64,000 nt of DNA from Phorcus lineatus. Taxonomy: Eukaryota; Mollusca; Gastropoda; Trochida; Trochidae. Position numbers and translations under genes: made by a program. Positions 1 through 64,000 of this stretch are shown one piece after another; position 1 is the first letter of the stretch; each line of letters starts with the position of its first letter. Under the pieces are notes generated by a model that saw only the letters and a list, made by a program, of their open reading frames with translations, had not been told where the DNA came from and did no database searches. Where the stretch lies: positions 35,995,484 to 36,059,483 of the forward strand of contig OV121095.1 in assembly GCA_921293015.1 (NCBI GenBank). The letters are read 5' to 3'.

Positions 1-84
1 TATTAACATTTCCTTCATTTCTTAGCTGCCAAGAAGAGAAATTTTCAAAGATATCTTAAGTTTAACAAAATCACTGTATCAGTG

Positions 85-210
85 GTCAGGTGGTTAAGCT
101 CTTGATTGATATCACCTGTGCTGGCAGTTTCTGAATCTAGAGTTTGGGCTCAAACTCGACCCAAACATGTGGAAGAATTTCTAATAATAAATGTAGAGAG
201 TTTTTCCAAA
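85..210 (+). mobile_element. Diverged SINE fragment (family B, tRNA-like)
   Basis: CAGGTGGTTAAGCTCTTGAT resembles an A-box region, and GGGCTCAAACTCGACCC about 45 bases later resembles a B-box arm. The layout parallels the heads at 37982 and 52076 (TTGATAAGCT...GACTCTGAGGGTGTGG...GAATCC). It is very diverged, so the boundaries are uncertain. Confidence 0.35.
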
Positions 211-733
211 TAGAACATCTAATGTTGTAAAACTAGACACTACCATTCTGGGATTTGAGAGAAGCAAGCATCGTCCATGTTATATCCTAGCCAGCGAGGC
301 TGAGACACTGAGGGTTGACAGTTCATCCCCCCAAGTCTCTTTCAATTGTGTAGTTCATTCATCTCGTCTACTGGGCAGGTGGCCATTGCAGCAGAAACAC
401 CAGTGATAAGTTACCAGCCCAAGAGGAGGGCTATCAAGTCTTGCAACTTTCAGACAGCATTAGAATGGTGAGAAATTGGTTATTGACTATTTTACAGTTC
501 CTTAAGTTCATGCCATGGCCGAAATTTGAAAAAAATCAGATCTTGAAGAATTTCCAATTCTGCCACAAGAGTAGTCTAATAATTAGACTCTGAAATGAAA
601 ATGTATCAGTTAATCCAAATTTTTAAAAAATATTAAATGAAAAGGAGACTGAAATTTCTTCATTTTCTGAATTTCCTGAAATCAAGCTCTCAAGTCTTTT
701 TATAGACTTGCTTAGGCTTCTTACTTATTTCAG

Positions 734-967
734 GGTCTGGCCTTCAGACTACCACAAGAGATGAGTTATCCGTTTAGAAGTAGTGCCATGGGCTCCACAG
801 ACTGCTATCTAACTCAAAAGTTCCAGCAACTACTTCAACATTATGAAATTATAGGAGAAGTGCTTAGGCACTCAACTCCTGCCTGCAACAACGTCACAGA
901 ACGTTTTAACTTCCACTCAGAAGTCCAACACTACCTTGGGGAACATAAAGGGAGATTAGAATCTTAA
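734..967 (+). CDS. Possible terminal coding exon of an upstream + strand gene
   Basis: A good acceptor (CTTCTTACTTATTTCAG|G) opens a frame of 77 codons that closes with TAA at 965-967. The frame includes an ATG at 761 but stays open back to the acceptor, consistent with an internal entry. The product is polar with a glutamine-rich FQQLLQHYEIIGEVLRH segment likely to be helical; I recognise no family. An AATAAA follows at 1306-1311 with a GT/T-rich stretch after it, so 968 to about 1335 could be the 3' UTR. No donor is needed. The alternative is a transposon-derived frame or chance. Confidence is limited because no second exon can be joined to it. Confidence 0.35.
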   Translation, partial: GLAFRLPQEMSYPFRSSAMGSTDCYLTQKFQQLLQHYEIIGEVLRHSTPACNNVTERFNFHSEVQHYLGEHKGRLES

Positions 968-1335
968 GTCAGTCTGGTCTTCATTGAAGAAGTCTATCTC
1001 AGCATACCCTTAGACTCGTATAATGCTTTTCTAATAACTGTAACTGTAGAGTTCCTTAGTATGTTTAGATTGTGATTTGTGTATGTCTTGTTTTTAACTA
1101 CTTATTTCTTAAAGAAAAGATACAGTCTCTGTATCTTGAGCATCTAAGGAAACTGCCACATAGTCTTCTCATTCGACCAATTGAATCAAGATACTTCACA
1201 CACACAAAACAAGAACTTTTATTCAGATCATTTTTTAAAATTCAGTCAAATTCACTGACAGACCTTATTTTCAAAATATTCTATTAGATACCACTACTGA
1301 TTATTAATAAACTAAACTGTTCATTGTTTATTTTT
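968..1335 (+). other. Candidate 3' UTR with poly(A) signal
   Basis: This AT-rich sequence follows the TAA at 965-967. AATAAA at 1306-1311 is followed within 30 bases by GTTCATTGTTTATTTTTTGC, a plausible downstream U-rich element. It is meaningful only if the exon at 734-967 is real. Confidence 0.3.
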
Positions 1336-1355
1336 TGCTTTTCCTTTCTTACCAG

Positions 1356-1440
1356 TGCAAGATCTTTTTAACGATGATAAAGACGCTACGTCAGAAATAC
1401 ATCTCCTACTAGTTCAAACAAAGAATGTTTTTAAAGACAG
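1356..1440 (+). CDS. Possible 85-nt coding exon, unknown gene
   Basis: The acceptor TTTTCCTTTCTTACCAG and the donor GACAG|GTATCT bound 85 nt, open in one frame, with a coding-like composition. The middle reads QDLFNDDKDATSEIHLLLVQ and no domain is recognised. Its 3' edge (AAAGACAGGTAT) resembles segments at about 1652-1660 and 2001-2009 that belong to a duplicated non-coding block, which weakens the exon call. It lies just after the candidate poly(A) site of the previous exon, so it would be an alternative or a separate gene. Confidence 0.25.
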
Positions 1441-1589
1441 GTATCTCTCTTCTACAACTGTTAACATTTAGTCATCTAACTGATTGCACCTATGTTATTC
1501 TTTATCATTTATTTATATATATGCCCAATATGAATAGGGACTGTTTTTCTCTTTCTCTCTCTCTAAATAAAACTCTGCCAGATACTTAT

Positions 1590-2125
1590 CCATGATAAAC
1601 TTTCTTAAGCTCGTCTCCTTCCTTTAACAGTAGTTTGTTATTGTTCTTTTTAGACAGGTATATTGATCCAACAACTCTCAATTTATAACAAGATCTGGCA
1701 GGTTCTCCTGAATGTCAAAAAACAGGTGGGCACTTCATCAAACATAAAGAGAAAAAGTTCTCATGACTGCTTGTTACCACAAAATTGAGTATCATTTTTC
1801 TCTCATAATCAAGTCATACAGAGTATATTCTTTTAAAATTAATTAATGAATTAATAATAGGGATCATGAATACTTTGGACTGTTTTTAACTCACATGGTG
1901 AGACACATCTCCAGGTAAAACCATTCCTTATACTTAACCATGATAAAGTACCTGAGTCTGTCTCCTACCTGTAAAAACTGTGGTTTGTTATTGTTCTGTT
2001 TAGACAGGTATACTGATGCTGCAGCTCTCTATCTTTAAGAAGATCTCACAGACAGATGTGAACTTCGTCAAACATAACTCGATGTTCTGGTTACTGCTTG
2101 TTACCATTTATCCTTTGAAATAGGA
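1590..2125 (+). repeat. Direct duplication, two ~190-bp copies
   Basis: Copy 1 (about 1590-1780) and copy 2 (about 1939-2115) share CATGATAAA, GTTTGTTATTGTTCT followed by TTTAGACAGGTATA, a CTCTCAATTTA/CTCTCTATCTTTA block, AACTTCGTCAAACATAA/CACTTCATCAAACATAA and CTGCTTGTTACCA. A third weak piece is at 1428-1470. The period is about 349 bp. Origin is unknown and I see no coding potential. Confidence 0.55.
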
Positions 2126-3267
2126 AAAAAACCAATGTATAATTCTTCCTCATAGTGGCATAAAAAATAATTGCACTAAACACACAGATTGTTTTCATCC
2201 AATTTCATTTTACAGTCTTACCGTTTCTCAAAACCAAACTAATTACAAAAATTATTACTTTATTACCACGGAAACAAGAGTTTATTTAAGATACATCAAA
2301 TTTTTTACTCAAACTCAATCAATAATGTTCAATGAATACCTATCTATCAATATCATTAACTCATTAACTCTCAAAATCCTACTTACGTTATCAATACAAT
2401 GTTCTACTTTGTACAATTGATATTAATATAACAAATTCCCAAAATCTCTAATGCCAGATAAAATTATTGACAATGATCTATAATACATGGACAAATTATT
2501 ACAATATATCAGATATATACCACAATGTACAATAAAATTGATAACAAAGCCTTCTAATGTCTCCAATATGTCCTGAAGTTGATATAACAACATTATACAA
2601 TGTAGCGCTGACATTAATGTTACAGATTCCCAAGCACTATGACATTTATCAAATGGAATAGCCGGGCGATATTAGCCTTCATTACCTACCGAGTGACATA
2701 CTAAGTGATGTGCTTCACATCCAACTGTCTGATCCATAAAGCTTTAGAGCAGTAATGCACGAGTAATGTCTATCTTAATTCCCCATTCATGGTGGTCAGA
2801 AAGAACTTTTAGCCCATAATTGTGTCTCTGACAATGTTGCAGTATGAAATTTATTCCAATAGTGTTGTCAATACAATCAAGGTCCTCTGTTGTATTTTTA
2901 ATAGTAGGACTACAATGATTTGTAAAGACTTTATGTCAATGAAATGATCAATATCTTCTAGCACATATAGTGGTTTAAGAATTGTATTGTGATGACAGTT
3001 TTACAGACTTTGTGTCAATAAAATCATCTGAGGATCCATCACGTATTCCTTATCATATTTGAAGGTTTTTTCCTCATTAAGTAAAACCAAAGATTTTAAG
3101 AAGAAAAATGAGAACAACTGGTTGCTTCTTTTTTGATCAAGTTCAAACAACCCAATATGTTGTAATAAAAAAAGGAGATATTTTAGGTGTTTAACTTAGT
3201 CATGCAAATCCATTCTGAGAGTCCTATTCCAGTCATCAGAACTCGCCATAAGAAAGGAATGCAAAAA
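2126..3267. other. No gene seen; AT-rich with one small duplication
   Basis: Stops are frequent in all frames. Near 2920-2955 and 3000-3035 a short block (AGACTTTATGTCAATGAAAT, AGACTTTGTGTCAATAAAAT) is repeated about 75 bp apart. Nothing else is recognisable. Confidence 0.5.
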
Positions 3268-3545
3268 GGACTTGAGGTGCTTTGGGGTTTTCATTATATC
3301 ACTCAGTATTATTGCACGGAGAAAGCCCACAAGACCATTGAGACAATGCACTGCAGTGAAACCTGCGAGCATTGGCTGGAACTGCCGAACCATGGGTTTC
3401 ACTGCACTTGAATTCAGTGTAGCAATGCATCTAAACATTATTGAATACATAACAGTTCACTACTGCAGACAAAGTTGACAAACCCCTGTCAGAATTTGAA
3501 CACAGGACCTCGTCATACTTTCAGTAGGCTGCTATCAACAATTAA
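3268..3545 (-). mobile_element. SINE family A, minus orientation
   Basis: Read on the - strand, the degraded tRNA head (GTTCAAATTCTGACAGGG region) is followed by the family body. On the + strand one sees GCACGGAGAAAGCCCACAAG, CAGTGAAACCTGCGAGCATT, GGCTGGAACTGCCGAACCAT and AATTCAGTGTAGCAATGCAT. Short open frames across it on both strands are element sequence, not genes. Confidence 0.75.
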
Positions 3546-3969
3546 CTCCAAAAAGAAATATAACAACACATATGTATGAAATAAATATCTGAATATCATA
3601 TGTTTAGCTGCAGAACCACAAAAACTAAGCAAGTACATATTGACGTAACAGATACAGAGATGTGATGCTGGCCCTAAGATCAGCATTCCTAACGTGAAAT
3701 TCTATTCATGCAATTCATTAACACCATTCACAGTGCCATTAAGTAGTGCCACTAGATAGCATCAGCTGATGCCATCACAGTCATAACCAAGTGACTCAAC
3801 TCTGTGCCTTTCATATATGTGTGTTGCATTATGGCTGTGTACTCTGACAGTATCTTAGTAAAGAGTCTAAGGACAAGGCCTGAGTAGCAAAATGAAGAAA
3901 TAGTGCATGATCAGGAATATTTCATAGACTACAGTATGATTTGAATAGAGAACCAGTTATATAGATTTC

Positions 3970-4115
3970 CAACTTCTTTATTGCAGGATTGCGACGTTTC
4001 GGTGTAGATACTAACACTGATATCAAGCAAGTGATATTGGACATGATTTGAGAAGGAATATCTACATAAATGGGAATAGGTTGTACAATTGAGAAGGTTG
4101 AAGTACAAAGAGTTA
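3970..4115. mobile_element. Possible Penelope-like element fragment
   Basis: ACTTCTTTATTGCAGGATTG followed by CGACGTTTCGGTGTAGATAC and ATCAAGCAAGTGATATT has the TTTATTG...GACGTTTCG...TCAAG(C)AAGTG layout that I associate with the terminal repeats of Penelope-like retroelements. A related fragment is at 26180-26265. No reverse transcriptase frame is near. The family assignment is from memory and tentative. Confidence 0.3.
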
Positions 4116-4554
4116 ATTAAATTATATTGATAAGGTTAACAAAGTTGATAAGGTTGATGTACAGGGTGATTGGTTGTTGTTACAGTACAAGTTGCATAGA
4201 GGAAGCCAGATGGACAAATTGAGTTACTATTGATTGGTTTTAATTAGATGGTGATAAGCTGATGGTAGGTAATAGCCTTGATCACGGTTCATGGAAGGAT
4301 TAAACCAATATATTTTGATAGATTCAAAAAACTTTCTAATTTTGTAGTCTGAGTGGTTGATTTATATGATTTATAATTTACAAGAAACACGAAGGAAAGA
4401 TTTACCAATGTTTGAGAAGTATGCAAGAAGAATCATCAGTTTTACAAATAATAGACAAGAAGATTTTTAAACAGAAGAATGAAAATGCTGATGATAAAAA
4501 AATATTAAGAAAGAGTATATAAGTATATGACAACTGACATGGTCAAACCTTAAC

Positions 4555-4725
4555 CATTACATTGGCGGATTCAGGAATTTTGAAAGGGGTTCACGTATTG
4601 AAAAGTTGAAATGTAGGGGGGAGAGGGGCAATTCTACAATTGATTTTAAAAGATATTCCAAAAGGGGAGGGTTTCAACCCCCTGAACAACCAACCTTTCA
4701 CCAGATCCACCACTGAGTTACTCAT
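4555..4725. repeat. Small imperfect inverted-repeat element
   Basis: TTGGCGGATTCAGGAATTTT at the left faces CACCAGATCCACCACTGAG at the right, with an internal palindrome around AGGGTTTCAACCCCCT. This resembles a decayed MITE about 170 bp long. The flanks give no clean target duplication. Confidence 0.3.
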
Positions 4726-5435
4726 GAAACCTGGTGCAAAGATAAACTAGCTACAGTGACTGGACTGAATCTGTCTGCACATAACAAGGGAATAAAGGAG
4801 TGTCATATTACATGAATTAGTTCCTGAAAAACAGTAAATCAAACACTGCAAACTTCATTCCTAATTTGTTCTAAGAATTATTAAAATAAAGAATCCTAAG
4901 TAGCCTACACGACACATGGACACTATGTATTACAGTGCTATTTAGGAAGAATAGGCTGACCAGCTCTTGTTTCACAATATACACAACTTGAGTCAAAACA
5001 TTAGCACACATTCATAGAAACACTGTGTTACATAACAGGCAATATTTAGTTATAGGTTCTCATGCACACAGATGCCTCAATGTTTGTAAAATCAACAAAA
5101 AAAAGTCAATTAATAAATCATGAATTACACAAACTTGAAACCTAAATCTCCATCATAACAAAAACAGACATCCAATATATGTGACATATAAACACTACCA
5201 GCTAGCAATCATGTGGCTTGGTTTCATATATCACAAACCACAGTCTCGCAAACAGAGCTATTCTATCTGTACTACACAAGGTCTGTTAAAATGCCAAAGA
5301 AGATAAAACAAGAAATCCAGCATGAGACATACAAGTGCTCCTTACTGACTAACTTAAAGTTTTTGCAGAAATAAACAAGAATTAGTCTACTATCAAAAAT
5401 ACAAAACATTTTTTCAGAAACATTTCTTTGACTGA
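4726..5435. other. No gene seen
   Basis: AT-rich sequence with no convincing open frame, splice pair or RNA gene. Confidence 0.5.
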
Positions 5436-5730
5436 TTGGGGAGTGATGGCACAGTGGTAAGCACATTCAGCTTCGAATCAAGAGGTCCATGGTTCAAATC
5501 CAACCAGGGGCTCGGCAAATTTCTCAGAGGGAGAGAACTCTTCTACACGCAGTAAGTTTTGAGTGCAATGCTTCACTGAATTGCAGCACAGGATCACCAA
5601 TTGTTTGCTTGTTCCAGCCAATGCTCACATGTTTCACCACAATACATAGCCACAATAGTAGGGCACTCCATGCAATAATACTATTATAAGCTAGATAAAC
5701 CCCAAATCACCTCCCTCACCTCTTTAGATT
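5436..5730 (+). mobile_element. SINE family A, near full length
   Basis: The A-box-like GATGGCACAGTGGTAAGCAC (5445-5464) and the B-box-like GGTTCAAATCC (5491-5501) are the best-preserved Pol III promoter of this family in the window. The body has GAACTCTTCTACACGCAGTA and TTCACTGAATTGCAGCACAG; the tail is ACCCCAAATCACCTCCCTCACC. The internal 66-codon frame is element sequence. Confidence 0.82.
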
Positions 5731-7727
5731 GCTACTGACATCCATTCCTTAGTGTTGATGACTTACTGGAGAATGTAACCTCTACCCTACTGACATCATA
5801 TTAATGAGGTACAGAGTATGTCGTTGGAGTCAAATTCATCAAACTTCATTAATGGCGTGGATAGGATTAGGTTCTGTATAGTGACAGTGAACAGGTTAAA
5901 GTTGAGATTTGTGATTAAAAACCAAACAGTGACGAGTGCAAATTTCTAAAACATCATTTTGGGAACTTATCAGACAAAACGAAGCAGAATTTCGACTTTG
6001 ACATTTATATGGCCTTGACAAATAAAAACAAGTAACTTTCATAACTTTGGCATTTTAGAAATAAATATGTACCCTCAGAAAGGCGATTTAAACTTAACTC
6101 AGGACATATGGTATTTTTACCCTTATTTAAGCTACATAGAAAATTTATGAAAAAGACTCTCTATCACTTTGAAGTAATGGTTACTCCACTGTTACTACAG
6201 CTGTAGCAACTAATACGCAATCATATCACTCTCAACAGTTCACCTAAAAGTTATGATTATACTCTTGATATAAATTTTATTTATCTAAAAATGTTCAAGA
6301 AACCTAAAAACACAAGTTTTCATATATATACAAGTACACAATACCTACCAGTCAGACACAAGACACTCGCTCACAAATCAGAAAGAATTAATCCATATAA
6401 CAGTTGGAATAATTCACAAACAAGTGCCACTATCACTGCTAGTGTACAGACAATTTTCAGAATCCCTGCTACTGCAAGTACATCCAAACCGCTGTAAATT
6501 TCACCGAGCTATGAGTCAATGTTAGAAGTGCCACTGACTCGACTCTCAGTTCAATGCCATTGGTCAACAATCTTTCGCTGGGAGTCGTTGATAACCACTT
6601 GCTCATAATCCATCAATTATGGAGAATTAGCACCACTTGCCCAATTTACCCTGGCCATATTCTGTTATGTCAACCGCAAAACTTGCATAAAGCATAACAA
6701 TCGCATGTGTTGGATCTTCAAAAACAGAGCTGCCCCTTTATAGCGCAAAATTGGGAATCATCACCAACAAGTACTTCACTATATCATTTTATTTCATAAA
6801 TTAGTCTAAAAAGGAAGTGTATGAGTCAAAGAGTCAAAAAAGACTGTTTAAGAATTATGAAATTGGCATAAAGTATAAAAGTGTTATAGTGAGGCAGTTC
6901 TGCCAGAACATCAATTTCCCCTGCAGTGTGAGAACCAGTCTGCAAGGGGAGTCAGGACCAATGCTCATGTCAAACTTGAAATAATTAGATGATGTTTCCT
7001 CTCCCTCCCAGCTCTGTCCTCTAGCACTGGATGCATATAAACAACGGTGAATTTCAAACAAGGTCTAAAAATACACTCATCTGCTAAATTCTCATAGAAA
7101 TCTTAAGTCGCTTTTAATGTTAATCATGTATTGATATTGTTTCTCTGAAATTATTCAAATGTTTGGTTTAAAGTTAAATCTAATTAAAGTTGATCTAACT
7201 CTGCAAAGTATTGTAAAAAATATTCAAAAGTGAACACTCCAACAGAAATACAATACTGCTGTGGTCGGCAATTGTCCAATTCTAAAAAGTGTTTTTATGG
7301 AGGGAGAAGAAAATGACTGTTTGAAAGGCATGTTGAAGTTCGGTAAATAGGAAATGTGAGTATTTCTTTGAAGTTATACATAGCGTCAGAATAATTGTGA
7401 ATTAACAGAATATTTTGAGCAAATTGTGACTCCACAGCTGTCAACAGAAAGATGGAAATATTCTAAAATATTAATTTCAAAACCAACACTTTTTTTTAAC
7501 CAAAAAGCATTGTGAAAATAACAAAGTGAAGTATTCATAAAATCACTGTCTTCCTTTTATCATTTTATGTTGTATCTAATTCTGACCAAGAGTTGAGCAT
7601 GTTACTTAAAAAATTTTGCCAATGGTACTCAATTTCAAAATGAACACTTACTTAGAATAATAATATGCCAATGATACTCAAGTGTTATATTCTGAAGTCA
7701 AAGAAATAAATACAGTGGAGCAAATCA
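5731..7727. other. No gene seen; one dispersed repeat piece
   Basis: About 5868-5965 (TAGTGACAGTG...GAGATTTGTGATTAAAAACC...CAGTGACGAGTGCAAAT) resembles 52215-52300 (GTAATTTGTGATCGAAAACC...CAGTGGCGGGCGCCAAT), so it is an interspersed repeat of unknown class. The rest is AT-rich with short frames only; a - strand frame at 6855-7061 has no recognisable domain. Confidence 0.45.
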
Positions 7728-8160
7728 TCATGGTTGAAAAAAGTTGCTCTCTTTCCCCTTTAGAGAGAGTGTATCAATGTTTCTTCTATACTGAATTAAG
7801 ACTGAAACAAAATATATCTTGTGTGTAATGTCATAAAGTAAAAATTTCCAAATCTATTCAATAGAACTTATCATTATGGTTAGAAAAATTGCTCTAACTA
7901 CCAAAAAATATAGCATGTAACAATATATCTACTTGATCAATATCATCTGATAGCGTCTCAACATTTCATTTCATGTTGTATCAATTCTTATATTTCATAA
8001 CAATATTCGATTTTGTGTCTTTAAACCAAACAATTACATTATTCTAAAGTAAGTTTCAAAATCAATACCAAAGAACTAATTATCAAGGTTAAAAAAAAGT
8101 TTGCTCTCTATGCCCTACAGAGAGCATATATCAATGTATCTACTTGAGATCAATAGTGTC
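7728..8160. repeat. Three degenerate dispersed direct repeats
   Basis: ATCATGGTTGAAAAAAGTTG then CTCT (about 7728), ATTATGGTTAGAAAAATTGC then TCT (about 7875) and ATCAAGGTTAAAAAAAAGTT then TGCTCT (about 8082) are each followed by an AGAGAG-TGTATCAATG / ATATATC-type block. Spacing is irregular (about 145 and 207 bp). Origin is unknown. Confidence 0.4.
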
Positions 8161-8546
8161 TGATTTGACATCAATAGGAGACTATTGAATTCTCTAACAC
8201 TATTGATTTTCCTATTAGTAACCCTCCGATGCCAATCTGGTTTTATTCCTTCACTCTGTTGGTATCGACTTATGACATTACGACACACAAATGCTTCAAA
8301 CAAACTCGACTGACTCTAGTTACAAATTACTAGCCAGATCAACATTTGCGATGTCTCTATACAATCTATCTTACTCTTGTTGCAAGCTTATATCAGGTAG
8401 ATTCTATTGTGTCCATTCCCTTTCTGGCTTTGTTACCAACATGCTTGAACTGATTTGTCATGTTTCTTGTTATTGCTTCGCCAAATGATTAAAGAGGTTT
8501 CAGGTGAGTTATATAAGGATAGGTTCGAGTCATGGAGTGGAGTCAT

Positions 8547-9470
8547 GGATGCCCCACATAGACTATGAGGTCATATGTATCGTATAGAGGTGATACAAAA
8601 TATTATATATAACAAACTATAAATGAAATGGTTGAAGATGTACTACATAAACTATGAGTTCATTTGCATTGTATGGAGTTGATATGAGTTATTATTTAAC
8701 AAAACTATAAATCAAATGGTTGAAGATGTACTACATAAACTGTGAGTTCATTTGTATCGTTTGGAGTTGATACCAGCTATTATATATAAATTACTATATA
8801 TCAAATGGTTGAAGATGCACTATATGGACTATGAGTTCTTTTGCATCGTATCAAGGTGTTACGAGATGTCATATAAGAAAACTATAAATCAAATGGTTGA
8901 AGATGCACTACATAGACTATGAGGTAATTTGTATCGTATGGAGGTGATACAACCTATAATATAACAAAACTATAAATAAAATGTTTGAAGATGCACTACA
9001 TAAACTATGAGTTCATTTGTATCGTTTGGAGTTGATACAAGCTATTTTATAACAAAACTATAAATCAAATGGTTGATGCACACTACATGGACTATGAGTT
9101 CATTTGCATCGTATCAAGGTGTTACGAGATGTCATATAAGAAAACTATAAATAAAATGGTTGAAGATGCACTACATAGACTATGAGTTCATGTACATCGT
9201 TTGGAGTTGATACAAGCTATTATACATAACAAACTATAAATCAAATGGTTGAAGATGCACTACATAAACTATGAAGTCATATGTATCGTATCGAGATGAT
9301 ACAAGCTATTATATAACAAAACTATAAATAAAATGGTTGAAGATGCACTACATAACTATGAGCTCATTTGTATCGTATGGAGGTGATACAAGCTATTATA
9401 TAACAAAACTATAAATCGAATGGTCGATGCACTACATAAACTATGAAGTCATTTCCATGTAATGGAATAA
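8547..9470 (+). repeat. 88-bp satellite array, about 10.5 units
   Basis: The anchor GGTTGAAGATG or a variant starts at 8630, 8718, 8807, 8895, 8983, 9071, 9158, 9247, 9335 and 9422, giving periods of 87-89 bp. A partial unit precedes the first. Unit subtypes can be told apart by the core after ATCGT: TTGGAGTTGATAC at 8718, 8983 and 9158; ATCAAGGTGTTACGAG at 8807 and 9071; ATGGAGGTGATAC at 8895 and 9335. Units are AT-rich and end in ACAAAACTATAAATCAAAT. No coding potential. Confidence 0.92.
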
Positions 9471-10345
9471 ATAAATTCCTTCATGTTGGATCAATAGCTT
9501 TTCTTTGGGCAAAGCTGAAATGATCACGTTTGCTATTTAAGATTATTCAGATCAGTTCTTGTCATGCTGTTGTTACATTAAAAACTTATCAAAAGAAGAT
9601 TTCAGATGAAATATGGATCGGTGATATTATTCCCATAACATGGAATTTCAACATTGTTGGATTATGATACAAATATTCAATAGCAATTTTGATAACATTA
9701 GAAATAATAAGATGCTAGAGAAAAGCTGAATAAGAATTAGTGCCATCATTTTACATACTATGAATAAAAAACATTATTTCTTAGTGAATTATGATGTTTA
9801 CAAATAACAATTTTTAGGAAGAAAAGAAGTATTAAAACCTGCTATATTATGAAAGCATACCGTGTACATGTTACGCCCACTTTAATATGTTTCTAATAAT
9901 GTATTTTTATGTCTATTGTTGTGGCCAAAAGAGTTGAAAAACTAAAAATGAATATCTGTAATGAGTTTTGTTATTTTTGACATGCTTTCATAAAAAGATA
10001 ATGAAATATTTTTTGTGTTATTGAATGTTTTCTATAATGTTTCATTTAATGGTAAAAGAATCTGACGTGATGGAAATATTTTGCAAGACTGACAAATCTT
10101 ATGGTTAGACAATATGAGGGATGAAAGCTCTGGAATGAGAAATAGTTGTTGCTACTCGCCGGTTGTCATTTCATTCTTACCCAAATGTAACAAAATATTT
10201 GATCAAAGATTTTTGTAAAGTTGTACATTTCAAACTATTCTGACTACCTCATGTTAAAAAGAAGTAAAAAGTTGATTAGAAAATAAATCACAAATAATTA
10301 TATCAAAAGTATTTTCACATATTTATATACAATTCATTCAACATC
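9471..10345. other. No gene seen
   Basis: AT-rich, with stops in all frames and no repeat that I could pair with other parts of the window. Confidence 0.5.
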
Positions 10346-10785
10346 CAGTCTGATTAAAATCGACCGCGTTTCGAGGAATAAAAGTTTTAAAATATTGACT
10401 CTATCGAGATTCGAACTCTTTCTGTCTAGGCTATCCTCTCCACATCGGTCTGAAGGCAGCCTCAATGCTCGCATGTGCCGACACCAGTTTAGCGCAGACA
10501 AAACCTAGTCAATAGCGAACCAATCACACCATCGCGTTTAAAATAAAGATAGCGGCGATCAAGGTTAACGATGGTAAATGGGAGTTACTTGCCCCTAGCT
10601 ACTGATACCAAATGCTTTTGCCGCACGCATTGTGATTGGTTAGCTTAGTTTACGCAAGAACGTGCGCTACAGTAGGGTGCGGTCAGACCTAGTGGAGAGG
10701 ATAGCCTTGACAGATAGAGTTCGAATCTCGATAGACTCAATATTTTGAAACTTTTATTCCTCGGAACACAGTCGATTTAAACATC
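10346..10785. mobile_element. Long-TIR foldback MITE, copy 1 (Mutator-like?)
   Basis: The left arm begins CAGTCTGATTAAAATCGACC and continues AGGAATAAAAGTTTTAAAAT, CTATCGAGATTCGAACTC, GGCTATCCTCTCCAC. The right arm is its inverse (GTGGAGAGGATAGCC, GAGTTCGAATCTCGATAG, ACTTTTATTCCTCGGAAC). The arms extend inward to AACCAATCACA and TGTGATTGGTT, so most of the element folds on itself. The right tip is damaged: CGATTTAAACATCCTG instead of CGATTTTAATCAGACTG. The family name is inferred from copy 2, which has a 9-bp target duplication. Confidence 0.85.
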
Positions 10786-11068
10786 CTGCTCATTAAAACT
10801 TTCCCTTTACAAAAATCCAATACATAAAATTTCCAAGCTTTAAGTTATTGTTTCAAATAGAGAAGTGTCAAAAAAATATTCAACACTGAAGAGGTAAAGA
10901 GTTATATATAAATATAATTGCATGAAAGAGATATTTATATATTATCGAAGAAAACTGATATGACAACCTCAGGAATTAAGAATGAATATCCATAATTCCT
11001 CAACGATTAAAGAGTTATTATATCATTGAAGAACACACAATGATATCTATCATCAAGAATAAAGATTA
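10786..11068. other. No gene seen
   Basis: AT-rich spacer between the foldback element and the TTAA-flanked element. Confidence 0.4.
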
Positions 11069-11072
11069 TTAA

Positions 11073-13517
11073 CCCTTAAGATGCGGGTCCTGGAATATTC
11101 CGGGATGAAATTAGCTTTGCCCGCAAGTCCCCTTAGCGGGATGCGAGTAGCACACTCTATTTTTCTCACGCTAACTAATTATGACCGCAGGTCTCGGTAG
11201 CGGAGCCCGGAAATTTATTGCCTAGCAGTAGTCTCAGTTCAACGCTTGTATTTTCGTTCCGGCTCTCGCTAAGCAACCGTGTTTTGTTTCGTTGGTGTTC
11301 TAAATAATGCGCGAACATGCTCCGAAAGTTATGAGAGTGTTGATAATGTTTATCGTACCGAAAATAAGCGTTAAAATCACTCAATTTTCCCCCACTCCCC
11401 GCCGCACGTGCTAATAGCCTGTGGGCACTTTCTCCCCGCTCGCACGAGCTTACCGTCCCGCGCGTGCTATCGTTTGCTTACAAGCCTGCACTCACACCAA
11501 ACGTACAACCTTATATCGCACGCCCTATGCTCTGAACATTTGGGCGGATTTCAATACCGGTTGGATCATTTGAAAGAGCAGAAAATTGTCTTCAATTCAA
11601 TATAAAATACATAACTACACTACCTGAATTGAAGATACAGCATGTGCCGCAAAAAAGGTGATTTTTACATATTTTTAGTTTTACACCATTTTGTCACACC
11701 AATTTTTACATGATGTGCTCAACGTATTTTGACAATTTTTATATCATAAGACAGAGAGAAAGATTGTCTTTCTTTCCATGTAAAATGTGTACATGCGCAA
11801 AAATAGATAAAGACACAGCAAGCGCCGCACAAAAAGCTAATTTCTCGATTCAAATCATGTAAACTGAACGGCGATTTTGACATGTGCCTTTCTTTCGCTC
11901 ATATCTTCTCAACAGCTAGGCGTATTTTGAAATTGATTACCTCGTGATAAAGAAGGAATAATTGTCTTCGATTTGATATAAAAAAATTATATACACCATA
12001 TAGAATAAAGATACAGCAAGTTCCGCAAAATTGTGACTTTTGTTTATTCTTTACGTTTTTACCATTTTCTCGCACTTTATATCACATAAAGTTCTCGGTA
12101 AATTTTGCAATTTTATATATCAAAATATAGAGAAAAGGATGATCTTTATTGCAATATAAAATTGGTATGTACAAGAAAATCAGAAAGGACCCGGCGCGCA
12201 TCGCACAAACAGGCAATTTCTCTATTCATATTTTGTTGACCGAGAAGCGATTTATTTTCAACTGCTTTTTACACTTCCTATCCATTTAACGGCAGAGCGC
12301 ATTATCAACATTTTTATATCACAATAAAGAGGAAAGGATCGTCTTCAATTCTATATAAAATTTGCAAATTACAATTAGACAATAAAGGAGCGGTTAGTGA
12401 TGTCGCAATTATCAAAATCTGTTCTAAAATACCCGAGGGTACCATCTTTGCAAACTTTATATATTCCAAACCAAGTGGTACATATTTATTATTTTCATAT
12501 CATCGTAAAGCAGAAAGAAATACCTTCATTTTCATGTGTAAGTTGCCCATATTTGAATCAAAATAAAACGTGTGGAAACGATGCGACATATGTTGCGGTA
12601 AGGCGATTATCAAAGACTTTATTAGTAGCTATACCCACGTTTCGTTGGTAATAACTTCTAATTACAGTGCAAAAGATTGTTATGATTTATTTCTTCGTAA
12701 AGAAGAATAAATTGCCTTCAATTCCATATATAATTTGCATGTATACAAAGCGAATAACATGATTTATAAAGTTGGAAATAAAGACAATTTATATTGTGTG
12801 TGAGTGTATGTTTCAACGGGGATACCCCGCCTGCACGCGCTGAGCGCGTGCGTTTGCCAGGGGCTATTAGCTTAGTAATATTACTGTGGGGGTCAGAACG
12901 TTATCGGGATGTATCACTACCCTGTTTTCGTAATTTATATCTTTCGTTTAGGATGGTGTATCGTAATAAAATTTATCGTGAAATATAGAGCAAGAAATTA
13001 GCTTCAATTCCGTATATAATTTGCATGTGTGCACTCAGTGATTAAATGATTTTATAATGTTTGAAATAAAGACAATTTTTAAAATTTTGTAAAATTCGTT
13101 CTAGACATATTATAAAAATAATTTTTATATCGATGTGAGGAGGAACTATTCATCTTTAGTTTCGTTTTGATTTCGCGCATGCGCTCTTGAAATTTATTGA
13201 GTTATGGCGCCCGAATTGAAAACAAGTTTACTTCAGTTGTAGAAACCGTTCCAGGGGTGATAGAAATTTCATTCAAAGTGTCAAGTAAGTATCATCCATT
13301 TGTAACACGGGATTCGCCGACTAGCGTTGTATAAAACGACGATAATATCCGTATTTCGCTATGTAAACATGCCATATGTTGTTAAAACGGTCGCATCTGG
13401 CGGCGCTGGAAAATTCGGCCACAGGGGCTAATTGCGCTATAACGGTAGCGAGGCGAGTGCTGGAAAATTCAGCCACGGGGGCAAAACTGGTCAAAATAAT
13501 ATTCAGCAACATAAGGG
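11073..13517. mobile_element. TTAA-flanked piggyBac-like non-autonomous element (2,445 bp)
   Basis: The left end is TTAA|CCCTTAAGATGCGGG (TTAA at 11069-11072) and the right end is CAACATAAGGG|TTAA (TTAA at 13518-13521). A TTAA target duplication with CCCTTA... / ...TAAGGG termini is the hallmark of piggyBac-type transposons. Subterminal motifs recur in opposite orientation: TGGAATATTCCGGG at the left, and GCTGGAAAATTCGGCCACAG with GCTGGAAAATTCAGCCACGG at the right. No transposase is visible; the interior is a degenerate array (see 11580-13170). Short ATG frames at 11408 and 12397 show no domains. Confidence 0.7.
11580..13170 (+). repeat. Degenerate tandem array of ~180-200-bp units inside the TTAA element
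   Basis: A shared block (GAAAGGAT-CTTCAATTC-TATATAAAAT, later AATAAAGA-ACAGCAAG-GCCGCAAAA) recurs with the CTTCAATT-like anchor at 11590, 11768, 11966, 12144, 12343, 12524, 12716, 13002 and 13154. Spacings are 178, 198, 178, 199, 181, 192, 286 and 152. The 286-bp interval carries extra GC-rich sequence with the hairpin CACGCGC-TGA-GCGCGTG (about 12834-12850). Units are strongly diverged, so the array is old. Confidence 0.65.
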
Positions 13518-13521
13518 TTAA

Positions 13522-15485
13522 TCTTAGCTCAATGTTGATTGTATCAAAATGAAGTGAATAAAAAATACTGAAAAAAAAAAGAATCAAGATAAAATATCCA
13601 GGAGCTCTTCATCCATAATAAACTCACAAAGTATTGTGTCACCCTGACCAGCAAATATTCCACCAGCTTAAGAAGACAAGAACCCAAATACTTGAGAGTT
13701 CTAGGCTAACTTGCTTCCCTCAAGACAGAGGAACAAAAACAGAAGAGAACCACAGGGGTTACACCTAACAACCTTGTAGAATACCTTTGGCAAGAAAGAA
13801 AACACAATCACTGAGCTTACCCTGGAGCTTAACTATAGCCTTTGGCAAGAGGAACGGTTTTCATGGATTTCATGAAAACAGCAGCTTCAGGAAAAATTAA
13901 GACTTCCTTGGATTTTGAACGAAAGCAAGACATAAACACAGTAATTGTATGTACACTTGGTTAAGAGTATGGCCTTAAGCACGACATTTACTTACATTTT
14001 GAACTAACTGAATGGATAAATGAATTAGTTCCATGTATTCTTCAATTAGAGTATGATTTAAACATATTTTATTCATGATATATATATATACCTGAATGGA
14101 TTGGCCAACAAGCCAACAAGCTCCGAAGCCATCAAGGCCGCTCCAAATTAGAGTATAGCCTTTAGCAAGATATTTTCTTAGGTTTTACTACATTGCAGTA
14201 GAGAAAACATAATACATTTAGCTAAGAGAGTTGATCTTGGCTTCCCCCAAGAACTCAAAATTACCGAGCACAACAGCGCAAAAAGATACACAGTTTTGAA
14301 TATTGATGAACAATTTCTGGCAACAACACACTGGTCAAAACCTTGCGACATTAAATTGCCAAGAATACTTTAACATTGTCCCTTTTTCTCTAATCACTTA
14401 TCTTTATGTTATTGCTACAAGCAAAAAGAAATCCTATCAGACATTTGCGACTGGGTGACTCAGTTGAGCACAAAATCTGTCATTTAACTTACCCCAAAAG
14501 ATTATGATAAATTATCAATTGCATGTGATATTAGCATAGCAGTGATCACAGCAGGTGAGTTTGATATACCAAACTTTTCAGTTATGACTTTCATTACAAT
14601 TAGTGCCAATCCAACAAGGGCTCGGGTTCGAACCCCCCTCCTTACTATATTGTATATCAGTCTCATCCTAAATCATTTGTTAATTTGTTGATATTCTATC
14701 CATACATATAGTTTATTTTTATAATGTTGTGAAATTAGTATAGGTCCCTCAAAGCAACATGGTGGACAGTAGCCGATAGGTATATCCTAATTAAAGTTTT
14801 ATGCGTGTTTGGTGTCCAGAACTACTTGCTTCTATATGTATGCACTAATAAATGTCACAATCATCAAATTTCCCTTAATTATCTACCCTTTCTTACCACT
14901 GTCTACATTCTAAGCTGAGGTTGTGAACAAGAATCTGAACAACTTTGAATTATATGAAAATCTCAATTTCTAAGACCAAGTCTAAAAATTGAAGAGATTC
15001 CTAAAACATACTTGCAACTTTAAGACATGTTGGAAATGTTTAAAACCAATTTTGAGGGATTAAATCTCATACTACAGACTCTTAAAATATGAACCATGTA
15101 CAAAATTCTTTTGTTTGAATAAATTCTCAAGATAGTCTATAACGTACCCTTTACGTATCTATAATCAGACCACTTCCTGTACTACTATCTCAAGTTCCTG
15201 GCATCTCAATTATGTGAAACTCTCCAAATTTCTCCCCTCCAAGTCTTCAAAATTAGACACATTCATGGATTCCTTAAACCCACTTGAGCTTTGGCCACCC
15301 CTCAGACCAAACCTTGGCACTTTAGAAGACATCCAATAAAAGATGATAGAGAAAGGCTTCAACAAACTTAGAAAGCAATTCCAATAAAAGTTTCACCAAT
15401 AACTCGTTTAGATTGTTGACCTTTGCTGATCGATATAACGAGGAACTGGTCCTTTGAAGGGATCACTCTCGCTGATCTGAGGTAT
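13522..15485. other. No gene seen
   Basis: Short repeated phrases occur (TATAGCCTTTGGCAAGA near 13835, TATAGCCTTTAGCAAGA near 14154, related words near 13785 and 13960), suggesting an old local repeat. GCTCGGGTTCGAACCCCC at about 14620-14637 looks like a tRNA T-arm/B-box remnant of a SINE. No exon or RNA gene could be supported. Confidence 0.4.
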
Positions 15486-15589
15486 TTATGTCACTTGACA
15501 GCTCGTCTCGACACAATAGCGGAAAGAGGACAGGATCTGGTACAACGTTCAGAAGTATTGATTTGTGTCAAATCATTTATTTTCAGAAC

Positions 15590-16265
15590 TTTTATTTTTT
15601 GATGACAGAATTCTCTTTCCAAATTTCTGCATTACATGATGACAACACCTTCCGGGAAAAGCATAATTGATTATTGATTAAGAATTGTTTCATGATTATT
15701 TATAATTGTTATCAGATATAAATCACTTTTTGTGAATTTTCATTTCCCAATTTCCTGAATAATGCATGCAGGAGAAAGCATAACAGATTATGAAGAAAGA
15801 TCAATATATGATTATTCATTGATTTCAGTTAGATATCAGTAACATTCTGTTTTGATATAACAGCAGAAATTTTTAGGTGATGTGCTGCTTTCAAGATTAT
15901 TTCACTTATATCGCAGCTGCTAGTATTATTGCAGGGAGAAAGCCCGCAAAACCATTGTGGCTCTGCATTGCGGTGAAACCTGCGAACATCGGCTGGAACT
16001 AGCGAACCATGGGTGCAGAAATTTTGAATGAATCAGCCTCAGTAAACAGAGGTATGGATTTTGGGTTCTGTATACGATAACATAATAATGGTCTTGGTCT
16101 GAAAACACTGATCAGAAGAATTCATCAGAATTAAAATTTGAATTTAGTGTCTCTGAATATAATATTATGATTATTACGTTATAATGATATCATTCATCAG
16201 AACACTTATTTTAAGTATTAATGACATTTTGATTCAAATCAACAGCAGAAATTATATTAATGAGT
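15590..16265. repeat. Degenerate tandem region interrupted by a SINE
   Basis: The blocks CTTTCCAAATTTCTGCATTA...AAAAGCATAATTGATTATTG and CATTTCCCAATTTCCTGAAT...AAAGCATAACAGATTATGAA lie about 120-130 bp apart. TTGATATAACAGCAGAAATT (about 15852) and ATTCAAATCAACAGCAGAAATT (about 16234) are another related pair. Period and borders are unclear. Confidence 0.35.
15874..16014 (-). mobile_element. 5'-truncated SINE family A with target-site duplication
   Basis: The + strand shows the inverse of the family 3' part: GTGCTGCTTTCAAGATTATT, TCACTTATATCGCAGCTGCT, GCAGGGAGAAAGCCCGC, GCGGTGAAACCTGCGAACAT. Perfect 11-bp direct repeats GCAGAAATTTT flank it at 15863-15873 and 16015-16025. It lacks the tRNA head, as expected from incomplete reverse transcription. 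Confidence 0.85.
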
Positions 16266-16318
16266 ACTGCTTTCTAATGGATCTGTGAGGTAAGGTGAGG
16301 TATTCCCTCATAATGAAT

Positions 16319-16469
16319 GACATGCCGGTCTTGACGTTGCGACGTAGATCTTGGCCTACCAGACCGTGGGTGACTCTGAATTGAGTTGGGTGCCTGGAAA
16401 CGCTCTCCCAATCACACTCTGGCTACAACCGATTCTCTGTGCCACATTCCTCTGTGTACAACCCTGTTG
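16319..16469 (-). pseudogene. Inverted fragment of a second Tc1 transposase copy
   Basis: Read on the - strand, this is nearly the same as 17269-17420: GGGTTGTACACAGAGGAATG, CACAGAGAATCGGTTGTAGC, CAGAGTGTGATTGGGAGA, GTCTGGTAGGCCAAGATC, GCAACGTCAAGACCGGCATG. It covers about 50 residues of the helix-turn-helix DNA-binding region (QQGCTQRNVAQRIGCSQSVI) and lacks the catalytic domain. It is a separate insertion, oriented opposite to the main copy 0.75 kb away. Confidence 0.85.
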
Positions 16470-16802
16470 AAGTATAATATCATATGAAGTATGAAGTATG
16501 AAATCATGATAATGTAAGGTGAGGTATTCCCGTCACTTTGCATCGCACATCGACTTAACAGCAATAGCAGAGTGTGTCCTGGCTCCAAGATAGGCCAAAT
16601 TGGAGCTTAGTTTATCAGTTTGATATTTCAAATGATAACAGAACTGTGTAGTTATTTATTTATTTATTGAATCAACTGAATAAATGAAAAACAATGACAC
16701 TGTATCCTGATTCAAAAGTTTAAAGTTAAATTAATGTATTGAAATAAATACATGTTAACCCATACATCAAGAACTGACCTCCTTGTATCCAAGATACCTC
16801 AC

Positions 16803-16915
16803 CACAAAATATAAGCTGGAGAGTTACTTTCTTGAAGGAGAATTTTTCAAAATTGGACAAAACAACAGCTGCTGCAGGAAGGGACATGCCATTAGCCAAT
16901 AGGACATTATATATC
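16803..16915 (-). CDS. Exon-like segment, unknown gene (paralogue of 18367-18501)
   Basis: On the - strand, TTAACTTCTTTTGAGTAG|G (acceptor) and TTTTGTG|GTGAGGTA (donor) bound 113 nt with one open frame. The frame contains IYNVLLANGMSLPAAAVVLS followed by a polar FEKFSFKK segment. The hydrophobic stretch could be a membrane helix. The segment at 18367-18501 encodes a similar YKVLWANGISLLAAAVDF, with many differences at third codon positions, which favours past selection on protein. Product unrecognised. It may be a downstream exon of the - strand gene starting at 23330, but the linking exons were not found. Confidence 0.4.
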
Positions 16916-17213
16916 CTACTCAAAAGAAGTTAAGGGTCAAACCTTTTTTTCTACCAGGTTATTGTCTATGCATATATCAGATAAATGTTTATATAATTAT
17001 TGGCGGAAATTGTGTCAAATTGGTTGACAATATCCAGACGACAGAAGCTGTGTACAGTCTCCTTAGAAATCATAAACTAAAGCTCAAAACAAGGCTCCAC
17101 AAAACTGTTTGCATCGCCCAAATATCCTTGCACGTGCACTATGCATTTTCCATGAACAATTTGGGCATAAAAAAAACTTCCATGACCGTGCTGCTCTCAG
17201 TTGAAATTTCAAC

Positions 17214-18213
17214 ATGGTCAGACGTCAGCTGAGTGAACTTGACAGAGGAAGAGCCATTGCGTGGCTTCAACAGGGTTGTACACAGAGGAATGAGGCACAG
17301 AGAATCGGTTGTAGCCAGAGTGTGATTGGGAGACTATGGCAGTGTTTCCAGGCACCCAGAATCAGAATCGCCCACAGTCTGGTAGGCCAAGATCAACGTC
17401 GCAACGTCAAGACCGGCATGTCGTTCAAATCGCCTTACATCAGCGTGTTGTTACAGCAAGATGTCTGAGAGATGAACTGCGAAATGCAAGTGGTGTTCAG
17501 GTATTGGACCAGACCATAAGAAATCGTCTGTGAGCCTACAACATTTGATCTCGACGACAAGCGGTTCGACCACATCTTCTTCAACGTCATAGGACAGCAC
17601 GTCGTGACTGGTGCACGCGTCATAGAGACTGGCGACGGCGACAATGGGGGCGGGTGCTCTTCACTGATAAGTCCCAATTTGCATTACAGTTCAGTGATGG
17701 CAGAATTTGCGTCTATAGGCGCCAAGAAGAAAGATTTGCTGATGTTAATGTCAGACAACGCCATCGCTTTGGAGGCGGTACGGTAATGGTGTGGGCTGGA
17801 ATTTCGGTACATCACAGAACTCCTCTTTTCATCGTCCAAAGAAATTTGACAGGCATCAGGTAAAGTGACGAAATTTTACAGTCTTTTTTCATTCCAAGTC
17901 TTCGTCAAATTGGAGCAGGTTCTGTTCTTCAAGATGACAATGCTAGACCGCATAGAGCACGAGTTGTTAATGATTTTCTAACCCAAAATGGTATTTAACA
18001 AATGGATTGGCCTGCATATTCACCTGATTTGGCACCAATTGAGCATGCATGGGATGAGTTGGGCAGACGTGTGAGAGACAATCATAGGCAACCTGACAAT
18101 CTTCAGAAAGGCCATTCCCCAGATGTTTTTTCAACATCTGATTGACAGCATGCCTCGTCGTTGTGTCGACCCCTTACGAACAAGTGGTGGTTTCACTCGT
18201 TATTAACAAAGTT
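17214..18213 (+). pseudogene. Tc1-type (DD34E) transposase, inactivated
   Basis: The ATG at 17214 opens a helix-turn-helix region (ELDRGRAIAWLQQG..., IGCSQSVIGRLWQ). The frame shifts near 17336-17345 and then continues GRPRSTSQRQDRH. The catalytic triad is readable in the second frame: Asp in LFTDKSQF (about 17656), Asp in LQDDNARPHRA (about 17937) and Glu in SPDLAPIEHAWDELGRR (about 18041). There are 34 positions between the second Asp and the Glu, counting one stop, which is the Tc1 signature. In-frame stops occur near 17531, 17549, 17861, 17997 and 18142. The length of about 330 codons matches a full Tc1 transposase. Terminal repeats could not be identified. Confidence 0.9.
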
Positions 18214-18366
18214 ATCGAATTTAAGACAGTTTTGCTGGACCTCATTATGCTCAAAATGGCAAATTTTCATCAGATCCACAGAATAGTTGTGTATAGAAAG
18301 TGCATATACTTTGCATAACAGATTCAACATTAAGACATATTGAACTCATTCTGACCAAAAGTGTGC

Positions 18367-18501
18367 TTAAAAGTTTTGATTTATATGTTCCCTGTGTCTA
18401 ATAAAAGGAGAGATTGGAACATTGGTGAAATCAACAGCAGCTGCAAGAAGAGAAATACCATTGGCCCATAAGACCTTATATAGGACCTTTGATATGATGG
18501 G
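18367..18501 (-). CDS. Exon-like segment, paralogue of 16803-16915
   Basis: On the - strand a good acceptor (ACTTTCCTTTTAG|CCC) opens 44 codons ending in TAA at 18367-18369. The frame has YKVLWANGISLLAAAVDF, aligning with YNVLLANGMSLPAAAVVL from the 16.8-kb segment. No donor is clear, so it could be a terminal exon or a pseudo-exon. The two segments are direct repeats either side of the Tc1 copy. Confidence 0.35.
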   Translation of the reverse strand, partial: PIISKVLYKVLWANGISLLAAAVDFTNVPISPFIRHREHINQNF

Positions 18502-18510
18502 CTAAAAGGA

Positions 18511-20520
18511 AAGTTTTTTTTGTGGAAATGACATTCCTGTTTACGCATAATCATCATTAATACATAATCAGTTCTCAATCTAGTTGAAACATCTGAATAC
18601 TACTGAGTATGCTTTTCTTGCACTAGATTTGCAAATTTTACAAAAATAGAACACATTTATAGAAGGAGAAACATAATAAACTTTGACCACAGTCATCAGC
18701 TAAGAGTGTGAAAGTCTTGCTACAGCATGACAACGCATTGATAATCTGTCCAAGGTATTATTGTTTCTAAATTGGGTTTATACTGCCCTTAAAAACAGTT
18801 CATCATTGCTAATTTGGGGACAAAATTGCAAATTTAAGCACACTTTATCATTTAACTTAGCTATGATGGAAAAACAAAACAAAATGACTGACCTGGCACA
18901 AGGACCTAAAGAACTTTCATGATAATTTTTTTTTCTCTCCAAAATTGATTCAAAATAGAAAGGAACTTTAATAAAAAATTTACAAGAATTTCATGAAATT
19001 TACATTAAGTGCTTGATTGAATTATATGTTGCAAAAGCTGGATCAATAAAAATTGGAGTTTAGATTAGATATCGTTAATTACTGCATTAGATTCTTTCCA
19101 AAAAGTATTGAATCGGAAAACCCTAATGAATATTGATTTATAAAGGAAAAGTCGTCTTATTAATGTTTGCAATCTGTCTGAAGTTTTTGCAATGAAACTC
19201 ATCCTCTAAAATTCATCAATAATTGAAGTTCAAATAAAAGTTTTTAAGAAGTATAAAACTCAGATAAAATTTTAATAACACCAAAGTGGTCTTTATGCAA
19301 ATATTCAAAAGCAGAAACCTTAAATGTTGCTTCCATCTTTTAAGTTTTAAAAGATTGGCTCAAGTGATTTTCATTTAAGAGAGTAAAAATTGACGATTTC
19401 TTTATATATTGCTCTCTCAACTTGAATATCAAAGAAATGTGTAATGGAGTTCAAATTTTTTATGATTTTGTGTGCACCAAATATTAATGCAAATTTTTGT
19501 TAATCATCTCTCAACATAATTCGAAATTTCAAATTGAAAGTACCCCTTGAGACTTGCTAAGAAATTTCCCCTTCTCAGCGAAATGTCCCACCAAGCATCA
19601 AATCAATATTCACAATATTGGGCTAACAGCCTAGGCATAATATAGTATGTTCACATTACACTCAAGCAATGGAACAGAAATTGGCTATAATGAAAGTTAA
19701 TCGTAAATCGGTCAAAATCAGAAAGGCCGTTGATTAAGCTTAAGAAAGTCAAAAGCTCCACATCAACACAGAAAACTTCGAAGGCGTGAGAGAGCTGACG
19801 TTTGATTTTCTTCACTGGGGCAAACTCGATGAAAATTTGGATCACATCCGATGAACGAAATTCTCCTGTATATTCATCTACATTATTCTAATCAGGATCA
19901 TAAAACATTTAAAAGATACTTGTTAGTTTAGAAATATCCTTTATATTTAATATAATGCAAATTAGAGGGAGTTGCTGTCAAAACAAAATGAATAACACAA
20001 GAAGTGAAATCAAAAGTTAAGTTACGGGGGGATTTGCTTTAATATCTTAGACTAATGAAAAATAAGCAAGTCATCTTTTACCTCAGTGTCTATTTAGGAC
20101 CTGTGATACAGAGTTAAGTTACTTTTCGGGGGTCATTTGACCACCTTCATCAGACGGTTTTCTCTCTCCTCCCCCCCTAATTAACATTTCCCTGTGTCAC
20201 CAGGGATGAATCTCACTAATTAGTTATTTCCATTCTAACGCCTCCAAGGTGAAATGAATAAAATGCGCATTAGTATTTTGCAATATCAAGGACTCCAAGT
20301 TCTCTTTGAAATCTGATGGGAATTTAAGTCACAAAACAGTCAAAAGATGGGAACTTTTACATCATAGCCCATTTTAATTGATGCTAAAGTTTACAGATAT
20401 CTTTCGAATTGAATAAATGAATTATTGTTCAAAATATCATTTCAAAGACTCATTAAGTTTGAGAAGTCTAATGAATTGATTAGGTAATGAAATAACAAAA
20501 ACTAACTAATTTGATTAAAA
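18511..20520. other. No gene seen
   Basis: AT-rich sequence with only short frames. The phrase CAAGTCATCTTTTACC (about 20067) has a partner AAGTCATCTTTTCCCC (about 21315), each preceded by TTAGATTACTGAAAAAT-like words, so part of a dispersed repeat is present. Confidence 0.45.
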
Positions 20521-20524
20521 AAAC

Positions 20525-20605
20525 CTTCGGCATTGTTCTAACTTAGACCCTACGGTAAAAACCTTTGCTCTACCAAATGAGCTCTAGGGATATCCCACTA
20601 GGTTA
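20525..20605 (-). pseudogene. tRNA-like fragment
   Basis: On the - strand, CTAGAGCTCATTTGGTAGAG then CAAAGG has the D-arm/A-box form of a tRNA, but the anticodon arm does not close and the T-arm region (AGTTAGAACAATGCC) is a poor B box. It is a tRNA relic or SINE head, not a functional tRNA. Confidence 0.4.
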
Positions 20606-21058
20606 GGCAATTAAAAGTGACACGGAGAAATAACTTCACATTACTACAATCAACAATATTGAAAATGATGTTAAAACAGTCCCAAAACTGTCAGAGTTCG
20701 TTTGGAAAAATTTCGAAATTGAATACTGCATATATTCTAAAAAAAGATATCCCATTAGGTCTGAAAAAGCTAAGCAATGCTTACAAAAAGGAAATACTAA
20801 AAAACATACCACAACTCCAATATGGAAAATCATGCAGTTTTTAAAAATTATCTTTTGTAGAGAAATAAATGTTTAAACTGCATACGCAATGAAAGATGCA
20901 TGATTCAGAAGTGGTGATGGGTGGTGGCAGTGATCTGTGGTTTATACAATCCAGCTATTGAACAATTCTCTAGAGAATTGTTGTAATAATGCTTTAGTCT
21001 AAGTAGCACTGCAAGATCCCATTTCCACATCTTAAGAACCACTTACCATAATACTTAC
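20606..21058. other. No gene seen
   Basis: A 75-codon + strand frame at 20617 has no recognisable domain or splice context. CAATTCTCTAGAGAATTG (about 20962-20979) is a small perfect palindrome. Confidence 0.4.
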
Positions 21059-21225
21059 AGCTGCTAATATTATTGCAGGGAAAAAGCCCACAACAATGGC
21101 TATGCATTGAGGTGAAACCCGCGAGCATTGGCTGGAACCAGCAAATCATGGGTGGTACAGCACTGAATTTCGGTGTAGCATTGCACCCAAACCTGACTGC
21201 GTGTAGAACACTTCTCTACTATTCA
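21059..21225 (-). mobile_element. SINE family A fragment, minus orientation
   Basis: The inverse of the family body is visible: GCTGCTAATATTATTGCAGG, GGTGAAACCCGCGAGCATTG, GCTGGAACCAGCAAATCATG, TTGCACCCAAACCTGACTGC. Both ends are truncated and no target duplication was found. Confidence 0.75.
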
Positions 21226-21439
21226 CAATTGGACATGTACATATGATAGCATGTTTCATATTATTTCTGTGAAGGGGAGATTTGTTCATGTATCTTAGAT
21301 TACTGAAAAATCAGTAAGTCATCTTTTCCCCCGTGATACATTTGTTTCAAACAGTCATACTCCCTGCATCTATTCGAGACCCAGTTTCAATTTGAGACCA
21401 GGCTTCTATTTGAGAAAAAAGGTAAAAAGCCTTTCTTAC

Positions 21440-21478
21440 CTGTGGTAATACTTTCTTCAGGACACCTGGATTAAGAGC
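21440..21478 (-). CDS. Second coding exon (39 nt) of an unidentified - strand gene
   Basis: On the - strand, TTGATTTTCAG|GCT and CCACAG|GTAAGA are close to consensus and bound exactly 13 codons reading ALNPGVLKKVLPQ. Phase is 0 at both ends, matching the phase-0 donor of the exon at 23217-23376. The join gives ...DRNRRAMQ-ALNPGVLKKV.... Later exons, toward lower coordinates, could not be found with confidence. Family unrecognised. Confidence 0.6.
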
Positions 21479-21548
21479 CTGAAAATCAATTCAGCAAAGT
21501 TGAGTCAGTGAACAAAATTCTGTCATTTCTTGGAACAGACACATTGGG

Positions 21549-21766
21549 TGAGGTGAGGTGAGGTTAAGTGAGGTTTCACGCCGCTTTCAAGAGTATTTCA
21601 CTTATATCGCGGCTGCTAGTATTATGGCAGGGAGAAAGCCAGCAACACCATCGTGGTTATGCATAGCGGTGAAACCTGCGAGCATTGACTGGAACTAGCG
21701 AACCATGGGTGGTACTGCACTGAAATTCAGTGTAGCATTGCACCCAAACCTGACTGATGTAGAACA
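21549..21766 (-). mobile_element. 5'-truncated SINE family A with 12-bp target duplication
   Basis: It starts on the + strand with GTGAGGTGAGGTGAGGTT, then TTTCACGCCGCTTTCAAGAG and TATTTCACTTATATCGCGGC, and ends near CTGACTGATGTAGAACA. Flanks AGACACATTGGG (21537-21548 and 21767-21778) are identical. This copy preserves the 3' tail best. Confidence 0.88.
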
Positions 21767-21779
21767 AGACACATTGGGA

Positions 21780-22500
21780 AAAGAAATGAATTATACCAAC
21801 TTTTTATTTACTTTCTTACTTTACTTACTGTACACAGACACATACTGTTGCTTGTGATAAATTCTAGCATGTTTGATAAGCTAAAAAAAACAGCATCATA
21901 TCATTGTTAAAATTGTTGGATCCAATAAGTTCTGTCTTGTCATTACCTAAGTATCTAAATGAGGCGGGAAAATAGATTATCATGTAACCTGCTTGAAAAA
22001 ATAATGATTTACGACAATTCACCTGGTAAAGTGAAATTTCAGATACACATGTACAAAATCATTAAACTGGGAATATTTCAATATGTGGGGAATAAGAGGG
22101 GCTTTGAAACACCCCCAACCCCATTATCCCAAACCACCCTTTGGGAAATGTCTCCTTTAGTTTTAGAATTAGTCAAAATAGATTGATTTTACATATCATA
22201 GTTTTGATAGACATTTAGAATTTCACTTGCTTGAAATTGAACTTTTTTTCGCATCTACCCTGAATTGTAGGTACTAATAACAACTCACTAACTCACTTGC
22301 ATCTGCTCATAAGCATTGCCTTTACTGCAACAAGGGTTTATCTTTAAAATTTGTTCTTCCTTACTTTATGCCCCCACCAACAAAAGGGTGATGGCCAAGT
22401 CACACAGAACTTTACCAACGACATAACTGCATATCTGTCTCCATAATTGACAAATTTCAACCTTTCAAGTTTTCTGTGTCAGTTCTTCGGCTTACTGCGC
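21780..22500. other. No gene seen
   Basis: Probably intron 2 of the - strand gene together with flanking sequence. No open frame with supporting signals was found. Confidence 0.4.
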
Positions 22501-22501
22501 C

Positions 22502-22610
22502 TGGGCCCACTTGCACAAAGCTCCATAGACTAAGATGATTGTTACTCAATGCTAAACTGTGGGTGAAGGATACCCTTAGCACTAAGGGAGCTTTGTAAAA
22601 TTAAGGCCTG
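22502..22610. mobile_element. Short MITE, related to 37611-37715
   Basis: GCACAAAGCTCC...GACTAAG at the left faces CTTAGCACTAAGGGAGCTTT then GTAAA at the right, with GGGCCCAC and AAGGCCTG at the tips. The 37.6-kb element has the same layout (GGCCTGG...GAAGCTCTCTTAGCACTAAG...AGCACTAAGAGAGCTTTGAA). Diverged copy; target duplication not clear. Confidence 0.5.
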
Positions 22611-22647
22611 AACTGAAAGTTCCTTTCCTGGAAGACTCTGATGAGGG

Positions 22648-23092
22648 CAGTCTGATTAAAATCGACCGTGTTCCGAGGAATAAAAGTTTTAAGATATTGA
22701 CTCTATCGAGATTCGAACTCTTTCTGTCTAGGCTATCCTCTCCACATCGATCTGACTGCAGCCTGCTGTAGCGCACGTGCCGACACCAGTTTAGCGCAGG
22801 CAAAACCTAGTCAATAGCGAACCAATCACACCATCACGTTTAAAATAAAGATAGCGGTGATCAAGGTTAACGAATGGTAAATGGGAGTTACTTGCCCCTA
22901 GTTACTGATACCGAATGCTTTTGCCGCATGCATTGTGATTGGTAAGCTTAGTTTACGCAAGAACGTGCGCTACAGTAGGCTGCGGTCAGACCTAGTGGAG
23001 AGGATAGCCTTGACAGATATAGTTCGAATCTCGATAGACTCAATATTTTGAAACTTTTATTCCTCGGAACACGGTCGATTTTAATCAGACTG
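22648..23092. mobile_element. Long-TIR foldback MITE, copy 2, intact (445 bp, 9-bp TSD)
   Basis: Perfect tips CAGTCTGATTAAAATCGACC and GGTCGATTTTAATCAGACTG are flanked by TGATGAGGG on both sides (22639-22647 and 23093-23101). Long terminal inverted repeats plus a 9-bp duplication fit Mutator-like elements. Each arm carries a tRNA-like box pair pointing outward: CTAGTGGAGAGGATAGCC and, about 16 bases on, GAGTTCGAATCTC. No coding capacity. It lies in the first coding intron of the - strand gene. Confidence 0.92.
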
Positions 23093-23216
23093 TGATGAGG
23101 GAAGCACTCGAACAATAAATTTTGGCTTTAGTAACAGCAATTTGATTAGCAAATGCTTGAGACTGACAGTTTCTCTTGCTGGATATATTTAGTGGTACTG
23201 TCCCTTTAAAACGCAC

Positions 23217-23376
23217 CTGCATCGCCCGTCTGTTCCTGTCCATACGGTCATCCCTCATCTGGGTATAGTCTGGTTGAGCGAGAGATGGGCTGGGACCAAC
23301 GTCCAAGGAAGGGAAGCTTGACTCAGCCATTGTTAATTTTCGGACAGTTGCGTTTATTATCCACTCTTCATAGTGT
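23217..23376 (-). CDS. First coding exon of an unidentified - strand gene
   Basis: On the - strand the acceptor is CTTTTCATTTGCAG|ACAC and the donor is GATGCAG|GTGCGT. The ATG at 23330 is in AACAATGGCTG, a good start context. The 38 codons 23330-23217 read MAESSFPSLDVGPSPSLAQP followed by an Asp/Arg-rich segment ending DRNRRAMQ. This N-terminus is polar, proline/serine-rich and then strongly charged, so probably disordered, with no signal peptide. The 46 nt before the ATG would be 5' UTR and hold a 4-codon uORF. It joins in phase to 21440-21478. I do not recognise the family. TTTAAAGGGACAGTA just inside the intron resembles a dispersed repeat seen elsewhere in the window. Confidence 0.65.
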
Positions 23377-23785
23377 CTGCAAATGAAAAGTAGATATATG
23401 TCCAGAGAAAGGTGGATAGAGTTAGCCATTATGATTTCACAAAAGGATTTTATTACTTTAATAACAAGCCTATAAAGCTAAACTTAGCCAAAAATATTGC
23501 TTTTACTGCAACTAGTTTACTTCCAAGGAGTAGTGAGCATGCATATTTTGAGGTAATTAATTGGGGTTAATTAAAACAAATCTTTTCCTATGCATGATTA
23601 ACCCTTGTCTAGTGTATGAACATCTGAGAGTCCATAACCTGCTACTTTAACTTCATATTATATTTCAGATAAAAGTAAATATTAACACAGTAACACAGTT
23701 AGGTATTTTTGTGTATCAATAACACAGTAACACACTTAGGTATTTTTGTGTATCAAAGTAACCCAAATGGCAACTGGCTATTAAT

Positions 23786-24598
23786 TAGGGCTGAAACGGG
23801 TAAGAAAAATGTTACTCGAGTACTCAGACCTCATTACTCGACTCGCACTCGAGTACTCGCACGCAAGTCACGAAGTGACTTGCCCGAGGTTGCGTAGCAA
23901 CCGAGTATTCTAGGGGGGTCCGGGGGCACCCCCCCCCCCGGAAAATTTTCAAATATTAAACGCTCTAAAACGCTATTTCCTTCATTTTTAGTGGATTTTA
24001 AACATATTTTTCTCTCCAAATAAACGACACTTTCATCTCTCTCAAAAATTTATTTGCCATAAAATTTGTTTTTAAATTTCACAAACTGTCTTTCTCAGAC
24101 GTTCAGCTTAATGAAGCATGGTACAAAACTTTTGCAATGAAACAATTTTAAAACAAAACAATCAGTCCGACGCAGTAGTTGCTTTGTGTCTTGAAATTTT
24201 AAGATAATTATTCTTTATTTTACTAAGTAAGAATTATAACATATATTGCTACAATGTCTATTATGACGATGTGTAGTTGTATTCACTTGTATACATCATA
24301 TATATCTTATATGATGAGAAATTCAACATTAGTAATTATTGAACATTAGCGTAAATCTAAAACAAACAAGACGAGAATAACTTGGCACTCGTAATGACGT
24401 TTACATGTTGTTTTTGTCTTTTCCTTATCTAAGTCAAAGACTTCCCATACTGATGAGCGCGAATTGTCAGCCATTTTGCGTGCAAGGTCTTACAAGGGAG
24501 ATAACTCTATCTCCCGAGTACTCGAGTACCAAATCGTTACTCGAGTAATGACTGTACCCGACTCGTACTCGAGTACCCGGTTAACCGTTTCAGCCCTA
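23786..24598. mobile_element. hAT-type MITE, 813 bp, 8-bp TSD
   Basis: The tips TAGGGCTGAAACGG and CCGTTTCAGCCCTA are perfect inverse copies, flanked by CTATTAAT at 23778-23785 and 24599-24606. Subterminal regions carry many ACTCGAGTA/TACTCGAGT words in both orientations. The centre has a GC-rich block (GGGGGGTCCGGGGGCACCCC) and an AT-rich core. It also contains AAGGGAGATAACTCTATCTC (about 24496-24515), a motif common in mollusc repeats. No transposase. The 8-bp duplication and TAGGGCTG tip fit hAT. Confidence 0.9.
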
Positions 24599-24606
24599 CT
24601 ATTAAT

Positions 24607-25091
24607 ATGAATTGTTATATATTTAGCTGTGGCAAGGACGTGTATATATAGTGTATAGAAGGACTGGTCGCCAGATAAATATCAAACATTGAAATGTTTT
24701 AACAAATTTCAGGATCATTATCATAATCACTAATAAGCTTAATACGTTCATGATTTCAATGAAAAGCCCGGAACGACCCTCAATGATTCTACTACCTGTT
24801 TTAAAGAATAACATATAAATAGCATGATGAATAGGACTTTTATCTACGACCGTAGAGTAAAAGTGTTTCACAAAGATCAACAAAAGATACAAATCAAAAG
24901 GACAGAAGACACAAAGTAACACATTGTAAATCTTAGAACTGACATCAAAGAGCGTCCATTGTTTCGTTCTAAAACCACTGCCACTGCCCTTCCGCCGATT
25001 CCAACCGAACTGGAATCTCAAATATTTGGCACTTGTTCCAACTTTTAATCATACAACAAAATGTAATCGATTATCTTATAGTATAACTTAC
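24607..25091. other. Probable 5' intron of the - strand gene; nothing else seen
   Basis: A 132-codon - strand frame spans 24623-25021 but begins with TTG, has a hydrophobic, low-specificity composition and no matching splice context, so it is not called. Confidence 0.4.
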
Positions 25092-25250
25092 ATTCCAAGT
25101 CATATTTTCAGAAATAATTATTCCAAATTCGCGGGAATTAATCCGTGTCATCAACTGCACTCCAGCTGTCAAGCCGCACGTGTGTATTCAACTGTCGCGA
25201 TGATAATGACAACAAACATGGCGGATATCCTGCAACTTCAAGCTGAGCTA
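25092..25250 (-). promoter_or_regulatory. Candidate promoter and untranslated first exon of the - strand gene
   Basis: On the - strand, GACTTGGAAT|GTAAGTTAT is a good donor that could splice to the acceptor at 23376. The region just above it is locally richer in CpG than its surroundings and includes a YY1-like AACATGGCGGATAT on the + strand at about 25215-25228. A 12-codon + strand frame starts at that ATG (MADILQLQAELL) but ends at once. The start site is unknown and the exon's upstream limit is a guess. Confidence 0.4.
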
Positions 25251-25429
25251 CTTTAAACCTTAGTTTCGCATTTGATTGGCGGTAAATATGAATTGGATTG
25301 GCTTTTTTTTATCCCACGACAGACTAACACACAAGAGTAATTAAGATTCAACTTAATTTTCTAATATTCGTGTTACAAATTATTGTTGTTAAAAAGATGT
25401 TGAAAGTTTTTTTTAAAGATTAATCTCGC

Positions 25430-25535
25430 CACAGGCGCCAGACTCTGAATGTACAATATCATGTAAGTATTTGTACATATAGCTACATGTACATATACTT
25501 ATATGATATTGTAAATTCAGAGTCTGGCGCCTGTG
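25430..25535. mobile_element. 106-bp hairpin MITE with 8-bp TSD
   Basis: CACAGGCGCCAGACTCTGAA at the left is inverted as TTCAGAGTCTGGCGCCTGTG at the right. The arms continue as ACAATATCATGTAAGTAT and ATACTTATATGATATTGT around a short loop. AATCTCGC flanks both sides (25422-25429 and 25536-25543). A solo half is at 43803-43823 (ATTCAGCGTCTGGCGCCTGT then G). Confidence 0.9.
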
Positions 25536-25543
25536 AATCTCGC

Positions 25544-26160
25544 TAAGCATTAAATTATTGGCAGCCTATTCAGCAATAATTTATACTCAGCAGAGATAAA
25601 CAATTAACCAATAAAAAGAACTAAAAAGAATACAAATCAAATACAAATGAACACTGTTGGATAAAACTGTTATCGCTTCCATCCACTGAAGTTGAAACTG
25701 TAAAATGCGAAAGGATGTGTTTTGAATGCATTCGAGAACGTGTAGAGAATCTCACCCAAGTTTCATCAATATCTATATTTCACATCAGAAGACACGAGGA
25801 TGAGATTCTATTTATCAACTGTAATCCTTTTTATTAGGTTTTCATCAAAAAGTAGGCCTACATTTCTGTAGACTACGTTATCCGAGGGTTCCCAATGAAG
25901 TGAGAAGTCCTGTTATATTCTTTTGACATCATGTTTATGACGCATTTTTGGGTCATTACTTGATTATGTAAAACAATGTGTAGTGCCCCGTACTTGACAA
26001 GGAAAGCCGTCAAAACGATTAACCCATGGAGATATAGCTTGATCTGATAAATGGTATGTTGGCATTGTCAAAGCCAAACGTAATTTCATGAAATACAGTA
26101 GATTTTGAAGAATGAATCTTGATTGAAGTATCGAGGATAGACTGTGTAAAAGTGAGTACA
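25544..26160. other. No gene seen
   Basis: AT-rich, without repeats paired elsewhere. The left part of a 182-codon - strand frame (25964-26512) lies here; see the rejected list. Confidence 0.4.
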
Positions 26161-26169
26161 AATATTTAT

Positions 26170-26420
26170 GGTTTACAACTTCTTTATTCTGAGATTTGCG
26201 AAGTTTCGATATGTAGATTCTTGAATCATTGTCAAGCGTGAATGGCATATAGAGGAATGTGATATTTATATATAGGTACAACAAAATTAGATTGTCAACA
26301 ATAAAAACAAGTACATGATTGAGAAATAGTAACAATATGTAATGTATAGAAGCCAGTGGTAAATTTAAGGGATAAATACCTTTAATGTAACTAGTGAGTG
26401 AAGCGTTTATAAAATATTTC
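26170..26420. mobile_element. Possible Penelope-like element fragment
   Basis: ACTTCTTTATTCTGAGATTT then GCGAAGTTTCGATATGTAGATTC and TTGTCAAGCGTGAATGG parallels the 3970-4115 fragment. Weak similarity continues downstream. The assignment is tentative. Confidence 0.3.
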
Positions 26421-26512
26421 GTTTTAGCTTTGGTAGCCTTTTGTTTCTCGCTATGAATGGTGCAAATACCTATACTTCTCTTTAAACACACGTGGAATAA
26501 TTTGTCTAACAT

Positions 26513-29459
26513 ATCAATTAATTTTCTTAATCTTTTCTCAAAATGGTTAACGGACGAAGTGTATTTTATATGGGCTTTAGAATTTTAAAAAGTAGAATTA
26601 TATACTTGTAATTTATATGAAATCCGATAATGGTGAACTTCTGACAATACCTTTGAATCGCCCTTAAAATCTTCAGGCGTTGATGATTGTTGAAGTGGGC
26701 TGGAGGGATCCTGCTTGTCAACTGTAAATTGGTGTAATTTATTCCTTTGGGCCTATGCTTTTTCAAGAACTGGGAAACTGAAACAAACTCAAAGAGGATA
26801 TCAAACTCGCTATACACACAATACCAACCCAAATGCCATTGAATGTGTCAAATAGGATGCAAGTAAACGCAGATCTAGATGGAAACATAATATTTTTTTA
26901 AGTGCAGGAGGTTTTTTTTATTGGGTATAGACGCATGGGGATGTATTTTTCATGCATGATCTCCCATTTGATCGTGTTATAGTTATAAAGGTCTGATTAA
27001 GTTTTGAACATGGTGGAATAAATGTGTTTTCAGTACCAGAATACAACATGTTGGAAATAGTTCATGTCCATAAAACATTTACGTATATCATTTAGCTGTG
27101 AATGGCACTTTTGAGAGTTTCAAATTGGATCTTTTCCTTCGACAATAATATTTCTGTAAATACTAACAGCAGCATCGTGAAATACAATCAAAGCAAATAT
27201 CTCTTGAAGATGTAAATACGGAACATTCTTTCATAATTAACCACTGTTCGACTAAATCTGACGATCAATAGACATTAAACGCATGATTTTAAATTTTAAA
27301 GTGATACTGAGTATGTTTCATAATTCTCTACGCGGCTTACATAAAAGCCTAATCACCATATGTTCTGAGTTTAATTCAAATCACCTCACCAAACTTGCAC
27401 CTTCGTCTCTAAAATGCAATATAAAATTATATTCACCTTTTTTCATTTTTCAAAATTCACGTTCGAGTCACTGACCCGTGCCATTGTCCGGTTTTCGATC
27501 GCAAATCAAAACTGAATAATGTTTTTGTCATTATTCGAAATCAGCATCAAAATGGTAATTCCCAGAAACAACCACTTCATTTAGATGAAATAATACCATT
27601 TATGAAGTTTGACATATTGGACTCAAACAACATACTATGTGTCCCTTTAAAAATTCACATATAGGTCAACCACTTACAGGTAAGAGTCCTTATATAAGAA
27701 CGCCTATATAGACACATGAGAGGAATAGACATACTTGAAGGGGTTTGTGTGGATACGTGACACCTGAAGTGTTTCTGTCGTAATTGAATAAAACATCATG
27801 CGTGTCTTTACATTCAACATGTAATTGTCGTAGTGGGTTTTTGAAAATCTTCACGAGATGTTTATTCATTTACCCTGACGCAGATTTTGATGTATTTATC
27901 TAAACCAACAAATCTAACTTGTCAATTAAATGTTTGACTCTCACAATTGATAATCTTTATAGATTTTATTTTTAATTAATTCCCGTTTTGAATAGAAACG
28001 GCATGACATCATTATATCTGACATGGGAAAGGCTTTAAATATGTTGAACACACTGGATTGTTGTTCACATATATGTTAATATCATCATCAGTTATAAAAG
28101 TTTTTAAAGCATGTTTATGATTATTTGAGAAGAAAGAAAATCAAAATCTATCTATTACAAATCATTGTGCGTATTTATTAATTTGAAGACCTGGTCGCCA
28201 TTGGATTATCTCTCATCAGATATTTGAATTGGAACACGGTCTCACTTAATAATGATGATAAGGAAAGCCTTTAAAATACTTTGAAATATACCACAATGAA
28301 TAGTTTATTTAAGACTGTAGGCGTTATTACCTGCAGGTATTCGTAGACGCCATCAATGAATACACTACATCAAAATATCAAGCGGTAAAATAGAATAATG
28401 AAATGTTAACAAATCCATGTTGTTTTGGTAATTTAGCTCATGCATACTATAAGGAAGATATCAACATGTAGCCAAACTTTACAATAAAACTCAAAGATAC
28501 CAAAGACATATATTTTAAGGAATAAAGACTATAATATACAAAATATCAGCTTTAATCAGAAACAACGATTATGGTATATGGGAATGTAAAATAAGGCAAT
28601 ACACAATGAAGAAGGATATTTACATTCGAATGTCGTTAGAAGATCTGATCATCTTGTGCATCAGAGTAAACGAATAATTTTGACAAGATTTACACCTGAC
28701 AACCTCGTCGCTTATACAAAGATATTTTTAAAAAAACTTTTTGTTGTTGTTGATCTCCATCAATACAAGTCATTCAAAACAATTCAATTCACGACATGGT
28801 TACATAAATATGATTTCCAAGTTCATGTCTATACATATTTGAAGGGCAGGCATTGTTATTCTCAAATTGAAATGGATAGGAGCATATAACAGTTGGCACA
28901 TATATGGTAAATCTGGGGGGTTATGGCATATGGACCAAAACTTTGCGAAATTTTCATACTTTCACTCTGAATAGTAGTTGTATGTTTGTATACAAAAATC
29001 AAAATGTCTGTTTATTATTCCTTCAGAGATTGAATCTGGTTCAATGGTTTCATAATCGGGCAATTCAATCAATAAAAAGAATAATTACTACCTATTAAAG
29101 ACATTTGATGGAATAGCGGGTTATTGAATATCGATAAATGGACAATACTTTAACAGTAAACGGCAAAACATAAGGATTAAGGGCAAATTAATTTCAATAC
29201 CAATTGGTTGATACAATTTGTAGTAATATTCATAAATGTATATATAATTGTGGTCATCTGTTGATCTATTTGCATTGGAAAGGCACTTATGATTAGATGT
29301 AATAACTATATAGTTCTATCACAACTGAAAATAAGAAAAATGTATTCGTTCAAAATTATGACAAAACAGATCATTATGTTTATTCTCATGATCCACATAA
29401 AGCGACATATAATCAAATTGAGAAGCGGTACTTAAAAAAATATTTATAACATAACATGT
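26513..29459. other. No gene seen
   Basis: About 2.9 kb of AT-rich sequence. GTCCCTTTAAAAATTCACAT near 27643 resembles the inverse of the TTTAAAGGGACA start motif of a dispersed family. Nothing else could be supported. Confidence 0.45.
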
Positions 29460-29670
29460 CTTAAAGGGACAGTAGCCCATTTTTATATGTTAATAAAGTG
29501 ATATCGTCCACAGAAATGAAAATAAATGATAACGATTGCAAAACAGTGTCTATAAATTGTTCTGAAATGAACGTACCATATTGAATTAGGCTATAAGAAT
29601 CCATTTCCCTCAAGCAAATGATTAAAATATGTTCACACTAACATTGCCGCCAGTGTTTAGTTTTTTGTTA
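29460..29670 (+). mobile_element. Dispersed repeat family D (AAAGGGACAGTAGC type)
   Basis: It starts CTTAAAGGGACAGTAGCCCA and ends with ATCCATTTCCCTCAAGCAAA, TGATTAAAATATGTTCACAC and GCCGCCAGTGTTT. The same start and end words occur at 33674-34065, where a SINE interrupts them. Related starts are at about 46107 (AAAGGGCCAGTAGCACATTT), 50285 (TAGCAGTAGCACATTTATG) and 50472 (AAAAGGACAGTTGCACATTT). Class unknown. Confidence 0.55.
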
Positions 29671-31259
29671 AACCCTCGCTCTCGCTCGGATAGTAAAAAA
29701 TCTACCCCGTTTCCTCAAAGTCTTTCGGCACGCTCTCTCAGGTATTAATTCCTATCTATCGACAAATCGGGACTAGGTTTTTAGTTCCAATGGCAATATG
29801 GTTCATAGATCGGGAACCCTCATTCCACTCTCACTTCCCGCATAGTGCATAGTGCATGCGCGTTCCCCGCTGAGTAAATAAACATTGATATCCTTCTCTC
29901 GACACATACAAAAACAAGAGAAACCATTCGCATAATCACAAGAATTTTTAATGTATCCGTCATATTACTCAAAACAAAAAACATAAAAAAATTTCAATCT
30001 AAATATCATGATGATTGACCCAATATAAACAAAATTATGCGTTACATATATAAAAAAATATATGTATAAATTAAGGATGACATGTTTAATTAATTATATA
30101 GGTGTATGTTTTTGGCATTTGAGGGGACGATTCGCTTATTCTACAAGCTTTTATTTCTACAATCTGAAATTTGGGCAACGATAGAATCCACACTCTTCTG
30201 ACTATGAAAGATAACGGTAAAACGTTTTAACTTCGAAAGCGTCGTTTGCAGTTAAACTTTCAAATGACCCTAAAGAAATGTGAAATATCCTCAAAGGGCG
30301 TACACATTTCATCTGACTGATTCATGCGTAAAGTAATAAAACTATCATAGAGACGTTTTCATAACGAGGATAGTAGTTAAAATTATCCTCGGGCACTTCT
30401 ATGAGCGTTGGTGACATTACTTTTAGGTACTGAAGGCCGCGTGGTAGGCGTAACTGTGGTTTAAATAGTCTAATCGTTCCAAAGCCTGCGCCTCACTATT
30501 CAATATTTCCCCAGAAACATAATAGCACATCAACGTAGGATAGCATACAAAGGCAAAATTCAATAACAAAATTTGAAAAGAAAGTTTAAGATACAACTTT
30601 GAAAAGGTGTTATTGCAAGTTTTAAGAGTTTTATATTCACGTTTTAAAGCTTTGTATTCACGTTTTAATGGTGTAAACACAACATTTTAAGGATTAAATA
30701 CAAGTTGATACACCATTGAAAACAAGTCCAGGTTTATTCAAGATATAGACAAATTAAAATTTCTCTGAAACTTGACATAAATATGATAAAATGATAAAAT
30801 CTCTTTTAGCGATTTTTCAAAAGACCTATAAGAATCATTTATGACCGTTTCTTTTGTTTGAGATAGAAGTCCATTACTACGTGAATTCTTGCGCAAATCA
30901 ACAATTTAAAAAAATTGTCATAAGCCAACAAACGCTGTACATATAAATTTAATGATATTGGGTCTTGCCATCAGCAATGAAACATCGCACTCTGAATATG
31001 AAGCTATCGTCCATTACTTTCCTATAATAATATATTTGTTAAATCAAAAGGATATTTTTTATAAGAGATTAAAAGTCAGTCTACGTTGTAATAGACGTAT
31101 GGTGACTTTTGACAAGCTTTCCCGATCCAAAACTCTTTCATTGTAACGCATAGAGATTAATGGAATTGCTTTTAAGTTGCGATTAGCGACTTTATCGTGT
31201 AATGATCAATGCTCGTTGATCGAGCCAGCTTACAAGTCAGGTCAACCTTCGGATTATCG
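29671..31259. other. Upstream of the kinase; no gene seen
   Basis: 29640-29880 is less AT-rich (CCCTCGCTCTCGCTCGGATA and similar), but no frame or RNA gene could be supported. A small tandem of TTTATATTCACGTTTTAA / TTTGTATTCACGTTTTAA lies at about 30629-30670. Confidence 0.4.
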
Positions 31260-31719
31260 TTGTCGTAAATATTCATCAGCAGTTGCCTCCCTTACAAGGA
31301 TAAAAACAACGACTGTGCGAGTGCCGTATCGTTGGTTACACATGCCGTAATCTTGACTATGTCTATATCAGTTGCCTCCCTTTGAATAGTACATCAAACG
31401 TAGTTGGAAAAAATTATAACGGTTGGAACGATTGCTGTTGCTTATTCAGGTCGTATAATCGCTGTTTCGAGCAGACGACGAACTAGAGGGCTATTTACTT
31501 TCAATACACGAGAGCGCCCGGATAGTTTGTCAGCGTTTGGGAGTGCTCAAAGTTTTACAAACGGAGTGTACGCTGAAGATAAAGAAAGGAGATGAAGTCA
31601 CCATCATGATACTGTTGTTTATATCCTTGGAGGTACCAGTGACATAGTGTAGGATCGGTTCGGGAACTTTTCAACAAGTTGGGAGTGAAAAGACAGCCTT
31701 CCCCCCTCTTACCCTCAAA
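31260..31719 (+). promoter_or_regulatory. 5' UTR and proximal promoter region of the PRKX-like kinase
   Basis: This is less AT-rich than its surroundings and has several CpGs. Two copies of a CAGTTGCCTCCCTT motif occur, at about 31280-31299 and 31369-31386. No TATA box stands out near a credible start site. Two short ATG upstream ORFs lie before the start codon: 31592-31609 (5 codons) and 31606-31647 (13 codons). They overlap by the tetranucleotide ATGA, the stop of the first sharing bases with the start of the second. The transcription start cannot be placed from sequence alone, so whether either uORF is in the mRNA is inference. An open frame from 31404 begins only with TTG and is not claimed. 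Confidence 0.5.
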
Positions 31720-31849
31720 ATGGCGTCTGCGAAAGTTGCCAAACTTAAACGCCTTGGGAATTCTAACTCAAAGGACGACCCTATAACGGAGACAGAAGAC
31801 GAAAAGTCATACCCGACTCTCGAAGAATTGGAATTACTGAAAACAATAG
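31720..31849 (+). CDS. PRKX: PRKX-like protein kinase, coding exon 1
   Basis: The ATG lies in AAAATGGCGTC, a strong start context that also resembles a YY1 site. The exon encodes residues 1-43 and ends after the first base of a glycine codon, followed by the donor G|GTAAG. The N-terminal ~30 residues are basic, then acidic, and look unstructured. Residues about 32-43 (TLEELELLKTIG with the split Gly44) match the strand that enters the glycine-rich loop of PKA/PRKX kinases. It joins exon 2 in phase to give GTGTFGRV. PRKX is a cytosolic and nuclear cAMP-responsive AGC kinase related to the PKA catalytic subunit. The short N-terminus without a myristoylation MG start fits PRKX rather than classical PKA-C. 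No upstream ATG is in frame without a stop. The exon and donor are seen directly; the assignment follows from the whole spliced reading. Confidence 0.88.
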
Positions 31850-33673
31850 GTAAGAATTCCAATGATATCGTTTTCTTTTGATTGGTTGTCTTGGAAACCG
31901 TTCCAATAATTATGTCGTCTGCATCCCTGTCAAAGTCAAACCAAGAACTCGATGAACTTCGGTAAATGTATATTATATTTACTGAAAAGATGGATACGAA
32001 ATTGTTTTCTTCGTTGTTAAACAAACGTTATATTTTTATATGTATTTTTTAACCTTTGAACGTATTTTTATTTCTATTTCTTGTATATGTAATTTACTTT
32101 ATGCGATATTGAAATAACATTATGTTATCATCTGAAATACAGAAAAATAAGTATCACTTTTTGGTTATTTTATATCTTCAATTCATAATTTTACCCTTCC
32201 TGTGTTCTACAGAATGTATCAGGTTACTGCAAGTGTCAAAATGTATTACACTGTATTACACTGTATTGTGTTTGAATACAGAATTTCATTTTGATTACAA
32301 CTGTGACATCTGAAAACATTTTTTTTATCAATGTACAACTATGTTGCACATATTAAGTTCCACTTTAATACACTGTTGATAAATTTAATACAAAGTTACG
32401 TGCATGTACCCAAGGAGTATTATGTGAAACATAGATATATGTATAACATTATAGCAAAAGAAAATTACTTTTATATGTCATAATCACACATTATTCAATT
32501 GTAAAAATACATATTATATATTTCTGTTCTTCTTCAACATTTTGAAATTAATTTAATGAACAATTTCAAAGTTTCTAGGCTTTTATTCAATAATTAATTG
32601 ACTCTTTAACATTATTTTTGTAATGCAACTTGGTTGGGGTTAGCTCAACAAGGTTGTTCTCATGTTTTAGTGATCAATAATTAACAGCATCAGCTATGGG
32701 AAGTATCAATTAGCATTGTATCCTGTGACTCAACACATGCCATATACCTGTACTGTTGAGGTTAAGCAAAGATATACAAGTTCAAAATAGACATGATGTT
32801 AAGTTGATATTGATGAACAAACCAGTTAAGTTCCACTGAGTATCAAGTTTGTTTATTACTAAACTCCTAATGAATCAATGTAACCAAGCCTTTACAAGTT
32901 ACGCAGCAAATTAAGGTGTTGAAATTTTTTACCTGAAAATAAAATACTAAATATACAAAATTTATGTCATGCAAGTTCAACACATTAAAACTTAATTTTT
33001 TTTATAATGGATAAATTTATGTATTGATGTTATGATTTGTAGTATGATCTCTCTTGCTTTACACTTTATGTAGATGTGTAGTGGACTTTCAACTACATGC
33101 AAAAGTATAATTCATTTAAGTTAGAATTTGAAGATAAAAAAATGATTTGCTTTTATAAGCAGCAGTAATGAGAAAAGATCATTTGAGAACAATCCCCTTA
33201 ATATTTGATAAAACCTGATATTTAACCTATGTACTCGACTTGACTATCATGCTTTAAATATCTGATAATTTGATGAATAAAGCAAGTTTTTAAATCCTTT
33301 TGATTTTGAATACATTGCAAATTGATGAAAAGGTTTTTCTCCATTTAAAAAGCAGTTGTAAAAACTACTTACAACTATGACATCATGAAAGAAAGTTTTG
33401 TGTTAGTACTATGTGGTATTCAATTTGCAAGATTATACCTTTAATAAGCACAGCATCGATGTAATAACTTTTGACATTATTGTTATTTACCCAAGCAGTA
33501 TGCATGCACTTAGTGACTGTTCCTTTTCTATTGACCGTAGACAATGTTTTTTTGATATATCCAGAAACACACTCATTACAATAGTAATGTGGAAGAAGTG
33601 ATGAAACTTAACAAAACAGTATTATGCTACAGTATCAGTAGCTACTTAACCTAAAGGTTTTATGAGTGAAATA

Positions 33674-34065
33674 AAGGGGCAGTAGCATTTTTTATAAGAT
33701 AAAATAAGTATTCTCACAAAAACAAAGTTAATGTTTCCAATTGAAAAACAATCTGTTTTAATCACTAGAAGCAGTTTTGAAAGGAATGTCCCATGTGTGG
33801 AGCGCGGTGGTGTAGTGGTTAGCATGCTGGCCTATCGCCGCCGCCGACCCGGGTTCGAATCCCGGTGGAGACACCAAACATTTGTGACCTGGGTCTGGCG
33901 TTGTGTCCTTGGGCAAGGCACTTCATCCACATTGCACTCAGTCAACCCAGCTGTATAATGTATATTATTATTTATTATTATTATCAGTTACGTTTTTCGA
34001 ATCAATTTCCCTACCTCAAATGATTAAAAGGTGTTCACATGAAAATGGCTGCCAGTGGTTTTCGC
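33674..34065 (+). mobile_element. Family D repeat interrupted by a SINE
   Basis: AAAGGGGCAGTAGCATTTTT (about 33675) and GAATCAATTTCCCTACCTCA plus TGATTAAAAGGTGTTCACAT and GCTGCCAGTGGTTTT (about 34000-34060) match the beginning and end of the 29460-29670 copy. The SINE at 33799-33986 is nested inside. Confidence 0.55.
33799..33986 (+). mobile_element. tRNA-derived SINE (family C) with intact Pol III boxes
   Basis: The head GGAGCGCGGTGGTGTAGTGG then TTAGCATGC is followed by a perfect B box, GGTTCGAATCC (33852-33862), inside a paired T-arm CCGGGTTCGAATCCCGG. The body has TGTGTCCTTGGGCAAGGCAC and TTCATCCACATTGCACTCAG, and the tail is a TATTATTA/TTTATTATTA run. The CTTGGGCAAGGCACTTCATC motif is shared by several invertebrate SINEs. 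It is not a tRNA gene: the acceptor stem does not pair. Confidence 0.82.
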
Positions 34066-34563
34066 TTTATAGTTGATTATTATCCTCTACGACTAAGGAT
34101 GATCGGTTTGTATAAATAGCTGTTTTGAGCCTCCTATGATAATAAATTTGGCATAATCTAATGTTTATGAGGAGAATTTGAATATAGCAAGATAATCTTT
34201 TAAAGAACATGCTACTGGTTAAATTAGGAGAATGAAATGTTAAAGTAGGTTTGTTTGATGTTCATGCAGTTTGTATAAAGTCAGTTATTGAATAGATGAT
34301 AAATGTAAAGATGTACTGAAATTAACAGTTTAAATTACCATAATGACGGTTTCTAAGTGGTTAATGGATGTTTTGCTATATTAGGAATATTCAAAAAAGT
34401 AATATGAAATCATTATGATCAAGGGTTTAGAAGTAAGACCACTTTCCCTAAATCAGTATGTATGTGGTTAATATCAGTTACTTCTCCCTTATGCAATCTT
34501 TAAGCTAAAAGAAAAGTGAGTTACAGTCATAATGACTGAGCATGCTGAACATGCTTTCTGTGT

Positions 34564-34716
34564 TATCGCCCAGCTAGGCATGGGGTTATAGCCATATGCC
34601 TGCAGATAGGCAACTGGTGATGCTGAAGTATATGCTGTCGTATATCGCCCAGACAGGCATGAAGTTATAGCCATCTGCTTTGAGATAGTTTACTAGAGAT
34701 GCTGGTATATGCTGTG
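34564..34716 (+). repeat. Tandem duplication, 79-bp period, two copies
   Basis: TATCGCCCAGCTAGGCATGG...GTTATAGCCATATGC...GTATATGCTGTCG (34564) is repeated as TATCGCCCAGACAGGCATGA...GTTATAGCCATCTGC...GTATATGCTGTGAG (34643). Confidence 0.75.
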
Positions 34717-34730
34717 AGACCAGGTGGAAG

Positions 34731-36679
34731 ATATGACTTGATAACACACCAGATTGCTTTGTAATAACTCAAACCAAGTCATCTTACATTAGCATATTTA
34801 CTGTAGAATAACTGAGAGGCCATTTGTTACTTGGCAAAGTAGAAAAAGATAAATGTTGGTTTTAAGTTATTGTTTCATATGTAATAATTTAAAAAAGGAT
34901 TATGAATTATTTTAATGGTACAGTCTTGTAGAAATCTTGTTGACTATTAGTCAAAGTAGTGTTATTTTTTGTACAGTTTATTCTTATATCTGTAGAATTG
35001 GTGTAAAACATTTACTTATACTTCTTGGATTAGTAGGTATAATTATTTCTTTAAAAAAAGTTTAATCTGTTTCCTTGAAATTATGATTTTTTCCATTCTG
35101 TTCACATTTGAGCTTGAAGAATGAATAGGAAGTTACATGTGTTTTATTTTTGTTTTTGGCCACTTCTGGGATGAAATAACATTGTTATGAATGGATACCA
35201 TGCAGATTATTTGTGTCATAATGGTCATCAACAAAGGTTAATGTCAAACTAATAAAACTTTTGACATGATAGTTTGTATTTTACTTCAATGAAAAAGGCT
35301 TACACTGTGAAAGAAACCTATCTAGGCCTTTATTGAAAATTTAAAAATTGCTGACTTCGACAAGTTCATTCATAACATTTCATTCAGCAAAAAAAGAAAA
35401 TCTTTTACTTTAAGTCACTGAAAAGAAAACTATTAGAAAACTAAAAAAAAACTATTTTCATGAAAAAAGGGAAAAAAGGAAGCCTAGAATTAGCATTTTG
35501 ACTTTCTTTCTCTATTTCCTTCATTAATGTTTGGGCAAAAATCTGAATAAACAATGTATCCGGAAATGATATTTGTTCTTGATACAGTTTGTCTTTGACT
35601 TTAGTTTCTTATTCACAGTTGCTGACGTGGTATGAAATTAATGTAAAATCTTTTCAAAACTTCAACACTTTAGTTACTGATCTTATTATAGTGTAGCAAT
35701 TTCAAGCTGCTATAATTAACAGGGATGATGATTGAATATTCTGCGATCAGCACTATAAGGTTGTCAAAGTTACCGGTAGTTACTATCAATGTGACAGATT
35801 TTGCCAACCAAAAATGTTCCAAAATGTTGAATCATGCCTTGTTCTTTCCAAATTTCTGTTTCTTCCAAACTTCAGTTTTTTACTGCTGGCATATTTCATG
35901 CAGTTTTGACATTAACTTGTAAAGTTTGTGCTCCTATTTTCAAAATAAAATTTCCTTCCCAGCTGTAAGGTTCCATAGAGTGTTTCGGACTATTTTCAAA
36001 GTTACAGTTTGTTTCCAACTTCTGGGTCTGTTTGCCGTACTTGCTGTTTAAGCATTTTCCAGGTAAATCGAAATTTTCCCCACCTGCATAGAATCAATTC
36101 CCATTGAAAGCCTTCATTGTAGGTTAGCCCATTTGAAATACTTTTAGCTTCTCAACACTTTTTTAAAAAAGGATTTTTGAAAACATTTAATTTATTTAGG
36201 TCCTCAAATCCTCCTAACTTTGGTATTATGTATCCCCTTTTTACCCCCCAATTTTTTTTTTAAGTAGAACAAATTGAGCTCATTTTATATTTTTCTAGTT
36301 TCAATAATTTCTAAAGCATTTAATAGTGATCGATATCAAATATTATAGTCATCGAAAATTGAAGCTGTCATTACTAATGAAAAAAAATGGTATTAGGTGG
36401 GCTTAGTGAGTCATTGAACCAAATACCCTATCTTAAGACGATAAGGAAATGGCTTTCCTAGCCAGATTACCTTTGTTGAAAAAGCTTTACACTAAATATA
36501 AACAAGTTGAAACTCACAAGGGTTTGATGGACTCCCTGTCTTAAACACACAGGGTCATGTTGTTCGCATATAGCCACTTCTGTTTCAAGTGTGAAGACCT
36601 GTAACCTATAAAAGTGTCCGGAATGGCCGTTTTTGTAATGTGCACAAAACTTGTAAGGGTAGTTGCATCACCTCTTGGA
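34731..36679. other. Intron sequence, no feature seen
   Basis: AT-rich with short frames only; no repeat or exon could be supported. Confidence 0.45.
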
Positions 36680-37945
36680 TGTCTGGAATCAGCATGTGAT
36701 CTTGCCATGTGCTCCCCAGAACCACAGAGATAGCGTTTTGATAGATTCAGCTAAATTTTGCCAATATATGAGCACATTTTATCTTGCCAAAGTAGATGAC
36801 CACAGTTTATCTTCATTGTTATTGAGACAATTCAGCATGTGATCTAGCCATGTGCTTCAACCCAAAGAGATGGGGCTTTGATAGTCCTGTTTCATGACTG
36901 TGTATAAACAGGAGCCTTTTATACAGTCCAGGTCCACATTCAGGAAGTCTAGATTGACTGAATACGCATATGCAATTAGGAGCCCAAAGAAAAATTATAT
37001 TATTATGGATGAAGGAACTGTAAATCATTAAAAAAATTTCATAGACAAAATGTTTTAGGGCTTTGATAGAATACTAGTAAGCTACATTTTGCAATATATT
37101 GGCACATTTTATTTTACAAAAGTGGATGACTTCAGTTCATCTTCACTGTTACTAAGGTAATTCAGCATGCGATCTTGCAATGTGCTCCTAAGAACCAACG
37201 AGATGGCACTATACATTTTGCCAATATATGCATGGGCACATTTAATCTTAACAAAGAAGATGAACTCAGTTAATCTTCACAAGGCCTGAAATAGTTCAAC
37301 ATGTTCCTTGTGCCAAAGAACTCAAGTTGGAAGACCCAAAGAGATGGCGCTGTATAGACTTTGCCAATAAATGTGCACGTTTCATCTTACCAAAGCAAGT
37401 CCCCACAGTTCATCCTTGTGGTATTGAGATGATTAAAGATGTGATTTGCCATGTGTTCTTTAAAACCATTGACATTGTAGTTAGTTTGCTTTGATGGCAT
37501 TCAGGTAGATATTTCATGGGCACACTTAAACTTACAAAAATTATTGACTACAGTTCACCTTCATTGTAATTACTAGTAGATAAACCAAGATGTTGTCTTG
37601 GACAATCCAGGGCCTGGATTTTCGAAGCTCTCTTAGCACTAAGATAGTCTAAGTACCACTCATTATCATTAACTTACGACTATTTTAGCACTAAGAGAGC
37701 TTTGAAAATCTAGACCCAGAACCATAGATATGCTAGCAAGGTCGCCTGAATACCATAAAGCTACATTTTGCCAATGTCCTGGCGACAACTGAAATCAACA
37801 AAAGATATCAACAACAGTTTATCTTGATTGTTTTGAGATTGATATGTTATCAATCAGCATGTGATCTTTCCATGTGCTTTCAAGAAACATAGAAATGGTT
37901 GTGAGCTTGCTCTGATGAAATAAAGCTATGTATTTAGCCATATCA
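36680..37945 (+). repeat. Degenerate tandem array, unit ~140-190 bp, about seven units
   Basis: Each unit carries a (C)AGCATGTGATCTTGCCATGT-like start followed by GCTCC..AGAACCA.AGAGAT, CTACATTTTGCCAATATATG, GCACATTTTATCTT.CAAA and GACCACAGTT.ATCTTCATTG. Starts occur near 36690, 36832, 37163, 37285, 37434, 37585 and 37856. Units differ by many substitutions and indels. A MITE at 37611-37715 interrupts one unit. No conserved open frame. Confidence 0.7.
37611..37715. mobile_element. ~105-bp hairpin MITE inserted in the array
   Basis: CTGGATTTTCGAAGCTCTCT then TAGCACTAAGA at the left faces TTTTAGCACTAAGAGAGCTT then TGAAAATCTAGA at the right. Neighbouring array units read CCAGAACCA without interruption, while here CCAG and AACCATAG are separated by the element, with CCAG on both sides. 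This gives the insertion point independently of the hairpin. Confidence 0.75.
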
Positions 37946-37981
37946 TATCCCCTCAACCAATGAGTGTAGTTTAGACAAAAG

Positions 37982-38150
37982 GTGGTTGAGTTGATAAGCT
38001 ATTGGTGCATTTAGTGCTTGTTGGTGCCCGACTCTGAGGGTGTGGGTTTGAATCCAAAAAGGGACTTTTCCTGATAAGTAGAAAAAAATTTTCAAGTGCA
38101 GATAGTGTTAGCCCACAGATAAAAATGCTATTTTTGTCGAAGCAACTAAT
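37982..38150 (+). mobile_element. tRNA-like SINE (family B)
   Basis: GAGTTGATAAGCTATTGGTG as the head and GACTCTGAGGGTGTGGGTTT then GAATCC as the B-box arm match 52076-52160 (GAGTTGATAAGCTCCTGGTA, GACTCTGAGGGTGTGGACTC then GAATCC). The tail is diverged. Confidence 0.65.
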
Positions 38151-39720
38151 GCAATTATATCAGTATTTATCATAGATAACTTGACATTTCCTTATGAATT
38201 TTAAAGGTTTACTTTATTTGTTCAGTTCAAGTTTCAATCACCACACTGTTATTTACCCGTAGTTTAAAATGATGGCTTGCTGATGGTTTGTAGTGCTTCT
38301 GCAGGCAAAAAAATAAGCAGAGTGTTTTGTAAGTGATCTCCTGAGCTCCAAGGGTTACCTGCGATGAGGGGCTGACGACTATGGTGAATGTTTCGTTTTA
38401 GCCAGAGAGTGAGAGGTTGTGTAACAGGGAACTACTGTAGCTTCCTGAAAATGATATATGGTAATCTGAGAATGGTAGGGATATTAACTTGTCGTTTTGT
38501 GCCAAAAATATTATGTGAATGGGAGAGAAAATTGTAAAGATCAATTTATGTAATGGCAATTTTTTGTGACAAATTTTGGTGTTCATTCGTGTTTTGGTGA
38601 TCTGAAATATAAAAGAAAGCACACACAAATATTAAGTGATCTAAAAGGTTAACAGGATTTCATTGTGACAGATATTTTTTGAGGCAATTAGTGAAAAACT
38701 GTGAAATAAAGGTTTTGTGCCAATTTGCATGTTTTAATGTGTCTGTATTCTCATGCAAATGATTTAATTCAAACTCAAAACAAATGTATTGTTAATCTCA
38801 TAAACAATCCTGACTAAATCAAAACTTAAAACATGTTTTACAATATTTATTATTCTATTAGTTAAGTATCTGTATACTCTTAACATATATGACACAGATA
38901 TTTTTGTAAATTGCTTGGACTAAAAACATCTCCCATCATCGTTCTTTACACGCCTTCTTCTGTCAATAACTCTAAACCTGACTAGGAATGCAGCTAGTCT
39001 TTGTACAGTGGAGACGCAGTGCCAATGTTATAGCAAAAAATAAACATTCGATTGAATACTCCCAAACACCTTTATTTACCTGTCCACATTCACACAGGTG
39101 ACCTAATGAAACCCTCTTTCTTATCCAGGTGAACTGAATCTATTCAATTTGTCATGTGGTGGATTCTTTATTTGACGAATGCAGTGCGTCTTGCATTCAA
39201 GTTGGGTACGACTGGCTGTTAGAAATTCAAGTCCTCTTGAGCAAGATTCCTTTTGATTCTCCCTATTATGCATTCAATTTTGAAATTGATTTGCTCTTTT
39301 GTAATATCTATTTCCGAATTCGGTCAATGAAGGGTTTGAATGAATTTACATTTCATTTTGAAACATTCTCGCTTATCTAATTCAATTGACATTCATTTTA
39401 TTGTCAGTATTTTTACTTTGACATGCTCTTCAGACACTTTCTGCCTCATGTCTCCTTCAGTTGGCGTGTACTTGCGTCATTGTAAATGTTATTCTATGAG
39501 AGGGATTTCTTCTTTTTTATAAGCTCACTGGTTTGATTCGTATGGGTGTGAACTTATAAGTGAGGAAGCCTTTCATTGGACTAATAATACATTTGTACTT
39601 GTGTTTAATTTAGTCGGCAAGCAGGTCAATGTCAGCATAAAAGTGCTTTTACCTAGATACCTTCGTCTTGTTCACAAGAATTTGTACTGGGTTACTTTTA
39701 CCATTGATTTTTTTCTTTGC
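38151..39720. other. Intron sequence, no feature seen
   Basis: No supported exon, repeat or RNA gene. ATG frames at 39156 and 39340 lack domains and splice context. Confidence 0.45.
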
Positions 39721-39783
39721 ATATATTTATTATTTATTATCATTATATATTTATTATTTATTATTATTATAAATTTATTTTAT
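39721..39783 (+). repeat. Low-complexity TTATTATT tract
   Basis: Irregular TTTATTATTTATTATTATTA repeats, directly upstream of a SINE fragment. Confidence 0.85.
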
Positions 39784-39787
39784 TTGG

Positions 39788-39945
39788 GTTTGTTAGCTGC
39801 TGGTATGGTCAATGCTGGCGGTGTTGCCTAACACAGAGGGAGAGTGTTTGAATTTCACAACACACCCGACCCGAAAAAGTAAAGTAAAAGTTGGTACTAC
39901 TGCGGATAGTGTGATCCTAAATATAACACTGTTACATAATTTTTA
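39788..39945 (+). mobile_element. SINE family B, diverged
   Basis: The head TTAGCTGCTGGTATGGTCAA, then TGCTGGCGGTGTTGCC, matches TCAGTGCCGGCGATGTTGCA in the 52-kb copy. The tail GCGGATAGTGTGATCCTAAA then TATAACACTG matches GCAAATAGTGTGATCCCAAA then TATAACATAC at 52987-53014, which ties the two pieces into one family. Confidence 0.6.
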
Positions 39946-42188
<2,243 letters not shown>

Positions 42189-42221
42189 ATACTGTATACT
42201 TGTGAACTCTTTTTCAAATAT

Positions 42222-42224
<3 letters not shown>

Positions 42225-42279
<55 letters not shown>
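42225..42279. repeat. (TA)n microsatellite, second tract
   Basis: A TA run 36 bp downstream of the palindrome; probably a continuation of the same expanded target. Confidence 0.95.
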
Positions 42280-42282
<3 letters not shown>

Positions 42283-42299
42283 GAATATCAAAGGTAGGA

Positions 42300-44025
42300 G
42301 ATTTACATGTGAATGTAATAAATATTAGATTATATTGATTATTGATTTAAATTGATAATATATACTAGACAAAAGTAATTCTGAAATTATTAAAACTGAC
42401 ACATCTTTACATTGATCACCTGATGAAATATTGAATATAAATTCACAATATCCCTAAATTATTTTGTCCAGTATATATATAATTTCAATTACCATTACAC
42501 TATGTATTGAGCCACTTCAGAAACTCTCCTAAATCTAGTTCAAAGTGTTGAAACAAAATCCCTGATGACAAGTTGGTTAACAAATGAGAAAGCTGAGTTG
42601 TGTGCTGTGCAGGAGATTACAGTCAATGCTATCTGCCACACTGCAAGCCTAAACATAGGGTCCTTATCGGGGTAACCATGAGAGAATTGACTTCCAGGGG
42701 TACTAATCTCAGATTAACAGGGGAATCAATGTTTATAACCCACTGGGCCAAAATACACAGTGTTTCTCATTTGCATATTATCCTTTCGGGAAAAAATATG
42801 AATCTGATAACTGGAAATTGACCACCAAGATTGAAATAGGAGTTAATAATTTTAACAATCTTGGGAAATAAAATCAGGGTAATTATTTGCGTTTTACACT
42901 CTTGGTTAAATATGATTCTGATTGACCACCAAGTTTACATTGGAGTTCATATTTTAACAATCTGGGACAAAAAACTCACTCAGGGTTTATTTGTATATTT
43001 CTTTCGTATATTCTTATGATAGCATTTTCTCTTATGATGTTAAGTAACAATGGATAGCAGTCAGCTTATGTAATGTACGTGGATTCTGAGAAATTTGTCC
43101 TTTGAAATTTGTTCTTTGACAATACTCTAAGAATACCTTAATGACTAAAGATCAATTTTAACTGTTGTGAAAAAATTAAAAACGCATTGATAAAAATACA
43201 GTAGATAAATGTGAAAATTCTAGAATAGTTTTCGAAAACCCATGAAATGAAGAATTTTGCCAGTTGAAGCTTCTACATACCATCTGTTTTGTGATCTTTC
43301 ATGAATCTGATTGAGCAGATTTAATATTCTATTCATACAAGATAGATTTTATATATTTATTTAGTCAATAATGGCATGAATTATGAAATGGTTTATTTGA
43401 CTTCATTGTGTTTTGGCCATTCAAAGCTGAAGACATTGATGTAATTGATTTATATTTGAGTGTTTTCAAAAATAGGAAGTGCCATTGAATTGGTTTGTTT
43501 TGCCTCAGAGTATTTGATCCTGAACAGGTATCTTGTAAGTTTGCATCATGAAATACTGTAGACATTAGATGCAAAAGATTTGAAATTATATGAGCACAGG
43601 CTCCAGACACTAAATATACATATAAGTATTCATACCTATCCATATAAAGAAATATAAACTGAATGGGATCTGTGTACGAACTTCATCAAGCACATTTGAG
43701 CCGGGAAACCATTTCCAGGAAGGGGAGTTCGAGATCCAGGATGATTGACTTTGTCAGACCTTCTTTATGTTTTATATAGAAAGGTATGAGATCCTATATA
43801 ATATTCAGCGTCTGGCGCCTGTGTGTATTAGGTAGAAAATTACAACTTCTATGTAATGTTTTATTTGGCCTCAGAATATTCAGGCTTATAACAGATGGAA
43901 GCATGGTATGCTGCATGGGATACCTGGCCAGGTATGCAGTCTTCTAATGATTGTAATCTCGTTAGCTCAGAGAAACTAATTACCCTCTGCACCATATGAT
44001 CATCTCAAGGTGAGTTTGGAGTGTC
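42300..44025. other. Intron sequence; one solo MITE half
   Basis: At 43803-43823, ATTCAGCGTCTGGCGCCTGT matches one arm of the 25430-25535 MITE without its partner. GACCACCAAG...TGAAATAGGAGTT..TAATTTTAACAATCTTGGG (42820-42866) is loosely repeated as GACCACCAAGTTTACATTGG then AGTTCATATTTTAACAATCT (42924-42963). Confidence 0.45.
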
Positions 44026-44029
44026 AGCA

Positions 44030-44440
44030 TTATCCCAAAAGAACCACTGCACATTATGGATTCTTGAAATTCAGCATATGTTTCCTCTGCTTTGAGGATG
44101 CTCTTCATGAGGGTTTGGGCATTACTCAGAAGGAATCACTACTCATTACAAATATCGCAGTAATTTGAATTCTTGCATTTCAAATAAGTCACGACTGCTT
44201 TGAGGATGCTCTTCATGAGGGTTTGGGCATTATTCAGAAGGAATCACTACTCAATACAAACATCGCAGTAATCTAGATTCTTGCATTTCAAAGACAAATA
44301 CGTCTCTATTGCTTTTAGGATTGTCTTCATGAGGGTTTGGGCATTATTCAGAAGGAATCACTACTCAATACAAACAGCGCAGTAATCTGAATTCTTGCAT
44401 TTCAAATATGTCTCTACTGCTTTGAGGATTCTAAACAAAA
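44030..44440 (+). repeat. Tandem array, 108-114-bp units, about 3.5 copies
   Basis: GCTTTGAGGATGCTCTTCAT, then GAGGGTTTGGGCATTA, starts at 44089, 44197, 44311 (diverged) and 44419 (partial). Each unit continues AGAAGGAATCACTACTCA.TACAAA and CGCAGTAATCT.AATTCTTGCA. A degenerate partial copy precedes the first. Confidence 0.88.
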
Positions 44441-47400
44441 TATATTTAGCTGCAAGAAACCACAAACACTGTAAGTATATATTATGAATTATTTTGTGAA
44501 TGAAATTGATCTGAACAAACGATTAATTCATAACAGATTCGTTGCTTAAAGTGACAGAGCAATCTGGTGTATTTTAGTGGAGATAAAATTCAAGGGATTG
44601 GCCCTTTCATGCCTCTCTTTTGAAGGATCCAAAAGATAATACAGAAACTTTAGTCAAAAGGACAGCAAGACCATTATAAGGACCCAAAACCTTAAGTGAA
44701 GAGCTCAACCAAAAAGTCAAAAGGGAGTTACATGAAATAGACGTTTATTCTACCTGTTACTGTGAAAATTCCTGCAGTAAGATTATATTAAGACATGACA
44801 ATCATGCACAACAATACAAGTTACTCAATTTGTATAACATTGTTGATGTTAACATTGCACAATATTCAATTAACCATAACACAGTGAGGAGTAACTCTGA
44901 TAACCCCCATAAGCTGACCATATGAACCCTAACAGTTAAGGTCTGGAGATTATGAAACTTTAGGTAAGGGTTATTGCTTAACTGGGTGTAAACTCCATGG
45001 GTATTTTGTAACTTTGTGTCACAGCACAAACCACTGACTGTCTCTAGACACTGAAACAAACTAGATGACAAAATATATAAATATTAGTTGTTTGAAAGAG
45101 ATCTTACAAGCAGTAATAAATTTAATTCTGTTTAAAAGGAATTTTAAAATATTCCGTGTTCATAGATAATAATTATGCAAAAGAAGAATTAACATGAATT
45201 AACAAATCTCATTTGGCAATTCGATTCATCCTTGAAAGAAATTTGTGATTTATTCATGATAATTGCACCAATTGAAAAGAATAACTTTAAAACTATATAA
45301 ATATAAAAAGAGTATTTATAAGTTTCACTGTAAGGACATATGAAAGATAGCTTCAATGTGTTTCACATGTCAATTTACATGAAGTGCTCAAAATACTTTT
45401 AAAACCTCAGGCCAAATTTTGATGGCCAGTAGAGTCGAAAAGGTCAAAAGTGCCAAGGCTAGGTGAACTCCAAAGGATCTATTATTAGCAGTTTGAAGTG
45501 CCCAAGTGCTGGTTCCTCCATGTGATGAGCCAAATTTAGACATAGGTGTCACCTTAACACTAGAAATAACCTGCTGGTTAAATTTGGCCAACCAGGCTGA
45601 TGGTTATTCCATGTCTAGCCTTGGGAATATACGTATACCCTGTGGCTGTGAGCTATTTATGTATATTCCATGCCTGACAGGTGATACAGAGATGGGATAC
45701 ATTATTTAGAAACCAAAAGTGCTGACTTGTCTTATTTTGTCTCTTTCACACATGTGCTTGCACGTTTAAAACTTTCAGCATAGGTTTCTTTGAGGAGCAT
45801 TGATAACAGCTTTTACAGCTTCAATGTGTTTTACTTTCTTTTCTTGTTTTGATATGTCAACTTGAGATAGAGTTTTTTGGTGAAATAAAGCTTCCTTTTT
45901 CAATTGTGTTTTATAAAAATGTTTCATACTTTTGATTGTATGTCTTATAGCATATAGCATTAATGCCAAATAAGACATTGCCTTTAATAGTAATAATGTT
46001 CACCAGTTTTTAGATGAATATGTCTTCAATTGAGAGATTTGATATATGTAAGCAGTTATACTACATATCAGTGATTAAGATGACATGGTCATGTTGAGAA
46101 TGGTTCAAAGGGCCAGTAGCACATTTCTTGAAAGATTCATTTATATAGAAAAACATCCTACTGCTCCTTTGTGTTACATCACATTTGGCTCAGTTCTCGA
46201 GATGAGATTTCATATATGCGTAGCGCAGGATATGAAACTCCCAAAAATTTATGCCAGACCACAGGGCTGTCTAGCTCAAAGACTTGCCAGCCCTGACCGA
46301 AACCTGCCTAGCCACTAAACTTAAAGTTATAAAACGAGAACCCTTTTTATGATTTATCTTTACTCGGCATAATTTCATTGAGAACATTCAAAGTATTTCA
46401 GATGATTATTTGGTACGGCATAACTTTTACCCGACCGTCAGACAGGGGTTATTGAAAATTTAGCAGTCCGAGTTGAAAACACCCTGTCCCAGGCGGTTGG
46501 CCAGGCAAGTATTTCGAACGCTGATATGTGCCATTTAAACAATTTAACTTGCATCCAGAATGACTATGATACAATTCGCGTCATATCAATTTTTGATATC
46601 CTCCTTTAATGGCGTAACATGAATAAGATGCATTGGATACGCCATAAATCAAACCATATTTTTGTTCCTTGCAGAGCATGTATTGTCAAACTGTCTTCCT
46701 TCATTTCTGTTGATTATCCACAGGTTAAAAGTTACCCTTTTAATCAGATATTGTCTGACTTTATCCTTTTTTAAAAGTCAAGCTGTACTAAGGATAGTCA
46801 TTAAATTGATAATGCATGGGAGGGGATGGTAATTTGATATGTATGCTTACAGTTTGGATGGATCAGATGAACCTAGATAAAAAGAGCAGGGTTACAGGTA
46901 GATATTGGGGGGGTGGGGAGGGGGACTTTATTCTTATGAGTTCACATTCTGCAGTTTAAAAACAAAACCAATGCACAAGTTTTCTCCAGATTTTCAGATT
47001 ATTATATTTTATTTTTGGCATTGTTATATAATATAGAAGATGATTATCCAATCCATATGATTGAATCTGTATCACGCATGTCATATTCAATGAGAGGCTG
47101 TGTGTTATGAGCCATACAGAATGTATTCTATGTTGGTAGGGTGTGTTTAAGATGTTTCACATGGCTGACTCTCTCTGGCTTTACACAATCCTCTTTTGAT
47201 TCATGTTTCTCAGGTGTCTAAAAAAGGCACATTAAAAAACTTAAGCGTAACTGCTAACAAAATAACTTGACACATGGTTGGTGAAGTGTAAAGTTTAATT
47301 GTATACTGAGGACTGAAGTCAGATTTTGAATTTTAAAATGAAATACTTATGTAAGCTGACTAAAAAGGTTCTTGTAGGTCTTGTGTTCTAGGGTAACATA

Positions 47401-47480
47401 CGTCGGGTGCTGGTAAAAAAATATTCCTTTGCTAATTAATGTCCTGTGTTTCTTACCACTCAGAGTCGTTAGTCCCTGCG
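44441..47480. other. Intron sequence, no feature supported
   Basis: Apart from a family D start-like motif near 46107 (AAAGGGCCAGTAGCACATTT), I see no repeat or exon. Short frames lack domains. Confidence 0.45.
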
Positions 47481-47485
47481 TATTC

Positions 47486-47710
47486 TAGTCTGATTATGAT
47501 CAACCATATTCCGAGGAATCATTGTTTCAAAATTTTGACCCGAGCGGGATACAAACTCGTTCTATTGGGGTTTCCTTTTTCCCTTCAGTCTAATGGGGTT
47601 GCGGTTAGACCCTTGTGAAAAGGTAACCCTCGATAGAATGAGATTGTATCCTAACAGAGTCAATATTTTTTTGAAACTTTTTACCCTTGGAACCCTTTTA
47701 ATCAGACTGA
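47486..47710. mobile_element. Long-TIR foldback MITE, copy 3, internally deleted and diverged
   Basis: TAGTCTGATTATGATCAACC then ATATTCCGAGGAAT at the left and TTTTTACCCTTGGAACCCTT then TTAATCAGACTG at the right match the tips of the 22648-23092 element. At about 225 bp it is half size. No target duplication remains. Confidence 0.75.
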
Positions 47711-47879
47711 GTGTACATAATAATCATGAGGAGACTAATGCCAGTCATACAGGAGTACACACCTGGCGTGGTGAAAGACAGAGTGCTGATTTCACCAAGT
47801 GATCTTTGTGCTTTACCTCCACGATGGCTGACAGATGCTGATACTGAAGAGCCCATATGGTTGCATGCCAGCCACTCTT

Positions 47880-48092
47880 GGGTATTTTTAGCACCTTTTT
47901 GCATTTCAGCTCTCCGAGTTTAGGAACATGGAGTATTTTTGTGTGGGATCCTGTGTAGATGCATGTGTATTTCCATGAGTATTTTTAGAACCTTTTTGCA
48001 TTTTAGCTCTCCGAGTTTAGGAACATGGAGTATTTGTGTGGGATCCTCAGCTTCAGATGCATGTGTATTTCCATGAGTATTTTTAGACCTTT
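47880..48092 (+). repeat. Tandem duplication, ~97-bp period
   Basis: AGCTCTCCGAGTTTAGGAAC then ATGGAGTATTT begins at 47908 and again at 48005. The shared upstream and downstream phrases are GTATTTTTAG.ACCTTTTTGC and GATGCATGTGTATTTCCATG. Confidence 0.88.
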
Positions 48093-49745
48093 AGAGTTAC
48101 TGGGTGTAAGAAAATTACATCTCAAGGGGGTCATGTGAGAACTCCATAACTGTTTAGATTTTCTTTTTGTAAGCAAAACAGTTTATTTTTTTCGTTAAAG
48201 CTGTCAGCATTCCAGATATAATCACCTTCATTTTTGTGCACTTATCAAAGGTTAAAAAGATTGAAAAAAAATGGATCAATTCGTTTGGTTAAATGTTTTA
48301 AATATGATTTTTTTAATTTCATTTGATAATGAAAGTTAAAAATTTTAAAAAATCTTTATCAATTTATGATATGAGTAAGTTGTAAGATCACATGTCTTAA
48401 GTTAAAAAATTAAGTTAAGGTATGATTCAAACAAATCAAATCTAAGGAGAAAAAAAATGAAAGTGAGCCCTGCCAGTAGTGTCATGTGTCATGAATCAGC
48501 TTTTATCTTAAGAATGGTTAAAAAATAGGGTTATTTTAGAATAAAAGGTGAAAAACGCTGAAAGTGAAAATGATGGACTCAAAAAAAACAATTATATGAT
48601 TCCCCTGCACTTAGGATTCCCAATTCTTCAAACTGATAGATTTAGAAACCTTTTTTAGATGAAACTTTCTGGCAAAATGGCACAGGTAAAAAGTTGATTA
48701 ATAAAAAATGATGACCTCATCCTTGTTTATTGATGAAATTAATTTGTTGCACTTAACATATATCTCTTAAATACACACACTACTCAAACTGACAATTTCA
48801 AGAAAGATCTTGAAGATTCAAAATAAATAGAATAGCTTGAAGAACGGAAACAGTCAAGACTCTCAAATATTTAAAACTTGATTGAACTGTCTCTCATAAG
48901 TTTATTCAGTAACCTTGCACAGGAAGGAGTGTAATCATAGCCACGATATTCCAATCTAACCAACAAGACATGCAAATTTGAACATCAGAATTTCTGGCAT
49001 GTTATGGGAAGTGCCAGGCGGTAAGAATCAATTTCACATTGATGAATATAATTCAATAAGCCATGTCAACAAGGGCACCTGCCTGTTAAACATGTCACTT
49101 TAACCCCTCCACTGCCATAGGTACAAGTAAAGATAAGGTATTAACGTTATTATGACCATGAATATAGCATACCATTGATGCTGTAGATATTCATAACATG
49201 CACATTAAACCCAGAGTGTGCTCCCTAAGCTCTCTCAATTTACTTCAAAGCTAATGACTGTTCATACTTCAATAACTTAAATATTTTTCCTCATTCAGTT
49301 TTTCTTTTATTATTATGCCATATGAGTTATTGGTATTTCCATTCATAATTTTAAGATGAATTATTGGCAAAGCAACCAGAAGATCAACAATAACCAACTC
49401 ACAAGTTTAAATATCTTTATATGTAACTTAAAGTGCACACTCTATTTCAGAATTCTTTTACTAGCAGGCTTTAAGAGTGCAACTTTTAGAAAATAAATCT
49501 GTCACCGTCATTGATAGAAATGCCATTTGCTGAGTACTAAAAACATTCAAGCCACAATTCCTGCTTTAAAAATATGTCTCCATCCTTGTATTGAGTTGTT
49601 TGTAAACCCTGAGCCTTTGAAACAGAGAAAACACACCTATTGCAAGCATTTCCCAGCAGGTTAATCTAAGCTGTTTATTTTGGTCTGCCCAGGTTGACTG
49701 CCTCTGATCTTGGGCACTGCATGCTGGGTTGACCACAGCTTGCAC
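48093..49745. other. Intron sequence, no feature seen
   Basis: AT-rich; nothing supported. Confidence 0.45.
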
Positions 49746-49747
49746 AG

Positions 49748-50045
49748 GGTTAAAGGATTTAGGTGTAAATGTACTAGCAGTAGGAAAGTATCTATATTGA
49801 GCATTACTGTTGCTTGCTGAGTTTTAAAAGATATATCCTAGTGGTTAAAAGGCATCTTAGTGTGGAATTACGATTGCCTGCTGTTGATACTAGTGGTAGA
49901 AAAATATCTTTGTCAGGTATTATCCTTGCTTACTAAGAGTTAAAGGATTTGAATACACAGGTAGGAGTAGAAATAAAACATCTATGTACACATCACTCAT
50001 GCTTGCTAGAGACTGAAGGATTTATAAATTTGTACTGGCAAGAAC
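49748..50045 (+). repeat. Degenerate tandem repeats, ~75-110-bp units
   Basis: Phrases of the form GTTAAAGGATTT...GTAGGAGTAGAAA.TATCTATGT...CATTACTCTTGCTTGCTGA recur about three and a half times with many changes. Confidence 0.45.
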
Positions 50046-50149
50046 GTTAATGTGTTAGTTGATCTTAAAGAATTTATCGAAATTATCATATTTATGTGTT
50101 TAATCACCATTGTATGATACAAGTATTTAGCGGAAAGTAAGATTCATAC

Positions 50150-50540
50150 CATTATGTCAAATAATCACGAAAATAATTCCAGCGGGTAAATTGAAAAAAA
50201 CCTCACAAAATAACAGTCTAGAACCAAATGCTACCAGTTTGATGAGCCTTCTGTCAGATCATACACTGTCTCTCTTTTGTTTTAGCAGTAGCACATTTAT
50301 GTTTTAGATGACCAAAGTTATAACAAAATCCCATATGTCAAATAAATGATAAGTAAAATAATTCCAGCGGTTAAATTGAAGAAAACCAAAATAACAGCCT
50401 AGAACCAAAAGTTACCAGGTTGATGAGCCTTCTGTCATACACTACATCTCTTTTTCATTGATAAATAATGAAAAGGACAGTTGCACATTTTTGTTTTGGG
50501 TGAACAAAGTTATCTTAACAAAATCCCTAAAAGTACCAAA
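50150..50540 (+). repeat. Tandem duplication, ~185-bp period
   Basis: ATTCCAGCGGGTAAATTGAA (50176) and ATTCCAGCGGTTAAATTGAA (50361) lead into matching blocks AACAGTCTAGAACCAAATG / AACAGCCTAGAACCAAAAG, TTGATGAGCCTTCTGTCA and GCACATTT.TGTTTT.G.TGA. Part of each copy resembles family D. Confidence 0.8.
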
Positions 50541-50787
50541 TAACCAGCAAAAAGTATTAATGCAATTGAGAGTGAACACCTTTTAATCGTTTACGGTTGG
50601 TAAATGGATTTGCGCAGCTTAACCTAACATGTTATGTTTGTTTGAGAACTGCTTCTTTACATTTAAAAAGATTGCCCTGCAATTGGTAACATTTAATCTT
50701 GTTTTTGTGAGATCGCTTTGTTTACCTTAAAAATGTGTTGCAGCCCCCTTAAGCTATAGTTACATTCAGTATCCCTTTGATAGATGT

Positions 50788-51492
50788 AAACATACATATA
50801 TTATACTGTGTATACAACATAAATCATGGGAGACAAGTCTAAGCAAGTGAAGAGGAAGTCCAATTGAAATGTCTGTCATACACACTAGGAACTAATTTTT
50901 AATACATTTTATTGACAATGAAAATTAAAATCGTGCACAGAACTGTAAAACCCTTTCAACAATTTGAATTTCTCTAGTAATGCTCACCTAAAAATCCCTT
51001 TGATAGAGTAGTATATTTTTATTAGTAGTATATACTTTATTTAAGTGCCACACGCATCATTACATTTTATATACAGGACATAGTACACAGTATAAAATTC
51101 AATGTGTCGAGCCACAACTGGCTTATGAGACACTAAAAACACATGTTACTGATGATAAATGCATATACTTAGATATAAGATATGGAACATAATCAGATTG
51201 ATAACAACCCTCTTATTTCAAACATATTTAAAATCGAAGAAGCTAAAATATTTTGCAGATGTGTTTCATTTATAAGAAAAACATACATACATTATACTGT
51301 GTATACAGCATAAATCATGGGAGACATGTCTAAGCAAGTCCAATTGAAATGTCTGTCCAACACAGACTATAGGAACTAATTTTTAATACATTTTATTGAC
51401 AATGAAACTTAAAATCGTGCCCAGAACTGTAATCTTCAGACAGAAACCCTTTCAACAATTTGAATTTCTCTATTATTGCTCATCTGAAAACG
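50788..51492 (+). repeat. Direct duplication (~210 bp each) around ~280 bp of unique sequence
   Basis: ATTATACTGTGTATACAACA, then TAAATCATGGGAGACAAGTC, at about 50800 is repeated with few changes at about 51291. Both copies continue to CCTTTCAACAATTTGAATTT then CTCTA. The first copy has an extra AAGAGGAAG and the second an extra TCTTCAGACAGA. The 280-bp spacer (51000-51278) is absent from the flanks, so it could be an insertion. Confidence 0.85.
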
Positions 51493-52070
51493 CAACTGTT
51501 TTTTTTGGGTTTTTTTGTGGCTTTTTTGTGTGTTTTCTTTTAAAGCTAACGGAATTGTTATCCTAACTTCACAAAACAATTAATCTCTTCCTTCTAATTT
51601 AAATTCTCGTTGGTTTAAGTCCATTGAAGTCCTCAAGTAATTTTTAATCTCAGTTGAGGAAACAAAACAAAATTGTATTGACCCTTAATGGCTGAATTCA
51701 TTAAATGATCTCAATAGTTTATAGACTCGATTGATACAATGTCCACTTTTCGAAAGCCTTTTCTACACAATCCCACATTTCTCTTGAAGCATGCATGACA
51801 TTGAGTAAACCTGAATTGATAATTGGAAGTTCATGACATAAGTACATTGATAAAGCCTATAACAGTAGAAATTCATTTCGACACAGTCACACTTGTAGTT
51901 GACAAATTTAAATCATACATTCTAATTATAGCCAGGAATTACAGTTTCCCTCCTTAAAGTTACAAAGCCATTCATTGTATCTCTTTGTTCCTCAGCTTTT
52001 TACCAGCCTGTTGGAATGAAATATTAATTTTTGTCCTTAATTCATGTACATAAGCTTTACAGAGATGAAA
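51493..52070. other. Intron sequence, no feature seen
   Basis: AT-rich; nothing supported. Confidence 0.4.
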
Positions 52071-52075
52071 ATCCA

Positions 52076-52310
52076 GATGGATGAGTTGATAAGCTCCTGG
52101 TACAGTCAGTGCCGGCGATGTTGCATGACTCTGAGGGTGTGGACTCGAATCCTGCATCCTTGGTGATGAGTTCCATTATTTGCTAAAGTGTACAGCCCTG
52201 AACCACGATCGCTCAGTATAGAAAAGGGCTAAGTTGTAATTTGTGATCGAAAACCTGACAGTGGCGGGCGCCAATGATTCAAACGTAATTTTGGAAATTT
52301 TCTACAGTAG
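52076..52310 (+). mobile_element. tRNA-like SINE (family B) with composite 3' part
   Basis: The head GATGAGTTGATAAGCTCCTG and the B-box arm GGACTCGAATCC (52141-52152) match the 37982 copy. The 3' part (GTAATTTGTGATCGAAAACC...CAGTGGCGGGCGCC) matches a piece at 5868-5965, so that piece may be an orphan tail of the same family. Confidence 0.6.
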
Positions 52311-54055
52311 GTACAGAGACAAATATAGGTTGTTAGTGTTTGCTAGGTCATAAAACTCATGTTCATGTAAACTGGACGCATAATTGCGATTCATTAACAC
52401 CTATATGGATGCTTTTGTATTATCTATGACATCAGGAAATTATCCTTATTTGGGTAAATCAGAGATACAGATGCAAGTTTTGGGAGGATGTCTCAACTCA
52501 ATCTTATTGACAACTTCTATTTTACATTGCCAAACTTATTAAAATTTAAAAGACTACTTACTAATAATAACACAATGGTGCTAAAAAGGTTGCAATATTT
52601 ATCAACATTATTTTAAAGAATTGCTAGTTCTTTTAGTACGAATGAGGACTAATTGTATCGGTAGAAATACAACTGCACAATGCATGCTCTATAAATATAT
52701 AATTATTTTTTTTACAAGTTATTGATATTGTATGAAATGCTGTTGAAATGTGTATATAATTATATCTTGGAACAGATATATTTATTTCTATAGATGTTGT
52801 TTATATTATTGTGTCATTGTGAAAATTTGTCTGTCTCTGCTGTCTTGATTAATTTGTATTCAAATTTTTATATCATTTTTTGCTCTTATACCACTGTTGG
52901 TGGCGATATGTGCTGAATAACTGAATCTGATGGATCTGAATCTGCAAGGGTCTCCACCAAAAAAAGTCCAAGAATTTGTACTCATGCAAATAGTGTGATC
53001 CCAAATATAACATACAGTGTCACATATGTATGCTTGTATACATAATTAGACTTAAATATATTAACAAATCATTTCAATTAAAGTTAATTTTGTTTTGGTT
53101 GAACTTACTTGGATTCGCATCGTCAAATATTTGTCTGTACAGGTAATGTTGAACTTCCAGTACACTTGAAGAGATAAGACATGATATACCATCATGTTAA
53201 TGCACATAGAACTGATTTATTTTTACAGAGTTGAACATGTTTAAAATCACACAAACTATTTTTGTATTTGTATGATAAATAGAGTACTTTATTAACACAA
53301 GTACTCCATTAACACAAAAAGAGCTATAGATATGATATTGATATAACAAACATAAATGAAAAGCACTTTTCAAACATCTAAATGCTCTGCAAAAAGGCAA
53401 TAAAACTAACAAGACCATGCAATCTAATTAATCAAAATGCATGCGGTTGACACCTAATTAAGATTTCATGATCATAATTAACTTCGTCAGATTGGTAAGC
53501 AATCAGCTTGAATGCAACCTCACAAGAAGTTGATATATAAAGCACTCTCAGAATCTCAGGTGCGTTCATGGGCTTGATTAATGAGACCGAGGTAAGATAC
53601 CATACCAGATAGGAACCCAACCACGATAATCTTCGGCTCTTTAGCGAGCCTGAGAGAGTTGCTCAGAGAGTCTCAGTTCTGTTACCCGTCCAACACATAG
53701 TCTTGTCATGTAGACCAACTTTTGTGTCGTAGATAAAAACACAAGTAAATTTCTTTAATCCGTTACCTTTAAAAAATTTACCAACCGAGACAATGGTAGT
53801 TAATTCTTAAAAATAAAAAATATGAAAATCCATTTTTCATTGTGGTTTTTAAAAATATTTTTCACCTTTTTTTGCCCTTTATTTGCATCTTATTCCCTGA
53901 CCTATTTCCACAAGAATTGGCAGAGATAATAGCTTGTTTCCTTGCTTAGATTTATGCTGAGGTGAATTTTGATTTTAGACCTGAATTGATCATTATCTCC
54001 TCGAAAGTCGAAACTACCTTCTGTTTTTGAATAGCTGACATTAACCAGTGTTTTT
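52311..54055. other. Intron sequence; one SINE tail fragment
   Basis: 52940-53015 (GCAAGGGTCTCCACC...GCAAATAGTGTGATCCCAAA then TATAACATAC) is a family B tail. The rest shows nothing supported. Confidence 0.45.
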
Positions 54056-54057
54056 TT

Positions 54058-54825
54058 ATCCCTTAGCTTGTTTTGTCATCTAAACCAGCTAGTGTAGCAA
54101 ATTAAAGCCACTACAAGCCTTTCTTAAATAAATACTTAATGAATTCTTGAATTATAACAATTTGATTTGTTATTTGTTATGGTTTAGTCGTCTGGTGTAA
54201 AATTTAATATGCAGGGTCCAAGAATTCTTGAAATCATAATGCATTCGCATCAGTAAGTAGTATTTCAGGGGAACATGTGAAAAATAATTACTGATCTAGC
54301 ATTTTACTTATCTTACATTAATTTTATTACAAAGGTAATGATGAGACTAGGAAAGAGGCATTACCCATCCAGGTTTTCTTCTTATCTAGTCTTTACTATA
54401 TGAGTCGTGACTGTGTTTTTTTAATCGTTGGTTCTAAAGTTTATTATTTCTTAAGTGGTGTCAAGCATTCCAGTTTTCCCTTTTTGTTAAGAGGTTTGAC
54501 TCCTTTCTTTTTCAAGCTCTAAGAGAATATATTCTGACCATTACCCCCTTAGATCTTCATCTTAAATAACATAATAATAATAATAATAATAATGATAATA
54601 ATATCCCTTAGCTTGTTTTGTCATCTAAACCAGCTAGTGTAGCAAATTAAAGCCATCACAAGTCTTTCTTACATAAATACTTAATGAATTCTTGAATTAT
54701 AACAACTTCATTTGTTATTTGTTATGGTTTAGTCGTCTGGTGTAAAAAAAGAGGTTTTACTCCTTTTTTTCAAGCTCTAAGAGAATACATTCTGACCATT
54801 ATCCCTTATCTTCATCTTAAATAAC
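54058..54825 (+). repeat. Direct duplication separated by (ATA)n; second copy deleted internally
   Basis: Copy 1 spans 54058-54570 and begins ATCCCTTAGCTTGTTTTGTC. Copy 2 spans 54602-54825, with the same start and the same end (TCTTCATCTTAAATAAC), but lacks the part equivalent to about 54201-54490. Between them is an ATA microsatellite (54571-54601) with one interruption. Confidence 0.88.
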
Positions 54826-57800
54826 AGTGTACTATATAAGCTTTATAACATTTTCATTTAGCATTTCATGTAATGTCATGTGTGTTAGTTTTACATTGAC
54901 TCTCCCCTATTGGTGTATGCATTAAAAAGAGTTGTAGAATGGTATCCGAGGAGGAGGGGGGACAAACATATATCTAAATTGACAGAGAAAAGTTTTGGTA
55001 AAGGGTTAAATGGGTACGAGATATTTTGGGCAGTATTCACAATTTGATTTACTTTCAGAGGGCTGTTAAAGCATTTGCAACATTTAGTTAAGTAGTTCGA
55101 TGATTTTATATAATTTTGATATAAGATGAAATTAAAATTTATTTCCTAAATTACAACAAAATTATCATTAGCATGAAGCAAAATATTGTTTGGTGTGTGT
55201 AGAAAACATATAAAGAAAATTTGCATGAAGTAAAATATTATATTTTGTTTAAAGGTAAAAAAAAAAAGGCATAATATATATTTTCTTACTTGACAAAATA
55301 GTGTTTATATCACTGGCACTTACATAACCAACCCTTTCCAGGGAATTCTCAATGCTTATTTTATTTGGTGTCTTCTGGTGCCTGTCCGCCATAAACTTGC
55401 TATGGTGTTTTTTTATGACATTTTAAGCACTAGAATGCTGAATAAAGCGTTGACATATCTTGACAAGCAGATTATCATAAGCTATTTTTATGATGATACC
55501 TTGCATCCCAAAGACCTATCATTATAATTTATTAAATAATGGTCAACCATAGATAATAAATCATGTAAAACCTAATGAGCAACAAAGTCAATAGACTAAC
55601 ATATAGTCCCTGAAAAAAAGGTTTCAATAAAAATTTATTTTTCAATTTTTGGTATGAAATAATATAAAAAAGGAGTCCTGTACAATTCTTAATTTCAGGG
55701 ACTAACCCAATCTGTAGGACTCAAGAATGTTGGAATTTTCTTATCTTGTTAGTTGTCAAAGCCAGTCTCTGTTTACATGTCAGCTCTCCTCAGCTGGTCA
55801 ATTTATGGCTGAGGCAACTAGACTTGCCAACATTTTCTAGACTTAAGAAGGCTCCTTTAATATTTTGCCATAGGGTCTGGATGACAGACTACAAAGTCAA
55901 TGGCTTTTACTTATCTGATAGATATCAAAGTTCATGGTATAACTTTGAAAATCCCTTTGCTTACTGCATGTAAGTTTCCCTTTTATATACCTTTGAGCCA
56001 GATTTTTATGCAAGATGAAAGAATGATTAATATCAAGAGCATCTGATGAATATTACGACATCAATTAGCTATCAAGTACAAATAGACAACATCAGAGATT
56101 CTCAAGAAAGATAAACTCTGAAAGAATAATTACAGTCTATATCTGTCATATTTGTAATTAAGCACGTCTTTCATTGAGTCATAAAACTAGCCAAATATCT
56201 ATTTACATCCAGAGTATACCTGACTACCTGAATTGCAATTAGGGAGGTAATTATCCTAATTACAATAGTTCTAATTTAAGTGCACCTTTGGTGAAGAAGG
56301 TACATTAAATGACTGACTAAATTTTGCTGTTGTTGTTAGGCTGGGTTTACTGTCTGATGACACCTTTTGGTGATGTCACTGACATCATTAGTATAGCTGT
56401 ATTAGACTATCTTTAATCAACAAGACACCCCACCTAGTTATAGTGATCATTTAAAATCAGGTTTCATTAAAAAGATCAAACACCAATCAAAGTTAATCTA
56501 GGACTAAAACTGGTCTCCCGTAAATGCTATGTTAAGTAGCCAATAAAGGAAAGTATGTCTTTGTAAACATGTTATTTATAGGATATTCAGTTTTTGCCAA
56601 AGGCATTGTGGTTGATATAAATACTTTTCATTATTATTGTCATCTGAATGACTGACGAGTAAATGACACGCCATATCGATTAAATCTACTAGTTGCCTGA
56701 AGTGTGCCTTTTACCAAGACATGAAGAAGGAAGCCGATTTCTATGTATTCACCCTTGCTCTGGTTCTGCTGTCACAGTTGTTTCTCATCAGGTTGAACAA
56801 ATCACAGAGTTAAATGCCATATTTGAGTGTGAAATGCAAGACAAGCACCATAATTCCCTTACTACATTTTTACAAGTGATTCTCTTAGACTCATTTTAAA
56901 TATCTTATCAAACCTGTTTATTGATCATTTACCATTTAAAAGACTTATGATGAAAATATAGATGTTATTATATCAGATTTTAAGGGAATAATTATTTCTC
57001 AGGCATTGTTGTTCATAGTGTAACATTTTTGGGCACCTATAAACTTCCTGTAATAAATTGTTAAAAATAGTTCAATAATGTTCCAAAAGGTTTTACTGAT
57101 ACCTATATTAACTTTAAATTCATGTAGTACAAGGTTATAGTAGTAAGATAATGGGGTGGCAGTTAAGAGAATGAGAGGGAGGACAAAAATAGCTTGTCTT
57201 ACATAGGATATTAGCATCATTATTTACTGCTTGTGCTTGGAGGGTTGATAGTTACCAGCTGGGATATAAGTGACTTTAGTCCATGGTTGTGTGCTATTCA
57301 TGCTGCTTTTAGGTGATGTGATATAATCACAGCTATAAATGTCTTCCCCTCTTTGTAGTTTATAGCTTCTTCATTTGAGTCAATGGGGGAGCTTTGCATG
57401 GGGAAACAACCAAACTTCATTTAAATCTTTTGAAAAATAGACATTTTGAGAAAATGGTATAAGTGAAAACGTTTTTGAGCAACCTGTTGCATTTGTTTTG
57501 TTAACATTTTCGTCAATCTTACTTTTGTTTTGGTACTCGTGCACTTAAAATAGATTTGCTGTGTTTGGGGTCATTGACTTGAAAAAGGATTTTGAAGTTG
57601 CGGAGCAAAACTTCATTCAACTACAAGGATTTTATTTTGAAATCCAAATGTATAAAGCTTAAGATTTGATTACAACAGGTAAAAATGGACTTGACATATG
57701 CGCATCCTTCTTATAATTGCAAGCTGACTGAAATATATTCTTAAAATAGGATGTTTAACGTAACCTTTTTGCAATGCTTTCCATTTCCTGGTCCTGATGA

Positions 57801-58803
57801 CTCAAGGTTTAATGTCAATTTTCTTTACGTTCTTTTGACTAATTTTGGATGATTGACATCTTTCGTAAACATGCTGTTCGTTGGTGTGGTTGGGTTTTAT
57901 GTGATTGTGTAATTTATGGGAGCCCTTAAAGATAAGGGAAAAGGAAAAAAAAGTGGTTTAAAAATAAATTCCTTTCACAATGTTTTTTTGATTGAACAAA
58001 ATGCAACATGAGATTCATTTAAGGAACATGAAGTTGAAATATAAAAATGATTCATTTAGCAATTGATCTAAGGTTTGTTTAAACAAAACTCCCTTTACAT
58101 AACTTTGGTAATGTTATCCTTATTTGTCTCTTATCAATTAATTAACATAAATTCGTAAAATTGTGTATTCAAAGTGAGTTAGTCTTCATTTCAACTTTCT
58201 GAGAAGTTTATTCCTAATTCAACTCATGATTCAAATTAGTGCTGAAGTTAATTTGATTTCTTTGCAATATAATTGTCTTAAGTGTTCTGTGTTAAATGTA
58301 AATTGGAAAAGTGTCTGCACTTGAGTGACACATCCAGAAATATCCCTTAGGAAGAAGACCAGAAGAGTTTGTATACATTGACAGAAATACATCCAAGTTC
58401 ATGCCGTTTGTTTAACGACCTTGAAGAGGCTCAATTAAAGTGACATAGAGTGTGTTGTTGGGAGCAAATACTGTCAAAAGTTATCATCAGTGTGAAAGGT
58501 AAATTTGGAAACTTTTATGTCAGTTTTAAAAAATGTAAATAAAGGGTTACAAACATGAAAGTCAAAGGGCCACAAGAAATCAGTGCAACAAACTCCTGGT
58601 CAAAAGCACCCCAGCAATAAGTAAATGAGGCAGCATCACAAGTCAGTGATACACTCAATCAAAAGGGCTTCATTTATAAATATTTATTACATCCTTTTCA
58701 GATTTATCAAAATTATTTTCAGTATGATAAAAAAGGTTTCGTCTTTTTTAAAGATGATTACTTGAAGAGTAGTTGTATATAATGGTCATTTATTTCATCT
58801 TAG
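54826..58803. other. Intron sequence, no feature supported
   Basis: Two ATG or near-ATG frames (55746-55973 and 56693-56899) each follow a TAG|TTG with a weak pyrimidine tract, but no donor or domain supports them. CTGAATTGCAATTAGGGAGG then TAATTATCCTAATTACAAT at about 56229-56267 is a small imperfect hairpin. Confidence 0.4.
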
Positions 58804-58958
58804 TAACAAGAGTAAATCTGATCTTGTGACACTTCACGGCAAAACTTTCCATGGACCTTCACAACCTGTATACAGTGACAAGACCGCATTCAAGCATGTG
58901 GTTCTCATTGTTGGTGTCTGGAAACCATTTGTATGCTTAGTATGTGAGAAATATCCAG
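58804..58958 (+). CDS. Orphan exon-like segment inside kinase intron 1
   Basis: A strong acceptor (TTTATTTCATCTTAG|T) and donor (ATATCCAG|GTGAGT) bound 155 nt with one full-length open frame. It includes NKSKSDLVTLHGKTFHGPSQ, then KHVVLIVGVWKPFVCLVCEK. The phase (one base in, one base out) does not fit a simple insertion between kinase exons 1 and 2 (entry phase 1, exit phase 1 needs 3n bases; 155 is not). The hydrophobic 'VLIVGVWKPF' block loosely recalls the catalytic region of P-element/THAP9-type transposases. I regard it as a probable transposon-derived exon. Confidence 0.4.
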
Positions 58959-58979
58959 GTGAGTTGTCTGGCAATAGTG

Positions 58980-60395
58980 TCAGTTCTAAAGCTTTATCCA
59001 GTCCACTAAGGGTATCTGGTAGTCCTACTCCATGACTGATTTTTGAAGGTGCTATAGTAAATTTTAAAACAAAATTGTTTTTTATTAATATAAATAAAAC
59101 ATTCTCTTCGGAGGGTAAAACATTTCCTCACTTAACCAAAATAACTTAACTATTGCTCAAGAATTCCTTGTATATATTAAAAATGTCTTTCAATAGGAGA
59201 ATTTTCATATATTTTGTGGCAAGTTTACAGGGAAAATGTTGTACATTGACTTAAATACAGTCTTAGTCCTTCCTGTTTGGCAAGTCTAGTGTTTGCAATA
59301 AAATGGGATATTAACAAAAGCATTGCATGAATTCTTGAAAAAATTATTACACATACAACTGCGCTTTTGGCTACATTTATTGAAGCTGCATAGTGAATCA
59401 TTCTATCCCTTCGTGAATTTGTTATGACATAATCTTGGCTGATATGGAAAATTTAAATGAAATTGAAGTTTTATAGAATGAAAATTCGAAAATGATTATA
59501 TTTGAGGAAAACAGGCTGTAAGAAATGGAAACTAATTATTCCTTTTATGTAAAAATAGGCATCGCGTTCAATGATGATTCTATCCTTTTGTTTGAACTTT
59601 AAGCCGTTTTGTAAAACACAGATATTCAATATTTTAGTTTTTAGACCTCTCGTTCCCTTAATGAGTGCTATAATATTTTGACCCACTTGTGTGCAAATTT
59701 ATCAGGAATCATGTGCTATACACATACATATATTAAGAATAACAAACCTCTCATTCCCTAAATGAGTGATATAATGTAATTATCTCTAATTGCTAAGACA
59801 ATGCCAAGAATGTCACAATAGTTGTTGTGGTGATGTCAGATAATGTGGTGTAGTTTTCATTACGTGAATGTTAATCTGGTACAAACTTATTGCCCAGAGA
59901 GACAAAGAGTGTGTGATAATATGGTGTAGTGATTGGCCAGACAGATGATAATGAATGTTTACGCACAGGAAGTGTGCACAGCTAGTCAGCATTGAGCACT
60001 GCGACATTCAAGCATACTTGACTTCATGCCAGAACGCTTCACTCTTTTTGATGTGCTGTTGTCTTTTTGTTACACCTTTTTGCTGAGGAAAACATTCCTT
60101 CTTCAGCATACAGCCAACTTCTTTATGAGTTCCTTTTTGGTCAGGGGTCCTCTTTTTGTGAGATGTTCATCAATGATGTCCGTATTTGACATTTCGACTA
60201 CATCTTCCAATATCAGAGTTTTTTTCTAATTATTGGTGTTGTACCTTGTTTTATGTTTTCTGTAGGCTTCTGAAATTATTTCATTTTTTTGGAAAGAAGA
60301 ATACCCTTATTGTCATATCACTAATTTTATGAGGACTAGGAATTTGAAATAATGTCATTGTTAATGAAACAAATATGTTAAAAATCTTTTGCTTT
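58980..60395. other. Intron sequence, no feature supported
   Basis: A short phrase (CTCTCGTTCCCTTAATGAGT at 59646 and CTCTCATTCCCTAAATGAGT at 59749) is repeated about 100 bp apart; nothing else is supported. Confidence 0.4.
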
Positions 60396-60399
60396 TACA

Positions 60400-60625
60400 T
60401 GCCGATTCTTTCTCATCTTTAGTTTCAACTTTCTATTTTGGGTAATTCTTATTTATGGCAATTGATAATTCTCAATCTCAAATCTTGCTTGTACACAGGG
60501 ATACTTTCTCATCTTTAGTTTTGACTTTCTATTTTTGGTATGGTGATTTCAATAAATCTCAATCTCAAATCTTGCTTGTACACACGGATACTTTCTCATC
60601 TTTAGTTTTAGATTTCTGTGAGTTT
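60400..60625 (+). repeat. Tandem duplication, ~87-97-bp period, about 2.5 copies
   Basis: CTTTCTCATCTTTAGTTT occurs at about 60408, 60504 and 60591. The last two are preceded by TCTCAATCTCAAATCTTGCT then TGTACACA.GGATA. Confidence 0.85.
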
Positions 60626-61060
60626 CAACCTCCAGGTTGGTGGCAGTTGCAGGGGGCATTGTTGTTATGTTCCTTGTAACAATTTTGATTATGCCATGAA
60701 TAGTTACATGATAAATTATGATAGTAAATAGAAGGACAAGTAAGTCCAAATTTATTGTCAATCACTTCCTGAGTACTGTGTAAAGCTTTGGCACATCAGA
60801 TATATTGGTGCTTTATGTTTATAATGTTCTAGGACATTAGTGATATATAGACAGATTGAAATCATACAATCATACAAATATTCATCTAACATCCAATTTT
60901 CTTGTATTCTTCTGATTTATATAGCAATAAAATAAGTTCTATACTTCGTATAACAATCCATATCATGCTTGAATATTAAATATGGGGTGGTCCTTAACTT
61001 TATTTATTGACTATACAAGCTAGGAGTTTTCAACTTTTGAACCTTTAAGCTCTCTTTGGC
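60626..61060. other. Intron sequence, no feature seen
   Basis: AT-rich; nothing supported. Confidence 0.4.
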
Positions 61061-61074
61061 TACACACAGTACGC

Positions 61075-61215
61075 TCGACCTTGCTCTCAGAGGCAACGAG
61101 TATATAAGTGACATCACGTAACAGGCACTCGCTGTTTGGAGCCGTACATCTCGCATACAGGAAGAGTTACAAGACCATAGCAAAGTTATTGAAACTGCAC
61201 TCCCGAAGTAAAAAT
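61075..61215 (+). promoter_or_regulatory. TATA-containing promoter-like block in kinase intron 1
   Basis: This GC-richer block holds a TATA box (TATATAAG, 61101-61108) followed at once by TGACATCACGTAAC, which resembles a CRE/ATF site. About 100 bp further on, CTCCCGAA|GTAAAAATG is a weak donor. The arrangement could be an alternative first exon or the U3/R part of an LTR. No LTR partner or primer-binding site was found. It lies 1.7 kb upstream of kinase exon 2. Confidence 0.3.
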
Positions 61216-62335
61216 GTATGCTGACCTCGTCCCATTAAATGACTGTATCAAAAAAGGGAGAGAGAGCTTTTTACAATTTGGCATCTTTGTATTGTGAATT
61301 GAAACCTCTTTGTTGTATTCAGTCTTATGATTTGTTGTGAATTTGTTGCCAAGAAACATACTTTCATTTTTTACATCAATTTTTATTTTCTTTTTTGTGA
61401 TTGAACATTCCTTGCTACTGGTTCTTTTATGGAAATTTTTGTTTAAACAAATTTGCTATAATGCATGAAATTAAATGAATGTGGATGAAGGTATGGATGA
61501 GGATGAAGATGAAGAAAATGAATGAAAGGCAATCTATCTACAAATATACAACATTTCTATGCAGTTTTTTTTTTAGCTCATTAGGACTAAGAAGCTAGAA
61601 AGGCTAATAACATGGTGTCCATCTGTCAATAATACTCATACACCTTTTGTCAATTCCATGTTGCATCCTCTCAGGTAGATAACTTACTTTACAAAATACT
61701 CAAACATAGCTCTAGAATGCCTTTGTTTTTATCGTTACCCAAATTGTTTGTTTGTTTTTTATTTGAACTGTTGCTAAGCGATGAAAAGAAGACTAATTAT
61801 GCAGACATACTCTTTACCTACGTAACCCAACACTCCACAGATTTCCACCTTAACAGATTGCTAGTTAGCAGTGTCGAGATGCAGGTGCGTTTTTCTGAGC
61901 TAACAATTACATAACACACCTTCCGTGTCGGTTATTTGGGATTATGGGAAGACAAACACTTAGTGCATGTGTAATACTATAAATAACATGTGTGTGTTTC
62001 TTTGCTTGGAGCAAGATACAACAGAGATTGATATCTATGATATGATGAAGAAGTAAAGTTTCTACAAATTTCGCCATAAAGGGAGATTTTTGAGCCTTTA
62101 TCTTTTGGTACAGAATAGCCAAGATCTTTGGGTTGTTCCCTCTTTGAATTTGTCATAATTTGAAGTTTTTATCCAGAAAATAACTTGCTTTTAGGTAATC
62201 AGGTATATAAGTCCAGATGGCTAATGGAAAATCAAATCATCCGACCATCAGCAGTTGTCCTTTGCCTGTAGCCTATTCATTCACATTTTGACTGTACACA
62301 TGAACTCAAATCCTGAAGAGCTACAGAGCCCATTA
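61216..62335. other. Intron sequence, no feature supported
   Basis: A GAATGTGGATGAAGGTATGG/ATGAGGATGAAGATGAAG low-complexity patch lies at about 61476-61520. Nothing else is supported before the exon 2 relics. Confidence 0.4.
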
Positions 62336-62412
62336 GGTAGCTCAACATTTTGGAGAATATTACTAGCTCAGAAAAAGGCATCAGGCAGCATCAAGGTCAT
62401 GTTCATTATAGA
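62336..62412 (+). pseudogene. Decayed copy A of kinase exon 2, 5' part
   Basis: The sequence from about 62344 (AACATTTTGGAGAATATTAC, then TAGCTCAGAAAAAGGC) matches real exon 2 at 62934-62975 (AACATTTGGGAGAGTATTAC, then TAGCTCAGAAGAAAGGC). In the exon's frame it still reads FWRILLAQKK, against FGRVLLAQKK in the gene. The next codons have lost about four residues around the ATP lysine segment, and the acceptor is degraded to ATTAG. The match resumes after a SINE at 62723-62740. It is a relic of a tandem exon duplication, not a usable exon. Confidence 0.75.
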
Positions 62413-62415
62413 GGT

Positions 62416-62722
62416 GGGGCTGGGATAGCGCAGTGGTTAGCGCGTTCAGCTTCGGATCATGAGGTCCGTGGTTCCGGCCAGGGGCTCGGGAACTTTGTCT
62501 GCAGTAGAGAACTGTTCTACACGCAGTCAGGTTTGGGTGCAATGCTTCACTGAATTTCAGCACAGTAACACCCATTGTTTGCTAGTTTCAGCCGATGCTC
62601 GCAGGTTTCACTGCAATGCATAGCCACAATGGTGTTGCAGGATTTCTCATCGGGCTTTCTAGCAGCAGCGATATAAGTGAAGTATTTTTGAAAGCGGTGT
62701 TAAACCCCATATCACCTCACCT
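62416..62722 (+). mobile_element. tRNA-derived SINE (family A), full length with target-site duplication
   Basis: The head GATAGCGCAGTGGTTAGCGC is a Pol III A-box-like tRNA start. A degraded B box (GTGGTTCCGG) follows, then the family body with GAACTGTTCTACACGCAGT and CACTGAATTTCAGCACAG, ending in AAACCCCATATCACCTCACCT. Flanking direct repeats CATTATAGAGGT (62404-62415) and CATTAAAGAGGT (62723-62734) match at 11 of 12 bases. The element is inserted inside decayed exon copy A. Confidence 0.85.
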
Positions 62723-62740
62723 CATTAAAGAGGTCACCTG
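62723..62740 (+). pseudogene. Decayed copy A of kinase exon 2, 3' remnant after SINE
   Basis: After the SINE the sequence resumes with a duplicated CATTAAAGAGGT and then CACCTGATCAAGTTATCC. This parallels copy B (TATCTGATTAAGTTGTCC) and the IIRLK-coding part of true exon 2 (TATCAGGTTAAAAC). Removing the SINE and one duplication copy restores collinearity with copy B. Confidence 0.65.
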
Positions 62741-62792
62741 ATCAAGTTATCCCTCCATCTGTTGAATTTTCTTTTCCTATTTTTTACTCCAG

Positions 62793-62886
62793 GAATGGGA
62801 ACATTTGACAAAGTGGTACTAGCTAAGAAAATCAGGCAGCACCATGGCCTGTAGGTGATGACAATGACAGATTATCTGATTAAGTT
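62793..62886 (+). pseudogene. Decayed copy B of kinase exon 2
   Basis: It is preceded by an acceptor-like TTTTTACTCCAG and begins GAATGGGAACATTTGACAAA, against GAACGGGAACATTTGGGAGA in exon 2. In the exon's phase the loop reads GMGTFDKV instead of GTGTFGRV, so the second and third loop glycines are affected, and a TAG at 62852-62854 ends the frame. Similarity continues through AGGTGATG and AGATTATC. The flanking intron is also duplicated: GATCAAGTTATCC...TGTTGAATTTTC at 62738-62771 matches GATTAAGTTGTCC...TGTTGAATTTCG at 62878-62910. The repeat period is about 134 bp. Confidence 0.8.
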
Positions 62887-62926
62887 GTCCATTCATTTTG
62901 TTGAATTTCGTTTTTGTGTTTTCCAG

Positions 62927-63095
62927 GAACGGGAACATTTGGGAGAGTATTACTAGCTCAGAAGAAAGGCAGCAAACAGTACCATGCCCTGAAGGTGATG
63001 TCCATAGCAGAGATTATCAGGTTAAAACAGGCCGACCATATCAAGAGTGAGAAGGAGATCCTTACAGAGAGCAGACATCCTTTTATAGTCAATTT
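62927..63095 (+). CDS. PRKX: PRKX-like protein kinase, coding exon 2
   Basis: The acceptor is TTTTCCAG|GA and the donor is AATTT|GTAAG. The exon encodes the glycine-rich loop GTGTFGRV (residues 44-51), the ATP-anchoring lysine in ALKVMS (Lys66) and the helix C glutamate in SEKEIL (Glu85). The stretch KVMSIAEIIRLKQADH is closer to PRKX (KVMS, RLKQ) than to PKA-C, where the equivalent region reads KVVKLKQ. All N-lobe catalytic residues are intact. It begins with the last two bases of Gly44 and ends with two bases of Leu100, so it joins exons 1 and 3 without a frame break. Two decayed copies of this exon lie directly upstream (62336-62735 and 62793-62886). The intron before it is about 31 kb. 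Confidence 0.93.
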
Positions 63096-63766
63096 GTAAG
63101 TTTTTAGTCATATTTTGTATACAGCAATTGTTATCAAAGAGTTTTATGGCTTAGAGTAAGATAAAGATCATGCAGAAATCCCCAACATTCTTTTATTATC
63201 AGTTGGATTTTGGGATGGCTATTAAAAGATACATGATGTACAGTTTTGCTTAAATCTGCAAGTCAATAATAATTTGGTTCTTTCTTAACTTTTATTTAGG
63301 AGAGTGACATTAATTTGTTGAAAATATTCATCTCTTAAATAGCATTCAATGGGTATGTATAAATCTTTGTGACACAGTCATCTCCGATTCCAGTGGTTCC
63401 TTCTCTCCCTCTCTCTCACAAAAGTAGCTGGTGGTGGAATAACATAGCGTTAGGCTTTAGATCAAGAAGTCCAAGGTTGAGATCCGGCTAGGTGCTATGC
63501 AACTTTGTCCGCAGTAGAGAACTATTCTACATGCAGTAAGTTTTGGGTGCAATGCTGCACTGAATGTCAGTGCAGTACCACTCACTGTTTGCTAGTTCAA
63601 AGAGAAGCTTGCAGATTTCACTGCAATGCTTAGCCACAATGGTGTTGCGGGTTTTCTCCCTGCATTAATAATACCAGCTGTGTTATGAAGGAAATATTCT
63701 TGAAAGAACCCCCAAATCACCTCAACTCACCTTACAAATGTAACAATGTAACTTCTCTTATTGCAG
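63096..63766 (+). other. PRKX-like kinase intron 2
   Basis: This 671-bp GT-AG intron lies between exons 2 and 3. Nearly half is a tRNA-derived SINE (63428-63732) whose 3' end lies about 34 bp upstream of exon 3. The branch-site-like TAAC motifs and the pyrimidine tract lie in the short stretch left between them. The first 330 bp show nothing recognisable. Confidence 0.85.
63428..63732 (+). mobile_element. tRNA-derived SINE (family A), diverged full-length copy
   Basis: It has the same order as the 62416 copy: a tRNA-like head with GGTTGAGATCC as the B box, a body with GAACTATTCTACATGCAGT, CACTGAATGTCAGTGCAGTA and TTAGCCACAATGGTGTTGCG, and the tail CCCCAAATCACCTCAACTCACC. It is more diverged than the 62.4-kb copy, so older. 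It ends about 34 bp before kinase exon 3. Confidence 0.8.
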
Positions 63767-64000
63767 ATACTGGACAAAGCATGATGAAAAGTTTCTTTAT
63801 ATGTTGATGGAATTTGCCCCCGGTGGTGAGCTGTTCTCATATTTACGCAATTATGGATTTTTCAAGAACGCTGATGCAACGTTTTATGCATGTGAGATTG
63901 TTTCCGCACTTGAATTTCTGCATTCCCGACAAATAGTGTACAGAGACCTCAAGCCAGAAAATCTACTCCTGGATACTGAAGGCCACATGAAGATCACTGA
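63767..64000 (+). CDS. PRKX: PRKX-like protein kinase, coding exon 3 (runs off the window)
   Basis: The acceptor is CTTCTCTTATTGCAG|A. The exon continues the kinase from Leu100 to about residue 177 and is cut by the window edge. Visible landmarks are the gatekeeper segment FLYMLMEF (gatekeeper Met114), the PRKX-like [10 protein letters not shown], and the catalytic loop [11 protein letters not shown] with Asp160, Lys162 and Asn165. YRD replaces the usual HRD; YRD is normal in PKA, PRKX and other AGC kinases. The DFG motif, activation-loop threonine and C-tail must lie beyond 64000. Together, exons 1-3 cover the N-lobe and the first part of the C-lobe with no disabling change, so the gene looks functional. 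Confidence 0.93.

Follow-up and report, generated by a model that had tools for sequence, protein, structure and literature searches.

Unannotated tandem exon duplications lying within introns have been documented (Ivanov and Pervouchine 2022, PMC9013439), as has partial exon duplication involving a cryptic AG/GY motif (PMC2891723), while mutually exclusive exons are recognized by similar length, conserved splice sites and reading frames, and homology (Pillmann et al., PMC3228551). As far as these accounts describe them, each resembles in part the locus reported here, which lies in a kinase gene of the gastropod Phorcus lineatus. Like the tandem exon duplications of PMC9013439, it holds unannotated or unused tandem sequence homologous to an exon of the gene in which it lies, but the repeats here cover just the beginning of the exon with its acceptor, lack a donor and are decayed. 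With the duplications outlined in PMC2891723 it shares an internal AG|GT within the duplicate (AAG|GTGATG here), whereas the duplicate here sits within an existing intron and has not added an intron to the coding sequence. As in the clusters outlined in PMC3228551, the repeats are homologous, in tandem and each preceded by a homologous intron end, but similar length, a conserved donor and an open frame are found in those clusters and not here. Exons Ab and 3 of U2AF1, as presented in PMC5224494, are also comparable, since the duplication proposed for them engages the upstream intron together with the exon, and their wrong inclusion leads to stops and NMD, much as we would predict if the copies here were used. 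In contrast to the copies here, which are truncated and broken, the U2AF1 exons are complete and used. We conclude that the Phorcus locus very probably arose by partial tandem duplication of an intron end and the start of exon 2, followed by a second duplication, which left an array of copy A, copy B and the live unit in which both copies have decayed.

The stretch of DNA analyzed, 64,000 nucleotides and hereafter the window, carries the beginning of the kinase gene on the + strand. An in-frame splice model yields eight coding exons encoding 346 aa with no internal stop, in which all seven introns are GT-AG, and five of the exons (exons 4-8) lie in the DNA downstream of the window. The remaining exons are as follows.

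31720 to 31849, + strand: exon 1 of the kinase gene in the splice model, followed by a donor GT at 31850.
62927 to 63095, + strand: exon 2 in the splice model, 169 nt, running from the glycine loop to FIVNL, with its donor GT at 63096.
63767 to 64030, + strand: exon 3 in the splice model, spanning the window end.

The product matches Pkinase in Pfam (E = 1.4e-70), among solved relatives of its first 228 aa the PKA catalytic alpha chains rank highest (best E = 3.5e-75), and NCBIfam returned bacterial kinase models only, each below its own cut-off. The gene is of PKA/PRKX type and may be PRKX-like rather than PKA-C. A protein search of the organism's own genome (958 Mb in 74 contigs; 150 of 250 candidates scored) returned 49 matches, among which the gene's own exons 3 and 2 stand at 96% and 89%, and the best-scoring match beyond this gene was 37% identical. 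The complete gene needs only the live exon 2, and neither of the copies.

Both copies lie in intron 1, upstream of exon 2, and are listed below with the live unit and with the SINE that interrupts copy A.

62876 to 63025, + strand: live unit, consisting of a candidate branch site, a pyrimidine tract, the AG and the first 99 nt of exon 2, as delimited by alignment with copy B.
62876 to 62884, + strand: candidate branch site of the live unit, CTGATTAAG.
62925 to 62926, + strand: live acceptor AG, preceding exon 2.
62738 to 62883, + strand: copy B, consisting of CTGATCAAG, a pyrimidine tract, an AG and an exon-like part (score 99, E = 2.3e-14).
62738 to 62792, + strand: intron-like part of copy B, aligning to the intron upstream of exon 2.
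62791 to 62792, + strand: acceptor AG of copy B, 134 bp before the live AG.
62793 to 62883, + strand: exon-like part of copy B, aligned with exon 2.
62337 to 62415, + strand: first piece of copy A, including the first target duplication at 62404 to 62415 (score 61).
62404 to 62415, + strand: first target duplication, CATTATAGAGGT.
62416 to 62722, + strand: SINE in copy A, 307 bp, with 12-bp target duplications on both sides.
62723 to 62734, + strand: second target duplication, CATTAAAGAGGT.
62735 to 62746 (end approximate), + strand: end of copy A after the SINE, running into the intron-like part of copy B and overlapping CTGATCAAG.

The initial annotation held that copy B repeats the start of exon 2, its acceptor and its intron flank with a period of about 134 bp, and this is borne out. 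Copy B aligns to the live unit with a local score of 99, when the best of 1000 dinucleotide shuffles reached 29, and nhmmer in the 64-kb window links the two in both directions (E = 2.3e-14 with the live unit as query, 1.4e-14 with copy B as query). Its exon part differs from exon 2 at 18 of 91 sites (K2P 0.230) and carries deletions of 6 nt and 2 nt. The stop and the altered loop described earlier are both present: the loop reads GMGTFDKV, with its first G supplied by exon 1, and the TAG occupies 62852-62854, where exon 2 reads AAG, the codon of the catalytic lysine. Copy A is more degraded. It scores 61 against the live unit (best of 1000 shuffles 30), is found by nhmmer in the same window at E = 1.1e-6 with the live unit and 0.02 with copy B as query, differs from exon 2 at 23 of 90 sites in its exon part (K2P 0.315) and has deletions of 1 nt and 8 nt. 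Its own 79 nt are free of stops but frameshifted, and the stop comes after residue 73, inside the SINE. An intron-like part of copy A is doubtful: the stretch lying some 105 bp above its AG matched the intron-like part of copy B with a score that 5 of 1000 shuffles reached, and the score against the live intron part was reached by 99 of 1000.

While the initial annotation spoke of exon copies, and two tandem decayed copies do indeed stand there, what is repeated is a 3'-splice-site module rather than an exon, composed of a candidate branch site, a pyrimidine tract, an AG and only 91-99 of the 169 nt of exon 2. CTGATTAAG is a candidate branch site by the consensus for such sites. Both copies have the same truncated build: exon 2's final ~70 nt and donor are absent, the codons KQADHIKSEKEILTESRHPFIVNL are missing and, after 91-99 nt, each copy passes straight into the intron sequence of the next unit. 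The range reflects the joint itself: the last 8 nt, CAGGTTAA in exon 2 and CTGATTAA in the copies, may be assigned to either side of it and, since their likeness could be ancestral or fortuitous, the boundary may fall as much as 8 nt before. The three units are in register, with AG spacings of 137 bp from A to B once the SINE and one target duplication are removed (456 bp as it stands) and of 134 bp from B to the live unit. A profile built from copy A, copy B and the live unit recovers, by construction, all three in the 64-kb window at E values of at most 9.2e-23, and finds no further match there below E = 0.44.

This arrangement bears on whether A and B could stem from a dispersed repeat of unrelated origin, or from a retrocopy, that merely resembles exon 2, a reading for which we found no supporting point and whose probability we regard as practically negligible. 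Copy B includes the intron upstream of exon 2, and both copies stand in register beside that exon. Queried with each of the three units, the organism's own genome returned the query places only, revealing no repeat family; these DNA searches did not connect the two copies and exon 2 with one another and therefore exclude close copies only. The 49 matches of the protein search (150 of 250 candidates scored) include a single closely matching exon-2/exon-3 locus. Copies of the other seven exons were not found at E ≤ 1 in the window and the 20 kb downstream, and the SINE, set against the live unit as negative control, gave a chance-level score (135 of 200 shuffles as good).

Two other stretches of the window deserve mention. 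The segment 62130-62334 faintly resembles copy B and, by eye, could be an older unit; as a fourth copy it was rejected, since 14 to 38 of 1000 shuffles, depending on the scoring scheme, aligned as well to copy B, its resemblance to copy A and the live unit was at chance level (176 to 873 of 1000), and it is missing from the profile scan. At 17549-17863, a 104-aa open frame may resemble a Tc1/mariner-type transposase; it matches no Pfam family at E ≤ 0.001.

That a SINE flanked by 12-bp repeats splits copy A was correctly recognized in the initial annotation, with CATTATAGAGGT and CATTAAAGAGGT matching at 11 of 12 positions, and the two pieces of the copy do lie on either side of it; however, the second piece as given then (62723-62740) includes the target duplication, and the copy resumes only at 62735. 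The limits of the SINE agree with its family in the organism's own genome, for which a first look gave 6088 candidates, 40 of these being scored. Among other family members, similarity breaks off just beyond the 5' end of the element (27 of 29 copies usable); at the 3' end they carry CACCT tails that vary in length (26 of 29 usable). From the consensus of the 29 best-matching copies the SINE has diverged by a K2P of 0.109, a rough figure because those copies are young (mean divergence 0.022). The branch of copy A is longer, 0.241 (bootstrap 0.121-0.395), and copy A was therefore probably already diverging before the insertion, with wide error. The earlier statement that the SINE dates the loss of copy A to before or at its insertion thus holds, but dates little. 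Seven further, mostly partial, copies of the SINE family were also seen, one of them within intron 2 of the kinase gene.

63426 to 63729, 5437 to 5720, 21552 to 21788, 3270 to 3538, 21022 to 21241 and 15864 to 16043, in the window: further SINE-family copies.
9166 to 9478, in the DNA piece L004: further SINE-family copy.

The truncated build also decides how the past of the copies is read. The initial annotation suggested that exon 2 once had mutually exclusive alternatives for the ATP-binding loop, of which A and B would be relics, full copies having lost their 3' parts before decaying. PKA-C genes with mutually exclusive exons occur in Aplysia. Our narrow literature search for Aplysia cAMP-dependent kinase with mutually exclusive exons found none; that for PRKX with mutually exclusive exons or exon duplication showed no PRKX paper among the matches listed, and that for PRKX with mollusc and exon nothing relevant. 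As PMC6071210 portrays them, such clusters are typically homologous, lie in tandem and take in the upstream intron, yet homology is the only feature named by Pillmann et al. that A and B display. Their length is 91-99 nt, as against 169 nt in exon 2, after which intron sequence begins, so neither has a donor at the place of exon 2's donor; the acceptor is kept in B and poor in A; and reading is cut short after residue 63 in B and residue 73 in A. The internal donor-like AAG|GTGATG offers no way out, since its use would make a 68-nt exon that ends in phase 0, after which exon 2 would be read in the wrong frame even if the copy were undecayed. As they stand, A and B are thus unable to replace exon 2, which leaves a mutually exclusive past unsupported. 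Moreover, because A and B share one joint, ending at the same place in exon 2, full-length copies could have existed only before the second duplication, and nothing points to them. Pairing of the docking-site kind is likewise absent upstream: a docking site for the copies at 61750-62330, suggested by an inverted match, was rejected when duplex energies proved no better than those of shuffles (29, 196 and 31 of 200 matched the value for A, B and the live unit, respectively). We consider the relic reading extremely unlikely. The inverted match itself joins 61886-61907 of intron 1 to 62359-62380 in copy A over 22 nt (86%); taken as an RNA duplex, this region pairs no more strongly than shuffled sequence.

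Divergence fits copies that never encoded protein. When aligned with exon 2, both differ from it evenly across the three codon positions (6/30, 7/31 and 5/30 for B; 7/30, 8/30 and 8/30 for A). Over 83 columns, branch lengths are 0.241 for A, 0.127 for B (bootstrap 0.038-0.238) and 0.134 for the live exon (0.044-0.265), the last being no shorter than that of B despite the constraint expected on a live exon. At eight sites the two copies share a base that differs from the live exon, and three of these differences would be synonymous when taken singly. This proportion fits neutral change (P = 0.82) and, under a constrained live exon, has P = 0.0006, 0.009, 0.08 and 0.47 for omega of 0.05, 0.1, 0.2 and 0.5, respectively. 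The simplest reading would be a shared non-coding stem of A and B, in which a single duplication of the live unit was followed by one of the broken copy, an order that depends on few sites and a partly repetitive alignment.

The acceptor of copy B calls for a separate consideration. Scored with generic weight matrices, the 1728 AG sites of the 31-kb intron 1 place exon 2 first, copy B second and copy A at rank 1022; with the same kind of matrix, the donor-like site of copy B ranks 84 of 1787 GT sites and the donor of exon 2 at 63096 scores 4.32. Whether read through or as a 62-nt cassette, copy B stops after residue 63. Copy B could accordingly be pictured as a working decoy, or poison acceptor, to which exon 1 would be spliced, giving a stop at the catalytic lysine, decay of the message and less kinase; it would then have been retained as a decoy 3' splice site, a failed exon duplication turned dosage control. 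Drift alone, however, can keep such a score. In 20,000 simulations starting from the acceptor of exon 2, with substitutions but no indels and the same generic matrix, a B-type score was retained in 41%, 20%, 13%, 6% and 5% of cases at divergences of 0.05, 0.10, 0.13, 0.20 and 0.23. Selection is not needed, therefore, since about 13% retain it at the divergence estimated for B. Both the decoy and its retention for dosage control are, in our judgment, very unlikely. Some use of the B acceptor is plausible from its sequence and would produce a truncated, probably NMD-targeted transcript.

Partial tandem duplication followed by decay remains the reading that we favor. A segment of ~134-142 bp, in which the 3' end of intron 1 is joined to the opening 91-99 nt of exon 2, would have been duplicated in tandem, presumably by slippage or unequal exchange, and a second duplication would have given the order A, B, live unit. 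The copies were probably non-coding from the outset, because each lacks the remainder of exon 2 and its donor, and the live unit, the final and strongest acceptor, would have stayed in use. Both copies would then have drifted within the intron, the SINE entering A later, and unproductive splicing at the remaining acceptor of B is likely to occur to some extent, as a by-product. The copies bear the marks of partial tandem exon duplication, being adjacent, with a common joint and homology to part of the exon and its flank; both carry frame-breaking deletions, and B has its TAG. The tandem amplification and subsequent decay of all but one copy proposed at the outset agree with these features and with the register of the units. 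Against this stand the very strong acceptor of B, which exceeds most of the neutral simulations, and an intron-like part in copy A that is not clearly recognizable.

The locus would seem, then, to be mostly an ordinary gene fossil. Were the B acceptor used, it would provide a straightforward natural instance in which partial duplication gave rise to an unproductive-splicing switch in a signaling kinase. The A/B array offers a clear example of tandem duplication multiplying a 3' splice site without creating an alternative exon fit for use, and a helpful counter-example to the reading of decayed exon copies as lost mutually exclusive exons.
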